From NCBI GenBank assembly GCA_004322005.1, contig SCRF01000106.1, positions 1 through 64,000 of the forward strand: a DNA stretch of 64,000 nucleotides. Reading direction: 5' to 3'. This stretch comes from Rhodanobacter sp. (lineage in GTDB: Bacteria; Pseudomonadota; Gammaproteobacteria; Xanthomonadales; Rhodanobacteraceae). How positions within the stretch are numbered: position 1 is the stretch's first letter; each line of letters starts with the position of its first letter. Below are positions 1 to 64,000 of this stretch, one piece after another. The translations under genes were made by a program, and so were the position numbers. Below the pieces are notes generated by a model. It was not told where the DNA came from. It saw only the letters and a program-made list of their open reading frames with translations, and did not search any database.

Positions 1-13
1 CGGTAACGCTTGA

Positions 14-42
14 AAGCATTCGCGCACAGGGTGCGCTCCTAC
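14..42. repeat. Half copy of the GTAGGAGCGC palindromic repeat
   Basis: A single arm (AAGCATTCGCGCACAGGGTG then CGCTCCTAC) of the repeat family found at about thirteen other places in the window. It lies 30 bases upstream of cydX; its partner arm, if any, is outside the window. Confidence 0.85.
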
Positions 43-72
43 GCGGCAACGCTTGAATGGAGGTTTGCTGAT

Positions 73-213
73 ATGTGGTATTTCTCATGGATCCTCGGGC
101 TGGGCCTGGCCTGCGCCTTCGCCGTCCTCAACGCGATGTGGTACGAGGTGCATGCCACCGACGAGGCGCACCGCCAGCGCGACGATTTCGAATTGCCGGA
201 CGAACTGACCTAG
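73..213 (+). CDS. cydX: Cytochrome bd oxidase small subunit CydX
   Basis: A 46-residue, single-pass inner-membrane peptide that stabilises the haem site of cytochrome bd ubiquinol oxidase together with CydA and CydB. The N-terminus MWYFSWILGLGLACAFAVLN is the CydX/YbgT signature (E. coli CydX begins MWYFAWILG), forming one membrane segment at about residues 3-22 followed by a charged tail. The start is fixed by a GGAGG box at 59-63 and by the family N-terminus; an in-frame upstream ATG at 10 lies inside a repeat and is rejected. cydAB should lie just left of the window. No partner gene is visible here. Confidence 0.93.
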   Translation: MWYFSWILGLGLACAFAVLNAMWYEVHATDEAHRQRDDFELPDELT

Positions 214-236
214 CAGCCTGCGATACGCGTGCCCGG

Positions 237-1580
237 TCAACCGCGTGCGGCCAGCAACGTCTCGATCGCGTCGATCTCCTTGGGCACGGCTGCGGTGAGC
301 ACCTCATTGCCGTCGCGGGTCACCACCACATCGTCCTCGATGCGGATGCCGATGCCGCGCCAGCGCTCGGCCACCGAACGATCGTCCGGTGCCACATACA
401 GGCCCGGCTCCACCGTCAGCACCATGTCCGGCTCCAGCAGGCGCGATTCGCCGGCGACGCGGTAGTCGCCGACGTCGTGCACGTCCATGCCCAGCCAGTG
501 ACCGGTCTTGGCCGGGAAAAAGCGCTGATAGCTGCCCTCGGCGACCGCCGCATCGGCACTGCCCTTGAGCAGGCCGAGCGCGCACAGGCCTTCGCTGAGC
601 ACCCGCACCGCCGCCACGTGTGCCGCGCTGAAGGGCCGGCCGGGGCGCACTTCGTCGATCGCCGCAAGCTGCGCGGCCAGCACCACTTCGTAGAGTGCAC
701 GCTGCTCGCGGCTGTAGCGGCCGCCGATCGGGAACGTGCGGCTGATGTCGGACGCATAGCAGTCCACTTCGGCGCCAGCGTCGATCAGCAACAGTTCGCC
801 GTCTCGCAGCAACGCCCGATTGGCCTGGTAATGCATCACGCAGGCATTGGCGCCACTGGCCACGATCGGCGCAAATGCCGGCACCGCGCTGCGGCTGCGC
901 ATGACCCGCAGCAGCTCGGCCTCGACCTCGTACTCGTAGCGGCCCGGCGTGACGACCTGCAACGCCGCCAGATGCGCCTCGGCCGCAATCGCGGCGGACG
1001 AGCGCATCAGCTTCAGCTCGGCACGCGACTTGTACAGGCGCAGGTCATGCAGCAGATAGCCCAGCGCCACGAATTCCTTCGGCACCACGCCGCCACCACG
1101 CAGCTGTCGCAGGCGACGCATCCAGCCGAGCAGGCGCGCGTCGAACTCCGGTTCGCGGCCGAAATGGCAATAGACCCTGCCGCGACCTTCGATCATCCCG
1201 GGCAGGATGTCGTCGATATCCTCGATCGGGAACGCGTCATCCATGCCGTATTCGGCAACCGCCCGCTCGGTGCCGATGGATTGGCCGTGCCAGCGTTCAC
1301 GGGCGGGATCGCGTTCGCGGCAGAACAGCACAGTCTCGCCGTGCCGCCGCCCGGGAAGCAGCGCCAGCACCGCATCGGGTTCGGGAAAACCGCCCAGATA
1401 GTGGAAGTCCGAATCCTGCCGGTACGGCCACGCCGCGTCGGCATTGCGCATGCGTTCGGGCGCGGCGGCCACCAGCAACACCGCGTCCTCGCCGGCCATC
1501 TGCATCAGCTGGCGGCGACGGCGCACGAATTCCTCCGCTGCGATCGCCAACGCGGCCAGCCCTGATGCGGCAGGAATCAA
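237..1580 (-). CDS. pepP: Xaa-Pro aminopeptidase (PepP, M24B)
   Basis: Cytosolic Mn-dependent aminopeptidase that removes an N-terminal residue preceding proline. An N-terminal AMP_N domain (to about residue 135) contains the RRRRQLM and YRQDSDFHYLGGF motifs. The pita-bread catalytic domain follows, with metal ligands Asp in LLIDAG (about 266) and SDISRTFP (about 278), His in GHWLGMDVHDVG (about 361), Glu in VEPGLY (about 391) and Glu in RIEDD (about 413). I place the start at the TTG at 1580, which overlaps the UPF0149 stop as TTGA and gives 447 aa, close to the usual 440. An ATG at 1619 would add 13 Arg-rich residues and a 43-base overlap. Probably translationally coupled to the upstream UPF0149 gene, an arrangement common in gammaproteobacteria. 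Confidence 0.92.
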   Translation of the reverse strand: MIPAASGLAALAIAAEEFVRRRRQLMQMAGEDAVLLVAAAPERMRNADAAWPYRQDSDFHYLGGFPEPDAVLALLPGRRHGETVLFCRERDPARERWHGQSIGTERAVAEYGMDDAFPIEDIDDILPGMIEGRGRVYCHFGREPEFDARLLGWMRRLRQLRGGGVVPKEFVALGYLLHDLRLYKSRAELKLMRSSAAIAAEAHLAALQVVTPGRYEYEVEAELLRVMRSRSAVPAFAPIVASGANACVMHYQANRALLRDGELLLIDAGAEVDCYASDISRTFPIGGRYSREQRALYEVVLAAQLAAIDEVRPGRPFSAAHVAAVRVLSEGLCALGLLKGSADAAVAEGSYQRFFPAKTGHWLGMDVHDVGDYRVAGESRLLEPDMVLTVEPGLYVAPDDRSVAERWRGIGIRIEDDVVVTRDGNEVLTAAVPKEIDAIETLLAARG

Positions 1581-2140
1581 TGCAGGCCGCCGCTGGCGGG
1601 CTGGCCGGGCGCGGCGCATTCGGTGTGCAGCAGCATCGCGCCCATGCGCACGAACTCCTGCACTTCGATCAACGCGTCCTCGTCCTCGTCCTCATCGCCG
1701 AAATCGAATGATGAGCCGGCGATCATGCCCAGGTCGCGCAGAATTTCCTGGGCTTCGTCCGACAACTGCGCATGCGCGGTGGCACCGGCGAGGCCGAAGC
1801 CGCCCAGGAAGCCGCGACACCAGTCGACCATCGCCTCGACGCGCTCGGCCAGCGGACGGTCATCCTCGGGCAGCAACGGTTCGAAGCCCAGTTCGGGGTC
1901 GGCCAGCTCGGTTTCGCACTGCCTGGCCAGCCGCTCGAGCAGTGCCCGGTCAGCCGGCGCCGGGCTGACCGCCTGATCATCCAGTTGCAGCGCCGCCAGC
2001 ACCGGGACTTGCCGCAAAGAACCGCCGCCAGCCAGATAGCCGCACAACGAACCATGCAGATCGCTGGCCTCGGTGCCCAGTTGCAAACGCATGATCAGTG
2101 CGTCGATTTCGTCATGGCCCACTATCCCGGCAGCCTTCAT
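1577..2140 (-). CDS. UPF0149 (YgfB/YecA-like) family protein
   Basis: Conserved cytosolic protein of 187 residues, usually encoded just upstream of pepP as here. The family fold is helical; visible features are LHGSLCGYLAGGG near residue 30, WCRGFLGGFGLAG near 118 and an acidic run DFGDEDEDED near 160. The start at 2140 (MKAAGIVGHDE) has a good GAGGAG box about eight bases upstream; a longer frame to 2194 lacks one. The family has no firmly assigned biochemical role (E. coli YgfB has been linked to regulation), so I give none. Its last codons overlap the pepP start. Confidence 0.88.
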   Translation of the reverse strand: MKAAGIVGHDEIDALIMRLQLGTEASDLHGSLCGYLAGGGSLRQVPVLAALQLDDQAVSPAPADRALLERLARQCETELADPELGFEPLLPEDDRPLAERVEAMVDWCRGFLGGFGLAGATAHAQLSDEAQEILRDLGMIAGSSFDFGDEDEDEDALIEVQEFVRMGAMLLHTECAAPGQPASGGLH

Positions 2141-2250
2141 GGCGGCGCTCCTCAAGGTGAATGCCCCAAGTTTAATGCACCCGTCCCCGGCCATCGGTTC
2201 CTGTCGACGGCATCGCTGACTTGTGCCGACGTCCTGCTATAGTTTCCCGC

Positions 2251-2490
2251 ATGAGCACGTCTGACGAGCTTCCATCCAATCATGTCCATCAGGAACTGGC
2301 CGCACTGGGCCAGCAGCTTGATCGTCTGCTCGAGACCGTGCGCCGGCTCAACGAGGAAAACCGCAGTCTGCGCCTGAGCCAGGAGCAATTGGCCGGTGAG
2401 CGTGCAGGTCTGATGGCCCGCAACGAGCAGGCGCGCAGCCGGGTCGAGGCGATGATCCAGCGGCTGAAATCGCTCGAGAGCAATGGCTGA
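2251..2490 (+). CDS. Small coiled-coil protein, TIGR02449/ZapB-like
   Basis: A 79-residue protein that is almost entirely a heptad coiled coil (ELAALGQQLDRLLETVRRLN...LRLSQEQL...RVEAMIQRLKSLE). Small proteins of this type are regularly encoded directly before zapA in xanthomonads and pseudomonads and match the model I recall as TIGR02449; resemblance to the division factor ZapB is structural only. The start at 2251 avoids ten unrelated residues of the longer frame. Only three bases separate it from zapA, so the two are surely co-transcribed and a division-related role is a reasonable inference. Confidence 0.82.
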   Translation: MSTSDELPSNHVHQELAALGQQLDRLLETVRRLNEENRSLRLSQEQLAGERAGLMARNEQARSRVEAMIQRLKSLESNG

Positions 2491-2493
2491 GCC

Positions 2494-2823
2494 ATGAACA
2501 ACCCGTCTGTGCCGGCACAACCTGCCGAACCTGTCGCGCTGCGTCTGATCGACCGCGAATTCCTGATTGCCTGCGCGCCGGAAGAACGCGAAGGCCTGAT
2601 CGAGGCGGCCAGCTTCCTCGATCGCAAGATGCGCGAACTGCGCGCGAACGCCAGGGCACCCAGCTTCGAGCGCCTCGCCGTATTGACCGCGATCAGCATT
2701 ACCCACGAGTTTCTTGCCTTGCGCAAGCGGCACGATGGGCAGGAACAAAGCCTCAGCGACAGCCTCGCCGCACTGCGGCACAAGCTGGATGCCATACTGG
2801 AAAGCGATCCGGCCAAACGCTGA
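2494..2823 (+). CDS. zapA: Cell division protein ZapA
   Basis: FtsZ-ring associated protein of 109 residues that cross-links FtsZ filaments at mid-cell. The N-terminal globular part carries the family pattern (VALRLIDREFLIACAPEEREGLIEAASFLDRKMRELR) and the C-terminal half is a coiled coil used for dimerisation and tetramerisation (LAVLTAISITHEFLALRKRHDGQ...LAALRHKLDAILE). It follows the coiled-coil gene by three bases, and 6S RNA plus the folate gene follow downstream. This is the conserved zapA-ssrS-fau order of gammaproteobacteria. Confidence 0.95.
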   Translation: MNNPSVPAQPAEPVALRLIDREFLIACAPEEREGLIEAASFLDRKMRELRANARAPSFERLAVLTAISITHEFLALRKRHDGQEQSLSDSLAALRHKLDAILESDPAKR

Positions 2824-2952
2824 GACACCGTCATTTCCGCACCACGCATCCCGTTTGGGTTCGCCTGCCGGCTCATCCCAGCCTGTTCGCTGCAAGTGCC
2901 GGGCACCAGGTCATTCGAGGTTCCTGCGGTGGCACATTGCGCGGCAAGCGCC

Positions 2953-2958
2953 TAAAAT
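2953..2958 (+). promoter_or_regulatory. Probable -10 box of the 6S RNA promoter
   Basis: TAAAAT lies about 10 bases before the start of the folded 6S RNA stem, in a local A/T-rich patch of an otherwise GC-rich spacer. I see no convincing -35 at the usual spacing. Confidence 0.4.
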
Positions 2959-2963
2959 AAACC

Positions 2964-3157
2964 CCGGCGTTTACTGCGATGTGCGCCAGCACACTCTTAC
3001 ATTTGCCTTGTTCCTAAATACGGCCCCGGGTCGGCTTCACATCGGCTGTTGTGCATGTCCGCCACGTGCGGAAAGCCTCGAGGCCATGTAGCTCTCCCAC
3101 CTGATCCATCTTGGATCAAGGTCGTTTGGTGGGCAGCGGCATCGCGGTTTACGCCAC
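2964..3157 (+). ncRNA. ssrS: 6S RNA (SsrS)
   Basis: Global regulatory RNA that mimics an open promoter and sequesters sigma70-RNA polymerase in stationary phase. The closing stem is visible: GGCGT..CUGCGAUG (2966-2981) pairs with CAUCGCGG..ACGCC (3140-3155) around a 3x3 internal loop. The 3' half holds a GATCCA-TCT-TGGATC hairpin (about 3101-3115) and GGGCAGCGGCATC (3131-3143), which resembles the conserved 3' segment of enterobacterial 6S RNA. Length (about 190) and position between zapA and the 5-formyl-THF cyclo-ligase gene match the family. Ends are good to a few bases. The leading strand of the stem follows a -10-like box. Confidence 0.85.
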
Positions 3158-3254
3158 CTATTTCCCGCCCGGTCGTCGCCCTGCACCATGGAACCGGACC
3201 AGGTGCCCGCGACGCCGTCCGTCGGGCCGGCTTTCGACTGGAGATACGCGACAC

Positions 3255-3881
3255 GTGGACGCCACCGCCCGACGCCGCGAGCTTCGCCAGAGCCTGGCCG
3301 AACGCCGCCGCGCACTCAGCCCACCCGAACGCATGACCGCGGCGCAGGGCCTGCGGCGCAGTCTCGAGCAGTTGCCGGAATACCTTGCCGACAACCGGGT
3401 CGCCGGCTACTGGGCCAGCGATGGCGAGCTGCCCCTGAACCTGGTGATCCCGCCGCTGGCGGCGCGCGGCCAGCAGTTTCTGCTGCCGGTGGTCAGCCCG
3501 GGCAAGCGCCTGCGTTTCGCCCGATGGCAATCCGGCGAAGCGGTGCAGCCGAACCGCTACGGCATCCCCGAACCGGTCGCTCCGGGCGAACTGCTCGAGC
3601 CATTCCAGCTCGATCTGGTTTTCCTGCCGCTGCTCGGGTTCGACCGCCGCGGACAGCGGCTCGGCACCGGCGGCGGCTACTACGATCGCAGCTTCGCCTT
3701 CCTGAAGAAACAGGTGCGGCCCACCGAACCGCTGTTGGTCGGCATCGCCTATGCATTCCAGGAATTGCCGCGGATCGAAGCTGAAGCCTGGGACGTTGCA
3801 CTCGACTTCATCGCCACCGATCGCGAACTGATCGACTGCCACGCAAGCGCAAGCGGGCCGGGCACTGGGGAAAATCCATGA
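3255..3881 (+). CDS. fau: 5-formyltetrahydrofolate cyclo-ligase
   Basis: ATP-dependent conversion of 5-formyl-THF to 5,10-methenyl-THF in cytosolic one-carbon metabolism. The 208-residue product has an N-terminal basic helix (RRRELRQSLAERRRALSP), the mid-domain YWASDGELPLN and the ATP-binding GTGGGYYDRSF signature near residues 138-148. The start is a GTG at 3255 with a GGAG box 11 bases upstream; the frame is open further upstream but there it runs through the 6S RNA, so the longer version is rejected. The stop overlaps the EVE gene start as ATGA, implying coupling. Confidence 0.93.
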   Translation: MDATARRRELRQSLAERRRALSPPERMTAAQGLRRSLEQLPEYLADNRVAGYWASDGELPLNLVIPPLAARGQQFLLPVVSPGKRLRFARWQSGEAVQPNRYGIPEPVAPGELLEPFQLDLVFLPLLGFDRRGQRLGTGGGYYDRSFAFLKKQVRPTEPLLVGIAYAFQELPRIEAEAWDVALDFIATDRELIDCHASASGPGTGENP

Positions 3882-4360
3882 ACCGCGATGCCGACAACCC
3901 CGCGGCACCCCGCTACTGGCTGATGAAGTCGGAGCCGGAGGCATTTTCGATCGACGATCTGAAGCGCAAGCGCCGCGAACCCTGGGACGGTGTGCGCAAT
4001 TACCAGGCGCGCAACTTCATGCGCGACGGCATGCATCCGGGCGATCGTGTCTTCTTCTATCACTCCAACTGCACCACGCCCGGCATCGTCGGCATCGCCG
4101 AGGTCGCCACGGACGCCTATCCGGACCCCAGCCAGTTCGACCCGGCCAGCAAATACTTCGACCCGGCCAGCACACGCGGACAACCGCGCTGGATGCTGGT
4201 CGACGTGAAGTTCGTCAGAAAACTCAAGCGCACGATCAGCCTGGACGAACTCAAGGACCATGACGCCCTGCTCGCCATGCCGCTGCTGCGCAAGGGCAAC
4301 CGGCTGTCGGTGATGCCAGTGGGTGCCGCGGAGTGGGCGTATATCCTCGATCTCGAATAA
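3878..4360 (+). CDS. EVE domain protein
   Basis: Cytosolic 160-residue protein consisting of one EVE domain, a PUA-like fold thought to bind modified bases in RNA or DNA. Characteristic segments are [16 protein letters not shown] at the N-terminus, [28 protein letters not shown] around residues 33-60, and [10 protein letters not shown] around 105. It overlaps the folate gene by four bases. The physiological ligand cannot be told from sequence. Confidence 0.92.
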
Positions 4361-4379
4361 CCCCGCCTGGAACCGTACC

Positions 4380-4455
4380 GTAGGAGCGCACCCTGTGCGC
4401 GAATGCTTTTGCCCACACCCGCGTAAAAAGCATCGCGCACAGGGTGCGCTCCTAC
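4380..4455. repeat. Paired GTAGGAGCGC palindromic repeat
   Basis: Two inverted arms, each beginning GTAGGAGCGCACCCTGTGCG, separated by a short spacer, forming a long hairpin of about 76 bases. Lies between the EVE gene and rpiA. Confidence 0.92.
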
Positions 4456-4562
4456 AACAAAATCGCGGGTTGTGCGAGATTCGCCGCGGCGCGAAGGGCC
4501 GGCGCTCGCCCTGGCGCCGGCCGGCCGCCATAATGCAGCACCCCCTCCGCACGGCAGCCCCC

Positions 4563-5207
4563 ATGAACAACGCCAACGAAAAACGCCTGGCCGGTGAGGC
4601 CGCGATCCGCTATGTCGAGGGCGGCGCCATCGTCGGCGTCGGCACCGGCTCCACCGTGGCGTTCTTCATCGACGCCCTGGCCGACCTGAGAGATCGTATC
4701 CAGGGCGTGGTGTCGAGTTCCGAACAGTCCACCGCGCAGCTGAAGAAACTCGGCATCCCGGTGCTCGACCTCAACGCCTTCGGGCCGCTGTCGATCTACA
4801 TCGATGGCGCCGACGAATGCGACCCGCACAAGCGCCTGATCAAGGGCGGCGGTGCGGCATTGACCCGCGAAAAGATCATCGCCGCGGCGAGCGCGAAATT
4901 CGTCTGCATCATCGACTCCAGCAAGCGCGTCGAGTTGCTGGGCAAGTTCCCGGTGCCGATCGAGGTGATTCCGATGGCACGCAGCCTGATCGGCCGCGAG
5001 ATCATCAAACGCGGCGGGCAGCCGGTGTGGCGCGATGGCGTGGTCACCGACAATGGCAACTGGATCATCGACGTACACGGTTGGCAGATCGTCGACCCGG
5101 CTGGCCTGGAGAGCGAGCTGAACCAGCTGCCCGGCATCGTCACGGTCGGCCTGTTCGCCCGCCGTCCGGCCGACGTGGTGCTGATCGGCGATCGCGAGAT
5201 GGCCTGA
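4563..5207 (+). CDS. rpiA: Ribose-5-phosphate isomerase A
   Basis: Interconverts ribose-5-phosphate and ribulose-5-phosphate in the non-oxidative pentose phosphate pathway. The 214-residue length is typical (E. coli 219). Motifs in order: [14 protein letters not shown] (about residues 21-34, phosphate loop), DGADECD (about 81-87) and [14 protein letters not shown] (about 93-106) carrying the catalytic Asp and Glu. The start at 4563 matches the family N-terminus ([18 protein letters not shown]); the open frame continues upstream through a repeat. Convergent with tatC. Confidence 0.96.
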
Positions 5208-5232
5208 CTACGCCGCGACTCGCTGCGTGGAT

Positions 5233-5994
5233 CTAGCGTGCCGCTTCACGCCTGGAGCGGGCCAGCACGCCCGAAGCGAACACACCCAGCTCATACAGCA
5301 CGATGATCGGCACCGCCAGCATGAACTGCGACAGCACGTCCGGCGGCGACAGCACCGCGGCGATGACGAAGGCACCGACGACGACGTAACGACGGCTCTG
5401 GCGCAGCTTCTGCGGCGTAACTACGCCGAGTGCGGCCAGCAGCACCACCGCCACCGGCACTTCGAAGCACAGACCGAAGGCAAAGAACATCGTCAGGACG
5501 AAGTCGAGGTACTTGCTGATGTCGGTCATCATTTCCGTGCTGGCCGGGGTGACCATGGCCAGAAAGTGAAACGCCGCCGGCAGCACCAGGAAATACGCGA
5601 AGGCACAACCAAGGTAGAACAGCAGCACGGACGAAACCAGCAGTGGCACGGCCAATCGCTTCTCATGGCGATACAGGCCAGGGCTGATGAAAGCCCATAG
5701 CTGGTAGAGCACCGCCGGCATGGCCAGAAAGACGGCGGTAACGAAAGCCAGTTTGATGGGCGTGAGAAAGGGGCTGGTGACCTCGATCGCAATCATGTGC
5801 CCGCCCTTGGGCAGGCGCGCGAGCAGTGGCCGCGCCAGCCAGCCGTACAGGCGCTGGGCAAACGGCAGCAACGCGACCAGCAGCAGCAGCACGCTGAGGA
5901 TGGCCTTGAGCAGGCGCGCGCGCAGTTCCAGCAGATGGTTCATCAAACCCATCTCGCCCTCGCTGCCGGGAGTAGTGCTTTCGTCGTTCATCAC
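5233..5994 (-). CDS. tatC: Sec-independent translocase subunit TatC
   Basis: Core signal-peptide receptor of the twin-arginine translocase, exporting folded proteins across the inner membrane. 253 residues with six predicted membrane segments; HLLELRARLLKAI precedes segment 1 and is the cytosolic twin-arginine recognition face, and the loop FLTPIKLAFVTAVFLAMPAVLYQLWAF is typical. The start overlaps the tatB stop by four bases (ATGA). Last gene of a tatABC operon. Confidence 0.96.
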   Translation of the reverse strand: MMNDESTTPGSEGEMGLMNHLLELRARLLKAILSVLLLLVALLPFAQRLYGWLARPLLARLPKGGHMIAIEVTSPFLTPIKLAFVTAVFLAMPAVLYQLWAFISPGLYRHEKRLAVPLLVSSVLLFYLGCAFAYFLVLPAAFHFLAMVTPASTEMMTDISKYLDFVLTMFFAFGLCFEVPVAVVLLAALGVVTPQKLRQSRRYVVVGAFVIAAVLSPPDVLSQFMLAVPIIVLYELGVFASGVLARSRREAAR

Positions 5995-6587
5995 GATTCC
6001 CCGACGACGCCCGCAGCGGCGTTGATGACTTCATCAAGGCGCCGTGCCGCCGCGCGCACCGCACTCGCTGCCATGCGCAACTCTTCGCTGGTACTGGCCG
6101 GTGCCAACCCTGCGCGTTCTGCAGCGCCCGCCAGTTCGCGCAGGGAATCGGCCAGCGCCGCTTGCGCTTCATGCAGGCTCCCCGCATCGCCTGTCGCCGA
6201 ATTTTCGGGCGTGGCTGTCTCCAGCCCGACCGGTGGAACCGGTGTGACAGGCTCCGCATGCTCCGGTTTGGCCGGATCGACAATGTCGCGTGCTTCACGC
6301 AGGGCCGCAGCCCCGGAAGTCCGCAGGTCTTCCATTGCCTCGCGCGCCTGCTCTGCCAACGGCGTCACCGCCGAGCGCATATCCTTGGCGACATCACCGA
6401 TCCCGCTTTTCAGCGACTCCATTTCGATCTGATCCTGCACCTCGGCTTTCACGCTCGCCCAGGCATTGCGGGCGCGACGCACCAGGGTGCCCGCGGTACG
6501 TGCCACACCGGGCAGCCGCTCCGGACCGAGCACCACCAAGGCCACCACCGCAATCAGCAGCAGCTCGTTGAAGTCGATACCGAACAT
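5991..6587 (-). CDS. tatB: Sec-independent translocase subunit TatB
   Basis: Partner of TatC in the Tat receptor complex. The N-terminal membrane anchor (MFGIDFNELLLIAVVALVVLGPERLP, with the conserved GPERLP turn) is followed by an amphipathic helix and a long, weakly conserved cytosolic tail rich in Ala, Glu and Pro. 198 residues, somewhat longer than the E. coli protein (171). Six bases after tatA and overlapping tatC. Confidence 0.95.
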   Translation of the reverse strand: MFGIDFNELLLIAVVALVVLGPERLPGVARTAGTLVRRARNAWASVKAEVQDQIEMESLKSGIGDVAKDMRSAVTPLAEQAREAMEDLRTSGAAALREARDIVDPAKPEHAEPVTPVPPVGLETATPENSATGDAGSLHEAQAALADSLRELAGAAERAGLAPASTSEELRMAASAVRAAARRLDEVINAAAGVVGES

Positions 6588-6593
6588 GGATGT

Positions 6594-6860
6594 TTATGAA
6601 GCGCGGTCGCGCTGCTCGTCGCTCTTGGTCTGCTCGCTCTTGGCCTGGGGGGCGGCATCGGCAGGCGGATCAGCCTTCAACTCGTGGACGGCCTTGGCCT
6701 TTGCGGCCTCATCTTCGTCACCCTGGTTCATACCCTTCTTGAAATTGCGGATCGCTGCGCCGAGATCGTTGCCGGCGTTGCGCAATTTGGCCGTACCAAA
6801 GAGCAATACCACGATGACAAGGACAATCAGCCAATGCCAGATGCTGTCTAGGCCAAACAT
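6594..6860 (-). CDS. tatA: Sec-independent translocase subunit TatA
   Basis: Pore-forming subunit of the Tat translocase. 88 residues: short N-terminus, one membrane helix ([20 protein letters not shown], with the conserved [10 protein letters not shown] hinge) and an amphipathic helix, then a charged tail. First gene of the tatABC operon; its upstream region (6861-7100) contains no gene I can support. Confidence 0.95.
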
Positions 6861-7101
6861 TCATCACCCCACAGACCCTGTCGCATGAGACGGGGCAAGA
6901 TATTTTGTTTCCGGGCAGCGCCAAAAACACCTGGCGCATCGTAGATCGCAAGCCTAGCACCCGACCCATGCAACCACAATTATTGAGCAACATGCCGGGT
7001 TGACTCGACGGCCAACGACACGATCATCGAAGCCCCCTGCCTTGTCCGCATCACCCATCGCGAATAGTTGGGATTGTTCGGCCCGTCCATGGGCCTCACC
7101 C

Positions 7102-7245
7102 GAATGGCACTTGCTTAGGCGCGAAATCATGTTTTTCGTCATTCCCGCGAAAGCGGGAATCCAGCGCCTTTAAGCGCCTGGAGGCCACGGAAGGCACTGG
7201 ATCCCCGCTTTCGCGGGGATGACGAGCCTTAAGCAAGTGCCATTC
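7102..7245. mobile_element. MITE-like palindromic element with 11-bp target duplication
   Basis: A 144-base element without coding capacity. Its ends are inverted copies of GAATGGCACTTGCTTA (7102-7117 and 7230-7245). Inside lies a second inverted repeat, CGTCATTCCCGCGAAAGCGG against its complement with two changes. The element is flanked on both sides by the direct repeat GGGCCTCACCC (7091-7101 and 7246-7256), as expected of a target-site duplication. It occupies the otherwise empty 6861-7415 interval between tatA and the tRNA terminator. The rest of that interval has only short GC palindromes and no supported gene. Confidence 0.8.
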
Positions 7246-7416
7246 GGGCCTCACCCCGCCTCGCGGGGCCAGCCTGCGGCTGTCCAAAATCGTTCCAGAC
7301 GATTTTGTCGACTGCGCAGGCAGGATGCCGCAGCGAACATCGGCGCAGCCGATGGCCCGCAGGGTTAGGCACGGGAAGTGCCGAATCACGATAGGTTCGC
7401 CTCCTGTACCCCAACC

Positions 7417-7455
7417 AAAACAAAGAACCCGCCACGAGGGCGGGTTCTTTGTTTT
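7417..7455 (-). terminator. Intrinsic terminator after tRNA-Gln
   Basis: AACAAAGAACCCGCC and its complement form a 15-bp stem around a four-base loop, with A/T-rich flanks on both sides. It lies directly beyond the tRNA CCA end and could work in both directions. Confidence 0.85.
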
Positions 7456-7528
7456 GGCTGGGAGACTAGGATTCGAACCTAGATAGACAGCGTCAGAGGC
7501 TGTCGTCCTACCATTAGACGATCTCCCA
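7455..7528 (-). tRNA. tRNA-Gln (anticodon CTG)
   Basis: 74-base cloverleaf. The acceptor arm TGGGAGA pairs with TCTCCCA, followed by discriminator G and an encoded CCA. The D arm is GTCT/GGAC, the anticodon stem ACAGC/GCTGT has loop CTCTGAC (anticodon CTG, reading CAG), and the T arm is CTAGG-TTCGAAT-CCTAG. A single tRNA followed by a strong terminator; upstream lies rpsI on the same strand. Confidence 0.95.
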
Positions 7529-7592
7529 AAAACCGGAACGGCGCACTCTGACCTTTGAGCACCGATCCTGCAAGCGCGTACTCGGTGAGGAA

Positions 7593-7985
7593 TCAGCGCT
7601 TCGAGAACTGTGTCGCGCGGCGTGCCTTGTGCAGGCCAACCTTCTTGCGCTCGACTTCGCGGGCATCGCGGGTCACGAAACCGGCCTTGCGCAACGGCGA
7701 TTTCAGGGTTTCGTCGTACTCGATCAGAGCGCGGGCTATCCCTAAGCGAATCGCACCGGCCTGGCCGGTGATGCCGCCACCGGCAACCGTGACCGTGATG
7801 TCGAATTTGGCGGTGTTATCGGTCAATTCGAGCGGCTGGCGCACGATCATGCACGAGGTTTCGCGACCGAAGAACTGCTCGAGCGACTTGCCGTTCACCA
7901 CGATGTCGCCCTTGCCCTTGCGCAGGAACACGCGGGCGGCGGAGGTCTTGCGGCGGCCGGTGCCATAATTTTGCTGAATTGCCAT
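7593..7985 (-). CDS. rpsI: 30S ribosomal protein S9
   Basis: Small-subunit ribosomal protein whose C-terminal tail contacts P-site tRNA. 130 residues, the exact usual length, starting [24 protein letters not shown] and ending in the conserved basic tail [10 protein letters not shown]. Follows rplM by 66 bases on the same strand, the universal rplM-rpsI operon. Confidence 0.98.
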
Positions 7986-8051
7986 GGAATTGCCTGGTTT
8001 ATTGAAAAGTGCAGCCGAAGAAGGCCGCTTTCATGCGCCGGGAACCGCGCA

Positions 8052-8480
8052 TCAAATCTCCAGCGCCTGCGGCTGCTGTGCAGTATGCGGGTGCTCGGCA
8101 CCACCGTAGACCTTGAGTTTGCGATACATCTCGCGACCCAGCGAATTTTTCGGCAACATGCCCTTGACGGCGATCTCGATCACGCGCTCCGGGTAGGTCG
8201 CCAGCAGAACCTTCAGCGTAGTGGTCTTCAGGTTGCCCACGTAGCCGGTGAAGCGGTGGTACTTCTTGTCGTCCAGCTTGTTGCCGGTGACGTGCACCTT
8301 CTGTGCGTTGATCACCACGATATAATCGCCGGTGTCGCAATGCGGGGTGTATTCCGGCTTGTGCTTGCCGCGCAGACGATGGGCGATCTCGGTCGACAGG
8401 CGGCCCAGCGTCTTGTTCGTGGCGTCGACCACGAACCAGTCGCGCTTGACGTTGTCTGCATTGGCGCTAAACGTTTTCAT
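8052..8480 (-). CDS. rplM: 50S ribosomal protein L13
   Basis: Early-assembly large-subunit protein of 142 residues. Conserved blocks [29 protein letters not shown] and the C-terminal [15 protein letters not shown] are present. First gene of rplM-rpsI. Its leader (8481-8560) includes a GACCGCC-TGA-CGGCGG hairpin just before the ribosome-binding region and a TATCAT box further upstream. The hairpin may matter for autoregulation, but that is inference. Confidence 0.98.
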
Positions 8481-8610
8481 TTCAGAATACCTGTTCTGCC
8501 GCCGTCAGGCGGTCCGCTTCATCGGTGGATCAAAGGCGCGAAATGATAGCGGAGCTAGCACCCATGGCGCAAGCCCACCGACCGGCGGGCTGTGAGCTGG
8601 CAATGATAGC

Positions 8611-9819
8611 ATGATGGGCATGCCGCTTGAAAAGTCCCCCGAACACGCTGCAGCCGGCCGCATCGTCGAATGGGCTGACCAATGCGTGCAATGCGGGCTG
8701 TGCCTGCCGGTTTGCCCGACCTATGCGCTGGACCGCAACGAGGCGGAATCGCCGCGCGGGCGCATCGCCATCGCTGCTGCATTGGCGCGTGGGCAGGCCG
8801 ATCCCACGGCGGAGCTGCGTGAACACCTGGATCATTGCCTGGGCTGCCTGAACTGCGAAACGGTATGCCCGGCCCACGTTCAGTATGACGCACTGCTGAT
8901 CGAAACCCGCGCCCTGCTGGGGCCGTCGCCGCAACGCCCCCGGCCATGGCTGAACCTGATCAAGCGACCCGCATGGCTGCGCACACTGCGGCGGATCGGC
9001 AGCTGGCTCGCGCTGCCCCGCTGGCAAGGCTGGCTGGCACGGCAGCTGCCCATGCACTCGGCGTTACGCGCCGCCTTGCGCATCATGCCCACGATGGCGC
9101 CGGCCGCACGCGTTCGACCCTGTGACAAGGGCACTGGGCAGCCACACCTGGCGCTGTTCCCCGGCTGCGTGGCCAGCGTCGACGACGCCGAGGCGCAACA
9201 GGCCGCCGTCACCCTGTTGCAGGCAGCGGGTTTCCGCGTCAGCGTGCTGCCCGCGTTCTGCTGCGGCGCGATGGATCTGCATGGCGGCGCTGCGCAAGCG
9301 GCCGAGCGTGCCGCGCACCGCGTACGCCAGGCCTGGACCGCCAGCAGGGCGACGCAGCTGCTGTCGGTGACACCCGGCTGCCTCGGCACGCTGCGCCGCG
9401 CCCTGCCCGGCGTGAACGTGATCGATCCGCTGGAGCTGCTGGCGGCGCATGCCGGGCGGCTGCACTTTCGCCCGCTGGCGCAGCGCGTTGCCGTGCATCT
9501 CCCGTGCACACAGATCAATGTGGCGCACAGCGACGGTGCGCTGTTGCAGCTGCTGCGCCGCGTGCCCGGACTGCAACTGTCCACGCTGCCGCGCCCGCCG
9601 TATTGCTGCGGCGCGGCCGGCAGCCATCTGCTGGAGTTTCCCGCACGCGCCACGCAACTGCGCGACGACACGCTGCGACAAGCGGCCACGCTGGAGCCGC
9701 AGCTGCTTCTGTCGTCCAATATCGGCTGCCGCCTGCATCTGGCTGCGGGTATCGGGGAACTGGAGCTGCACTGGCCGCATCAGCACCCATTGACCTTGCT
9801 GGCGCAACAGCTTGAATGA
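8611..9819 (+). CDS. Fe-S protein, glycolate oxidase GlcF-like
   Basis: 402-residue protein with two [4Fe-4S] ferredoxin motifs (CVQCGLCLPVCP about residues 25-36, CLGCLNCETVCP about 74-85) and two CCG cysteine-rich domains (FCCGAMDLHGG near 214, PYCCGAAGSH near 333). This is the architecture of GlcF, the electron-transfer subunit of glycolate dehydrogenase; LutA and GlpC are relatives. GlcD/GlcE partners are not adjacent, so the physiological donor is unknown. The start could equally be the second Met at 8614. Divergent from rplM; its stop overlaps the beginning of the 67-base tandem repeat. Confidence 0.82.
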   Translation: MMGMPLEKSPEHAAAGRIVEWADQCVQCGLCLPVCPTYALDRNEAESPRGRIAIAAALARGQADPTAELREHLDHCLGCLNCETVCPAHVQYDALLIETRALLGPSPQRPRPWLNLIKRPAWLRTLRRIGSWLALPRWQGWLARQLPMHSALRAALRIMPTMAPAARVRPCDKGTGQPHLALFPGCVASVDDAEAQQAAVTLLQAAGFRVSVLPAFCCGAMDLHGGAAQAAERAAHRVRQAWTASRATQLLSVTPGCLGTLRRALPGVNVIDPLELLAAHAGRLHFRPLAQRVAVHLPCTQINVAHSDGALLQLLRRVPGLQLSTLPRPPYCCGAAGSHLLEFPARATQLRDDTLRQAATLEPQLLLSSNIGCRLHLAAGIGELELHWPHQHPLTLLAQQLE

Positions 9820-9951
9820 AGAGTCCGCACACGGATGTGCGGTCTTGCCCTTCGCGAAACGGATTTCGCGTAAAACAACACCATGAAGAGTCCGCACACG
9901 GACGGGCGGTCTTAAGCTCTTCGCGAAACGGACTTCGCGTAAAATGACCCC
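9816..9951. repeat. 67-base tandem repeat upstream of coq7
   Basis: Two near-identical units start at 9816 and 9883, each ATGAAGAGTCCGCACACGGA and then an inverted repeat of the type CGCGAAA-CGGA-TTTCGCG followed by GTAAAA. A third, partial match (ATGAATATCCGCACGCTG) is the start of coq7 itself. The array also contains a 43-codon open frame (9816-9947) that overlaps the glcF-like stop as ATGA; I treat this as repeat-derived. Confidence 0.85.
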
Positions 9952-10593
9952 ATGAATATCCGCACGCTGACCCCGCTCGATCGCCTGCTGGCCGGATGCG
10001 AACGCGCCCTGGAAGCGATCGCCGGCACGCCACCCGCCGATCGCCCTTCGCCCGCCGCCGACCTTGCCGAAGCGGAGCTGGACGACACCGAACGTCGCCA
10101 TGCCGCCGGCCTGATGCGGGTCAACCATACCGGCGAGGTCTGTGCCCAGGCGCTGTATTTCGGCCAGGCCGCGCTGGCCCGCAACGCTGACACCCGCGCG
10201 CACCTGCTGCACGCCGCCGCCGAGGAGACCGATCATCTGGCCTGGTGTGCCGCGCGGCTGCAGCAACTGCACAGCCGCCCCAGCCTGCTCAATCCGCTGT
10301 GGTATCTGGGCAGTTACGCAATCGGCGCCGCCGCCGCCCTGGCCGGCGACCCGCTCAGCCTTGGTTTCGTGGTCGAGACCGAGCGCCAGGTGGAAGCGCA
10401 TCTGGCCGAACACCTGGAAAAACTGCCGGCGCAGGACCACCGCTCACGCGCCGTGCTGACCGTGATGCAGGCCGACGAGATCCGCCACGCGAATGCCGCG
10501 CAACAACGCGGCGGCATCGATCTGCCGTTCCCGCTGCCGACATTGATGCACTTCAGCTCGCTGGTGATGAAAGCGGTCGCCTACCGCGTGTAG
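9952..10593 (+). CDS. coq7: Coq7-type demethoxyubiquinone hydroxylase
   Basis: Di-iron monooxygenase that hydroxylates 2-polyprenyl-3-methyl-6-methoxy-1,4-benzoquinol, the penultimate oxygenation of ubiquinone synthesis, at the inner membrane. 213 residues. The iron ligands sit in [14 protein letters not shown] (about 60-73), [10 protein letters not shown] (about 90-99), [11 protein letters not shown] (about 140-150) and ADEIRHA (about 174-180). Xanthomonads use Coq7 where E. coli uses UbiF. The TAG stop is the first triplet of a palindromic repeat, so the C-terminus (..AYRV) may have been fixed by repeat insertion. Confidence 0.95.
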
Positions 10594-10666
10594 GAGCGCA
10601 CCCTGTGCGCGAATGCCTTTTGGTGGATCCATGCAAAAGGCATTCGCGCACAGGGTGCGCTCCTAC
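10590..10666. repeat. Paired GTAGGAGCGC palindromic repeat
   Basis: Two inverted arms around a GGTGGATCCATGC spacer. The first arm begins inside the last codon of coq7 and donates its stop codon. Confidence 0.92.
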
Positions 10667-10683
10667 ACGCGACCCATACGGTG

Positions 10684-10709
10684 AAAAACCCGCCTCACGG
10701 CGGGTTTTT
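10684..10709. terminator. Bidirectional intrinsic terminator between coq7 and speD
   Basis: AAAAACCCGCC-TCAC-GGCGGGTTTTT: an 11-bp perfect stem with A and T tracts on both sides, ending two bases from the speD stop. Serves convergent coq7 and speD. Confidence 0.93.
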
Positions 10710-10711
10710 CG

Positions 10712-11497
10712 CTACATCAGGTTGCGGCCGTGGAACAGCTCCTCGATCTCGCGGCGCAGCAGCGACTCGATGCGCTGACGCTCCTTGAACGAGAGGTCGT
10801 CGGCGTGCGACTCGAACAGGTAGGTGTCGAGGTCGAAATCCTTGATGTGCATCTTCGTGTGGAACATGTTTTCCTGGTACACGTTGACGTCGAACATCTC
10901 GTACTTCTGGCGGATGTGCCGCGCCAGATAGTCCTGCACCGAGTTGATCTTGTGGTCGATGAAGTGCTTCTTGCCCTTCACGTCGCGGGTGAAGCCGCGC
11001 ACCCGGTAATCGCACACCACGATGTCCGACTCGAAGCTGTCGATCAGGTAGTTCAACGCCTTCAGCGGCGAGATCACCCCGCAGGTGGCCACGTCGATGT
11101 CCGCGCGGAACGTGGCGATGCCGTTGTGCGGATGCGTTTCCGGGTAGGTATGGACGGTGATGTGGCTCTTGTCCATGTGCGCGACCACGGCGCCGGAAAT
11201 GGTGTCGCGGCCGAGCTTCTCCAGCACCGGCTCCTCGGAAATCAGCATGGTCACCGAGGCGCCCTGCGGGTTGTAGTCCTGGCGTGCGATGTTGAGGATG
11301 TTCGCGCCGATGATCTCGGCCACGTCGGTGAGAATCTGGGTCAGGCGATCGGCATCGTATTGTTCATCGATGTATTCGATGTAGCGCTGGCGCTGCTCCT
11401 CGGACACCGCGTAGCAGATGTCGTAGATATTGAAGCTCAGCGCCTTGGTCAGGTTGTTGAAACCCTGCAGGCGCAGACGGGGAAGTGGTTTCACCAC
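10712..11497 (-). CDS. speD: S-adenosylmethionine decarboxylase proenzyme
   Basis: Pyruvoyl enzyme producing decarboxylated SAM, the aminopropyl donor for spermidine. 261 residues, close to the E. coli-type enzyme (264). The self-cleavage site is [11 protein letters not shown] (Ser near residue 112), where cleavage makes the pyruvoyl group; a Cys lies in DVATCGV downstream. Sits next to clp in opposite orientation, as in Xanthomonas. The speE partner is not in the window. Confidence 0.96.
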
Positions 11498-11739
11498 GGC
11501 GGCTCTCCATGGCCGATCCCGGCCAGCAGTAGAGGCGGGTTAGCGACAAGGGTCCCCGCTGGATGGTATGGCGCGCAGGCAACAACCTTCCGCGACCCTC
11601 GTGACCGGCATGCGACAAACTCGTCGACACCGAAAGACCGCGTAGTATGCGGCAAAAAATTCGGAAATTGAACCTGCGGCAAACCATCCGGGTTTGTCAT
11701 AATGCCAGGTGTGCTGAATGGTCAGGTATACATATGAAG

Positions 11740-11754
11740 CGATCATGGTGATCG
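11740..11754. promoter_or_regulatory. Inverted repeat CGATCA-TGG-TGATCG upstream of clp
   Basis: Perfect 6-bp dyad 31 bases before the clp GTG, in the 288-base speD-clp divergent spacer, just downstream of the A/T-rich GGTATACATATG. It may be an operator or a hairpin in the clp leader. It does not resemble the CRP/Clp half-site TGTGA. Confidence 0.35.
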
Positions 11755-11785
11755 TCGTTCAAAACAGCCAGCTTCAGGAGCTACC

Positions 11786-12484
11786 GTGGCACAACCCCTC
11801 AAATACCAGTTGCAGCAGGCCTTCGAACGCTCCCAGGCACCGCTCAACTTCGCCCCCGACCCGGCATCGATGGAACGCTTCCTGGCGCTGTGCCATCGCC
11901 GCCGTTACCCCGGCAAGACCGCGATCATCCGCCCCGGCGACCCGGCCAACACGCTGTATTACGTGATCGAAGGCTCGCTGGCGGTGGCCACCGAGGACGA
12001 GCAGGGGCGCGAGCTGATCCTTGCCTACATCAGCCGCGGCCAGTTCATCGGCGAGATGGGCCTGTTCGTGGAGCAGGCACAACGCGAGTCGATGGTACGC
12101 ACCCGCACCCCGTGCGAAATGGCCGAGATCAGCTACGAACGGCTGTTCCAGCTGATGGAAGGCCCGCTGCGCGAGGAATGCCCGAAAATCCTGTTTGCGA
12201 TCGGCGCCCAGCTCACCAACCGGTTGCTGCGCACCTCGCGCCAGGTCAGCCGGATGGCGTTCATGGACGTCACCAACCGCATTTCACGCACGCTGCTGGA
12301 CCTGTGCCAGGAGCCCGATTCGATGACCCATCCGGACGGCACCCAGATCCGCATCTCGCGGCAGGAAATAAGCCGCATCGTGGGCTGCTCGCGCGAGATG
12401 GTCGGCCGCGTGCTCAAGCAGCTGGAGGAGCAGGGCATGATCAACGTTTCCGGCAAGACGATCGTGGTGCTCGGCACCCGCTAG
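11786..12484 (+). CDS. clp: CRP-like global regulator Clp
   Basis: Transcription factor of the CRP/FNR family. In Xanthomonas, Clp activates extracellular-enzyme, EPS and virulence genes and is inhibited by c-di-GMP rather than activated by cAMP. 232 residues: cyclic-nucleotide-binding beta-roll (about 25-140, IIRPGDPANTLYYVIEGSLAV..GQFIGEMGLFVEQ), dimer helix, and a winged HTH with recognition helix SRQEISRIVGCSREMVGRVL (about 191-210). GTG start with CAGGAG 5 bases upstream. Closest in pattern to xanthomonad Clp. Which ligand this homologue senses cannot be read directly. Confidence 0.92.
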   Translation: MAQPLKYQLQQAFERSQAPLNFAPDPASMERFLALCHRRRYPGKTAIIRPGDPANTLYYVIEGSLAVATEDEQGRELILAYISRGQFIGEMGLFVEQAQRESMVRTRTPCEMAEISYERLFQLMEGPLREECPKILFAIGAQLTNRLLRTSRQVSRMAFMDVTNRISRTLLDLCQEPDSMTHPDGTQIRISRQEISRIVGCSREMVGRVLKQLEEQGMINVSGKTIVVLGTR

Positions 12485-12534
12485 AGTCTGCTCGCCGGTG
12501 TCGCGCGTGTCGTGTGCTGGTTGTGTAGTGCGCT

Positions 12535-13242
12535 TCAGAACCAGTCGACGCGGGTAATCGTCCGGCCCAGCGCCTTCTCGACCTTCTCGCACAGCGTCGG
12601 CGTACCGTTGACCAGCACCACCTCCGCGGCGGGTTGCAGCATCGGCAGGTCCTGCAGCGCATCGCTGTAGGCCGCCTGCCATGCCGTGAGACCGTGCTGC
12701 GCCAGCTGCCGCACCTTGCGCGCACCCACGTTGTGCCAATGTGGCCGCATGCCGAGCCAGCCCGGACGCAGCTGCGAAGCGAGCACTTCCAGACCGGTCA
12801 GCCCCAGCTGCTGCAGGATGCCGTTCACCAAGGTGTGCTCGCAGCCAGTCACCACGATCACCCGGTCGCCGGCTGCCTGATGGCGGCGCAATGCCAGCAA
12901 GCCGTCGCGAAGGAACTGCCGCGGCCGGCGTGCCAGGGCCGCGGCGAAGCCGCATGCCGCGACCCGGTAATGCCTTTCGTCCACCCCCAGCAGCGCAATA
13001 CGCACCAGCATGTGCGCCGGCAGGCGGCGCGAGAACGGCAGTTGCACCAACAGCAGCGGCAGGCAGACCAAGGCCAGCAACCCACGCCACGGCGAACGGG
13101 CATAGCGCTCGCGCATGAACAGACGAAACGCATCGCCATGCATCAGCACGCCATCGAAATCGAACAGCACGACGCGCGAGGTCGCGGCACTCGTATCCGG
13201 CTTCACCGCGCTGACGGCATCCTGCTCAAGCATGCCGATCAC
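12535..13242 (-). CDS. HAD-family phosphatase (HAD-IB type)
   Basis: 235-residue haloacid dehalogenase-like phosphatase: motif [11 protein letters not shown] (about 28-37), motif [11 protein letters not shown] (about 128-136) and motif III/IV region [13 protein letters not shown] (about 190-202). The second catalytic Asp of motif I (DxDx) is Asp. A hydrophobic stretch at about 53-68 ([19 protein letters not shown]) recalls PgpC-type membrane-associated phosphatases, but a phosphatidylglycerophosphate substrate is only a guess. The GTG start overlaps the trpC stop as GTGA, so it is the last gene of the trp run and convergent with clp. Confidence 0.82.
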
Positions 13243-14033
13243 TGCGCGGCGAACAATCGTCGCAGTTCGCTGCCCGGGTCCTCGACGCGCATGAAGGCCT
13301 CGCCGACCAGAAACGCCTGGATGCCCCCCGCACGCAGACGCGCCACGTCATCCGGCGTGCGGATGCCCGACTCAGCCACCAACACGCGGTCGTACTCGAT
13401 CAGCTCCTGCAGGGCCAGCGAGGTTTCCAGCGAGGTCTCGAAATTGCGCAGGTTGCGATTGTTGACGCCGATCAGCGGCACCGGCAGCGCCAGCGCGCGC
13501 TCCATCTCGTCCTCGTCGTGCACTTCGCACAGCACGTCCAGGTCGAGTTCGGCGGCCAGCAGCGACAGCTGCATCAGCATGTCGTCTTCGAGTGCGGCGA
13601 CGATCAGCAGGATGCAGTCGGCGCCGATCGCACGCGCCTCGTAGACCTGATACGGATCGACGATGAAATCCTTGCGCAACACCGGCAGCGAACACGCCGC
13701 CCGGGCCTGCTGCAGAAAACTCTCGCTGCCCTGGAAAAAATCGTTGTCGGTCAGCACCGACAGGCAGGCTGCACCCGCCGCCTCGTAGCTGTGCGCAATC
13801 GCGGCCGGATCGAAATTCTCGCGAATCACGCCCTTGCTCGGGCTGGCCTTCTTCACCTCGGCAATCACCGCCGGCAGGCCGGCCGCAATCTTCGCCTCGA
13901 TCGCGGCGGCGAAACCGCGGGTGTCCGGCAGTTCCGCGATGCGTGCAGACAACTCCGCCAGAGGCAGCTTCGCCTGGCGCTCGGCAACTTCTTCCACCTT
14001 GCGGGCAAGAATGCGATTGAGGATGTCGGACAT
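13239..14033 (-). CDS. trpC: Indole-3-glycerol phosphate synthase
   Basis: Converts CdRP to indole-3-glycerol phosphate, the fourth step of tryptophan synthesis. 264-residue TIM barrel carrying [13 protein letters not shown] (beta1 catalytic Lys), [36 protein letters not shown] and [11 protein letters not shown], plus [11 protein letters not shown] near the end. Monofunctional, unlike the E. coli TrpC-F fusion. The start at 14033 ([16 protein letters not shown]) matches the family; the open frame continues into repeats. Separated from trpD by a five-copy repeat array. Confidence 0.97.
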
Positions 14034-14050
14034 GGCATCTCGCTGTTGCT

Positions 14051-14214
14051 GTAGGAGCGCACCTTGTGCGCGATTGTAGGAGCGCATCCTATGCGCGACT
14101 GCTCTTGTAGGAGCGCATCCTATGCGCGATTGCTCTTGTAGGAGCGCACCTTGTGCGCGAATGCTTTTGCAGGAATCTCGGCAAAAAGCTTTCGCGCACA
14201 GGGTGCGCTCCTAC
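14051..14214. repeat. Array of five palindromic repeat arms between trpD and trpC
   Basis: Four arms in one orientation start at 14051, 14076, 14107 and 14138. They alternate between CACCTTGTGCGCGA and CATCCTATGCGCGA cores and are followed by one inverted arm ending at 14214. The last arm overlaps the trpD stop codon. This is the only place in the window where arms are tandemly reiterated rather than paired. Confidence 0.9.
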
Positions 14215-15281
14215 AGCTGGCCGGCAAGCCGTCGGGTAGCCGCCACGAACGCCAGCATTTTCGCACGTGCCGCGCCGCTGGCAATCACTGCCCGCGCCTG
14301 CACGATACCTTCGTCGATGGATTCGACCACATCGGCCGCATACAGCGCCGCGCCGGCGTTCAGGCAGACGATGTCGTGCGGCACGCCGCGGCGGCCTTGC
14401 AGGACTTCCAGCAACATCGCCTTCGATTCCTCCACATTCTCGACCCTGAGGTTGCGGCTGGAGGCCATCGCCAGGCCGAAATCCTCCGGCTCCAACTCGT
14501 ACTCGCGTACCACGCCGTGACGCAACTCGCCGACCAGGGTGGCGGCGCCGAGCGAGATTTCATCCATGCCGTCGCGTCCCCACACCACCAGCGCGTGCCG
14601 TGCGCCCAGCGCCTGCAGCACGCGGATCTGGATGCCGACCAGATCGGGATGGAACACACCCATCAGGATGTTCGGCGCACCGGCCGGATTGGTCAGCGGC
14701 CCGAGGATGTTGAACAGCGTGCGCACGCCCATTTCCTTGCGCACCGGCGCCACCGCCTTCATCGCCGGATGGTGGTTCGGCGCGAACATGAAACCGATGC
14801 CGGTCTCGCGCATGCACTGCGCCACCTGTGCCGGCGTCAGATCGATCGATGCGCCCAGCGCTTCGAGCACGTCCGCACTGCCGGATCGGGACGATACGCT
14901 GCGCCCGCCGTGCTTGGCCACCTGCGCACCGGCGGCGGCGGCGATGAACATCGAGGCGGTGGAGATGTTGAAGCTGGACGCGCCGTCGCCGCCGGTACCG
15001 ACAATGTCGAGCAGATGCTCGTTGCCGTCCGCCGTACCCGAAAGCGGCACCTTGGTCGACAGTTCGCGCATCACGCGCGCGGCACCGGTAATCTCGCCGA
15101 CCGTCTCCTTCTTCACGCGCAGACCGGTGATGATCGCCGCGGTCATCAGCGGGCTCACTTCGCCGCGCATGATCTGGCGCATCAGCGCAACCATCTCGTC
15201 GTGGAAGATCTCGCGATGCTCGATCGTGCGCCGCAGTGCCTCCTGCGGCGTGATCGTGATGTTGCGCTGCGACCCGCTCAC
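14211..15281 (-). CDS. trpD: Anthranilate phosphoribosyltransferase
   Basis: Joins anthranilate to PRPP, the second step of tryptophan synthesis. 356 residues, slightly above the usual 345. Contains the PRPP-binding [14 protein letters not shown] motif (about 95-108), [22 protein letters not shown] and [13 protein letters not shown]. The GTG start at 15281 overlaps the trpG stop (GTGA); the frame is open much further upstream but that is antisense-like sequence over trpG. The stop TAG is supplied by the adjoining repeat. Confidence 0.96.
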
Positions 15282-15874
15282 GCGGCGAGCTTCAATGGCA
15301 GGCCGAGGAAATTGCGCAGCAGGTCGTGGCCATGCTGGGTGAGGATCGACTCCGGATGGAACTGCACGCCCTCCACCGGCAACGTCTTGTGGCGCAATCC
15401 CATGATCTCGTCGATCGAGCCGTCCGCGTTCTCGGTCCACGCGGTCACTTCCAGACAATCCGGCAGCGACGACTGCTCGACCACCAGCGAGTGGTAGCGC
15501 GTCGCCTCGAACGGATCGGGCAAACCGGCGAACACGCCCTGCCCGCGATGCCGCATCGGCGAGGTCTTGCCGTGCATGATCCGTTTCGCCCGGATCACCT
15601 TGCCGCCGAACGCCTGGCCGATCGCCTGATGGCCAAGGCACACGCCGAACACCGGAATCTCGCGCGAAAGCTCGCGCAGCACGGCCAGCGACACGCCCGC
15701 GTCGTCCGGCGTGCCGGGGCCCGGCGAAATCATGATGTGCGAGGGCCGCAAGGCGCGGATGCCGGCCACATCCAGCGCATCGTTGCGCACCACCTTCACC
15801 TGCTGCCCCAGCTCGCCCAGGTACTGCACGAGGTTGAAGGTGAAACTGTCGTAGTTGTCGATCATCAGGAGCAT
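15278..15874 (-). CDS. trpG: Anthranilate synthase component II (glutamine amidotransferase)
   Basis: Class I glutaminase that feeds ammonia to TrpE; may also serve PabB. 198 residues starting [20 protein letters not shown]. The catalytic Cys is in [18 protein letters not shown] (about residue 79), with His and Glu in [14 protein letters not shown] (about 176-178). Overlaps trpD by four bases. Separate from trpE by a 113-aa gene and two spacers. Confidence 0.96.
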
Positions 15875-15990
15875 GCGGTGACCTTCGTCGTTGCCGGCGC
15901 ACGCCGATGGCGCGCCGCTCAAGCATACCAAGCGCACCAACCTCCTGTGCGTCGGCACGAACGCGACGCGACGGCCAGGAGCCTGTCGGT

Positions 15991-16332
15991 TCAGTCCTTC
16001 GGCGTTTCGCGCGAACCGGCCGCCACTTCCTGCAGCGCGGCCGAGACGGCATCGCGCGTGCGGCGAAACAGTGCCAGCGCACGCAGATTGCGTTCAAGTT
16101 CGGCGAGTGTCAGCGGGAGGGAGAAGTCGTCTTTTTCAATGGCGATCCAGCTGTGCACGCGCTGCAGGTCGACCGGCACGTGCGCGGCATGCAGCGCCTC
16201 GATCACGTCGGCCGGCTTCAGGTCGGCCACCTCGCAGACCAGCCGCCACAGCCAGTTCATGCGCATGGGGTCGACCCCGCGATTCATCGGCTGGCGACGG
16301 TAGAGGCGCTGGAGTGAGTCATTGGTTGTCAT
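15991..16332 (-). CDS. Conserved hypothetical protein in the trp cluster
   Basis: 113 residues, predominantly helical, soluble, no signal peptide. The segment [39 protein letters not shown] loosely resembles a half-repeat of DUF1456 (YehS-like) proteins, but I do not recognise the family with certainty. Sits between trpE and trpG on the same strand (gaps of 155 and 116 bases), so probably co-transcribed. No catalytic motif is evident. Confidence 0.65.
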
Positions 16333-16487
16333 GCTGGCAAGTCCGGCAACACGCCCGTGCGCCGTATCATGGGTGCCTCCGCCCCGTTGGGCATCAACCC
16401 GGAAGGCCGGCCCGCACCCGATTCAGACGCTGATCGGTACCGGCCAAGTTGACCACAACCGCGCGCCCGAATAAACCCGGCAAGCGG

Positions 16488-17963
16488 TCACAACCCCTTC
16501 GCCGCCTGCGCCACCGCACGGAACAGCGCGCGACCCTTGCTCATGGTTTCCTCCCATTCGGTCGCGGGGTCGGAATCGTAGACGATGCCGGCACCGGCCT
16601 GCACGTGCAGCCGGCCGTTCTGGATCACCGCGGTGCGGATGGCGATCGCGGTATCCGCATCGCCCCACCAGCCGATCCAGCCGATCGCGCCGGCATAGAT
16701 GTTGCGCTTGCACGGTTCCAGTTCCTGGATGATCTCCAGCGCGCGGATCTTCGGCGCGCCGCTGAGCGTACCGGCGGGAAAGGTGGCCTTGAGCACGTCC
16801 ATGTAGCTGAGGCCCGGCTTGGCGGTGCCCTGCACCTGCGAGACGATGTGCATCACGTGCGAGTAGCGCTCGATCGCGAACGATTCACTGACCTCGACGC
16901 TGCCGGTCTCGCTGATCCGGCCAATGTCGTTGCGGCCCAGGTCGATCAGCATCACGTGCTCGGCGCGTTCCTTCGGGTCGGCCAGCAGTTCCGCCTCCAG
17001 CGCCTTGTCCTCTTGCTCGGTGGCGCCGCGCCTGCGCGTGCCGGCCAGCGGGCGCACCACCACCTTGCCGTCCTTCAGGCGTGCCAGGATCTCCGGCGAG
17101 GAGCCCACGATCTGGGTGTCGCCCAGATCGAAGAAGTACATGTACGGCGAGGGATTGAGCGCGCGCAGCGCCCGGTACACGTCGACCGGCCGCGCATGGA
17201 AGCCCACGCTGAGCCGCTGCGACGGCACCACCTGGAAGATGTCGCCCGCGCGGATATGTTCCTTGGCGCGCTCGACCATCGCCTCGAACTCCTCGCGGGT
17301 GAACGACGAGGTGAAATCGCCTTCGTCCAGCGCCACCGACTGGGCCAGCTGCGGATACGACGCACCGGCCTGGCGCAGCCGGTAGACCAGCGCCTCCAGC
17401 CGGCGCTGCGCCACGGCATAGGCCTGCGGCTGCGCGGGGTCGGCATGCACGATCAGGTACAAGCGGCCCTTGAGATTGTCGAACACCGCCACTTCCTCGG
17501 CCAGCATCAGCAGCACGTCGGGCGTGCCCAGTTCGTCGGCGCGATCCCACTGCGCCAGCCGCGGCTCGATGTAGCCGATCGTCTCGAAGCCGAAGTAGCC
17601 GACCAGGCCGCCGCTGAACGCGGGCAGCTGCGGCAGCCGCGGCACGTCGTACTGCCGTCGCAGCAGCTCGATCTCCGCCAGCGGATCGTCCAGGTGGCGG
17701 CGCTCGGTGACCTCGCCCGAATCCTCGACTTCCAGCTCGTGCCCGCGCAGCCGGTACACTCGCTTCGCCGGCAGGCCGATGATCGAATAGCGGCCCCAGG
17801 TGGCGCCGCCCTCGACCGACTCGAGCAGGAAGGTGTACGGGCCGTCGGCCAGTTTCAGGTACACCGACAGCGGCGTGTCGAGGTCGGAGAACACCTCGCG
17901 CATCAGCGGAATGCGCGTATGGCCCTGGGCAGCCAGCGCGTCGAATTCGTCTTGGGAAATCAC
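16488..17963 (-). CDS. trpE: Anthranilate synthase component I
   Basis: Chorismate-using large subunit of anthranilate synthase. 491 residues with the N-terminal LLESVEGGATWGRYSIIG block (the Trp feedback region lies here), then the chorismate-binding domain with IVGSSPEILARLKDGKVVVRPLAGTRRRG, DLGRNDIGRISE, VMHIVSQVQGTAKPGLS and FPAGTLSGAPKIRALEII. GTG start at 17963 with an AAGGGATGG box. I looked for a Trp-rich leader peptide and attenuator upstream and saw none. Confidence 0.97.
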   Translation of the reverse strand: MISQDEFDALAAQGHTRIPLMREVFSDLDTPLSVYLKLADGPYTFLLESVEGGATWGRYSIIGLPAKRVYRLRGHELEVEDSGEVTERRHLDDPLAEIELLRRQYDVPRLPQLPAFSGGLVGYFGFETIGYIEPRLAQWDRADELGTPDVLLMLAEEVAVFDNLKGRLYLIVHADPAQPQAYAVAQRRLEALVYRLRQAGASYPQLAQSVALDEGDFTSSFTREEFEAMVERAKEHIRAGDIFQVVPSQRLSVGFHARPVDVYRALRALNPSPYMYFFDLGDTQIVGSSPEILARLKDGKVVVRPLAGTRRRGATEQEDKALEAELLADPKERAEHVMLIDLGRNDIGRISETGSVEVSESFAIERYSHVMHIVSQVQGTAKPGLSYMDVLKATFPAGTLSGAPKIRALEIIQELEPCKRNIYAGAIGWIGWWGDADTAIAIRTAVIQNGRLHVQAGAGIVYDSDPATEWEETMSKGRALFRAVAQAAKGL

Positions 17964-18364
17964 CGTAAGCCATCCCTTTGTCCGGACCGCAAACGATAGC
18001 AGTCATCTCGCGTACCGTGGCGCACATGGCACGATCGGCTCACCTCGACCGGCCACGGCAAGCAGGTTACCGATCGGAGCACCCAGCGGCCGGAGATCTC
18101 GTCTGCCGGTGGGAACCAGGCGAATTTGCAGGACTCGCGGCTGCATTCACATACCACATCACTCTCGTTGCCCCGGATTTGCCGGGACGACAGACGCCAG
18201 CGCGTCAGGGCACTACCATGGCGCCTGCGTCACGGTACTGCGCCGATACACCGCCGCCGTTCGAGTCAACCACCCTCCGCGTACCAGCGCGAGGCGGTTT
18301 TCGCGGCGACAGGCAGCAAATGACGTCAAGGTGCGCGGGCCTGATCGATCAGCCGAGGTAGACC
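17964..18364. other. Gene-free divergent spacer between trpE and the methyltransferase
   Basis: About 400 bases with no coding frame I can support. On the minus strand GCTATCGT near 17994-18001 could be the trpE -10 region. A CCCCGGATTTGCCGGGACGAC segment near 18170-18190 looks like a decayed interspersed palindrome. A GAGGT box at 18354-18358 serves the rightward gene. No leader peptide, riboswitch fold or terminator is evident. Confidence 0.5.
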
Positions 18365-19255
18365 ATGGAACTGAAAGCCCACCTCAAGCGCCTGGCAAAG
18401 AAGATACCCGGCACATTCAAGCTCGCGGGTGCGCTTCAATACGCAAAATTTTCCAGGCAATTGCGAAAGGCCGAGGCCGATTATCGGAAAAGAGGTGACC
18501 GCCTTGTGCCGCCACCCATGCTCAGGTACCGGGTGCATCGGGCCCTGGACGAAGCAAGCTACACCCAAAACGGGATCTATCTTTCCGGTCTGATGGCCGG
18601 CCACATCAAGGCGCTCTTCCCGCAAACCACGGGCTTGAAGGTGCTGGACTTTGCCTGTGGTCCCGGCCGCGTGATCGTCGGGCTCAAAGAAAAGCTCCCC
18701 GGCATCCGGTTGTACGGCTCGGATATCGACCTGGAAGCGATCTCGTGGGCATCGCAACACCTCGCCCACATCGCCAGCTTCTCAAGCAACGAACTGCTCC
18801 CGCCGGCTATCTTTGCCGCGGATGAATTCGACGTCATCTACAGCATTTCCCTTTTTACACACCTGGACGAGGAACTGCAGCATCGGTGGCTGCAGGAAAT
18901 GATGCGTATGCTCAAGCCGGGCGGCGTGCTGATCGCCACCACACATGGTGCGCTGTGTACCCCCGCTTGCACTCCGGAAGAGCTGAGGCAGTTGGACAGG
19001 GAGGGAATCGTGTTCCGGGTGGGCCATCGGGGCAGACTCAAGCTCGATGGCCTGCCCGAGTTCTACCAGACCACCTTCCACACAAGAGACTACGTGCTCA
19101 GGCACTGGTCGGGATTCGGCATCATCGAAAGCTATCTCGAGGGTGGTGTGAACAACCACCAGGACCTGGTCATCTTGCGCAAGCCCGAAGCACCGTCGCA
19201 CCCTGCGGAAACGCTCACAGGCGCTGCCGCGGCATGCCACGCAGCTGCAGGCTGA
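18365..19255 (+). CDS. Class I SAM-dependent methyltransferase
   Basis: 296 residues. A basic N-terminal region of about 80 residues precedes a Rossmann methyltransferase core: motif I VLDFACGPGRVIVGL (about 98-112), acidic residue in LYGSDIDLEAI (about 118-128), and motif IV region DEFDVIYSISLFTHL (about 158-172) followed by LKPGGVLIATTHG. The pattern fits Methyltransf_25/11 enzymes acting on small molecules or glycans; the substrate is unknown. Codon use and base composition are a little less GC-rich than neighbours. Its last 41 bases overlap the convergent histidine-kinase gene. No operon partner. Confidence 0.82.
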   Translation: MELKAHLKRLAKKIPGTFKLAGALQYAKFSRQLRKAEADYRKRGDRLVPPPMLRYRVHRALDEASYTQNGIYLSGLMAGHIKALFPQTTGLKVLDFACGPGRVIVGLKEKLPGIRLYGSDIDLEAISWASQHLAHIASFSSNELLPPAIFAADEFDVIYSISLFTHLDEELQHRWLQEMMRMLKPGGVLIATTHGALCTPACTPEELRQLDREGIVFRVGHRGRLKLDGLPEFYQTTFHTRDYVLRHWSGFGIIESYLEGGVNNHQDLVILRKPEAPSHPAETLTGAAAACHAAAG

Positions 19256-21266
19256 ACGCCACGCCGCTGCCATCGTCGAGGTTGTGCGCCAGGGCCGTGC
19301 CGCCGTGGCGCTCGGCCACCAGGCGCACCACGTACAGGCCCAGGCCCAGATGCGGCGCATCGCCGGGGGTGGCCTTGTCGCGCAGGCTGACCAGCGAATC
19401 GAACAGCCGGCCCTGCATCGCCTCGGGCAGCGGTGGGCCCTGGTTGGCCAGCTCGATCTCGGCACCGTCGGCAGTGGCGCGCACGCTCAGCCGCAGCCAG
19501 CCCTGCGCCGGGGTGAACGACAGTGCGTTGTCCAGCAGCTTGTCCAGCGCCTGCGCGATCAGCTCGGGCACGCAGTGCATGCGCAGCGGGGCGGCGGGCA
19601 GCTCGCAGTCGAGCCGGCGCGTACCGATCAAGGCGCGGTAGGCATCGGCGCAGCCGCGCACCACGTCGCGCAGATCGACATCTTCGGGTTCGGCCGCGCC
19701 GATCGAACGCTCCATCCGGCTGGCCTCGCTCATCGCCCGCACCAGCGTGCCCAGTCGCGCCACGCCATCGCGGGCACGCGCCAGATAGGGCTGCGCTTCG
19801 GGCACCAGCGCCTCCGGCCCATGCAAGGCCGGCTCTTGTAGAGCATGTTCGAGATTGTCCAGCGAGGACTTGACGATCGCCAGCGGCGTGTTGAGCTCGT
19901 GCGAGAGTTTGGAGGCCAGCGTGCGCAGGTAATCGGTATAGCCGTCGACCACCACGAACAGCCGCTCGAAGCTGCGCGCCAGGTCGCCGATCTCGTCCGG
20001 CGCGTCGGTCATCGGAAACCGGCCCTGCACGAACAAGCCGCCCAGACGGCCATCGTTGAGCTGCGCCCGCTCAGCCGCATTGCGCAGGCGGCCGAGCCGC
20101 AGGCTGAGCCGGGTGGCAAACGCCAGCAGGATGCCACCGGCCACCAGCAGCACGCCGAAGCTGGTCAGCAACAACCCGAACAGCGCGCGGTTGGCCAGCA
20201 GCGGCACGCTGCGACTGGCCTGCTCCAGCAGCAGCACGCCATCGACCCTGCCCGCCGTTTCGATCGGCACCGCCGCGGCCAGCACCACGCTGCCGCGCTC
20301 CTCCCCGTTGCGCCACACGCTGACCGGCTGGCCGGCACGCGCCTGAAGGATTTCCGGCGTATCCAGCCGCGGCACATCCTGCGACCAGAGGTTGGCATCT
20401 TCCAGCCGGGTCGCCAGCAGCGAGCGATAGATCAGCGAGGCAAACCAGCCCGGCTGGCCGTCGGCGCCGGGGGCGGTGTCCAGGCGACCGCTGCGCGCCA
20501 GCAGCCAACCCTGCGATGCCAGCACGCGTGCCTGCACATGGTCGGGCGCGAGCCTGGCCAGTTCGCCGGAAAGCGTGTCCGAATAACTCAGCAATGGCCG
20601 CACATCGACCGCCAGCGGATCGCCGCCGGCCGTCGCGACGTACGCGCCCACGCCGAGCGTGCGCGGCGGCGGATTGTGCGGCAATCGCAGCTCGACCTGG
20701 TAACCGCTGCCATCCTCCTGCCATTGCGCGGTCAGCAGGTCGGGCAGGCCGGTGACCGGTGGATCGAGCGGCTTGGCGATCGACAGGCCGGGCGCGGCGC
20801 TGGCCAGCAGGTAACGCCGCTGCCCGTTCGCGTTGCCCAGTGCCAGGATCAGATGATCGGCCGCCAGTGCGTTGGCGTCCCCCGCATCGGCGCGCGTACG
20901 ACGCGTATCCGGTACCGTGGCATACAGGTAAAGCCCGCCGCTGTCCTGCGCCAGCAACAGCCTGCCGTGCTGCTGCGCCGGGGTCGCCAGCGACTGGCTC
21001 CACGGCGTCAGCGGCGCCCAGTCGTCGCCGTAGCCATCCACCGTGATCGGGTTCGGGGCCTGCTGCACGTACCAGCCGCCGGCATCGGCCGGCCGCACCG
21101 CGCCAGTCACCACCAGGCTGCGCGCCACCGCCTGCGCCGAGGCCAGCAACGCCTGCGCCTGGCCTTCGCGCAGCAGCGTTTCCATCTGCCGCACGTATTG
21201 CCAACCGGCGACTGGCAGCGCCAGCGTGCACAGGGCGACCAGCAGCAGTTTCTGGCGCAGGGTCAT
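19215..21266 (-). CDS. Sensor histidine kinase, PdsS-like (dedicated sortase system type)
   Basis: 683-residue inner-membrane kinase. A membrane segment at about 5-22 is followed by a large periplasmic region of about 330 residues with a CBM9-like sheet (PNPITVDGYGDDWAPL..), then a second membrane segment near 365-385 (LLLTSFGVLLVAGGILLAFA). After these come HAMP, an H-box LASKLSHELNTPLAIVKSS (His near 470), an N-box DKLLDNALSFTP and a G-box HLGLGLYVVRLVAERHGG. Architecture and length fit the model I recall as TIGR03785. No sortase or sortase substrate is encoded in the window. Third gene of a response regulator - exported protein - kinase operon. Confidence 0.8.
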   Translation of the reverse strand: MTLRQKLLLVALCTLALPVAGWQYVRQMETLLREGQAQALLASAQAVARSLVVTGAVRPADAGGWYVQQAPNPITVDGYGDDWAPLTPWSQSLATPAQQHGRLLLAQDSGGLYLYATVPDTRRTRADAGDANALAADHLILALGNANGQRRYLLASAAPGLSIAKPLDPPVTGLPDLLTAQWQEDGSGYQVELRLPHNPPPRTLGVGAYVATAGGDPLAVDVRPLLSYSDTLSGELARLAPDHVQARVLASQGWLLARSGRLDTAPGADGQPGWFASLIYRSLLATRLEDANLWSQDVPRLDTPEILQARAGQPVSVWRNGEERGSVVLAAAVPIETAGRVDGVLLLEQASRSVPLLANRALFGLLLTSFGVLLVAGGILLAFATRLSLRLGRLRNAAERAQLNDGRLGGLFVQGRFPMTDAPDEIGDLARSFERLFVVVDGYTDYLRTLASKLSHELNTPLAIVKSSLDNLEHALQEPALHGPEALVPEAQPYLARARDGVARLGTLVRAMSEASRMERSIGAAEPEDVDLRDVVRGCADAYRALIGTRRLDCELPAAPLRMHCVPELIAQALDKLLDNALSFTPAQGWLRLSVRATADGAEIELANQGPPLPEAMQGRLFDSLVSLRDKATPGDAPHLGLGLYVVRLVAERHGGTALAHNLDDGSGVAFSLQLRGMPRQRL

Positions 21267-21298
21267 CGGGCGGCGGCCGGCAGGCTCACGGCGGCCAC

Positions 21299-21886
21299 CT
21301 ACTTGCCGCGTGCGGACGGCGCGGCTGTCGGTGACGCCACGTAGTGCATGTAGCGCGAGGCCGCCACCACCCGCATGAAGTCATCCAGCAGCGCACGCTG
21401 CGCGGGGTCGCCATCGTCGAAGCTGATCGACCAGCTCAGGCGGATGCCGCTGGCCCGGCCCGGATCGCAGAACACCACCACGTCGTCGACGCGGTCGGTA
21501 CCCTGGTAGCGCGTGGCCGCACATCGCATGGCCGGGTCGCGCACCACGATGGCGGTCACCTTCGCGGCCGGATCGGCCTGTCGGTATTGCTTGCGGTCGG
21601 CCCGCACTTCCGCCGCCAGCGTGGGCAGCTTGCGCGGCCACACGTTGAGCACCATCACCCGCTGCGGCTTGCCGGTCCACTCACCCTGATACAGCACGGC
21701 GTTGACGCCGATCGCCTCGGCGTAGGTGCAGCAGTCCACGGTCCATCCCTTGGGCGCACCGGTGACGATCGCCCAGCCGGGGATGTGGCCATCGGGCTTG
21801 CCATGGATGATCGCCGTGTTGCCCAAGCCATCGCCTGCCTGCACCGAAAAGCTGGCCAGCGCCAGCAGCACCAGCGCGATCCGCAT
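21299..21886 (-). CDS. Exported hypothetical protein between response regulator and kinase
   Basis: 195 residues with a clean signal peptide (MRIALVLLALASFSVQA-GDG). The mature part contains GWTVDCCTYAEAIGVN and paired cysteines at CAATRY and VVFCDPG, compatible with a periplasmic disulfide protein. I do not recognise a family. It starts 11 bases after the response-regulator stop and ends 32 bases before the kinase start, so it is part of the operon and could be a periplasmic input module for the sensor; that is inference from position. Confidence 0.75.
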   Translation of the reverse strand: MRIALVLLALASFSVQAGDGLGNTAIIHGKPDGHIPGWAIVTGAPKGWTVDCCTYAEAIGVNAVLYQGEWTGKPQRVMVLNVWPRKLPTLAAEVRADRKQYRQADPAAKVTAIVVRDPAMRCAATRYQGTDRVDDVVVFCDPGRASGIRLSWSISFDDGDPAQRALLDDFMRVVAASRYMHYVASPTAAPSARGK

Positions 21887-21897
21887 GATACGACGCC

Positions 21898-22587
21898 TCA
21901 CGGCTTCCACCGGTAGCCCACGCCGTGCACGGTCTCGATCGCGTCGAACTCCGGCGCCACCGCGATGAACTTCTTGCGGATGCGCTTGATGTGCGAGGTG
22001 ATGGTGGCGTCGTCGACCACCAGCTCCGCCTCGCTCATCAACTGGTCGCGGCTTTTCACGTGGCCGGGAAAGCGGATCAGCGTGTGCACCATCCAGAATT
22101 CGGTGACGGTGAGCGGCACTTCCGCGTCGTTCCAGCTGATCCGCATGCGCTCGGATTCGAGCTTGAGCGGGCCATGCTCGATCACCGTTTCGCTGGATGT
22201 CGGCGCGGTCAGCGAGGCGATGCGGCGGAACAGCGCGGCGATCCGCGCGGCCAGCTGGTGCAGACTGGTGTCCTTGCTGAGGTAGTCGTCGGCGCCCAGC
22301 CGCAGACCGGAAATCACGTCGAAATCCGAATCGCGCGCGGTAAGGAAAATGATCGGCAGCGTGGGCGATTTCGCGCGCAGCTCGCGGCACAGGTCGAAAC
22401 CGCCTTCCGGCTCGTCGCCGAGACCGATGTCGATGATCACCAGTTCCGGCAGGCGCATCGCGAACGCGGCGGACGCCTGCTGCCGCGAGCCGTAGCCGCG
22501 CGCGTCATAACCAAAGCGGTTCAGCGCCTCGACGTAGTTGGCGCGGATCAGCGGTTCGTCTTCGACAATCGCAATGCTGCGGCCCAT
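21898..22587 (-). CDS. Response regulator, PdsR-like (OmpR family)
   Basis: 229 residues. Receiver domain with acidic pocket EDEP, phospho-acceptor Asp in LVIIDIGLG (about residue 53), Thr in IIFLTARDSD and Lys in DDYLSKD. A C-terminal winged helix follows (LTVTEFWMVHTLIRFPGHVKSRDQLM..DATITSHIKRIRKKF..IETVHGVGYRWKP). Length and linker match the regulator I recall as TIGR03787 of the proteobacterial dedicated sortase system. First gene of the three-gene operon, transcribed away from a 39-aa membrane peptide gene. Confidence 0.86.
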   Translation of the reverse strand: MGRSIAIVEDEPLIRANYVEALNRFGYDARGYGSRQQASAAFAMRLPELVIIDIGLGDEPEGGFDLCRELRAKSPTLPIIFLTARDSDFDVISGLRLGADDYLSKDTSLHQLAARIAALFRRIASLTAPTSSETVIEHGPLKLESERMRISWNDAEVPLTVTEFWMVHTLIRFPGHVKSRDQLMSEAELVVDDATITSHIKRIRKKFIAVAPEFDAIETVHGVGYRWKP

Positions 22588-22763
22588 GGCGTGCCTGCTC
22601 CCTTCTATGATGTCCGCAGCGTGCTATGCGAACCGCCGGCGCGCAAGCCATGCCGGACGACTGCCCGCGTTTTGCCACAAGCCAGCGGCAAGTCGGCCCG
22701 ATGCTGCCTGCGCCAGCGCCGCGGCGGGAGGTTTGATGCAAGCACGCCGCCTGGAGCACGACC

Positions 22764-22883
22764 ATGCCGAAAGTCGAACCCGCCGCACATGATCCGAACG
22801 CCGAATTGCGCAGCTTCGAGCCCTTGCGGGTCACCCTGGCGCTGGGCGCCCTGCTGCTCGGCCTGATTCTGGGCCTGCATTGA
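22764..22883 (+). CDS. 39-aa single-pass membrane peptide
   Basis: Small open frame with a TGGAGC box 8 bases upstream. The product has an acidic soluble N-terminus (MPKVEPAAHDPNAELRSFEP) and a hydrophobic C-terminal helix (LRVTLALGALLLGLILGLH), predicted N-in/C-out or tail-anchored. Divergent from the PdsR-like gene, with an intrinsic terminator about 200 bases downstream (23103). No family recognised. The strong amphipathic split and good ribosome-binding site argue for a real gene, though length alone makes this uncertain. Confidence 0.6.
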   Translation: MPKVEPAAHDPNAELRSFEPLRVTLALGALLLGLILGLH

Positions 22884-23077
22884 GGCGAACGCCATGCACA
22901 CACCCTGTCCGAACCATTCCCATGCCGTGGAAGGCAGGCGTCCACCCGGTGCGCAGGGACGCGCGCCGGGTGCGGGGCAAGTCGATCCCGACCCGGATTG
23001 GCAGCCATTGTAATCCGTCCACGCAACCCGGCCCGCCGCCTTCCCGATCCACATCCGTCCACGATGGTGGTTCCTTG

Positions 23078-23103
23078 TCCCCTCCTCGCGGGGGGATTTT
23101 TTT
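23078..23103 (+). terminator. Intrinsic terminator
   Basis: TCCCC-TCCTCGCG-GGGGA followed by seven T residues. It ends the transcript of the 39-aa peptide gene; the 195 bases between them contain no other gene I can support. Confidence 0.75.
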
Positions 23104-23107
23104 GGCT

Positions 23108-23179
23108 GTAGGAGCGCACCCTGTGCGCGATGGCTTTGCCACATCACGCTAAAGCATCGCGCACAGGGTGCGCTTCTAC
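23108..23179. repeat. Paired GTAGGAGCGC palindromic repeat
   Basis: Two inverted arms with GCGATGG/AGCATCGC inner ends. Sits immediately after the terminator at 23103. Confidence 0.9.
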
Positions 23180-23232
23180 AGTTGTGATGTTTTTTTTCGG
23201 GGATTCGCGATGGCCGGCGGTTTCCCGCCGCC

Positions 23233-23261
23233 GGGAACCAAACCGGCCCGGCCCGGTCTAT
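23233..23261 (+). promoter_or_regulatory. Possible ECF/sigmaE-type promoter of the candidate RNA
   Basis: GGAACC (23234-23239), a 16-base spacer, then GTCTAT (23256-23261). This resembles the GGAAC-N16-GTCTA pattern of RpoE-like promoters, and transcription would begin 6 to 7 bases downstream, exactly at the first stem of the RNA at 23267. Confidence 0.45.
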
Positions 23262-23266
23262 GCTTG

Positions 23267-23419
23267 TGATTGGCTCGTTCCATTGCCGTGGAACCCGCCG
23301 GCACGGCCGCCGACCCTCCCTAGCGACGGTCGTGCCGGCGATGCCAATCAAATGGTGTTCTCTCACGTCATACGACTGACGTTTATCCCGGCGCAGCCAC
23401 TCAGTGCGCCGGGATTTTT
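23267..23419 (+). ncRNA. Candidate structured small RNA (about 150 nt)
   Basis: The outer stem TGATTGGC (23267-23274) pairs perfectly with GCCAATCA (23343-23350). Inside it are hairpins GTTCCA-loop-TGGAAC (23277-23294) and GCCGGCACG..CGTGCCGGC (23297-23339), giving a three-way junction. Then come a 6-bp hairpin ACGTCA-TACGAC-TGACGT (23365-23382) and an intrinsic terminator. No open frame fits and no downstream gene lies on this strand, so it is a free-standing RNA rather than a leader. I do not recognise an Rfam family. Confidence 0.55.
23386..23419 (+). terminator. Intrinsic terminator of the candidate small RNA
   Basis: TCCCGGCGCA-GCCACTCAG-TGCGCCGGGA (10-bp perfect stem) followed by TTTTT. 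Only the plus strand has the T tract. It lies 28 bases before the rpe stop, convergent with rpe. Confidence 0.85.
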
Positions 23420-23446
23420 GTGGGCGCATGCCGGCGATGCCGGGCC

Positions 23447-24115
23447 TCAGCCGATCGCCCGGCGCATCGCCTCGATCTCGACGCGGTAATCGCTGGCGTG
23501 GAAGATCGCCGAACCGGCGACGAAGGTGTCGGCGCCGGCGGCGGCAATCGCGCCGATGTTGTCCGCGGTGACGCCACCGTCGACCTCCAGCCGGATCGCC
23601 CGGCCGCTGTCGTCGATCAGCCGACGCACCCGGCGCAATTTTTCCAGCGCGCCGGGGATGAACTTCTGCCCGCCGAACCCGGGGTTGACCGACATGATCA
23701 GGATCAGGTCGAGCTTGTCCAGCACATAGTCCAGATAATCCAGCGGCGTGGCCGGGTTGAACACCAGCCCGGCCTGGCAGCCCGACTCGCGGATCAGTCC
23801 GAGCGTGCGGTCGATGTGCTCGCTGGCTTCCGGATGAAAGCTGATCAGGCTGGCGCCGGCCCGGGCGAAATCCGGCACGATGCGATCGACCGGCTTGACC
23901 ATCAGGTGCACGTCGATCGGCGCCACGATGCCGTAGTCGCGCAGCGACTTCAACACCATCGGGCCGATCGTGAGATTCGGCACGTAATGGTTGTCCATCA
24001 CGTCGAAATGCACCCAGTCGGCGCCGGCGGCCAGCGCGGCGGCCGTGTCATCGCCCAGCCGTGCGAAATCGGCGGCGAGGATGGACGGGGCGAGGATGGA
24101 GGCTTGCTTGGTCAT
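23447..24115 (-). CDS. rpe: Ribulose-phosphate 3-epimerase
   Basis: Metal-dependent TIM-barrel enzyme interconverting ribulose-5-P and xylulose-5-P in the pentose phosphate pathway. 222 residues beginning [15 protein letters not shown]. Metal and catalytic residues lie in [19 protein letters not shown] (Asp and His), HLMVKPVD and VDGGVT. The start at 24115 is the family start; the open frame extends upstream through a palindromic repeat. Complements rpiA at 4.6 kb. Confidence 0.97.
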
Positions 24116-24146
24116 GGTGGCTGCCGGCTGTGCGGATGGTGTCTGG

Positions 24147-24220
24147 GTAGGAGCGCACCCTGTGCGCGAATGCTTTCCGTTACCTGGCGAAGAGCATTCG
24201 CGCACAGGGTGCGCTCCTAC
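24147..24220. repeat. Paired GTAGGAGCGC palindromic repeat
   Basis: Inverted arms on either side of a CTTTCCGTTACCTGG spacer, between the djlA-like stop and the rpe start. Confidence 0.92.
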
Positions 24221-24250
24221 ACGTGTGGAGTCGCGGGACGAAGTCTACGA

Positions 24251-25075
24251 TTATTTGAACCCGCGCATTTCCTTCACGCGGTCGTAGGCGGCGTTGATTT
24301 CACTGGCGCGTGCTTCGGCGCGCTTGCGCATGTCTTCGGGCAGGTCGCCCAGGCGATCGGGGTGATGTTCGGAAATCAGCTTGCGATAGGCGCGCTTGAT
24401 CGCACGCTCATCGGCGTTGCGGTCGATCCCGAGCACGGCATAGGGGTCCGGCCCCTGGGCCGCACGCTGCGGCGGCACATAGCCACCGGTGCCGCTCCAG
24501 TCGCGAGCGTGACCATAACCATGGCCCCGCTGGCCGCCGGTGCCGGCGCTCCACACGAAGCCCTTCATCGCCATCAACGCCATCAGCTCCATGTCACTGA
24601 CCCGCAGCGCAAACGCGAGATGGCGCAGAATGGCCATCTTTTCCGGCGCCGGGTTGCCTTCGGCCAGGACGGTTTCGATCACCACGTCCAGCACCGGAAA
24701 CGCGTGGTCGCGGCGCATGCCGACCCAGTCGCGCAGCTCGTTGATGGTGCGCGTGACGTCGAATTCGGGCTGCTTGCCGGCATTGAAACTGGCGGCGGCC
24801 TGCTTGCGCTGCCCGGCGCCCAGGCCCATCCGCGTCATCAACCGCTCGGCCACCGCGATCTCGGCCTCTGACACGCGGCCGTCGGATTTCGCCACCGCGC
24901 CGAGCAGGGTGAACAACGGCCCGACGAAACCGCCCGCTTCCGGCGTGGCGCGCTTGCGCTGGCTGTAGCGCAGGTTGTCGAAAATGAAACCGATGATGGC
25001 GCCGGTGATGGCACCCGGCCCATGGCCCAGGATCAGACCGAAAAACGCGAACCACATCGTGTAGGAATAACTCAT
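24251..25075 (-). CDS. djlA: DjlA-like membrane-anchored J-domain co-chaperone
   Basis: 274 residues: N-terminal membrane segment (MWFAFFGLILGHGPGAITGAIIGFIF), a central TerB-like helical domain (LLGAVAKSDGRVSEAEIAVAERLM.., about 50-170) and a C-terminal J domain (DPYAVLGIDRNADERAIKRAYRKLISEHHPDRL, about 205-270) with the intact HPD motif that stimulates DnaK. This is the DjlA architecture; E. coli DjlA modulates envelope-stress signalling. The start overlaps the cytochrome c stop by four bases. Confidence 0.93.
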   Translation of the reverse strand: MSYSYTMWFAFFGLILGHGPGAITGAIIGFIFDNLRYSQRKRATPEAGGFVGPLFTLLGAVAKSDGRVSEAEIAVAERLMTRMGLGAGQRKQAAASFNAGKQPEFDVTRTINELRDWVGMRRDHAFPVLDVVIETVLAEGNPAPEKMAILRHLAFALRVSDMELMALMAMKGFVWSAGTGGQRGHGYGHARDWSGTGGYVPPQRAAQGPDPYAVLGIDRNADERAIKRAYRKLISEHHPDRLGDLPEDMRKRAEARASEINAAYDRVKEMRGFK

Positions 25076-25404
25076 GGCTGCGCCTGCAACTGCGACTGCG
25101 GCGATTGCGCGCTGTACCAGCGCGCCAGGGCATCGAGGTCGGCGTCGCCGAGCGGGCCGATGGCGGCACGCATCAGCGGCACGGCGCGGCGGCCATCGCG
25201 GTATTGCCCGAGGGCGTTGCGCAGGTAATCCAGCGGCTGCCCGGCCAGATTCGGCACGCCGGGCATGCTGGCGTGACCGGTCACGCCATGGCAACCCGCG
25301 CACAGGCCCAGCCGGCCGGGTTGCACCGATGCCGCTGGTGGGGTCTGGGCAAGGGCAGGCAGGGCGGCGGTCAGGCACAACGCCGCGATCGATAGGGTAC
25401 GCAT
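25072..25404 (-). CDS. Periplasmic class I cytochrome c
   Basis: 110 residues: signal peptide (MRTLSIAALCLTAALPALAQ), a single haem-binding CAGCH (residues 35-39) and a likely axial Met in ASMPGVPNLAG. The small monohaem c-type fold is of the c4/c5 half-domain size. The start at 25404 gives the clean signal peptide; the longer frame adds 24 unrelated residues. Overlaps djlA by four bases. Redox partner unknown. Confidence 0.88.
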   Translation of the reverse strand: MRTLSIAALCLTAALPALAQTPPAASVQPGRLGLCAGCHGVTGHASMPGVPNLAGQPLDYLRNALGQYRDGRRAVPLMRAAIGPLGDADLDALARWYSAQSPQSQLQAQP

Positions 25405-25530
25405 CGGCAACACATGGGGTCGGGAATGATCAATTCTAGCAGTGCCCGCCGGGCCGCCTTCAGCCCGGCCAGCCAACGGTCCGGCAGACTGCTAAAATGA
25501 CCCATTGTCGACTATCCGCGGAACCGCCTC

Positions 25531-26427
25531 GTGCCCACCAGCTTGCTGCAATCCGATCTGCCCGGCCTGGAACTGATCCATCGCGGCAAGGTGCGCGACG
25601 TCTATGCGCTGTCCGACGATCGCCTGCTGATGGTTGCCACCGACCGGCTGTCGGCGTTCGACGTGGTGCTGCCCGGCCCGATCCCGGGCAAGGGCGAGAT
25701 GCTCACGCAGATCTCCAATTTCTGGTTCGCGCAGACCGCGCAGCTGGTACCGAACCACCTGCTCGACGTGCCGCTGGCCGAGGTGTTGCCGGCCGGCACC
25801 GAGCTGGCGCTGTACGCAAAGCGCGCGGTGGTGGCGCGCCGGCTCAAGCCGGTGCCGGTCGAGGCGATCGCCCGCGGCTACCTGATCGGCTCGGGCTGGA
25901 AGGATTACCAGGCTACCGGCTCGCTGTGCGGCATCGCCCTGCCGACCGGCCTGCGCCAGGCCGAAAAGCTGCCCGAACCGATCTTCACGCCATCGACCAA
26001 GGCGGCCGTGGGCGACCACGACCAGAACGTGAGCTTCGATGCGGTGGTGGCGGCGGTCGGCCGCGAACTGGCCGAGCAGGTGCGCGACGCCACGCTGGCG
26101 ATCTACCGGTGGGCGGCCGCCTATGCGGCCGAACGCGGCATCATCATCGCCGACACCAAGTTCGAGTTCGGCACCGACGCCCATGGCAAGTTGTACGTGA
26201 TGGATGAAATGCTGACGCCGGATTCCTCGCGCTTCTGGCCGGCCGATCAGTACCGCGTCGGCATCAGCCCGCCCAGCTACGACAAGCAGTTCGTGCGCGA
26301 CTGGCTGGAAACGCAGCCCTGGAACAAGACCGCACCCGGCCCGGTGATCCCCGACTCCGTGATCGAAGCCACCGCCGCCAAATACGCCGAGGCGCTGCAG
26401 CGCCTGGCCGGTATCCATCTCGACTGA
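25531..26427 (+). CDS. purC: Phosphoribosylaminoimidazole-succinocarboxamide synthase
   Basis: Purine synthesis: CAIR + Asp + ATP to SAICAR. 298 residues, the longer variant common in xanthomonads rather than the 237-residue E. coli type. Motifs: [28 protein letters not shown] (about 13-40), [33 protein letters not shown] and [12 protein letters not shown] start at 25531. Confidence 0.96.
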
Positions 26428-26451
26428 TCCGATGCGACCGGGGGTTGTTCC

Positions 26452-26922
26452 ATGCGCACGATGCAAAGCTGGCTCGACGGCTACAGCGCCGACCATCGCC
26501 ATCCGGTCAATCAAATGCTCCACTGGATCTGCGTGCCGCCGATCGTGTGGAGCGTGATCGCCCTGCTGTGGACGATCCCGGTGCCATCGACCCTCGCCCG
26601 GCCCGGCGCATGGGCGGTGGCGGTGATGGTGCTGGCGTTCTACTGGTACTGGAAACACTCGCGCCCGCTGGCCGCCGCGCTGCTGATCGCGTTCGCGCTG
26701 CTGGGCCTGCTCACCAACCTGCTGTACGGCCTGCTCGGTGCGGCCTCGCTGCGCGATCTGGCCATCGGCGTGTTCGTCGTGGCGTGGATCGGTCAGTTCA
26801 TCGGGCACAAGTTCGAGGGGCGCCGGCCGAGCTTTCTCACCGACCTGTCGTACCTGCTGATCGGCCCGGCCTGGCTGATGGCCAAACTGCTGCGCAAAAT
26901 GGGCTTCCGGAAAATTCCATGA
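26452..26922 (+). CDS. Mpo1-like (DUF962) membrane protein
   Basis: 156 residues with four hydrophobic segments and the family N-terminus SWLDGYSADHRHPVNQMLHWICVPPI, plus a C-terminal IGHKFEGRRPSFLTDLSYLLIGPAWLMAKLL. Conserved His residues in HRHPVNQMLH and GH are proposed iron ligands; yeast Mpo1 is a 2-hydroxy fatty acid dioxygenase. The substrate in bacteria is not established. Overlaps the next membrane gene by four bases. Confidence 0.88.
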   Translation: MRTMQSWLDGYSADHRHPVNQMLHWICVPPIVWSVIALLWTIPVPSTLARPGAWAVAVMVLAFYWYWKHSRPLAAALLIAFALLGLLTNLLYGLLGAASLRDLAIGVFVVAWIGQFIGHKFEGRRPSFLTDLSYLLIGPAWLMAKLLRKMGFRKIP

Positions 26923-27326
26923 CCACACTGCTGACCCTGATCAGCTCCCTGCTCTGGTGGGTGCTGTACAGCTCGATCTTCGCGCTGTTCTTCGCCTTGA
27001 TCGCATGGGCCGTGCTGCGCTGGGCCGAGCGCGGCAACGTGGTGTTCAACCGCGTCTATCTCGCCTGCCTGCTGTGGAACCTGATCGGCATGCTGTTGAT
27101 CGTGGGCGTGGCTGCGTTCGAAGGCCATCTGCATCCGCCCTACGCGGCGCTGCTCGGTTCCGGCCTGCTGCGCGGCGCGCTGGTGCTGGACATGCTGATC
27201 GGCAGCGTATTGTTGTGGCGGATGACTCCGCGCATCGACGCGCGCCGCATCCGCATCGGCAGCGCCTGCATGGCGGTGGCGGCGATCGCGGCGATCGGCT
27301 TCGGCGTGGCCACCAGCCTGATGTGA
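26919..27326 (+). CDS. Small four-helix membrane protein, function unknown
   Basis: 135 residues with four predicted membrane helices (LLWWVLYSSIFALFFALIAWAVL, YLACLLWNLIGMLLIVGVA, LLRGALVLDMLIGSVLLW, IGSACMAVAAIAAIGFGVA). No catalytic motif and no family recognised. ATGA overlap with the Mpo1-like gene indicates coupled expression, so a lipid-related role is possible but unsupported. Confidence 0.7.
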   Translation: MTTLLTLISSLLWWVLYSSIFALFFALIAWAVLRWAERGNVVFNRVYLACLLWNLIGMLLIVGVAAFEGHLHPPYAALLGSGLLRGALVLDMLIGSVLLWRMTPRIDARRIRIGSACMAVAAIAAIGFGVATSLM

Positions 27327-27405
27327 TCTGGCGCCGGGCCACGACGCCGTCTCCCGCGGCGAGACACGTGCAAGTTATATGATCGGCTCACTTGCGAGAT
27401 GCCTC

Positions 27406-28758
27406 ATGAGCCTGCGCAGCCTGTTCGTCGACTTCAACAGCTACTTCGCCTCGGTCGAACAACACGAGCAGCCGGCGCTGCGCGGGCGGCCGGTGGGCGT
27501 GGTGCCGGTGGCGGCGGACACCACCTGCCTGATCGCCGCCAGTTACGAGGCGAAGGCGTGCGGCGTGGGCACCGGCACGCGGGTGCGCGACGCGCGCAAG
27601 CGGTGCCCGGATATCGTGATCCTGCTGGCGCGGCCGGAGCGTTATGTGCATTGGCACCATCGACTGTTCGCGGCGATCGAGCGGGCGATCCCGATCGGCC
27701 GCGTCGGCTCGATCGACGAGGTCGCCTGCGAGCTGGTCGGCCGCCAGCGCCAGCGCGCCGTCGCCGAGCAGGTGGCGCGGCAGGTGAAGCGGGAAATCGC
27801 CGATGCCGCACCGGGCGGCGCAATCCGCTGCTCGATCGGCATCGCTCCCAACGATTTTCTCGCCAAGACCGCCGCCGACATGCGCAAACCCGACGGCCTC
27901 AGCGTGATCGAGGCGGCCGATCTGCCGCGGATCCTGCACCCGCTGGCACTGCGCGACCTGTGCGGCATCGGCCCGTCGATGCAGCAGCGCCTGCATGATC
28001 ACGGCATCGCCACGGTGGCGCAGCTCACCGCCGCGCCGAAGCACCTGCTTCGCCATGCCTGGGGCGGCATCGAGGGCGAGCGCATGTGGGGTTTGCTGCG
28101 CGGCGCGTGGCTGCCGCTGGCCGCCACCGCCCGCAGCTCGATCGGCCACTCGCATGTGCTGGGGCCGGAGTTGCGGCACCCGGCGGGCGCGCTGGCGGTG
28201 CTGAAGAAACTGCTGGTGAAGGCGGCCATGCGGCTGCGCCGGCACGACATGCTGAGCGGCGCGATGGCCGTGCGCATCCGCTACGTCGGCCACGACCTGC
28301 GCTGGGAAGCCGACCTCGCGTTCGATCCTACCGACGACAGCCGCGAACTGCTGCACCTGCTCGGCCGCATGCTCGACAGCGGACGCCGCCGCGGCCAGCC
28401 GCTGCCCGGCCCCGCGCACGCCGCGCCGCTGTCGGTCAGCGTGACGCTGCAGCGGCTGATCGAACGCACGCAGAGCAGCGGTTCGCTGTTCGCCCCGGCG
28501 GACGACCATCGCAAGGTCGACGCGGTGATCGACCGCATCAACAGCAAATTCGGCTGCAACAAGGTCTACTTCGGCAGCATGCAGACCGCGCTGGAACACG
28601 ACGCCGCCCCGATGCGCATCCCGTTCAACCGCATCCCCGACGCACCCAGCGAAAGCGAAGCCAGCCACGACGCGCTATGGCTGCAGTCGCTGAACCGCTT
28701 CAAAGCGCTGGCCGAGGGCGAACACCGACGGCGCGAACATGCACGCAAGGGCGACTGA
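27406..28758 (+). CDS. Y-family DNA polymerase, divergent DinB-like
   Basis: 450-residue translesion-type polymerase. The palm starts LFVDFNSYFASVEQ (first metal Asp) and the second acidic pair is in VGSIDEVACEL (Asp-Glu), where Pol IV normally has SLDEAYLD. CSIGIAPNDFLAKTAADMRKPDGL (fingers/palm), LCGIGPSMQQRLHDHGIATVAQL (thumb HhH) and a C-terminal little-finger region of about 200 residues follow. Catalytic acids are intact, but it is clearly distinct from the canonical dinB at 33.5 kb and longer by about 80 residues. No imuA/dnaE2 neighbours and no LexA box spotted upstream. Confidence 0.85.
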   Translation: MSLRSLFVDFNSYFASVEQHEQPALRGRPVGVVPVAADTTCLIAASYEAKACGVGTGTRVRDARKRCPDIVILLARPERYVHWHHRLFAAIERAIPIGRVGSIDEVACELVGRQRQRAVAEQVARQVKREIADAAPGGAIRCSIGIAPNDFLAKTAADMRKPDGLSVIEAADLPRILHPLALRDLCGIGPSMQQRLHDHGIATVAQLTAAPKHLLRHAWGGIEGERMWGLLRGAWLPLAATARSSIGHSHVLGPELRHPAGALAVLKKLLVKAAMRLRRHDMLSGAMAVRIRYVGHDLRWEADLAFDPTDDSRELLHLLGRMLDSGRRRGQPLPGPAHAAPLSVSVTLQRLIERTQSSGSLFAPADDHRKVDAVIDRINSKFGCNKVYFGSMQTALEHDAAPMRIPFNRIPDAPSESEASHDALWLQSLNRFKALAEGEHRRREHARKGD

Positions 28759-28814
28759 TTCACGCCACCCCTCAAACTCGCAGGCTGGGCAGTGCCCGCC
28801 CGATCAGCATGCTT

Positions 28815-30968
28815 TCATTCATGCGGATGGATAGCGCGCTGATTCGCCACGCGCACCGCTTCGACAAACCCGACAAACGGAATATCGGTAATCCCCACCA
28901 GCCCGACATGGCTGTTCTCGCCGTCGAGCAGACGGCCCGTTACCGGCTGATCGACGTACTCGAACCAGTGTGCGCCGACGATGTCCGGGTCGGCCGCGGC
29001 GGCAGCAATGAACTTCGCGTAGGCCGGCCCGCGCTGCGCCTCGTTCGATACCGACACCACGCCCTTGCCGAACGGGCCGCGGTCGTCCGAACCGAAGTGG
29101 AATTCGCTGATCAGCACCGGCTTGTTCAGCGCGTGCATCGCGGGCGCGTCGAAGCCGTGCTGCGGCAGGTCGGCGTAGACGTTGAAGCTGACCACGTCGC
29201 AGTACCGCGCACAGGCGGCCACCGCTTCGGGCGTGTTCACCGCGAAGCGGCCGCCGAGAAAAAGATGATGCGGGTCGGCACGGTGGATCGCCTGCGCCAC
29301 GGTGCGGAAGTAGCTGTCGGCATACGCGCGCAGCCAGGCGCTGTAGTCGCGTGCGATTGCCGGGTGCGCCGCGTCCGGCACGGGAGCGGCGAAGCCGGTG
29401 GCGTTCAGCGCGTCCCATGAAGTCAGCGCGATGCCCCACGCGGAGGCCAGCGTTTCCGGCGCCACGTACTGCTTGCGCAGCATCGCGATGAACGCGCGCT
29501 TGGCCGGGCTGTTCGCGTCCCCGGCCAGCGTGCCGAGCGCCAGCCCCCAGCGCCCCTGCGGACCGCTGCCGGCCCAGGCCAGTTCATTGTCGGCGAAGTA
29601 GCCGAGCAGGTACGGATCGTCGCGCACGTCGGCGCTGGCCTTCGCCACCGCCCGCTCGGTGGACCGCACGAAACGCGGGTCGAACGGATCGGGCATGCGG
29701 CCCCAGTAGTCGAAACCGGTGGCGACATTGGCGTAGTCGCCCGCGATGTTGATCGAGCGCGTGTACGGCAGCCGATGCGCCCGGCCCAGTGCCGGGTCGC
29801 TCCAGTTGCCGATGGTGTTGAAACCCCAGTCGCACAGTCGCTGCAGCGTGCGCGAGCGCCACGCCGCCAGCCAGGACGCACCGTCCACCCGATACAGATT
29901 CGCTGCGTAGAAATCGAACCAGCGGCCATGGTTGTCGCCGATGCCCCGGTTGGCGCCCTGCTCGGTACGGCGGCTGTCGCCAGTGCCGTAAAAGGCCGCC
30001 CATGCGCCACGATCGGGCGGCAGGTCGGTAAACATGAAGCGGCGGCCTTCGACATAGCTGCGGTCACCGTCGGCCACGACGGCATTCACGCCCAGCGAGA
30101 AGAACGCATGGCCGTCGGGCGTGACCAGCCACCAGCGGCCGTCGCGTTTCTGCGTATGGAACCAGCCGGTCCGGCCGAGGCCAGGGACGTCCAGACGGCC
30201 GCCGTATTTGTCCACATCCGTCGGTCGCGGCAGCTTGTCCAGACCGGCCTGCTCCCGCGCATGCGCGGCGCGCAGGGCGCCATCGGAGCCGATCTTCTCC
30301 GGCCAGTGGCCGCGGGCGAATTGCCCGTAGCGGTCGACGATGCCGGCATACGCATCGTGCAGCGCGGGTTCGCCCGCAGCGGTATCGACGCGCCCGAACA
30401 ACACCGTCTGCACCGTCTGCGGTGCCGGCATGCCGAACCGGATCGCGCCGACCCGGTGCAGGTCCAGCGCCCCCTTGACCGTGGTAGCCAGCAAGGTGCG
30501 CCGGCCGTGCTCGTCGAACGGCATCGGCGGGCCGGCCTGCATGCCCAATGCACGCGGCGACACGGCACGCAATGGCACCACCAGCGTCTGCGCGGGCCCC
30601 GCCGGCAGCGCGACCGTCGCATGCAGGCCCGGCCTGCTGCCGGCACCATCGATATCGACGTCAAGCGTCACCGCCCACGGCATCGCATTCTGCACGCGCA
30701 CCCGCAGCTCGCCCTGGCCGGCCCAGTCCCACGCCTTGCCCGCCGGCGCGATGCGAATCTGCGGCTGCGCCGCCGGCTGGAACGCGTAGCGCCGCTGTGC
30801 GACGCCGTCGGCGGCACGCTCGATCGCACCGACCTGCCGCACATGATCGAGGGTGAAACGCGCCGCAGTCCCTGGGTTGGCCATATCGGCCACGGCCGGC
30901 ACAGCCCCAGCCTGGCACACGCCCAGTGCGCACAGGCACAGCAACCCGATCCATGCATGACATTTCAT
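28815..30968 (-). CDS. Agarase-like glycoside hydrolase (GH50-like)
   Basis: 717 residues, exported: signal peptide MKCHAWIGLLCLCALGVCQAGA. A beta-rich N-terminal domain (about 20-240) precedes a (beta/alpha)8 catalytic domain with GWFHTQKRDGRWWLVTPDGHAFFSLGVN. The proposed acid/base Glu lies in LLGYFADNELAW and the nucleophile in KPVLISEFHFGSDDRG near the C-terminus. This pattern is that of GH50 beta-agarases and relatives; actual substrate unknown and no other agar genes are near. Strong GGAGG box upstream. A standalone gene followed by the Y-polymerase stop. Confidence 0.78.
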   Translation of the reverse strand: MKCHAWIGLLCLCALGVCQAGAVPAVADMANPGTAARFTLDHVRQVGAIERAADGVAQRRYAFQPAAQPQIRIAPAGKAWDWAGQGELRVRVQNAMPWAVTLDVDIDGAGSRPGLHATVALPAGPAQTLVVPLRAVSPRALGMQAGPPMPFDEHGRRTLLATTVKGALDLHRVGAIRFGMPAPQTVQTVLFGRVDTAAGEPALHDAYAGIVDRYGQFARGHWPEKIGSDGALRAAHAREQAGLDKLPRPTDVDKYGGRLDVPGLGRTGWFHTQKRDGRWWLVTPDGHAFFSLGVNAVVADGDRSYVEGRRFMFTDLPPDRGAWAAFYGTGDSRRTEQGANRGIGDNHGRWFDFYAANLYRVDGASWLAAWRSRTLQRLCDWGFNTIGNWSDPALGRAHRLPYTRSINIAGDYANVATGFDYWGRMPDPFDPRFVRSTERAVAKASADVRDDPYLLGYFADNELAWAGSGPQGRWGLALGTLAGDANSPAKRAFIAMLRKQYVAPETLASAWGIALTSWDALNATGFAAPVPDAAHPAIARDYSAWLRAYADSYFRTVAQAIHRADPHHLFLGGRFAVNTPEAVAACARYCDVVSFNVYADLPQHGFDAPAMHALNKPVLISEFHFGSDDRGPFGKGVVSVSNEAQRGPAYAKFIAAAAADPDIVGAHWFEYVDQPVTGRLLDGENSHVGLVGITDIPFVGFVEAVRVANQRAIHPHE

Positions 30969-30993
30969 CGACAGCACCTCCGCGCGACTTGCC

Positions 30994-31070
30994 GTAGGAG
31001 CGCACCCTGTGCGCGAATGCTTTTTCGCGATGCTTTTGTAAAAGCATTCGCGCACAGGGTGCGCTCCTAC
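30994..31070. repeat. Paired GTAGGAGCGC palindromic repeat
   Basis: Inverted arms between the permease stop and the GH50-like start, 26 bases upstream of the latter. Confidence 0.92.
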
Positions 31071-31085
31071 GCAGATCCAACGATG

Positions 31086-32429
31086 CTACGCCGCGCGGGT
31101 GCGCGACCAGCGCCGCCAGCCGTAATACACCGGCACGCCCAGCGCGATGATGACCAGGCTCATGCCGGCATCGCGCGGCGTGTGGATCGCGGTGGCCACG
31201 ATCACGCTGACCACGGTAACCACGAACAGCAGCGGCAGCAGCGGATACAACGGCACGCGGTACGGCGACGGCTGATCGAAGAAATGCCGGCGATACCAGA
31301 ACAGCGTGGCGATGCCGAACACATGCGCCAGCCACTCGCCCACCGTGGTGTAGTCCAGCAGCTGGCCGAAACTGCCGGACAGGGTCAGCACGATCGCCCA
31401 CAGCCCGAGCGCCGCCAGCGCGATCTGCGGCGCGCGGGTGCGCGGCTCGATGCGGCCCGCGGCGCGGAAGAACATGCCGTCCGCGCCCATCGTCTGCAGC
31501 ACGCGCGCGCCGCCGGCGATCGCGATGTTGCAGTAGCCGAAGGTGGAGCAGGCGATGCCGACCGCGATCACCGTGGCGCCGTGTTCGCCGAACAGGCGCC
31601 GCATCAGGTCCGCCGCCGGCGCCTGGCTGGCGGCCAGACCGGCATGGCCCAGCCCGGCCAGGTAGGCGAAGTTGACCAGCACGTAGCAGGTCACCACGCC
31701 GGCCATGCCCATGCCCAGCGCGCGCGGCAGGGTGCGCTGCGGGTTGCGCACTTCGCCGGCCAGGTCGTTGAGATAATGGAAGCCGCCGTAGGCAAACAGC
31801 ACCGGCAGCAGCGCACCGACGAACGCCCACGAGGACACCGGATGCGCGACATCCGGCGCCAGCGCGATACCCAGATGACCGCGCGCCAGCACCAGTCCGA
31901 CCACCACCAGCAAGGCGATCGCCGCCAGCTTCAGCACGGTGAAGATGTTCTGCACCATCGCACCGGCACGGATGCCGAACAGGTTGACGCCCACGATGAA
32001 CGCGATCGCGCCGACCGCCACCGGCTTCACGTACGGCAGCGGCAACCCGGCCAGCGTGCAGAAATAGTCGGCGAAGGTGGTCGCCACCGCCGCCACGCTG
32101 CCGGGGTAATTGATCAGCGCCATGGTCCAGCCGAACAGGAACGCCGGCAGCTGCCCGAACGCCTCGCGCAGATACACGTAGGTGCCGCCCGCCTGCGGCC
32201 GGCGCGCGCCCAGCTCGGCGTAGCACAGCACCCCGGCCAGCGTCAGCAGGCCGCCGATCGCCCACAGCACCAGCACCTGGGCACCCGATCCGGTGCGTTC
32301 GGCAACGGTGGCCGGGGTGCGGAAAATGCCCGCTCCGATCACCCCGCCGATCACGATCATCGCCGCATCCCAGGTACTCAGGCGGCGGACATAGGTATTG
32401 GCGGGTTCGGTCGTCATGGCCGCTACCAT
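31086..32429 (-). CDS. APC-family amino acid permease
   Basis: 447 residues, 12 predicted membrane segments, inner membrane. The unwound helix-1 motif IGGVIGAGIFRTPATVAERTGS and helix-6 region FAYGGFHYLNDLAGEVRNPQRTLPRALG are the amino-acid/polyamine/organocation signature, closest to the LAT-like/YfnA group. Substrate not predictable. A second Met four codons in (32417, MTTEPANTY) is an equally good start. Confidence 0.88.
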   Translation of the reverse strand: MVAAMTTEPANTYVRRLSTWDAAMIVIGGVIGAGIFRTPATVAERTGSGAQVLVLWAIGGLLTLAGVLCYAELGARRPQAGGTYVYLREAFGQLPAFLFGWTMALINYPGSVAAVATTFADYFCTLAGLPLPYVKPVAVGAIAFIVGVNLFGIRAGAMVQNIFTVLKLAAIALLVVVGLVLARGHLGIALAPDVAHPVSSWAFVGALLPVLFAYGGFHYLNDLAGEVRNPQRTLPRALGMGMAGVVTCYVLVNFAYLAGLGHAGLAASQAPAADLMRRLFGEHGATVIAVGIACSTFGYCNIAIAGGARVLQTMGADGMFFRAAGRIEPRTRAPQIALAALGLWAIVLTLSGSFGQLLDYTTVGEWLAHVFGIATLFWYRRHFFDQPSPYRVPLYPLLPLLFVVTVVSVIVATAIHTPRDAGMSLVIIALGVPVYYGWRRWSRTRAA

Positions 32430-32600
32430 GCCATTGCGGACAGGGTTTCAGCCAGCCCTGCATGATCTGCACGGATTTCTCCGATGCCGCAGACACCGGC
32501 GCCGCGCGGAAATTGACAAGCATCGGCTGCACCTGAACACTGGCGCCCGGTCACGCCGCTTGCCGACAAGGGCGACCTCCCGTCTCTCGCAGGTGTTGCC

Positions 32601-33533
32601 ATGTCTGTTTCCGCCCGCCGCCTCGCCATCGCCACCGCCGCGGCTTACCCGGTGCTGGGCGAGGACGACGCCGCGCTGCTCACCGCGCTGGAACGCCGCG
32701 GCATCCAGCCGACGGTCTGCGTGTGGAACGATCCGGGCGTCGACTGGACGCGCTTCGACGCGGTGCTGATGCGCACCATCTGGGATTATTTCAAGCACTA
32801 CGAGGCGTTCCTCGGCTGGCTGGATCGGCTCGACCTGCAGGGTGTCGCCAGCATCAACGACAGCCGGCTGCTGCGCTGGAACAGCGACAAGCACTACCTG
32901 CTCGAACTGGCGCGGCACGGCGTGGGCATCATCCCCACCCGGGTCGCCGGTGCGCACGACCTGCCCGCCATGCTGGCCGCGATGCCGGCGCAGCATGTGG
33001 TGATCAAGCCGGCCGTCAGCGGTGGCGCGTGGCATACGCTGCAAGGCACCGTCGGCGACGCCGTCTTCGACCAGGCGGTGATGCGGCTGCCCGCGGCGCG
33101 CGATTACCTGGTGCAGCCGTTCGTGCCGCAGATCGTCGGCGACGGCGAATGGTCGCTGCTGTATTTTGCCGGCGAGTTCAGCCATGCCGTGATCAAGCGC
33201 CCGGCCACCGGCGACTATCGCGTGCAGGGCGAGTTCGGCGGCAGTGCCGACCCGGTGCTGCCCAGCGCCGCGACGCTGGCCGCGGCGGAACACGCGCTGG
33301 CCGCCGTCGCCGCGATCGGACACGGCGATCACGCCTACGTGCGCGTCGACGGCGTGATCTGCGATGGCCGCTTCCTGATCATGGAGCTGGAGATGATCGA
33401 GCCGTTCCTGCATCTGGGCGCACACCCGGCCGCTGCCGAACGCCTCGCGCGGCATCTGGCGCAACGACTTGGGTCGCGCGACGAGTCGCCACGCCGCGGC
33501 GGCGCAGCGGCGATCCTGGCTGCAACGCCCTAG
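32601..33533 (+). CDS. ATP-grasp domain protein
   Basis: 310 residues. N-terminal Rossmann-like part (IATAAAYPVLGEDDAALLTALERRGIQPTVCVWND..FDAVLMRTIWDYF), central ATP-grasp with WNSDKHYLLELARHGVGIIPT and VVIKPAVSGGAWHT, and metal-binding DGRFLIMELEMIEPFL near the C-terminus. Similar to RimK/DcsG-like amide ligases of unknown substrate. Eight bases upstream of dinB, same strand, so probably co-transcribed. Confidence 0.8.
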   Translation: MSVSARRLAIATAAAYPVLGEDDAALLTALERRGIQPTVCVWNDPGVDWTRFDAVLMRTIWDYFKHYEAFLGWLDRLDLQGVASINDSRLLRWNSDKHYLLELARHGVGIIPTRVAGAHDLPAMLAAMPAQHVVIKPAVSGGAWHTLQGTVGDAVFDQAVMRLPAARDYLVQPFVPQIVGDGEWSLLYFAGEFSHAVIKRPATGDYRVQGEFGGSADPVLPSAATLAAAEHALAAVAAIGHGDHAYVRVDGVICDGRFLIMELEMIEPFLHLGAHPAAAERLARHLAQRLGSRDESPRRGGAAAILAATP

Positions 33534-33542
33534 AATTCCTCC

Positions 33543-34649
33543 ATGCAGGCCGCAGCACCCCGCAAAATCATCCACATCGACATGGATGCGTTCTACGCAT
33601 CGGTGGAGCAGCGCGACGACCCCGCGCTGCGCGGCAAGCCGGTGGCGGTGGCGTGGCGCGGCGCGCGTTCGGTGGTGTGCGCGGCCAGCTACGAGGCACG
33701 CGTGTTCGGCGTGCGTTCGGCGATGCCGGCCGTGCGCGCCGAACGGCTGTGTCCGCAACTGGTATTCGTGCCGCCGGATTTCACGCGCTACAAGGCGGTG
33801 TCGCGGCAGATCCGCGAGATCTTCGCGCGGCATACCGCATTGATCGAACCGCTGTCGCTGGACGAGGCCTACCTCGACGTCACCGAAATGCAGTCCGGGC
33901 TGCCTTCGGCCACCGCCACCGCCGAGGCGATCCGCGCGGCGATTCGCGCGGAGACCGCATTGACCGCATCGGCCGGCGTGGCGCCGAACAAGTTCCTGGC
34001 CAAGATCGCCTCGGACTGGCGCAAGCCCGATGGGCTGTTCGTGATCCGCCCGCGGCAGATCGAGGCGTTCCTGACGCCGCTGCCGGTCGGCCGCCTGCCC
34101 GGCGTGGGCAAGGTGATGGAAGCGAAACTGGCCGTGCTCGGCATCGCCAGCGTGGGCGAGCTGCGCGAACATGCGCTGGCCGATCTGGAACAGCGCTTCG
34201 GCCGCTGGGGCCGGCGCCTGCACGAGCTGGCGCACGGCATCGACGAACACCCCGTGCAGCCGGAACGGCCGACCCTGCAGATTTCCGCCGAGGATACCTT
34301 CGAGCACGATCTGCGGCTGGACGAACTCGAACCGCACATCCGCCGCCTTGCCGAAAAGACCTGGGCCGGTTATCAGCGCGAACTTGCCGCACAAGAGCGC
34401 GGCCGCGTCGCGCGCACCGTGGTGCTGAAGCTGAAGACGTCCGACTTCCACACGCTCACCCGCAGCCTGACTGCTGTCGCCCGGCCGATGTCAGCCCGCG
34501 AAGTGGCCGACATCGCCTGCGCCCTGCGCGAGCGCGTGGAGCGCGCCGACGACGATCGCTACCGGCTGGTCGGCGTGGGCCTGTCCGGCTTCGTCGAGCG
34601 CGACAGCTACCAGGCACAGAGCGATCTGTTCGATACCCCGCCAGAATGA
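33543..34649 (+). CDS. dinB: DNA polymerase IV
   Basis: Error-prone Y-family polymerase for lesion bypass. 368 residues with canonical IIHIDMDAFYASVEQRDDPALRGKPVAV, SLDEAYLDVTE (metal Asp and Glu, about 104-114), ASAGVAPNKFLAKIASDWRKPDGL and the thumb LPGVGKVMEAKLAVLGIASVGEL. A typical DinB of normal length, in contrast to the divergent paralogue at 27.4 kb. The C-terminal QSDLFDTPPE resembles a beta-clamp binding motif (QxDLF). Confidence 0.96.
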   Translation: MQAAAPRKIIHIDMDAFYASVEQRDDPALRGKPVAVAWRGARSVVCAASYEARVFGVRSAMPAVRAERLCPQLVFVPPDFTRYKAVSRQIREIFARHTALIEPLSLDEAYLDVTEMQSGLPSATATAEAIRAAIRAETALTASAGVAPNKFLAKIASDWRKPDGLFVIRPRQIEAFLTPLPVGRLPGVGKVMEAKLAVLGIASVGELREHALADLEQRFGRWGRRLHELAHGIDEHPVQPERPTLQISAEDTFEHDLRLDELEPHIRRLAEKTWAGYQRELAAQERGRVARTVVLKLKTSDFHTLTRSLTAVARPMSAREVADIACALRERVERADDDRYRLVGVGLSGFVERDSYQAQSDLFDTPPE

Positions 34650-34667
34650 TCGCATTGGATCGCATTG

Positions 34668-34738
34668 GTAGCAGCGCACCCTGGGCGCGAATGCTCGGAC
34701 ACACCCGAAAAGCATTCGCGCACAGGGTGCGCTCCTAC
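34668..34738. repeat. Paired palindromic repeat, one arm degenerate
   Basis: First arm reads GTAGCAGCGCACCCTGGGCG (two changes from the family consensus); second arm is intact and inverted. Lies after dinB. Confidence 0.88.
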
Positions 34739-34745
34739 GGCGGCG

Positions 34746-34964
34746 TCAGGCCCTGATCCCGCGCAGCAGCTCGCGCCATGATGGCTTCTTGCCGTACACC
34801 AGGATACCGGTGCGATAGATCCGCGCAGCCAGCCGCACGCCGGCCAGCGCGTTCGATACCAAACGCTGCAGCTTCGACATGGACTGCAGCGAACCGACAT
34901 TGCTGCCGTCGTAGGCCAGCTTGCCGCTGGCCAGGGTGGACTCAATAATCGGCCGGCGCGCGCG
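34746..34964 (-). pseudogene. Orphan C-terminal coding fragment
   Basis: 73 codons open from directly after the stop of the glycine-zipper gene, in the same frame, to a TGA at 34746. Its translation (..PIIESTLASGKLAYDGSN.. then LQRLVSNALAGVRLAARIYR.. and KKPSWRELLRGIRA) has the composition of a real protein tail, not of antisense noise. There is no start codon with a ribosome-binding site apart from an internal ATG (MSKLQRL). I read it as the 3' remnant of a deleted gene, family unrecognised; a very short real gene is the alternative. Confidence 0.4.
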
Positions 34965-35306
34965 TCAGTCGTAGACGTCGTGACAGCGGCGCTCGGTGGT
35001 GTAATAGGTCTTCTTGTCCTGCTGGTGTTTCTCGACGCGGTTGCCCACATAACCGCCAGCCACCGCGCCACCCACCGTGGCCAGCGTCTTGCCCTTGCCG
35101 CCGCCTACCTGATGGCCCAGCAGACCACCCGCCACGGCACCGATGCCGGTACCGATCAGGCGGTGGTGGTCCCTCGCCCCGCTATGCCGGACCCGCACGT
35201 TTTCGCAGACCACGCGGTGGTGGCGGCCCCGCGCTTCGACGCGCGTCGCCGTGAGCGTGGGCAGCGCCAGCGCCAACGCGGCAACCAGGATGAACGACTT
35301 GTGCAT
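34965..35306 (-). CDS. Glycine-zipper 2TM domain protein
   Basis: 113 residues with signal peptide (MHKSFILVAALALALPTLTATRVEA) and a glycine-zipper segment LIGTGIGAVAGGLLGHQVGGGKGKTLATVGGAVAGGYVGNRVE (about 55-95), typical of outer-membrane-associated SlyB/Rickettsia 17-kDa-like proteins, but without a lipobox Cys. Two Cys residues flank the domain. Start at 35306 has a GGAGAAA box. Function in envelope integrity is inferred from the domain. Confidence 0.87.
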   Translation of the reverse strand: MHKSFILVAALALALPTLTATRVEARGRHHRVVCENVRVRHSGARDHHRLIGTGIGAVAGGLLGHQVGGGKGKTLATVGGAVAGGYVGNRVEKHQQDKKTYYTTERRCHDVYD

Positions 35307-35395
35307 GGCAATTTCTCCATTGCGGTGGATGACATACATAATCTGTGCGACGTGATGGAGCAGTCAATCCGCGCCAGCGCCAAAGTGGAGTGAGC

Positions 35396-35758
35396 ATGAT
35401 CGCAACACCGCCAACTGCCAGCCCGCAGCCGCTGTCGCCCGAAGCGAACGGCACCTGGTGCCTGTACCTGATCGAATGCCGCAACGGCAGCTATTACGCC
35501 GGTATCACCAACCGCCTCGACGCCCGCTATGCCGCCCACATCGCCGGCCGCGGCGCCCGCTACACCCGCGCCAACCCGCCGCTGCGGCTGCTGGGTTCCC
35601 GCCCCTATCCGGATCGCGCCAGCGCCTCGCGCGCGGAATGGGCGATCAGGCAATTGCCGCGCGAGAAGAAACTGGCTTTCCTGCAAGCGGATCCGTGTGC
35701 ACGGGTATCGCATGCCATCGTGGACAAGACACCAGCTTGCCCCGACGAGCTTCCATGA
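35396..35758 (+). CDS. GIY-YIG nuclease superfamily protein
   Basis: 120 residues with one GIY-YIG domain: [47 protein letters not shown] (about 20-65) retains the YL..YYAGIT core, Arg in RLDARYAAH and a downstream Glu in [18 protein letters not shown]. The small UPF0213/YhbQ type, possible structure-specific nuclease, true substrate unknown. GGAG box before the ATG at 35396. Confidence 0.88.
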
Positions 35759-35839
35759 TCGTCGGATCGGGTTGCCGGCGATGCCCCACACCCAACATCG
35801 TGCCATGCTTGCGTCCCCCGGCACCCGGCGCACGCCGCA

Positions 35840-37621
35840 TCAGTAGCCGATCACTTCGCCGTCCTTGCGCATTTCGGTGGCGCCCCAGTACACGCGCTGT
35901 TTCGGGTCCCACATGATCGCCTCGTAGCCGCCGAAGTTGCCGGTGCCCGGCACGATCTTGTAGCCGCGCCTGGCCAGTTCGGCTTTCACGGCGGGGTCGA
36001 AGCCCGACTCCATTTCTACCGTGCCGATACCCTGCGAGGCTTCGCCGGTGGGTTCGGCGTTGCCGTAGTGCCGCCAGCGCGCGGCATCGCCGGCCTCCTG
36101 CACGTTCATGCCGTAGTCGATCAGGTTGACCAGCACCTGCACGTGGCCCTGCGGCTGCATGTCGCCGCCCATCACGCCGAACGCCATGAATGGCTGGCCG
36201 TCCTTCATCACGAATGCGGGGATGATGGTGTGGAACGGGCGCTTGCCGGGCGCGTAGACATTGGCGTCCTTCGGGTTCAGCGAATACAGCTCGCCGCGAT
36301 CCTGGAACATGAAACCCAGCCCGTCGGCGACCAGCCCCGAGCCCATGCCGCGGTAATTGGACTGGATCATCGACACCATCATGCCGTCCTTGTCGGCGGT
36401 CTCGAAATCGGTGGTGTCGCCCTGGAACAGGCGCGGATCGCCGGGACCGATGTGCGGATTGGCGTGGTCGAGATGGATCAGCTTGCGGCGCTGGTCGGCG
36501 TACTGCTGCGACAGCAGGCCCTTCATCGGCACATCCACGAAGCGCGGATCGGCGTAGAACTTGGCCAGATCCTCGTACGCCAGCCGCTTGGCTTCGATCT
36601 CCGCGGTCAGCGCATCGGCGCTGCCGGCGCCCATTTTCTTCAGATCGAAACCCTTCAGGATGTTGAGCATCTCCAGCGCGGCGAAGCCCTGCCCGTTCGG
36701 CGGCAGTTCGTAAACGTCGTAGCCGTGATAGTCGACCGACTGCGGCGTCACCCATTCGCCGTGGAAACCGGCGAAGTCGGCATAGCGCAAATCGCCGCCG
36801 ATGCGCCTGAAATACGCATCGATGGTGTGCGCGATCGCGCCCTTGTAGAACGCATCGCGTCCGCCCTGCGCGATCGTCGTCAGCGTGTGCGCAAGATCGG
36901 GATTGCGGAACACCTCGCCCTCGGCCGGGGTATGCCCGTCGATCAGGTAAGTGTGGCGCGCGTTCGCGCTTTCCTCGATCAGCTTCTTGTATCGGTCGAA
37001 CGCCTTGAAGTTGCCCTTCCAGTATTGCGCGACCAGTTGCGTGACCGGGAAGCCGCCTTGCGCCAGCGCGATCGCCGGCGCGAGATCTTCGCCGATCGGC
37101 AGCTTGCCGAATTTCCCATGCAGGGCGAACCAGGTGTCCACCGTCCCCGGCACGGTGACCGGCAGCGAGCCCAGCGGCGGGATGTGCGCCTTGTACGGCA
37201 GCCCGGCCTTCGCGTAGGCGGCCTTGACCTCGGCTTGCATCTTCGCCAGATCGCGGCCCCTGGCCGACGGGCCGGAACCGTTGTAGCCGTAGAGCTTGTG
37301 CGTCTTGGGATCCCACACGATCGCGAACGCGTCGCCGCCGATGCCGTTCAACACCGGCTGGGTCAGCCCGAGCACCGCGTTGGCGGCGATCGCGGCATCC
37401 ACCGCGCTGCCGCCCTTCTTGAGTATCTCGACCGCGGCCAGCGAGGCCAGCGGCTGCTCGGTCGCGGCCATGCCGTGCTGCGCCAGCACCGGCGAGCGCG
37501 AGGCCCACGGCTGGCCGGAATAGCGATCGCCCCGACCGACGTCGACGTGGACGTTCGCCGCAGCCGCCAGCCCTGCCAACAAGGCCATGGCGGCGCCGAT
37601 CCCGATCTGCGAAAAACTCAT
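35840..37621 (-). CDS. ggt: Gamma-glutamyltransferase
   Basis: Periplasmic glutathione hydrolase/transpeptidase, synthesised as a proenzyme that self-cleaves. 593 residues: signal peptide (MSFSQIGIGAAMALLAGLAAAA), large-subunit motifs AAVEILKKGGSAVDAAIAANAVLGLTQPVLNGIGGDAF, and the processing Thr in QGDTTDFETADKDGMMVS (near residue 400). The oxyanion and substrate motif is NYRGMGSGLV and there is a conserved FGVMGGDMQPQGHVQVL. It follows lpdA by 66 bases as the last gene of the aceF-mscS-lpdA-ggt run. Confidence 0.94.
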   Translation of the reverse strand: MSFSQIGIGAAMALLAGLAAAANVHVDVGRGDRYSGQPWASRSPVLAQHGMAATEQPLASLAAVEILKKGGSAVDAAIAANAVLGLTQPVLNGIGGDAFAIVWDPKTHKLYGYNGSGPSARGRDLAKMQAEVKAAYAKAGLPYKAHIPPLGSLPVTVPGTVDTWFALHGKFGKLPIGEDLAPAIALAQGGFPVTQLVAQYWKGNFKAFDRYKKLIEESANARHTYLIDGHTPAEGEVFRNPDLAHTLTTIAQGGRDAFYKGAIAHTIDAYFRRIGGDLRYADFAGFHGEWVTPQSVDYHGYDVYELPPNGQGFAALEMLNILKGFDLKKMGAGSADALTAEIEAKRLAYEDLAKFYADPRFVDVPMKGLLSQQYADQRRKLIHLDHANPHIGPGDPRLFQGDTTDFETADKDGMMVSMIQSNYRGMGSGLVADGLGFMFQDRGELYSLNPKDANVYAPGKRPFHTIIPAFVMKDGQPFMAFGVMGGDMQPQGHVQVLVNLIDYGMNVQEAGDAARWRHYGNAEPTGEASQGIGTVEMESGFDPAVKAELARRGYKIVPGTGNFGGYEAIMWDPKQRVYWGATEMRKDGEVIGY

Positions 37622-37687
37622 CGCGTTTCCTCCGGCGGAAGTTTCGGGGCGCGGCCCGAACGCTTCATTTCACCCACCCGGCGCAGC

Positions 37688-39556
37688 TTACTTCTTCTTC
37701 GGCAAGTACAGATCGGTGATCGTGCCTTCGTACACCTCTGCCGCCATGCCGACCGATTCGCTCAGCGTGGGATGCGGGTGGATGGTGAGGCCAATGTCGG
37801 CCGCTTCCGAGCCCATCTCGATCGCCAGCGCGATTTCGGAGATCAGTTCGCCGGCGTGCACGCCCACGATACCGCCGCCGACCACGCGGTGGGTGGCCTC
37901 GTCGAACAACAGTTTGGTGAAGCCTTCGGTGCGGTCGATGCCGATCGCGCGACCGCTGGCCGCCCACGGAAACTTGCCGACACCGACCTTCAGGCCCTTT
38001 TCCTTCGCCTCGCGCTCGGTCACGCCGACCCAGGCGATTTCCGGATCGGTGTAGGCGACCGACGGGATCACCCGCGCGTCGAAGTAGCTCTTCATGCCCG
38101 ACACCACTTCCGCCGCGACACGCGCCTCGTGCGTGGCCTTGTGCGCCAGCATCGGCTGGCCGACCAGGTCGCCGATGGCGAAGATGTGCGGCACATTGGT
38201 GCGCAGCTGGCTGTCGACGCTGATGAAGCCGCGCTCGCTCACCGCCACGCCGGCCTTGTCGGCGCCGATGCCGCCGCCGTTGGGCGAACGGCCCACCGAC
38301 ACCAGCACGCGGTCGAACACGGTGTCCGCCGGGACGTTGTCGCCCTCGTAGCTGACCTCGATGCCCTGCTTGGTGGCCTTGGCCGCCGTGACCCTGGTCT
38401 TGAGGTGGACGCCCTTGAGCTTCCTGCCCAGGCGCTGCGCCAGCGGCTTGATCAGGTCGGCGTCGGCGCCGGGAATGATCTGGTCCATGAACTCGACCAC
38501 GGTCACCTCGCTGCCCAGCGCCGAGTACACGGTGGCCATCTCCAGGCCGATGATGCCGCCGCCGACCACCAGCAGCTTCGCCGGCACGTCCGGCAGCTCC
38601 AGCGCACGGGTGGAGTCGAGCACGCGCTCGTCGTCCCACGGGAACAGGGGGAGCTTCACCGACCGCGAGCCGGCCGCGATGATCGCGTTTTCAAAGCGGA
38701 TCAGCTTGGTGCCTTCGGCCGTCTGGACTTCCATTTCATGCGGCGACACGAACGTGCCCGTGCCCTCGACCGTGCGCACCTTGCGCTGCCTGGCCATGCC
38801 GGCGAGCCCGCCGGTGAGCTTGCCGACCACCGTGGACTTGAAGTCGCGCAACTTGTCGATATCGATGCTCGGCGCGCCGAAGCTGACGCCGTGTGCGGCC
38901 ATCGCCGCCGCCTCGTCGATCACCGCGGCGGCATGCAGCAGCGCCTTGGACGGGATGCAGCCCACGTTGAGGCAAACGCCGCCCAGCGTGGTGTAGCGCT
39001 CCACCAGCACCGTGTCGACGCCCAGATCGGCGGCCCGGAACGCCGCCGTATAGCCGCCCGGGCCGGAGCCGAGCACGACCAGCTGGCATTCAAGATCCGC
39101 GCTTCTATTGGACGATGCCGCCGCTTGCGGCACCACTGCCTCCTCTCCCCTCTGGGGAGAGGATTGAGGTGAGGGGCGGGCGCTCGCCGGAGCATTGCCA
39201 GCCCCCTCATCCCGACCCTCTCCCCGCGGGGAAGAGGGCGGCGGTGCGGCGGCTCGGGCGCCCTCTCCCCTGCCCTCTCCCGTGCCGGGAGAGGGGGACG
39301 CGGTGTCGGCTGCGCCGACGGTTTCTATTAGGGCGATCACCGTGCCTTCGGAGACTTTGTCGCCGAGCTTGACCTTCAGCTCCCTGATCGTGCCGGCAGC
39401 GTCGCTGGGAATCTCCATGGTCGCCTTGTCCGACTCCAGGGTGATCAGGCTCTGGTCCTTGGCGACGGCGTCGCCGACGTTCACCAGCACCTCGATCACC
39501 GGCACGTTTTCGTGTCCGCCGATGTCGGGAACCTTGATCTCGAGGGTGTTGGCCAT
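37688..39556 (-). CDS. lpdA: Dihydrolipoyl dehydrogenase with N-terminal lipoyl domain
   Basis: E3 of the pyruvate dehydrogenase complex; reoxidises lipoamide with NAD+. 622 residues. Lipoyl domain 1-80 (lipoyl Lys in ESDKATMEI), a linker at about 84-150, FAD motif VVLGSGPGGYTAAFRAADLG (about 156), redox disulfide GGVCLNVGCIPSK (about 189), NAD motif LLVVGGGIIGLEMA and His-Glu pair HPHPTLSES (about 595). The linker is built from palindromic-repeat sequence (for example [20 protein letters not shown]). Linker length is well above that of Neisseria-type lipoyl-E3 proteins. Confidence 0.95.
   Translation of the reverse strand: MANTLEIKVPDIGGHENVPVIEVLVNVGDAVAKDQSLITLESDKATMEIPSDAAGTIRELKVKLGDKVSEGTVIALIETVGAADTASPSPGTGEGRGEGARAAAPPPSSPRGEGRDEGAGNAPASARPSPQSSPQRGEEAVVPQAAASSNRSADLECQLVVLGSGPGGYTAAFRAADLGVDTVLVERYTTLGGVCLNVGCIPSKALLHAAAVIDEAAAMAAHGVSFGAPSIDIDKLRDFKSTVVGKLTGGLAGMARQRKVRTVEGTGTFVSPHEMEVQTAEGTKLIRFENAIIAAGSRSVKLPLFPWDDERVLDSTRALELPDVPAKLLVVGGGIIGLEMATVYSALGSEVTVVEFMDQIIPGADADLIKPLAQRLGRKLKGVHLKTRVTAAKATKQGIEVSYEGDNVPADTVFDRVLVSVGRSPNGGGIGADKAGVAVSERGFISVDSQLRTNVPHIFAIGDLVGQPMLAHKATHEARVAAEVVSGMKSYFDARVIPSVAYTDPEIAWVGVTEREAKEKGLKVGVGKFPWAASGRAIGIDRTEGFTKLLFDEATHRVVGGGIVGVHAGELISEIALAIEMGSEAADIGLTIHPHPTLSESVGMAAEVYEGTITDLYLPKKK
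39140..39300. repeat. In-frame palindromic repeats inside lpdA linker
   Basis: Three palindromes of the CCCTCTCCC..GGGAGAGGG type (39142-39162, 39216-39238, 39273-39297) lie end to end in the region encoding the lipoyl-to-E3 linker. The last two are related to the copies in aceF. Confidence 0.88.
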
Positions 39557-39583
39557 GTCTAGCTTCCTTCGTGTTGCCGGTCG

Positions 39584-40663
39584 TCAGCGAGTGACACCCG
39601 GGTCTTTGGCGGGGGATGGTGTACCGGATCGGCTGGCCGACACTTCGGCAATGTCGCGTTCGACATCGCGTACCGCGTCGTTGCCGCCCGGCGCTGATGT
39701 CTCGACCACAGCGGCTTGGCCGTCGTCCCGCGCGGGGCGAACCCAGCTCCTGACGTGCAGGTCGCGCTGCGGGAACGGAATCTCGATGTCGTATTTCTCC
39801 AGCGCGGTGTGCAACGCCCAGTTGTAGGCGGCGGTCACCGCGCCGACCCGCCGGGTGGCATCGGCGTTGAGCCAGACCACCAGCTGGAAATCGAGCGAGG
39901 AATCGCCGAAGCCGGCCAGCCACACCTGCGGCGCACGCGGGCCGTCCAGGCTGAGGGTGAACGGCACGTTCGCCGCCGCCTCCAGCGCGGCCTTCTTCAC
40001 CAGCTCCTTGTCGGTCCCGTAGGCGACGCCGAACGGAATCTTCTGCCGCCGCGCCACCTCACGCAGGGTCCAGTTGACGACCCGCCCGGTCACGAATTCC
40101 GAATTCGGCACCAGGATGTCGATGTCGTCATTGGTGCTGATCAGGGTGGCGCGGATGCCGATCTCGCGGACGTGCCCGTGCACGCCGGAAGCCAGTTCGA
40201 CGAAGTCGCCGACCTTGAGGCTGCGGTCGAACAGCAGGATCAGGCCGGACACGAAATTGTTGAAGATCGCCTGCAGGCCGAAGCCCAGACCCACGCCCAG
40301 CGCACCCGCGAACAGGGTCATCCTGGCCATCGGGATGCCGGCCACGCTCAGCGCCCACAGCACACCGATGCCCAGCAGCAGATAGTGCAGCAGGCGCTCG
40401 ACGGTATAGAGCGTCGACGGGTTGACGTGGTCGTTGCGCTGCGCGTAGCGATGGAACAAGCGCTTGAACATCGCGGCAACGAACAGGAACACCGCAAACA
40501 GCAGCACCGCGCCCAGCACCGAGCCGATCGTCACGTTGACGCCGCCAAACTTGAAACCCAGATCCAGCCAGTCGCCGATCTGCTCGACGCCCTGCTTCAC
40601 CGCAGCCGGCGAGGAAGGCGGCAGCGCCAGGCCGAGGCCAGCGGACGATGAGGCGACCGGCAC
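39584..40663 (-). CDS. MscS-family mechanosensitive channel
   Basis: 359 residues with three to four N-terminal membrane segments and the pore-lining helix ALGVGLGFGLQAIFNNFVSGLILLFDRSLKVGDFVEL (about 143-180), followed by the MscS beta domain with PNSEFVTGRVVNWT and a C-terminal tail. GTG start at 40663. Inserted between aceF (12-base gap) and lpdA (27-base gap) with the same orientation, so co-expressed with PDH genes; no functional link is known to me. Confidence 0.93.
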   Translation of the reverse strand: MPVASSSAGLGLALPPSSPAAVKQGVEQIGDWLDLGFKFGGVNVTIGSVLGAVLLFAVFLFVAAMFKRLFHRYAQRNDHVNPSTLYTVERLLHYLLLGIGVLWALSVAGIPMARMTLFAGALGVGLGFGLQAIFNNFVSGLILLFDRSLKVGDFVELASGVHGHVREIGIRATLISTNDDIDILVPNSEFVTGRVVNWTLREVARRQKIPFGVAYGTDKELVKKAALEAAANVPFTLSLDGPRAPQVWLAGFGDSSLDFQLVVWLNADATRRVGAVTAAYNWALHTALEKYDIEIPFPQRDLHVRSWVRPARDDGQAAVVETSAPGGNDAVRDVERDIAEVSASRSGTPSPAKDPGVTR

Positions 40664-40675
40664 CCGAGCGCCCCG

Positions 40676-42505
40676 TTACAGCAGCAGACGACGGATGTCG
40701 CCGAGCTGACTGGCGAGAAAGGCGGCGAAGCGCGCGGCGAGCGCACCGTCGATCACGCGATGGTCGTACGACAGCGACAGCGGCAGCAACAGCCGCGGGG
40801 CGAATTCCCTGCCGTTCCACACCGGCTTGATCGCCGCCTTGGAGACGCCGAGGATGGCGACTTCCGGTGCATTGACGATCGGCGTGAACGCGGTGCCGCC
40901 GATGCCGCCCAGCGAGCTGATCGAGAAGCAGCCGCCGGACATCTCGGCCGGACCGAGCTTCTTGTCGCGCGCCTTTTTGGAGATCTCGCCCATCTCGCGG
41001 GCAAGGTCGAGCAGGCCTTTCCTGTCGCAGTCGCGCAGCACCGGCACCACCAGGCCGTCGGGCGTATCCACCGCGATGCCGATGTGGAAGTACTTTTTCA
41101 GGATCAGCTTCTCGCCCGATTCGTCGAGCGAGGCGTTGAACTGCGGGAAGGCTTTGAGCGCCGCCACCACCGCCTTGATCTGGAACACCAGTGGGCTGAT
41201 CTTCAGCTCCTTGTTTTCCTCGCCGAGCTTCTTGCGGAACGCCTCCATCTCGGTGATGTCGGCGTCCTCGTGCTGGGTGACGTGCGGGATCATCGCCCAG
41301 TTGCGCGCGAGGTTGGCGCCGGAAATCTTCTGGATGCGCGAGAGCGGCTTTTCCTCGATCGGGCCGAACTTGGCGAAATCGACTTTCGGCCACGGCAGCA
41401 GGTTGAGTCCGGTTCCGGCCGCCATCGGCGCACCCTGCACCGGGCGCGCGCCCGAAGCCAGCGCATGCTTCACGTACGCACTCACGTCCTCGCGCTGGAT
41501 GCGGCCGCCGCGGCCGCTGCCCTTGACCTGACCGATGTCCACGCCCAGCTCGCGGGCGAACGCGCGGATCGCCGGGCTGGCGTAGGGCGCGTCGCCGGGC
41601 ATCACGACGCGCGCGTCCAGCGGCGGGCGCGGCAGTACCGGCACGTCGCCCTCGGGCGCATGGCCCGGCTGCACGCTGCGGCCGCCGATCGGGGCGGGCT
41701 TGTCCTGGGCGGGAACTGGTGCGTCCTCACCCCTGCGTTCTTCCGCAGCGGGAGAAGGGGGCTGCGCGGCGGCTCGGGCGCCCTCACCCCTGCCCTCTCC
41801 CGGGACGGGAGAGGGGGACTGCGCGGCGGCTCGGGCTCCCTCACCCCTGCCCTCTCCCGGGGCGGGAGAGGGGGACGCGGGGTCGGCTGCGCCGACGGTT
41901 TCCATTATGGCGATCACGCTGCCTTCGGACAGCTCGTCGCCCAGCTTGACCTTCAGTTCCCGCACCACGCCGCCGAAGGCGGCCGGCACTTCCATCGTGG
42001 CCTTGTCCGACTCCAGCGTGATCAGGCCCTGATCCTTGACGACGGTATCGCCGACCTTCACCAGCACCTCGATCACCGGCACGTCGCTGCTGCCGATATC
42101 GGGTACCACGGCTTCGCGCAAGGCGGGCGTGCCGCTGGCCGCGCGGGCCGGCTCGGATTTGGCCGGCTCGGATTTAGGCTGGGCGGCGGGAGACTTCGCG
42201 GCGGTTCGGGCTCCCTCACCCCTGCCCTCTCCCGGCACGGGAGAGGGGGACGCGGAGTCGGCTGTGCCGACGGCTTCCATTATGGCGATGACCGTGCCCT
42301 CGGATACCTCGTCGCCGACCTTCAGCTTCACTTCCTTCACCGTGCCGGCGAACGGCGCGGGGACTTCCATGGTGGCCTTGTCCGACTCCAGCGTGATCAG
42401 GCTCTGTTCCTTCTCGACCCGGTCGCCGGCTTTGATCATCACCTCGATCACCGGCACTTTGTCGCTGCCGATGTCGGGGACGCGTGCTTCTTTCAGGTCG
42501 GCCAT
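40676..42505 (-). CDS. aceF: Dihydrolipoyllysine acetyltransferase (PDH E2)
   Basis: Core of the pyruvate dehydrogenase complex. 609 residues: two lipoyl domains (Lys in [10 protein letters not shown] at about 43 and 168), two repeat-rich linkers, a peripheral-subunit-binding domain ([20 protein letters not shown], about 307-341), and the catalytic domain ending with [14 protein letters not shown] (active His/Asp about 580-584). The start at 42505 gives the normal [13 protein letters not shown]. Linkers contain in-frame copies of an interspersed palindrome encoding GEGRGEGAR motifs. First gene of aceF-mscS-lpdA-ggt; aceE lies 15 kb away. Confidence 0.96.
41730..41880. repeat. In-frame palindromic repeats in the second aceF linker
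   Basis: Palindromes at about 41739-41757, 41793-41815 and 41850-41872. The last two belong to tandem units with a 57-base period (19 codons), so reading frame is kept. Encoded peptide motif [19 protein letters not shown]. Confidence 0.9.
42205..42262. repeat. In-frame palindromic repeat in the first aceF linker
   Basis: One unit (palindrome 42225-42247) of the same family as the copies at 41.8 kb, between lipoyl domains 1 and 2, encoding [19 protein letters not shown]. Confidence 0.9.
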
Positions 42506-42732
42506 GGGTACTCCAGCGGATGGCGGCAGCGAACCGCTCGGGGATGGCGGTCGCGGACAAGGCTTCAATCATAACGAAGGCCTGACCGCTTCGTCTCCCA
42601 TGCCGTGCAGTATTTTGTCCGCATCGCTTACCATGCGCGTGCGTATGCGTGACCTTGAGCTCACGCGCGGCGCGGGCCCATGCCCTACTCTGACGCTGTC
42701 CAACGCCGCATGGGCGGCACCGGAAGAACGCC

Positions 42733-43617
42733 ATGCTGACGATACGCGAGCTGTCCAAAACCTACGCCAACGGCGTGCGCGCATTGCGCAGCGTGTCGCT
42801 GGATATCCCCAACGGCATGTTCGGCCTGCTCGGCCCGAACGGAGCCGGCAAGTCGACGCTGATGCGCACGATCGCCACGCTGCAGGATCCGGACGCCGGC
42901 AGCATCGTGCTCGACGGCATGGACCTGCTCGCCGACAAGCAGGCCACCCGGCGCCTGCTCGGCTACCTGCCGCAGGAGTTCGGTGTGTACCCGAAGGTAT
43001 CGGCCGAGGCGATGCTCGATCACTTCGCGATACTCAAGGGCGTCACCGTGAAGGGCGAGCGACGCGAACTGGTCGAGACGTTGCTGCGCCAGGTGAACCT
43101 GTGGGATGTGCGCCGGCGCAAGCTGGGCACCTATTCCGGCGGCATGCGCCAGCGCTTCGGCATCGCGCAGGCGCTGATCGGCGATCCGCGGCTGGTGATC
43201 GTGGACGAGCCTACCGCCGGCCTCGATCCGGAGGAGCGCAACCGCTTCCTCAACCTGCTGGCCGAGATCGGCGAGCGGGTGGTGGTGATCCTGTCCACCC
43301 ACATCGTGGAAGACGTGACCGACCTGTGCCAGCACATGGCGATCATCGGCCAGGGCCAGCTGCTGCTCACCGGCGATCCGCTGGAGGCGATCCGCTCGCT
43401 CGATGGCCGGGTCTGGCGGCGCAGCATCGACAAATCCGAACTGGACGGCTATCGCGCCCGCATGAACATCCTGTCCACCCGCCTCGCCGCCGGCCGCACG
43501 CTGCTGCACGTGCTGTCCGACACGCGGCCCGGCGAAGGCTTCGAGGCGGTGGCGCCCGATCTGGAGGACGTCTATTTCGGCCACCTGCGCGATCAGGCCA
43601 CCGCCAGCGCGGCCTGA
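42733..43617 (+). CDS. ABC transporter ATP-binding protein
   Basis: 294-residue ATPase of the CcmA/NatA type: Walker A GPNGAGKSTLMR (about 36-47), Q-loop LPQEFGVYPK, signature YSGGMRQRFGIAQAL (about 134-148), Walker B LVIVDEPTAGLD (about 153-164) and switch His in LSTHIVEDV. The C-terminal 90 residues are a non-catalytic extension. It pairs with the large permease fusion 152 bases downstream; the spacer holds three repeat arms. Confidence 0.94.
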   Translation: MLTIRELSKTYANGVRALRSVSLDIPNGMFGLLGPNGAGKSTLMRTIATLQDPDAGSIVLDGMDLLADKQATRRLLGYLPQEFGVYPKVSAEAMLDHFAILKGVTVKGERRELVETLLRQVNLWDVRRRKLGTYSGGMRQRFGIAQALIGDPRLVIVDEPTAGLDPEERNRFLNLLAEIGERVVVILSTHIVEDVTDLCQHMAIIGQGQLLLTGDPLEAIRSLDGRVWRRSIDKSELDGYRARMNILSTRLAAGRTLLHVLSDTRPGEGFEAVAPDLEDVYFGHLRDQATASAA

Positions 43618-43635
43618 CCGGCTTTCGAATTCCCG

Positions 43636-43750
43636 GTAGGAGCGCGCTTGCGCGCGATGCTCTTGCTCCGTCGCTGGCAAAGGAGCATCGCGCGCAAGCG
43701 CGCTCCTACAACAAACTGCAAAAGCATTCGCGCACAGGGTGCGCTCCTAC
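43636..43750. repeat. Two kinds of palindromic repeat back to back
   Basis: 43636-43709 is a paired repeat of the variant core GCGCGCTTGCGCGCGATGCT. 43718-43750 is a single arm of the common CACCCTGTGCG core. Both lie between the ABC ATPase and its permease gene. Confidence 0.9.
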
Positions 43751-43769
43751 ACAGCAGACAGGATCGCCC

Positions 43770-46700
43770 ATGTTCTTCAAGTCAAGCTTCTTCGAAATCT
43801 GCCGATTCGAATGGCGCCAGCAGTTGAAGGCACCGTTGTTCTGGGTCATTGCGCTGGTGTTCGGCGCGCTCGCGTTCGCCCTGGTCAGCACCGACGCGGT
43901 GACCGTCGGCGGCGCCAGTGGCAACGTGCTGCGCAATGCGCCGCTGGTGATCGTGCGGCTGCTCACCGTGCTCAGCGTGCTCGGCATGTTCCTGGTGACG
44001 GTGTTCGTCGCCGGCGCCGCGCTGCGCGATTTCGAGCAGCGCACGGCCGAGCTGGTCTTCACCACCCCGATCAGCCGCGGCGCCTATCTCGGCGGCCGCT
44101 TTGCCGCCGGCTATCTGGCGGCGCTGGCGATCATGCTGGTGTGCGCGCTGGGCATCGCGCTGGGCGGCATGATGCCGTGGATCGATGCGGCGCGGCTGGG
44201 TCCGGCCAGCTGGCATGGCTATGCCTGGGCGTTCGGCGTGATGGTGGTGCCGGACATGCTGTTCATCGCGGCGCTGCTGTTCCTGCTGGCCACCACCACG
44301 CGCTCGCTGCTGGCCACCTACGTGGGGCTGATCGTCTTCTTCGTGCTGCAAGCCGTCGTGGGCCAGTTGAGCAAGGACGTCAACAATCACTACGCCGCCG
44401 CCCTGCTCGATCCGTTCGGCGGGCACACCGTGGCGCTGGTCACGCGCTACTGGTCCGCCTATCAATCGAACCGCGAACTGCCTGCGCTGAGCGGCGTGCT
44501 GCTGTTCAACCGGCTGCTGTGGATCGGCATGAGCATGGTCATGCTGGGCGCCACGTTCGCGTTGTTCCGGCCGAACCGCGAAGGCCTGCAACTGCCGCGG
44601 CGCAAGCCGCGGGCGGAACCGCCGATGCTGCGCCCGTCGGCCGGCACCGCCACGCTGGCACTGCCCAGGGTGCGCCTGGCGGACAACTTCCGCGCCCATC
44701 TGCTGCAACTGCGCGCGCAGTTCGTCTTCGATACCGTTGGGGTACTGCGCGGCGTGCCGTTCCTGATCATGCTGGTGCTGGGCGTGGCCAACCTGTTCGG
44801 CTCGCTGCTGCTGTCCGGGCAGATCTACGGCACGGCCACGTATCCGGTCACCCATCAGGTGCTGGAGATGCTGCGGGGTGCGTTCCAGTGGCTGCTGTTC
44901 ATCATCATCACGTTCTATGCCGGTGAGCTGGTGTGGCGCGAGCGCAGCCAGCGTTCGGCCGAGGTCAGCGACGCGTTCCCGCTGCCGGACTGGATCCCGC
45001 TGGCCGCCAAGCTGGGCGCGCTGCTGGCGGTGATCGCGGTGTTCCAGCTGGTGGGCGCGCTGGTCGGCATCGGCTGGCAGCTCGGTCACGGCTATACCCA
45101 TCTGGAACCGGGCCTGTATCTGGCAACGCTGGCGCTGAACGCGATGCCATTCGTGCTGCTGGCGGCACTGGCGCTGTTCCTGCAGGTGCTGTCCAACAAC
45201 AAGTTCCTCGGCTACCTGCTGACCATTCTGTGGTTCGTCGCGCAGATCGGCTTCGGCCTGTTGCACTGGGAGCAGAACCTCTACAACTACGGCAACGCGC
45301 CGAACGTGCCGTATTCGGACATGAACGGTTTCGGCCATTTCCTCGGCGCGGCACTGTGGTTCGACTTCTACTGGACCAACTGCGCCGTGGCCCTGCTGGT
45401 GCTGGCCGCGCTGTTCTGGGTGCGCGGCACCGGGCAGTCGTGGCGTGACCGGCTGCACGAGGCGCGCGTGCGGCTGCACGCGCCCGCGAAAGCCACGCTG
45501 GCTTTGGCATTGCTGGCGTTCGCCGGCAGCGGCGCATGGATCTATTACAACACCAACGTGCTCAACCATTACCGCAGCAGCAGCAGCAGACTGCAGCAGC
45601 GCGCGGACTACGAGAAGAAATACGCGAAGTACAAGGATCTGCCGCAACCGCGGATCACCGCGGTGCAGGCGGATGTGGACATCCACCCGTACCGGCGCAA
45701 GCTCGATATCCGCGGTCGATACACTCTGGTCAACAAACACAAGGCACCGATCAGCGAGCTGTACGTGAACTTCACCGACGGCTTCACCGTGAAGTCGCTG
45801 GACTTCGCGCCGCACGTTACGGTCAGCGCGGACAAGGACCTGGGCTTCACCATCTATCGGCTGAAGACGCCGCTGGCACCCGGCGCATCGATGCGCTTCG
45901 ATTTCGACCTGGAATACGCGCCGAAGGGTTTCACCAACAGCCCCGAAGGCACGTTCCTGGCCCACAACGGCACGTTCTTCAACAACCACGTGATGCCGCA
46001 GTTCGGCTACCAGGCGCAGGTACAGATCACCGACCGCAACGACCGCCGCAAGTACGGCCTCAACGAGGCGGTGCCGAGGATGCCGAAGCTCGGCGACGAG
46101 AAGGCGCGCGCCAACACCTACATCAGCAACGACGCGGACTGGATCAGCTTCGACACCACCGTGTCCACCGCCGCCGATCAGATCGCGGTGGCGCCGGGTT
46201 ACCTGCAAAAGGAATGGACGGCGAACGGTCGGCGCTATTTCCATTACACCTTGACTCAGGGCGGGTTGACTCAAGGCGGGATGGACCAACCCATGCTGCC
46301 GTTCTTCGCCTGGCTGTCGGCGCGCTATGCGGTGAAGCAGGTCGAGTGGAAGGGTGTGCAGATCGGCGTCTACTACAACCCGGCACATGCCTGGAACGTG
46401 GACCGGATGATCCAGGGCGCCAAGGATGCGCTGGACTACTACGATGAGAAATACACGCCGTACCAGTTCCGTCAATTGCGCATCCTGGAGTTTCCCGATT
46501 ACGCCACGTACGCGCAGTCGTTCGCCAACACCATCCCGTTCTCCGAATCGATCGGCTTCATCGCCGATTTGCGCGACCCGTCGAAGATCGACTACCCCTA
46601 CTACGTCACCGCGCACGAAGTGGCGCATCAATGGTGGGCGCACCGGGTGATCGGCGCCGACATGCAGGGCTCCACCATGCTCAGCGAGTCGCTGGCGCAG

Positions 46701-47402
46701 TACTCCGCGCTGATGGTGATGAAGCACAAATACGGCGCCGACCAGATGCGCAAGTTCCTGAAGTACGAACTGGATCACTACCTTGCCGGCCGCACCACCG
46801 AAAAGCTGGCGGAGGAGCCGCTGGCCAAGGTGGAGAGCGATCAGCGATATATCCACTACCAGAAGGGCTCGCTGGTGTTCTACGCGCTGCAGGATTACAT
46901 CGGCGAGGACACCGTGGATCGCGTGCTGAAGCAGTTCCTGATCGACAAGGGTTTCCAGCAGCCGCCCTATACCACCTCGCGGGAATTCATGGATGCGCTG
47001 GGCAAGGCGGTCGGACCGAAATGGCAGCCGCTGCTGAACGACCTGTTCTGGAAGATCACCCTGTTCGACAACCGCACCACCGAGGCCACCGCGAAAAAGT
47101 TGCCCGATGGCAGGTACCGGGTGACCATGAAAGTGCACGCCGGCAAGGTTTATGTCGACGGCAAGGGCAAGGAGACGCCAGCCACGCCGGACATCCCGAT
47201 CGAGGTCGGCGTGTTTGCCGCCTCGCCCGGCAAGGGCAGGGACGGCAAGCCGCTGTATCTCGAAAAGCGCATGCTGCCGAACGGCGACAGCACGATCACC
47301 GTGACCGTCGACGGCCTGCCCGCCGAAGCCGGCATCGATCCGTACAACGAGCTGATCGACAAGGTCTCCAGCGACAACCGGCACGCGGTGACCGTGCAAT
47401 GA
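43770..47402 (+). CDS. ABC permease fused to M1-family aminopeptidase
   Basis: 1210-residue inner-membrane protein. The N-terminal half holds two ABC-2-like permease blocks (about 1-300 and 310-590, several helices each); the C-terminal half (about 620-1210) is an M1 metallopeptidase. Zinc motif HEVAHQWWAH (His 949, Glu 950, His 953) with the distal Glu in SESLAQY (about 972). The GAMEN exopeptidase motif is not obvious in ATYAQSFANTIPFSE. Stands with the ABC ATPase at 42.7 kb. Such fusions occur in several proteobacteria, but the transported or cleaved substrate is not known. Confidence 0.93.
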   Translation: MFFKSSFFEICRFEWRQQLKAPLFWVIALVFGALAFALVSTDAVTVGGASGNVLRNAPLVIVRLLTVLSVLGMFLVTVFVAGAALRDFEQRTAELVFTTPISRGAYLGGRFAAGYLAALAIMLVCALGIALGGMMPWIDAARLGPASWHGYAWAFGVMVVPDMLFIAALLFLLATTTRSLLATYVGLIVFFVLQAVVGQLSKDVNNHYAAALLDPFGGHTVALVTRYWSAYQSNRELPALSGVLLFNRLLWIGMSMVMLGATFALFRPNREGLQLPRRKPRAEPPMLRPSAGTATLALPRVRLADNFRAHLLQLRAQFVFDTVGVLRGVPFLIMLVLGVANLFGSLLLSGQIYGTATYPVTHQVLEMLRGAFQWLLFIIITFYAGELVWRERSQRSAEVSDAFPLPDWIPLAAKLGALLAVIAVFQLVGALVGIGWQLGHGYTHLEPGLYLATLALNAMPFVLLAALALFLQVLSNNKFLGYLLTILWFVAQIGFGLLHWEQNLYNYGNAPNVPYSDMNGFGHFLGAALWFDFYWTNCAVALLVLAALFWVRGTGQSWRDRLHEARVRLHAPAKATLALALLAFAGSGAWIYYNTNVLNHYRSSSSRLQQRADYEKKYAKYKDLPQPRITAVQADVDIHPYRRKLDIRGRYTLVNKHKAPISELYVNFTDGFTVKSLDFAPHVTVSADKDLGFTIYRLKTPLAPGASMRFDFDLEYAPKGFTNSPEGTFLAHNGTFFNNHVMPQFGYQAQVQITDRNDRRKYGLNEAVPRMPKLGDEKARANTYISNDADWISFDTTVSTAADQIAVAPGYLQKEWTANGRRYFHYTLTQGGLTQGGMDQPMLPFFAWLSARYAVKQVEWKGVQIGVYYNPAHAWNVDRMIQGAKDALDYYDEKYTPYQFRQLRILEFPDYATYAQSFANTIPFSESIGFIADLRDPSKIDYPYYVTAHEVAHQWWAHRVIGADMQGSTMLSESLAQYSALMVMKHKYGADQMRKFLKYELDHYLAGRTTEKLAEEPLAKVESDQRYIHYQKGSLVFYALQDYIGEDTVDRVLKQFLIDKGFQQPPYTTSREFMDALGKAVGPKWQPLLNDLFWKITLFDNRTTEATAKKLPDGRYRVTMKVHAGKVYVDGKGKETPATPDIPIEVGVFAASPGKGRDGKPLYLEKRMLPNGDSTITVTVDGLPAEAGIDPYNELIDKVSSDNRHAVTVQ

Positions 47403-47449
47403 GGCGACAGGCTGCCCGGGAGTTCTGAATTACCCGGTTCCCGGCATCC

Positions 47450-47525
47450 GTAGGAGCGCACCCTGTGCGCGAAAGCTCTTCGCCGCGGACCGGACAAAAG
47501 CATCGCGCACAGGGTGCGCTCCTAC
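47450..47525. repeat. Paired GTAGGAGCGC palindromic repeat
   Basis: Inverted arms between the M1 fusion gene and the convergent MscS gene. Confidence 0.92.
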
Positions 47526-47545
47526 GCCAGCGCCCGCCGCGAAGT

Positions 47546-48388
<843 letters not shown>

Positions 48389-48487
48389 GGCTATCGGCTT
48401 GTGCAGGGAAACCGCATCAGCCTACCAAAGCTACGGCACCAATGTGGTTGAAGCTGCGGTCACGTAGCGCCAAGCGATTGCCGCCGA

Positions 48488-48814
48488 TCAGCGCCGGCGA
48501 TCGTCGAGGTCGGTAACCTTGCCGTCGACGATCGTCACGGCGATCACGCGGTCACCGCGACGGTACTGCCACAGCTCGCCCTGCGTACTGTCGGCCACTA
48601 CCCGGGTGCGACGGCCACGCCCCCCGCTGCGACGTGAGCGGCGACTGCGCGAACCGCCGCGATGCGATTTGTACGACGGCTTGCCCAGCAACTCGGTCAC
48701 CCGCACCGCACTGTCGCCGGCGGTGAGTACATGACTGCCGACCCGCAAGGTGCTGGAGGCCTGGGCGGCGGTGACCAGGCCGAACAAGCCGAGTATCAGA
48801 AATTGACGCCGCAT
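48488..48814 (-). CDS. Exported DUF2845-like protein
   Basis: 108 residues with signal peptide (MRRQFLILGLFGLVTAAQA). The mature part has LRVGSHVLTAGDSAVRVTELLGKPSYKS, a very basic stretch (SRSRRSRRSGGRGRRTR) and WQYRRGDRVIAVTIVDGKVTDLDD. The GDS..V..LLGKP..W.Y pattern is that of DUF2845/SmpA-like small periplasmic proteins. Function unknown. The basic insert is unusual for the family. Confidence 0.75.
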   Translation of the reverse strand: MRRQFLILGLFGLVTAAQASSTLRVGSHVLTAGDSAVRVTELLGKPSYKSHRGGSRSRRSRRSGGRGRRTRVVADSTQGELWQYRRGDRVIAVTIVDGKVTDLDDRRR

Positions 48815-48946
48815 CGTGCACTCCCTGTCCGGATGATTTTGATGGCTCCGGTCCGCCAGCGCGGACGCAATCAGTCTGTCGCTCGCCGCGGCGAGCGCCA
48901 AGCGGGGCACCGGCAAATGCGGGAAGGCACGACGCCCGGCAACCTG

Positions 48947-49525
48947 TCAGCGAAACTCCACGCCCGGCGTAGCCAGATACGCCAATTCGGCCGGCGTGCT
49001 GGCCCGGCCAAGCGTGGCATTGCGGTGCGGGAACCGACCGAAGCGTGCGATCACCTCGTGGTGGGCGCGCGCGAATGCGAGATAGCTCTCGAAACTTGCA
49101 TGCTGTTCGGGCGATGCCTCCCCGCACAGCGCCTCGAACAGTTCCACCGAACGCCGCTGCAGGCCCGGATCCTCGGCATGCTCCAGCGGAAGATAGGCAA
49201 ATACCCGTTGCAGCGGCGCCAACCGCCGATCGTTGCCGCCGTCGATACCTGCCAGTGCCAGCGCCTGTGCCCTGGCGTCCTGCGCCCATGCGCGCGGGTC
49301 GTCCCGATACAGATTGCGGCTGAACTGGTCCAGCACGATCAACAACGCCAACCAGCCCAATGGCGTCCGCGCCCAGCCGTCCAGCAAGCCGACGGCAGCG
49401 GCTTCGGCAACGTCACCGAAATCGGCACGGATCTGCGCATCGAACGCATCGTCGCGGGCAAACCAGCGCACGGCGTTCGCCTCGGCAAACCAGAATGCCA
49501 GTATCTCTTGGGCTGCGGGTACCAT
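48947..49525 (-). CDS. DUF924 family protein
   Basis: 192 residues, soluble and helical (TPR-like fold). Family motifs ILAFWFAEANAVRWFARDDAFDAQI, LLIVLDQFSRNLYRDDPRAWAQDARAQ and FAYLPLEHAED..QRRSVELF are complete. The start at 49525 has GAGGGGA upstream; the longer frame lacks one. No biochemical role is established for the family. Confidence 0.9.
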   Translation of the reverse strand: MVPAAQEILAFWFAEANAVRWFARDDAFDAQIRADFGDVAEAAAVGLLDGWARTPLGWLALLIVLDQFSRNLYRDDPRAWAQDARAQALALAGIDGGNDRRLAPLQRVFAYLPLEHAEDPGLQRRSVELFEALCGEASPEQHASFESYLAFARAHHEVIARFGRFPHRNATLGRASTPAELAYLATPGVEFR

Positions 49526-49639
49526 GCCTGTCCCCTCGATAGCCTGGAAACGGGCCAGACCAGGATGGCCGAGTTTATACTCCGCGCGCGCGTCGGCCGC
49601 CCGCTGGCCGGCCAGCACCGGCGCCAGCGACGCCCCGCT

Positions 49640-50392
49640 TCACTGGCCGATCTGCAGCAGGTTCAGCGGTTGTCCGTTGCTGCCACGCACGCCCTGCTGC
49701 AATGCGGCGAGGCGCCGGATCGACGGACACAGCGCCTCGACCTGCGGGCGCAATGCCTGCATGCGCTGCTGCAGATACGGCTGCAGGCTGGTAGCGAGGT
49801 TTGCGGCGCGATCGCGCAAGTCGGCCGCCGCCTGCAGGTCGCCGCTCATGGCCGCGTCGATGGCCTGCCGACCAAGGTCGCCGGCCAGCAGCGGCAGCAG
49901 GTCGGCGGCGATCTGGTTGGCGTACCGGTTGGCGGCATCGCCCTGCCAGTCGTGGCTGCTGTTGCTGGCCGCAATGCGCTGCTTGAGTTCGCGGGCATCC
50001 GCGGCCAGCCGGCGATCGAGTTCGGTGCGCGTGTCGGCACTCAGGCCCATGCCACCCGCTTCGGCGCGCAGCGCCTGCACCGCCAGGTCCACCCCGTGCT
50101 GCGCGACCGTGCGCACCCGCGGCGCCAGCGCGCGCAGGTCGCGCTCGAACAACGCCAGCCGATCCTTGTCCTCCGCATTCAAAGGCACGGCGGCGCCGTC
50201 GGTATGCAGCACCCCCTGCTGCAGCTCGACCCGCAGCGGTGCCGGCGCGGCGCGGTCGAAGACCACGCTGTCGGCATGGAGCGTCACGTCATAGCTGCTG
50301 CTGGCATGGCAGGTGGCCGCCAGATCCTGCGCATGCGAAGGCAGTGCGGCAGACAGAAAAAACAGCACGGCAAGCGAACGGAACAGACGCAT
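49640..50392 (-). CDS. Exported DUF2884 (YggN-like) protein
   Basis: 250 residues with signal peptide MRLFRSLAVLFFLSAALPSHA. Mature part begins with the family pattern CHASSSYDVTLHADSVVFD and contains NAEDKDRLALFERDLRALAPRVRTVAQHGVDLAVQAL, which matches DUF2884. An alternative ATG five codons upstream (50407) lacks a better ribosome-binding site. Function unknown; Gln/Arg-rich helical C-terminus. Confidence 0.78.
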   Translation of the reverse strand: MRLFRSLAVLFFLSAALPSHAQDLAATCHASSSYDVTLHADSVVFDRAAPAPLRVELQQGVLHTDGAAVPLNAEDKDRLALFERDLRALAPRVRTVAQHGVDLAVQALRAEAGGMGLSADTRTELDRRLAADARELKQRIAASNSSHDWQGDAANRYANQIAADLLPLLAGDLGRQAIDAAMSGDLQAAADLRDRAANLATSLQPYLQQRMQALRPQVEALCPSIRRLAALQQGVRGSNGQPLNLLQIGQ

Positions 50393-50515
50393 CGGCAGGA
50401 TTTCCATGGACAATGCCGTCAAGCGATACCCGCCCGCCCGACAACCCATGCTGAATGCCCGGCCATGCGACACGAATCGCGCCTGGCGCGGCAGCAACGC
50501 GCCGGTCAAGACAGA

Positions 50516-51373
50516 TTACGTACCACCCAACGGCTTCTTCAGCCGCAAGCCATCGCTGTCGAGCAGGAGGAGTCCTCCGTCCGGCATCGCGTCCACGTTG
50601 CCCGCAGCCAAACGGCTGTTGTCGAGCCACGGAATCATCTGCTGCGGTCCGGGCACATAGCCCTGCCATTGGCCGTATCCTTCGGAACGGGGATGGCCGT
50701 ATTCGCCGTACAGGGTGAAAGTGACGGGAATCCGCGCAATCCAGTAAGGATAGGCAACCTGCTTGCCGGTGGTCGGGAGGTTGAAAGTCCATTTCTTGGC
50801 CCCCGTCAGAGCGGCTTTGGCGAGTACTTCCCGCCACCGTTGCATGGCGCCATCGCTGCCTATGACACTCAAATTGACCTGCTCAGCTGCGGCAGCTTCG
50901 ACCCGGCCCTGCCGGTTGATCTTTATCAACAGATAGACCGTACCAGCGGCGTGATCCCGTATTGCAGCGGACGGATACTCTATCGGTGCCTGCGTCTTGT
51001 AGCTGGGGCTTTCACCCGGGGCATCATTACCGAAGGATGTGCTGCCGACGCTGACTGCAAAATTGCCCTTGCCTATCTGCTTGGCCACGATACGCAGGCT
51101 CATGGTGGCCTTGGCCACCACCACCTTGCCACCGATAACCACCGGATCGAACTTCCAGGTGGATACGGTCCTGTCGATGACCGCGAGAACTCCCGAAGGC
51201 AGCTTTTCCGGATGATCGACGGCATAGCTCTGAACGCTGCCATCCGGCGCCACGACGATCGAGCCGGTGACCAGCATGCTGGCCTCCGCCCGTTTGGCGA
51301 CATCCTCCGCGGCAGTGGCCAGCACCGCACCCGACAGCAAAATGCAGAACAACCCCAGCAGCAAGCGTTTCAT
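50516..51373 (-). CDS. Exported protein with TonB-like C-terminal domains
   Basis: 285 residues, signal peptide MKRLLLGLFCILLSGAVLA. Two segments have the energy-transducer TonB C-terminal fold pattern: VTGSIVVAPDGSVQSYAV..TVSTWKFDPV (about 33-75) and YPSAAIRDHAAGTVYLLIKINRQGRVEAAAAEQVNL (about 132-168) with ..ALTGAKKWTFNLP. There is no N-terminal membrane anchor with Pro-rich spacer and no ExbB/ExbD neighbour, so it is unlikely to be a working TonB. A periplasmic protein of unknown function is a safer call. Confidence 0.72.
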   Translation of the reverse strand: MKRLLLGLFCILLSGAVLATAAEDVAKRAEASMLVTGSIVVAPDGSVQSYAVDHPEKLPSGVLAVIDRTVSTWKFDPVVIGGKVVVAKATMSLRIVAKQIGKGNFAVSVGSTSFGNDAPGESPSYKTQAPIEYPSAAIRDHAAGTVYLLIKINRQGRVEAAAAEQVNLSVIGSDGAMQRWREVLAKAALTGAKKWTFNLPTTGKQVAYPYWIARIPVTFTLYGEYGHPRSEGYGQWQGYVPGPQQMIPWLDNSRLAAGNVDAMPDGGLLLLDSDGLRLKKPLGGT

Positions 51374-51455
51374 CCGTGTACCTCGCCAGTCTGTATAAAC
51401 CGAAAAGCAGTCTAGCTCCGAAAAGTGATGCCCGCACCAAGGATACGGGAGGCAG

Positions 51456-51926
51456 TCAACGCCGATGCCGGAACTGCGCACGTGCCGCCGGCGTGCCAAG
51501 GACCCAGGCCAGCCACAGCAACAGCGGGATGGCGATCGCCTTCAACGCCAGCGCGACCAGCCAGGTCCGCCGGGCGCGGGCGATCAGCCACAGTGCCACC
51601 TGACCGAGCTGCGGCTGCGCCATCGCCTGCTGGCGGGCGGTTTCAAAATCGCCCCACTGCCGCAGCATCAGCACGCCGGTGAGCAGCGCCCATAGCGCCA
51701 GCAGCAGGGCCAGCGCGCGCATCGTCGGGCGCGCCCATGCTTGCCGGAGGATGCAGCCGCCACTCACCACGATCACCATCATCGCGGCCAGCAGATAGAC
51801 GTACTCGGCGTGTTGCTGATATTGCAGACAGCCCAGTGCCGCCAGCAGCAGCAGGACCCACGGCACGATCGCCCACGCCGCAAAACGGCGCGTCGACGAT
51901 GACCCTGCGCGCATCATCGATGCCAT
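51456..51926 (-). CDS. Four-helix membrane protein, function unknown
   Basis: 156 residues with four hydrophobic segments (AAWAIVPWVLLLLAALGCL, YVYLLAAMMVIVVSGGCIL, ALALLLALWALLTGVLML, LVALALKAIAIPLLLWLAWVLG) and a basic C-terminus. No recognised family. Start at 51926 is supported by an AAAGGTGGTG box; the open frame to 52139 runs through a repeat and is rejected. Confidence 0.68.
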   Translation of the reverse strand: MASMMRAGSSSTRRFAAWAIVPWVLLLLAALGCLQYQQHAEYVYLLAAMMVIVVSGGCILRQAWARPTMRALALLLALWALLTGVLMLRQWGDFETARQQAMAQPQLGQVALWLIARARRTWLVALALKAIAIPLLLWLAWVLGTPAARAQFRHRR

Positions 51927-52059
51927 CCGGACACCACCTTTGACGTGGCTGGCGCGACGGCTGTCATCAACGCACAGGAAAAGCGGCGCATGGCGGAGTC
52001 TCCAGGGGAAATGGGGGGAATGCAGGCGTGGCAGTTTACGCGGAAAAAGCCTCCCGACC

Positions 52060-52137
52060 GTAGGAGCGCACCCTGTGCGCGAATGCTCTTGTCGATGAAC
52101 GTCCGCAGGAGCATTCGCGCACAGGGTGCGCTCCTGC
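52060..52137. repeat. Paired GTAGGAGCGC palindromic repeat
   Basis: Inverted arms; the last bases read CTCCTGC instead of CTCCTAC. Upstream of the membrane-protein gene. Confidence 0.9.
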
Positions 52138-52150
52138 AAGCGATGCGGAC

Positions 52151-52177
52151 CTGTGGGAGGGGCTTCAGCCCCGTTGC
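52151..52177. repeat. Second repeat type, CTGTGGGAGGGGCTTCAGCC
   Basis: A single copy of an imperfect palindrome (GGGGCTTCAGCCCC core) of a kind widely interspersed in Xanthomonadales and Pseudomonas genomes, directly adjoining the previous repeat. Confidence 0.7.
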
Positions 52178-52193
52178 CTTTTCGCCGCCAACG

Positions 52194-52226
52194 GCGAAGG
52201 GCGCCATGCGGCGCCCTTCGCTTTGT
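52194..52226. terminator. Strong hairpin, probable terminator of the 52.2-52.7 kb gene
   Basis: GCGAAGGGCGCC-ATGC-GGCGCCCTTCGC, a 12-bp perfect stem 18 bases beyond the minus-strand gene stop. A T-rich tail (CTTTGTC) is on the plus strand only, so direction is uncertain. Confidence 0.5.
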
Positions 52227-52243
52227 CTATCGCTGCCCGGGAA

Positions 52244-52702
52244 TCAGCGACGGCTGATCGTGAACTTGCCCACCGAGACACCGAGATTGACGCCTTCACC
52301 GGTACCGGCCAGCGCCAGCGAGGTGGTGCCCTTGGTCAGCACCTGGGCTTGCGAGCTCTTGACCACGCCGGCCTCGGCGCCCGCCTGTGCATAGCTGCCG
52401 AACACATCATTGATGCTGTGTACGTGGCTGATCTCACCCTTGCCATTGTCGATGTGGTACTTGCCGGCAGTGAGCCCGCCACCCACCACGGCAATCTTCA
52501 CCTTTGCGCTCTGACCGTTGCTGCAGGTGACCGTGCCGGTACCCTCAGCGTGCTTGTAGATCAGGGACCAGCCAGACAGGTTGTAGGTCATGTCGCATTT
52601 CACTTCGGCTTCGGCCGCCTGTGCATTGCTCACCGGCAGCACGGTCATGGCGCCCGCGCAGGCCAGCACCAGGGCGGCCATTCCAAAAGTACGCTTGATC
52701 AT
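52244..52702 (-). CDS. Exported glycine-rich protein, function unknown
   Basis: 152 residues: signal peptide MIKRTFGMAALVLACAGAMTVLPVSNAQAA, then a beta-rich mature protein with two Cys (VKCDMTY, GTVTCSNGQ) likely forming a disulfide, and AVVGGGLTAGKYHIDNGKGEISHVHSINDVFGSYAQAGAEAGVVKSSQAQVLTKG. A compact envelope barrel is plausible (some resemblance to DUF992/DUF1134-type proteins) but I cannot name the family. GAGGAG box before the ATG. Confidence 0.7.
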   Translation of the reverse strand: MIKRTFGMAALVLACAGAMTVLPVSNAQAAEAEVKCDMTYNLSGWSLIYKHAEGTGTVTCSNGQSAKVKIAVVGGGLTAGKYHIDNGKGEISHVHSINDVFGSYAQAGAEAGVVKSSQAQVLTKGTTSLALAGTGEGVNLGVSVGKFTISRR

Positions 52703-52959
52703 CGAAAGTCTCCTCAGTCATTGGTGCGGGATGCAGTTGGTTGACGGCACGACGGAGGAAACAGGCTTCCGAAGGGCCGGCACGTCGCTGCGTGTAATCG
52801 AAGCGTGTGCACTGCAGCGTGACAGCGGCGTGCACGTGCGGGCGGCTCGTTCAGGTTCGCGACATTCAAGCCGCCCGGGAGGGTCTATCCGTTGTCCACG
52901 ACGATGCACAACCCGGCGCGGCCAGCGGCCAATGCGATGCGTGTCCCACGCCTCATTCC

Positions 52960-53700
52960 CTACTTCTTTTTCCTGTGCCTGGGGACCGGCTGCCATCGGG
53001 ACGGGTCGAAACCGCCGACTTCATAGACCAGGGTCAGTTTCTTCTCGCCATCGGCCAGGGTCACGTCCATGGCAATCTTCTTCGCCTTGGGCAACATCGC
53101 GAGGAAAGCCTTGTCGTCGACCAGCATCAATGCCGGTTCGCCGCTGGGTGGCGCGAATGCCTTGATCTGGAACGGTTTGCCATCGACCGTGGTGGCGATC
53201 CGGCAGATGCGGTGACAGACGAACCCAGGCTTGCTGCCGTACAGGAACACGCTCTGCCCCCAGCTGCTATGCCGGCGCAACACCAGTTGCACGCGGTCAT
53301 TGCCGGATGGATGACTGTTGTAGATCGCGGCGGTGGACTGGGTGCCACCGGCCATCGGCGACACCTGATATTCCCATAGCGCGGCCAGCCGGGCCTTTTC
53401 GCTGTTTTCGCGATAGCGCCGCTCGATCGCCGGCAGGGTTTTCTGCACCTCCTTCGCCGCATCGCTGCCGGGGAATTGGCTGACGATCTCCTGGCCGATC
53501 GACACCGCCATCTGGTCGTTGCCGATGCGCAGCAGCTGGCGATAGGTCTCAAGGTTTCGCGCCGCATCCGCGTTCTGTGCCTGCGCCTGCCGCTGCGCGG
53601 CCGTCGGCGCAGGCGTACTGCCCTGTTGCGAACAGCCGGCCAGCAACAATGAACCGGCGCACAGAGCAATCGCCAGACAACGATGGAAAGCGGAATTCAT
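52960..53700 (-). CDS. Putative lipoprotein
   Basis: 246 residues with a lipoprotein signal (MNSAFHRCLAIALCAGSLLLAGC, lipobox LLAGC). A short helical segment (RNLETYRQLLRIGNDQMAVSIGQEIVSQFPGSDAAKEVQ) resembles a TPR hairpin and precedes a beta-rich domain with paired cysteines in GFVCHRICRI. No family recognised. Basic C-terminal tail RHRKKK. Its start abuts a decayed gene on the other strand. Confidence 0.75.
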   Translation of the reverse strand: MNSAFHRCLAIALCAGSLLLAGCSQQGSTPAPTAAQRQAQAQNADAARNLETYRQLLRIGNDQMAVSIGQEIVSQFPGSDAAKEVQKTLPAIERRYRENSEKARLAALWEYQVSPMAGGTQSTAAIYNSHPSGNDRVQLVLRRHSSWGQSVFLYGSKPGFVCHRICRIATTVDGKPFQIKAFAPPSGEPALMLVDDKAFLAMLPKAKKIAMDVTLADGEKKLTLVYEVGGFDPSRWQPVPRHRKKK

Positions 53701-53764
53701 CAGCAGCGCACCGATCGGAAACAGGGGTTGTAGCTTGGAACGAGCGGCCAGTGCGATGCAACCA

Positions 53765-54075
53765 CCACTCCAGGGCTTTCGGCACGGCCGCCAGCAACCT
53801 GCGGGAGGCCGAGGCGGTGACCGCCGACGGCGCGATGTTGGCCGTCAGCGCGCATCAGCATCCGGAGCTGTTCTGGGGCCTCAAGGGTGGCGGTGGCGGC
53901 AGCCTGGGGGGTGATCACCCGGCTGACCCTGCGCACGTTCGATCTGCCGCCGTCGTTCGGCGCGGTGTCCGGCACCATCAAGGCCTGGTCCGACCGGGCC
54001 TATCGTGCGCTGGAGGCGCGCGTGACGGCCTTCTACCGCAACGTGTTGTTCAACACGCACCGGGGCGAACAGTAG
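53765..54075 (+). pseudogene. Remnant of a FAD-binding (BBE-type) oxidoreductase
   Basis: Frame 1 encodes FGTAASNLREAEAVTADG..HQHPELFWGLKGGGGGSLG, the FAD-binding core of berberine-bridge-like FAD-linked oxidases. The reading then jumps frame in a G6 run at 53906-53911 and continues as VITRLTLRTFDLPPSFGAV..FNTHRGEQ. Removing one G restores the family sequence GGGGGSLGVITRLTLRTFDLP. The N-terminal about 150 residues and the C-terminal substrate domain are missing (stop at 54073), so this is a truncated and frameshifted relic. Confidence 0.85.
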
Positions 54076-54119
54076 GTACTGACGCGAACCGACCGACAGG
54101 GAATACTCTTCGGCAATCG

Positions 54120-54196
54120 GTAGGAGCGCACCCTGTGCGCGAATGCTTTTCGGTGGGTCTGCGCAAAAAGCATTCGCGCACAGGGTGCGCTCCTAC
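54120..54196. repeat. Paired GTAGGAGCGC palindromic repeat
   Basis: Inverted arms between the FAD-oxidase remnant and the CtlX-like gene. Confidence 0.92.
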
Positions 54197-54223
54197 CCAT
54201 TCGATGAAATTTGAGGCCATAGC

Positions 54224-55141
54224 GTGATCACCACTTCGCCGAGCGAATTCCTCGATGCCCACGCCGCGCTGGCGCCATTGCCCGAAGCCATGGGTACCGC
54301 GCGGGCGGCGTATCTGATCGCCCCGGTCGGGTTTGCGCTGGCGGCGGAATCGGCACGCGACAACCGCTACATGGACATGAACCGCGCGGTCGATCCGTTG
54401 AGGGCGCTGGCTCAGCACAGCACGCTGGCGCAAGCGCTGCGTGCCGATTTGCCGGCGATCACCTTTCCGGGCAATCCGGATACGCCCGATGCGGTATTTC
54501 CCAACAACGTCTTCGGCACCGCACCGGGCCGACTGATCGTCGGCCGCATGCGCCATGCAGTGCGTCGGCGCGAAGCGGAGCGACCGGACATCCGCGGTTT
54601 CTTCGGCGACGTACTGGGCTACGACGAGATCGATCTGTCCGGTTGCGAGGGCCTGGTCGCCGAGCTGACCGGCTCGCTGATCATCGACCGCGCCCGCGGC
54701 ATCGGCTTCTGCGGCCTGAGCGAACGCTGCGACATGGCGGGCGCCGAAGCCATGCATCAGGCGTTCGGCCTGCGCCTCACGTTCTGCTTCGAGCTCGCCG
54801 AAAGCGAATACCACACCAACGTGGTGCTGACCCTGCTGGCCGGCCGCGCCGCGATCATCGCCGCGGACGGCTTCCGCGATCCGGCGGTGCCCAAGGCCAT
54901 CGCCCAGGCCTATGCCGGTCGCGCGATCTGGCTGACGCCGGCCCAGAAACAGGCGTACGCCGGCAATGCGATCACCCTCTCCGGCGAACGCGTGTGGATG
55001 AGTTCCGGCGCCGCCGATTCGCTGACCGTCGAACAGCGCGCGGCACTGGCCGGCTTCGGCTTCGCCATCGGCACCGTCGAGCTGGACGAAATCGAGAAGG
55101 CCGGCGGCAGCCTGCGCTGCTGCGTGGGCGAGATCTACTGA
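54224..55141 (+). CDS. Arginine deiminase-fold hydrolase, CtlX-like
   Basis: 305 residues of the guanidino/ureido-modifying (pentein) fold. The substrate-binding PDAVFPNNVFGT is near residues 87-98, a Glu lies in LVAELTGSLIIDR, His is in ESEYHTNVVLTLLAGRAAI (about 196) and the nucleophile Cys is near the end in GGSLRCCVGEIY (about 299-300). This matches citrulline-utilisation hydrolase CtlX and related amidinotransferase-like enzymes better than true arginine deiminase. GTG start at 54224. No citrulline or arginine genes adjoin. Confidence 0.82.
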   Translation: MITTSPSEFLDAHAALAPLPEAMGTARAAYLIAPVGFALAAESARDNRYMDMNRAVDPLRALAQHSTLAQALRADLPAITFPGNPDTPDAVFPNNVFGTAPGRLIVGRMRHAVRRREAERPDIRGFFGDVLGYDEIDLSGCEGLVAELTGSLIIDRARGIGFCGLSERCDMAGAEAMHQAFGLRLTFCFELAESEYHTNVVLTLLAGRAAIIAADGFRDPAVPKAIAQAYAGRAIWLTPAQKQAYAGNAITLSGERVWMSSGAADSLTVEQRAALAGFGFAIGTVELDEIEKAGGSLRCCVGEIY

Positions 55142-55145
55142 TGTC

Positions 55146-55224
55146 GTCATCCCGGCGAACGCCGGGATCCAGCGCCTTTCGTCACGTGTCGAAGGCACTG
55201 GCCTCCGGCTTTCGCCGGAATGAC
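55146..55224. repeat. Interspersed palindrome related to the MITE core
   Basis: GTCATCCCGGCGAACGCCGG..CCAGCGCCTTT..AAGGCACTGG..CCGGCTTTCGCCGGAATGAC, the same inverted core as in the 7.1-kb element but lacking its outer GAATGGCACTTGCTTA ends. It ends five bases before the GH43-like start codon. Confidence 0.85.
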
Positions 55225-55229
55225 AAGTT

Positions 55230-56879
55230 TTGAGATCCACCTACTATCTGTTCCTGACGCTGGCCGACGGCTACTGGCGGTCGACCGATCTGGTCCACTG
55301 GCAGTTCGTGAAACCGGATCGCTGGCCGTTCGACGGCCCGGTGGCGCCGGCCACCCTGGTCGCCGGCGGCAAGTTGTTCCTGATGCAGGCCGCGATGAAA
55401 CCGCGCCCGCTGCTGTACTCGACCGATCCGGCGCATGGGCACTGGCGATTCTGGACGCGACTGCTGCCACCGGTGCCCGGTGCGGTGTCGGCCGGACACG
55501 AGAGCGCGATGAAACCGGGCGACCTGCCGCCGGGCCCGTGGGATCCGGCCCTGTTCCAGGACCGCGACGGCAAGACCTATCTCTACTGGGGTTCCTCCAA
55601 CGTGTTCCCGCTGTATGCCGCCGGCATCGACCTGAAGCTCGGCGAAGCGGCGCAAGGCGAAGGCAAGCGGCTGGTCTTCACCAGCAAGCCGCAGGTGCTG
55701 CTCAGGCCCGACCCGGCGAACCACGGCTGGGAACGCTTCGGTCGCGACCACGGCGACACCCGCATCGACCCGTACGTCGAAGGCGCCTGGATGAACCGCC
55801 ACGGCGGCCGCTACTACCTGCAGTACGCCGCGCCGGGTACCGAGTACAACGTCTACGCCACTGGCGTCTACGTCGGCGCCGGCCCGCTCGGCCCGTTCCG
55901 TTACGCGCCCTACAACCCGGTCGGCTACAAGCCCGGCGGCTTCGTCACCGGCGCCGGCCACGGCTCCACGTTCCAGGATGCCTGGGGCAACTACTGGAAC
56001 ACCGGCACCGCGTGGATCGGCCTGAACTGGAAGTTCGAGCGGCGCATCGATCTGTTCCCCGCCGGGTTCCACGCCGATGGCCAGATGTGGATCGACACCC
56101 GCTTCGGCGATTTTCCGCAGCGCATGCCCAACCATCCCCTGCGCGAGGGCGAGAGCACCTTCACCGGCTGGATGCTGCTGTCGTACCGCAAGCCGGCGCA
56201 GGCATCCTCGTCGCTGCCGGACCATCCACCGGCGGCCGCCACCGACGAGAATCCGCGCACCTTCTGGGTGGCCGCGCGCAATGCGCCCGGACAGACCCTC
56301 ACGCTGGATCTGGGCGGCGAACGTAGCGTACGCGCCGTGCAGGTCAACTACGCCGACTTCCAGTCGGGCCGCTACGGCGATGCGCCGGACATCGTCACGC
56401 AGTTCCGCCTCGAAGGCTCGACCGACGGGCGGCACTGGACCACGCTGGCCGACCTCTCGCACGAAATGCGCGATCGCGCCAACGCCTATGTCGAACTGGA
56501 TCGCCCGGCGCGCATCCGCTTCGTGCGCTACGTGCATGTCCACGTCGGCGCGCGCACGCTGGCGATCGCCGACCTGCGCGTGTTCGGCCATGCCGACGGT
56601 CCGCCGCCGCCCGCGCCAACCCTCGTCTCCGCACGGCGCCTGCCCGATGCCCGCGATGCCGAGATCGTCTGGACACCGGTGCCCGGCGCGGTCGGCTACA
56701 ACGTGCGTTGGGGACTTTCCCCCGACCGGCTGCACGAAACCTGGCAGCGCTTTGCCGACCAGCCGACCCGGTTGACGCTTAGCTCGTTGAACAAGGGCGT
56801 GAGCTACGTCGTGGCGGTCGAGGCCTTCGACGAGCGCGGAGTATCACGCTTGTCGCGGACCGTCACGCTTTCGCCCTGA
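55230..56879 (+). CDS. GH43-like protein with discoidin and Fn3 domains, N-terminally truncated
   Basis: 549 residues from a TTG codon. About 1-310 is a five-bladed propeller of the GH43 type (YYLFLTLADGYWRSTDLVHWQF.., GPWDPALFQDRDGKTYLYWGSSN, DTRIDPYVEGAWMNRHGGRYYLQYAAPGTEYN with a likely catalytic Glu). About 330-455 is an F5/8-type discoidin domain (LTLDLGGERSVRAVQV..IADLRVFG) and 460-549 a fibronectin type III domain. No signal peptide and no blade-1 catalytic Asp are visible, and the frame begins next to a palindromic repeat, so the gene has probably lost its 5' end. No ribosome-binding site precedes the TTG. Confidence 0.78.
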   Translation: MRSTYYLFLTLADGYWRSTDLVHWQFVKPDRWPFDGPVAPATLVAGGKLFLMQAAMKPRPLLYSTDPAHGHWRFWTRLLPPVPGAVSAGHESAMKPGDLPPGPWDPALFQDRDGKTYLYWGSSNVFPLYAAGIDLKLGEAAQGEGKRLVFTSKPQVLLRPDPANHGWERFGRDHGDTRIDPYVEGAWMNRHGGRYYLQYAAPGTEYNVYATGVYVGAGPLGPFRYAPYNPVGYKPGGFVTGAGHGSTFQDAWGNYWNTGTAWIGLNWKFERRIDLFPAGFHADGQMWIDTRFGDFPQRMPNHPLREGESTFTGWMLLSYRKPAQASSSLPDHPPAAATDENPRTFWVAARNAPGQTLTLDLGGERSVRAVQVNYADFQSGRYGDAPDIVTQFRLEGSTDGRHWTTLADLSHEMRDRANAYVELDRPARIRFVRYVHVHVGARTLAIADLRVFGHADGPPPPAPTLVSARRLPDARDAEIVWTPVPGAVGYNVRWGLSPDRLHETWQRFADQPTRLTLSSLNKGVSYVVAVEAFDERGVSRLSRTVTLSP

Positions 56880-56953
56880 CCGCACGGCACTGTTTACGCC
56901 CCAGTCACGGCGCCGCTGGCAATCTTTGAAATCAAATGCCAAGGAGAATCCGC

Positions 56954-57283
56954 ATGCGTAACCGTGATATCGAGCAACAGATCCACGATGCCGGCACGCG
57001 TGCCGGCGAACAGGCGCGCAAATACGCCAACGGCGCGGCCGACCGTGCCCAAAGCCTGTACGAGCGCAGCAGACGCATCGGCGCACGCCTGGGACGCGGC
57101 AATGGCTATGGCCAGCAATTGGCCAATGCAGCCGAGGATTTTGCCGACGAGGCGAATTACCGCTACCGCCGGTTGCGCCGCCAGGTGAATCGCCACCCGG
57201 CCGCCACCGTGGCGATCATCGCCGGCACGATCGGCGCATTCCTGCTGTTGCGCCAGGCGTTCCGCAGCGACGACGAGGATTGA
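56954..57283 (+). CDS. ElaB/YqjD-like membrane-anchored protein
   Basis: 109 residues: a long charged helix (MRNRDIEQQIHDAGTRAGEQARKYANGAADRAQSLYERSRRIG..NYRYRRLRRQVNRHP) and a C-terminal membrane helix (AATVAIIAGTIGAFLLLRQAF), the ElaB/YqjD layout of stationary-phase ribosome-associated inner-membrane proteins. AAGGAGA box 8 bases before the ATG at 56954. Function by homology only. Confidence 0.8.
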   Translation: MRNRDIEQQIHDAGTRAGEQARKYANGAADRAQSLYERSRRIGARLGRGNGYGQQLANAAEDFADEANYRYRRLRRQVNRHPAATVAIIAGTIGAFLLLRQAFRSDDED

Positions 57284-57348
57284 TCGCACCGCACCGATCC
57301 GGCGCCCCATCCCGATCGGGGCGAGCACGACAACGACAAAGGCATCGC

Positions 57349-57411
57349 GTAGGAGCGCGCTTGCGCGCGATGCTCTTTTGCACAAAGCATCGCGCGCAAG
57401 CGCGCTCCTAC
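57349..57411. repeat. Paired palindromic repeat, GCGCTTGCGCGC variant
   Basis: Inverted arms of the same variant as at 43.6 kb, near the end of aceE. Confidence 0.92.
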
Positions 57412-57461
57412 CAGGCCACGCCAGGCAGCGCGAGGCTCATGGTCGGCAGGCGGTAGCGCCG

Positions 57462-60182
<2,721 letters not shown>

Positions 60183-60403
60183 GAAGAGTCTCCGCAGTGC
60201 CGATCGGCGCCAAGCTTGGGGTGGGTTTCCGCCGCCGGAGATGGCGACGGAATCAACGTCCAAGTCTAGCCGCTGCACCGCACGCCTGCCAATTCAATCA
60301 TCCATTCGCCGACGCATGGCCGGGCGCCCGCCGGCGAACGGAGAATTCACCATGCCAAGGCAGTCGCCCTGCCCGCGAAACGGAAACCCGTGCGCTCGCC
60401 TGG

Positions 60404-62692
60404 TCAGCTGCCCGGACGGTTGGCCGTGCGGATCTGCGCATCCAATGCGGCTACCGCCGTCATGTTGATCACTCGGCGGACACTCGAGGCCGGGGTGAGG
60501 ATATGCGCCGACTTGTCCAGTCCCATCAGGATCGGACCGATCGCCACACCTTCGGTCATCACCCGCACCATGTTGTAGGCGATGTTGGCGGCATCCAGGT
60601 TCGCCATCACGAACAGGTTGGCGCGGCCGGAAAGCGTGGTGTGCGGAAACATGCGCTGGCGCAACACATCGTCCCACGCGGTGTCGGCCTGCATCTCGCC
60701 GTCCATCTCCAGCTCGGGCGCGCGCACGCGCAGGAGCTCCCAGACCTTGCGCATCTTCGCGGCGCTGGGGTTGTCGTGGCTGCCGTAGTTGGAATGCGAC
60801 AGCAGCGCCACCTTCGGCTCGATGCCGAACAGCTTGAGCCGATAGCTGGCCTCCAGCGTGGCCTCGGCGATCTGCTCGGCATCGGGATCGACCTGCACGT
60901 GGGTGTCGAGGAAGAACCAGGCGCCCTTGTCGTTGATCACGCCGGTCATCGCCGAAGTGCACTGCACGCCCGGATCCAGGTCGAACACGCTGCGCAGATA
61001 ACCGAGTTTCTTGTGATAGCGGCCGACCAGACCGCAGATCATCGCATCGGCCTCGCCCCGCTCGACCATCAGTGCGGCAATCAGGGTGGGCCGGGAGCGC
61101 ATCAGGTTCTTCGCGGCGGCCGGGGTCACGCCGCGGCGCTCGGTCATCGCGTGGTATTGCTGCCAGTACTCGTTGAAACGCGGGTCGTCGTTGATGTTGG
61201 TCAGCTCGAAATCGACCCCGGCGCGCATGCGCAGGCCCAGCCGCTCGATGCGTGCCTGGATGACATCCGGACGCCCGATCAGCACCGGGTAGGCAAGGCG
61301 TTCGTCGATTACCGTCTGCACCGCGAGCAGGACAACCTCTTCCTCGCCCTCGGCGTAGACGACGCGCTGGCGGTCGGCGCGTGCCCGTTCGTACACCGGC
61401 TTCATCAACAGACCGGTGCGGTAGATGAACTGGCCGAGCTTCTCGCGATAGGCCTGCATGTCGGCGATCGGGCGCATGGCCACCCCCGAATCCATCGCCG
61501 CCTGCGCCACCGCCGGCGCCAGCATCACCAGCAGGCGCGGGTCGAACGGCCGCGGGATCAGGTATTCGGCACCGAACGTGGGCACCTCGCCGCCGTAGGC
61601 GCCGCCCAGGTCGGTGGCTTCCATCCGCGCCAGCGCGGCGATCGCGCGCACGCAGGCCAGCTTCATCGCCTCGTTGATCACGGTGGCGCCGACATCCAGC
61701 GCGCCGCGGAAGATGTACGGGAAGCACAGCGCGTTGTTGACCTGGTTCGGGTAGTCCGAACGGCCGGTGGCGATGATGCAGTCCGGCCGCGCCCGCTTGG
61801 CGTCCTCGGGCATGATCTCCGAGTTGGGGTTGGCCAGCGCCAGGATGATCGGCCGGGCCGCCATCGTCGCGACCATCTCCGGCTTCAGGATGCCGCCGGC
61901 GGAAAGGCCCAGGAACACATCCGCGCCCTCGACGATTTCCGCCAGGGTCCGCTTGGCGGTGTCGCGCGCGTAGCGCCGCTTGTCCGGGTCCAGCTGGTCG
62001 CGGCCGGTGTACAGCACGCCCTCGCGGTCGTAGGCGAGGATGTTTTCCGGCTTCAGCCCCAGCGCCACCAGCATGTCCAGGCAGGCGATGCCGGCCGCAC
62101 CGGCGCCGGCGGTGGCGAGTTTCACCTCGCCGATCGGCTTGCCGACCACTTCCAGCGCGTTCAGCACTGCCGCACCGACGATGATCGCGGTGCCATGCTG
62201 GTCGTCGTGGAATACCGGGATCTTCATCCGCTCGCGCAGCTTGCGCTCGACGATGAAGCACTCCGGCGCCTTGATGTCCTCCAGGTTGATGCCGCCGAAG
62301 GTGGGCTCCATCGAGGCGATGATGTCGACCAGCTTGTCCGGATCGTTCTCGGCAATCTCGATGTCGAACACGTCGATGCCGGCGAATTTCTGGAACAGCA
62401 CGCCCTTGCCTTCCATCACCGGCTTGGCCGCCAGCGGCCCGATGTTGCCCAGGCCCAGCACGGCGGTACCGTTGCTGATCACCGCGACCAGGTTGGCGCG
62501 TGCGGTGTACTCGGCCACTGCGCCCGGATCGGCGACGATCGCATCGCAGACGGCGGCGACGCCGGGCGTATAGGCCAGCGACAGATCGCGCTGGGTCAGC
62601 AGCGAAGTGGTCGGGGTGACCTTGATCTTGCCCGGGTGCGGCTGGCGGTGATATTCGAGTGCGGCGAGGCGAAGTTCTTCAGGCTGTGACAT
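60404..62692 (-). CDS. maeB: NADP-dependent malic enzyme (MaeB, fused to PTA-like domain)
   Basis: Oxidative decarboxylation of malate to pyruvate with NADPH. 762 residues, matching MaeB of E. coli (759). Malic-enzyme half (about 1-430): [52 protein letters not shown] and NAD(P) motif [15 protein letters not shown]-terminal half (about 430-762) is a phosphotransacetylase-like regulatory domain ([31 protein letters not shown]). Links the TCA cycle to the pyruvate pool consumed by PDH. Confidence 0.96.
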
Positions 62693-62807
62693 CGGCGGCG
62701 ATTTTTATTGAGGGAGGGGGCAGCCACCGCCACGGCGGATGACTGCCGGCGATGTTAGCACCGGGACATCACGAACCCATCCGTTGCTGCGTGACAACGA
62801 CGTGTCG

Positions 62808-64000
62808 CTACACGCCGAGTACCAATTCGTCGCCCTGTACCCGGCCCATCTGGATGCCGTTGACGAACACCGAAAACGCCAGCTTGCCGGCCAGCCCATG
62901 CACGTGCCGCATCCACGGCGGCAGCCAGCGCGGCGGCACAATCACACCGGATGCGAAATGCGGCTGCAGGGTGATCACGTCGCGCAGCGCCAGCTTGCCG
63001 GCAAACAGATGCCGAAGAAGATCCATCCGCCGCTCCTTCAGCGCCCAGCGGAAGTAGGTGTGCACAGTGAGCAGGCCGGCCAGATACACATTGTCCTTGG
63101 CGAACGCCGCGCCGCCGGTCAACGGCACCCCGCGGAACACCCGCTGGGCCGAGTGGAAACTGTCGGCCGCGGTCTGCCCGAAGGCGCTGAAGAAGCGATA
63201 GACCTCGATGAAGTCGGCGCCGTTCAGCGCCATGTCGATCGCCAGGATGCGCAGGCTGATGCGCTTGAGCCGGGTGATGTCGATCGCGCCGGACATCAGC
63301 TCGGCAAACACCGCCAGGCCCTCCTGGGTCGCGGTGACCCTTGGCGAGGAACGCCGCAGCGAGGTCAGCAACGGCTGCCGGCGCCCATTCAGCGCGGTCA
63401 GCGAATGCACGAAGGCCTCATGCGCGAGCAGCTGGTGGCAGTCGTAGTCGCTGAAGCAGGTGCCGCCGCGCAGGCGGATGCGGGTGGCGCCGGCAGCCGC
63501 CTTGGCGGTGAGCTCCGGGTCGACTTCCACGCTGATCTGGCCGGCGCCGAAAAACGCATCGAGCTTGCCGGCCAGCTCGGTGCGCAACACCTCGGCCGGC
63601 ATGGTCTCGCAACTGTCGTCGGCCAGCAGGTCGGCGCCCAGTTCGTCGGCCAGCTCGACGAAGTAGCGCGCCGCATCGAGGTTGCTGCGCCGGCTGCCGG
63701 CAATGATGTCGGACGGACGGCCATACAAGGCAATCGACGGTGCGGTGACGCCCGCGCTGCCAGTCGCCTCCAGCATCTCGGCGGCGATCCGCCATGACTC
63801 GGCGGTACGGCGCACATAGTCGCCGAGCGGGTCGATATCCCGGGGATCGCCGCCGCCTGCCGCCGCCTCGATGGCCGCCAGCTCGGTGCGTGCCGCGGCC
63901 AGGTCCGGGCGCGCGTAGGTCACTTCGGGCAAGGCGAACTGGCCCTTGCCGTAGGCCTCGATCATGCGGTTTTCCAGCGACGCCGGCCACGCCACGGTGG
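62808..64000 (-). CDS. DUF1704 (QEGLA-motif) putative metallopeptidase, partial
   Basis: At least 395 residues. Gene enters from the right edge; the GTG at 63995 is internal or a late start, and the family usually has 20-40 more residues. Zinc-like motif QLLAHEAFVHSLTALNG (His-Glu-...-His, about 200) and the diagnostic TQEGLAVFAELMSG (about 230) are intact. Known as flavohaemoglobin expression-modulating QEGLA motif protein; related to tyrosine-carboxypeptidase-like M-clan enzymes. Substrate unknown. Confidence 0.85.
   Translation of the reverse strand, partial: TVAWPASLENRMIEAYGKGQFALPEVTYARPDLAAARTELAAIEAAAGGGDPRDIDPLGDYVRRTAESWRIAAEMLEATGSAGVTAPSIALYGRPSDIIAGSRRSNLDAARYFVELADELGADLLADDSCETMPAEVLRTELAGKLDAFFGAGQISVEVDPELTAKAAAGATRIRLRGGTCFSDYDCHQLLAHEAFVHSLTALNGRRQPLLTSLRRSSPRVTATQEGLAVFAELMSGAIDITRLKRISLRILAIDMALNGADFIEVYRFFSAFGQTAADSFHSAQRVFRGVPLTGGAAFAKDNVYLAGLLTVHTYFRWALKERRMDLLRHLFAGKLALRDVITLQPHFASGVIVPPRWLPPWMRHVHGLAGKLAFSVFVNGIQMGRVQGDELVLGV

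Follow-up and report, generated by a model that had tools for sequence, protein, structure and literature searches.

A stand-alone gene beside rpe in Rhodanobacter very probably encodes a sigma-E-dependent, trans-acting small RNA (sRNA) whose sequence family is absent from Rfam, a conclusion drawn from the conserved structure of the RNA together with a promoter architecture common to rpoE and an fkpA-like gene. The window, by which we mean the whole 64,000-nucleotide stretch of DNA analysed, comes from a genome (G000) of a bacterium of soil type, 3.6 Mb in 136 contigs, 96.3% complete. The element is almost certainly a real structured RNA gene, its transcription is highly likely to depend on RpoE, and repression through pairing at ribosome-binding sites is the somewhat favoured mode of action, with any one named target deserving little credence at best. 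Taken whole, the picture of a stand-alone, sigma-E-transcribed sRNA gene whose product represses mRNAs in trans by pairing is likely. At the level of sequence, comparison backs the structure of the RNA as well as its promoter and terminator, and the locus is laid out as follows.

23234-23239 (+): -35 element GGAACC, from the sequence; GGAACCA in the homologue family
23256-23261 (+): -10 element GTCTAT, N16 after GGAACC; mostly GTCAGA in the family, also GTCTGA and GTCAGT
23265-23419 (+): predicted sRNA of ~155 nt, from the fold; covariance-model match at 23259-23419
23267-23274 with 23343-23350 (+): outer helix P1, TGATTGGC with GCCAATCA, closing the three-way junction
23277-23282 with 23289-23294 (+): hairpin P2, GTTCCA with TGGAAC
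23283-23292 (+): near-invariant UUGCCGUGGA in P2, a candidate seed, from alignments A1 and A3
23297-23305 with 23331-23339 (+): hairpin P3, GCCGGCACG with CGTGCCGGC, extended beyond 9 bp in the fold
23314-23321 (+): CCCTCCCT, carried by the P3 loop
23353-23367 (+): linker TGGTGTTCTCTCACG, a candidate anti-Shine-Dalgarno seed, predicted largely unpaired
23365-23370 with 23377-23382 (+): small hairpin P4, ACGTCA with TGACGT
23385-23419 (+): intrinsic terminator, a stem with T5; CCCGGCGCA (23387-23395) with TGCGCCGGG (to 23413)
23447-24115 (-): rpe, ribulose-phosphate 3-epimerase of 222 aa, the convergent neighbour, from its ORF

The pairings, the terminator stem with T5 and the GGAACC-N16-GTCTAT pattern had all been named in the initial annotation and are present in the sequence as it described them. 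It had also placed the end of the RNA 28 bases from the stop codon of a convergent rpe, which agrees with the terminator end and with the rpe ORF ending at 23447; rpe itself is a TIGR01163 equivalog (308.2 bits against a cut-off of 212.6). Judging by promoter geometry alone, transcription would start at about 23265-23268, and an ATG-started frame seen by eye at 23260 begins ahead of that point. The covariance-model match within the window arises by construction, since the window's sequence is part of the model.

Fold, covariation and distribution

The minimum-energy fold of 23260-23430 consists of the three-way junction, the small hairpin and the terminator, and reaches -83.8 kcal/mol as against -60.6 ± 4.16 in shuffles (z -5.58), none of 200 of which folds as well. 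Covariation, which the initial annotation had proposed as a check, was assessed on alignment A1 of 46 distinct sequences with a five-helix structure taken partly from an RNAalifold result. Paired cells make up 93.6% in A1 and 86.7% in shuffles, both-side changes occur in 27 of the 41 pairs (shuffled mean 13.2), and 163 cells carry such changes (48.0 in shuffles). All five covariation measures exceed 500 of 500 shuffles and every slid-partner version, a comparison in which relatedness is uncorrected and the structure, being derived from the A1 sequences themselves, has an advantage over the slides. Fold and covariation thus bear out the three-way junction and the terminator, and the search among homologues for stems broken without compensating changes leaves the sRNA reading standing.

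The helices contribute unequally. Clearly compensatory changes occur in P1 (UA/CG, CG/UA), where 98.4% of cells are paired and five of the seven counted pairs changed on both sides, in P3 (11 of 12 pairs) and in the terminator (8 of 12 pairs; 94.4% of cells paired). P4 is paired in 95.1% of cells, its first pair passing from A-U to G-C in 2 of the 46 sequences, and reads GCGTC/GACGC in far homologues. For P2 the figure is 82.1%; its loop-adjacent pairs are almost invariant, and its outer two are unpaired in 14 and 17 of the 46 sequences. By a count made by eye, the outer helix is kept in the minimum-energy folds of 17 of the 19 far homologues (not in L110 and L116); P3 is lost in L112-L114, from the Dyella group g6, and its C-rich loop was seen, again by eye, in the majority of Rhodanobacter and in the Dyella group g8. 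Apart from the terminator and P4, conservation is highest in UUGCCGUGGA and in the linker (A/G)UGGU(GU)NUCCUC. The linker is unpaired in many far-homologue folds and is largely conserved across Dyella, Frateuria and Fulvimonas, reading GUGGACUCCUC or GUGGUCUCCUC in Frateuria and Dyella; the window's copy departs from the family consensus.

A protein-coding gene was rejected, in agreement with the initial annotation, because no reading frame is conserved among 50 homologues: their longest ORFs begin at differing places, and in 47 of the 50 the longest one runs off the end through the terminator.

Homologues were sought with a BLAST query of 23262-23422 and with the covariance model, both of which exclude the promoter. 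Within the genus, BLAST located the element in 41 of 45 genomes; across the family, 83 of the 233 genomes gave matches at E 0.01, many of them short. The 51 genomes with the full locus were kept as loci, and the 32 whose matches were short were set aside. Run against 398 genomes sampled from the order, the model built from 46 sequences found a match in 76, 70 of them at E < 1e-7, all within one family and spread over 11 genera, which include, as we infer their names, Rhodanobacter, Dyella, Frateuria and Fulvimonas. The six weaker matches are in G033, G092, G141, G234, G435 and G463. That in G234 (L120), an order-level match, was discarded as spurious, the surrounding DNA having neither promoter nor rpe, and that in G435 is a 37-base part of the terminator; at the rpe flanks of G435 and G463 the RNA was not seen. 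Thirty more rpe flanks were inspected, drawn from a set of 36 genomes most of which had been picked for having no strong match, and the RNA appeared at three: clearly in G168, which BLAST had missed, and in diverged form in G017 (L327) and G092 (L326). It was not seen at the rpe flank of G175, a member of the genus, and went unrecognised in several genera of the family, such as g2, g4 and g17; in the incomplete assemblies of G178 and G183, rpe was not found. With all strong matches in one family and only three weak ones outside it, the RNA is, as judged from these matches, family-level in its distribution. The element occurs in a single copy in the G000 genome. At L040:2565-2711 (-), about 0.9 kb from the main copy of that locus, the model gives a weak second match (23.9 bits, E 2.5e-4).

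The promoter and its probable link to sigma-E

Promoter counts cover 70 loci, 67 by script and three (L041, L105 and L117) read separately. All but one of them have GGAACCA as the -35 element, the exception (L116) having GGAACCT; GGAACC is never replaced by GGAACT, and GTC follows after 15 bases in 65 loci or 16 bases in four, missing only in L117; the window's own -10 element, GTCTAT, lies off the family consensus. This near-constant GGAACCA is unlike the GGAACTT of E. coli. Sigma-E elements have been given as GGAACTTTT and GTCAAA in the excerpted text of PMC1804206.

The rpoE gene of G000, a TIGR02939 equivalog (314.8 bits against a cut-off of 236.15), is preceded by TGAACTT-N15-GTCTGA. Matches to it came from 44 genomes, and all 30 rpoE loci examined carry TGAACT-N15-GTC upstream, the base after TGAACT being T in 14, C in 13 and A in three, and the bases after GTC being TGA in 29 and AGA in one. 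Scanning G000 for GAACYW-N15/16-GTCWGA returned three places, namely rpoE, an fkpA-like gene and one site inside an open frame. A pattern scan of genome contigs gave at least 80 matches, many in unrelated organisms, which we took as chance because the pattern is loose. The fkpA-like product is an FKBP-type isomerase (Pfam FKBP_N and FKBP_C) with a start that by eye resembles a signal peptide, and its best NCBIfam match, PRK10902, falls below the cut-off. Its promoter (L318, G000:C17:23667; relatives L373-L392) reads (T/G)GAACCT-N15-GTC in all 20 relatives fetched, with TGAACCT in 16 and GGAACCT in four. FkpA belongs to the sigma-E regulon of E. coli. Since the fkpA-like promoter shares both form and spacing with that of the sRNA, GGAACC/GTC is a form already in use in this lineage at a plausible RpoE target. 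The RpoE-type promoter put forward in the initial annotation is accordingly conserved in 69 of 70 loci, with matching architecture at rpoE and at the fkpA-like gene.

The same sRNA might instead be driven by another ECF sigma factor with GGAACC/GTC specificity, in which case it would report a different stress. Another factor is possible because the sigma-70 region 2 family has 15 matching places in the G000 genome, and the absence of GGAACT from all sRNA promoters, set beside TGAACT at all 30 rpoE promoters examined, points the same way. The fkpA-like promoter, however, bridges the two forms, combining GAACCT with GTCTGA or GTCAGA in several relatives and keeping N15. No GGAAC/GTC at this spacing was found upstream of the 15 sigma genes, a weak argument, as the simple scan is equally blind to the TGAACT of rpoE itself. 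We consider a different ECF factor unlikely and retain RpoE as the probable driver.

Known RNAs, candidate seeds and targets

The Rfam scan suggested in the initial annotation returned no family of Rfam 15 at the gathering threshold for the sRNA, those below it being weak, and across the whole window it gave only one tRNA and 6S RNA (2968-3154 (+), 84.8 bits). The models of RybB and MicA, with which a likeness in logic and not in sequence had been proposed, do not figure among the matches to the sRNA at or below the gathering score, so no sequence relationship was found. A weak same-strand match to anti-hemB (RF02837; 20.7 bits, with E 0.0092 in a 271-base search) lies far below the gathering score of 49.5 and was taken as chance or terminator-level similarity. 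Literature searches on Rhodanobacter sRNAs and RpoE, Dyella noncoding RNA and Xanthomonas sRNAs returned no description of the RNA in the titles and abstract openings among the matches listed. By these comparisons the RNA very probably represents a new sequence family within the known class of sigma-E-dependent sRNAs.

MicA and RybB are assigned to the RpoE regulon in the excerpted text of PMC8103513; that of PMC1804206 describes flanking genes kept between species and a model in which sigma-E drives repression of omp mRNAs. The present RNA resembles them in standing alone between genes, in carrying a sigma-E-type promoter that is conserved, and in having neighbouring genes that are kept between species. 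It differs in length, RybB and MicA measuring ~70-80 nt and the family matches 108-180 nt, with the window's RNA about twice as long as theirs. Its 5' end, moreover, sits in a helix, unlike the free 5' seed of RybB and MicA. A further difference may lie in the targets, since in a limited test on outer-membrane barrels complementarity to 22 PF13505 start regions from 8 genomes did not go beyond shuffles. Four seed segments were tried on each region, one gene came from the window's genome, and the starts were chosen by script (that of L366 at least doubtful); the lowest p values among the 88 tests, 0.02, 0.02 and 0.04, are as expected by chance. The analogy with RybB and MicA therefore holds for an sRNA with an RpoE-type promoter, but its other half, silencing of outer-membrane protein mRNAs, is unsupported by these 22 genes.

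Another RNA for comparison is sX13 of Xanthomonas, a well-studied sRNA of the order, described in the excerpted text of PMC3771888 as highly structured, located downstream of polA, composed of three stem-loops with C-rich loops and reported only from Xanthomonadaceae; its exposed segments are rich in C and may thereby pair with ribosome-binding sites rich in G. As far as that excerpt goes, both RNAs are highly structured, expose C-rich segments and are confined to one family. The present RNA differs from that description in lying beside rpe and not polA, in its three-way junction and ECF-type promoter, and in having, in place of the three stem-loops with 4C/5C loops of sX13, one C-rich loop (CCCTCCCT in the window), a UCUCCUC linker, P4 and the terminator.

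Exact complements of the seed (UCCACGGCAA / TCCACGGCAA) occur at 18 genome sites, as against 22 for the reversed control; one of the 18 is the sRNA gene itself, and none lies convincingly at a start codon. Exact CCACGGCAA sites number 105 in the genome and 110 for the reversed control. The RNA might act otherwise than by mRNA pairing, titrating a protein through its near-invariant UUGCCGUGGA hairpin, whose conservation exceeds what pairing alone needs and whose complement is not enriched in the genome. The linker, however, is about as conserved as UUGCCGUGGA and is unpaired in many far folds, as fits a pairing seed, and each RNA has just one such hairpin, unlike CsrA sponges, which carry more than one per RNA. 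Protein titration is accordingly improbable, and pairing with mRNAs remains the preferred mode of action.

Neighbours of fkpA gave one lead. In a 16-kb stretch, 11 ORFs were called, some of them doubtful; the seven families that had 8 loci or more were compared with three RNA segments, and only ppsA stood out, with a mean z of -1.73 for the linker. The gene is a PEP synthase equivalog in the relative G157. Ahead of its UUG start, GAGGAGACACC matches the linker as its complement at 11 positions, one of them G-U; together with UUGA it could form up to 15 pairs. Linker complementarity at the ppsA start (L393, L373-L412) is found in many Rhodanobacter genomes and is poor in the window's own, where the pair reaches only -13.3 to -14.9 kcal/mol. 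With the consensus linker, the ppsA start of G154 takes the top rank among 450 ORF-start windows, a set in which some ORFs are spurious. Across 35 cognate linker-ppsA pairs the mean energy, -18.96 against -18.56 for all pairings, is scarcely better than for swapped pairs; the cognate mean was reached by 192 of 10,000 permutations, or by 392 after collapse to 33 distinct pairs, with kinship uncorrected. Three of the 40 stretches fetched for this comparison held no ppsA start.

Where the linker core deviates, in 15 genomes, ppsA shows no clear compensation, and several genomes, the window's among them, have a broken or weakened pairing. G175, where no RNA was seen beside rpe, has no full ppsA complement, and some RNA-bearing genomes are without it likewise; G183, the incomplete assembly in which rpe was not found, has the full complement. 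The match at the ppsA ribosome-binding site, weak in the window's own genome, serves as a lead only. Were ppsA a true target, its ribosome-binding site in Frateuria and Dyella would be expected to read GAGGAGUCCAC or GAGGAGACCAC.

Genomic setting and biological meaning

An rpe orthologue adjoins the RNA in 50 of 51 near loci (L046 stops at a contig end) and in all 19 far loci (L101-L119), and a response regulator stands on the other flank in 43 of 51 near and 17 of 19 far loci, some loci being too short to include it. So constant a neighbour, present at 69 of 70 loci, could suggest that the element acts in cis on rpe, by antisense control or as a shared terminator. Yet the RNA is convergent and ends short of the rpe stop, its minus-strand hairpin has no subsequent T run, and across 69 loci the two lie anywhere between 5 and about 1,120 bases apart, with rpe 0.9-1.1 kb away in L044, L052, L119 and L106 and the RNA retained. 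This variable distance argues against a cis role, which we regard as very unlikely, and for action in trans. That a small coding gene, or else some repeat or mobile element, has been taken for an RNA gene is barely conceivable: REP-like repeats flank the locus on both sides (23108-23179 and 24147-24220), but the element is single-copy, sits at the same place across genera, has no conserved frame and shows compensatory changes.

The surroundings hold further features of their own. The REP-like repeat, GTAGGAGCGCACCCTGTGCGCGA, has 25 matches in the window at up to 3 mismatches (0.00 expected), mostly as inverted pairs about 50 bases apart. The response regulator beside the sRNA (21898-22587 (-)) scores above the cut-off of TIGR03787, the proteobacterial dedicated sortase system response regulator. 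Between it and the sRNA and rpe lies a 39-codon ORF (22764-22883 (+), MPKVEPAAHDPNAELRSFEPLRVTLALGALLLGLILGLH) with a C-terminal hydrophobic stretch and no Pfam match, present in 69 of the 101 loci examined for it (one additional row, L120, being spurious), among them L328, L333 and L336, where the sRNA was not seen.

On the preferred reading of a trans-acting sRNA, envelope stress would free RpoE, which would then transcribe the RNA. The RNA may pair in trans with mRNAs through the UUGCCGUGGA loop, the C-rich loop and above all the linker, (A/G)UGGU(GU)NUCCUC, whose anti-Shine-Dalgarno segment UCUCCUC could complement Shine-Dalgarno sequences. Such pairing would stop translation, and the target proteins would be lowered during envelope stress. 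In a more specific and rather unlikely version, the response to envelope stress would have as its RNA arm this one structured RNA next to rpe, and its action would fall on central carbon metabolism, in place of outer-membrane proteins or in addition to them, with the linker AUCAAUGGUGUUUCCUC pairing over up to 15 bp with the ribosome-binding site and UUG start of ppsA; if that were true, gluconeogenesis would be shut down under envelope stress.

Sigma-E-dependent sRNAs are best known in enterobacteria and Vibrio, and a case is reportedly found in Fusobacterium. The family described here, with 70 strong matches in 398 sampled genomes, is a candidate for Rfam; its promoter is defined, and its candidate seeds and the model of the family can be used to look for targets. 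If the reading is true, an envelope-stress RNA arm would exist in a separate bacterial family too, built on an unrelated RNA with another architecture.
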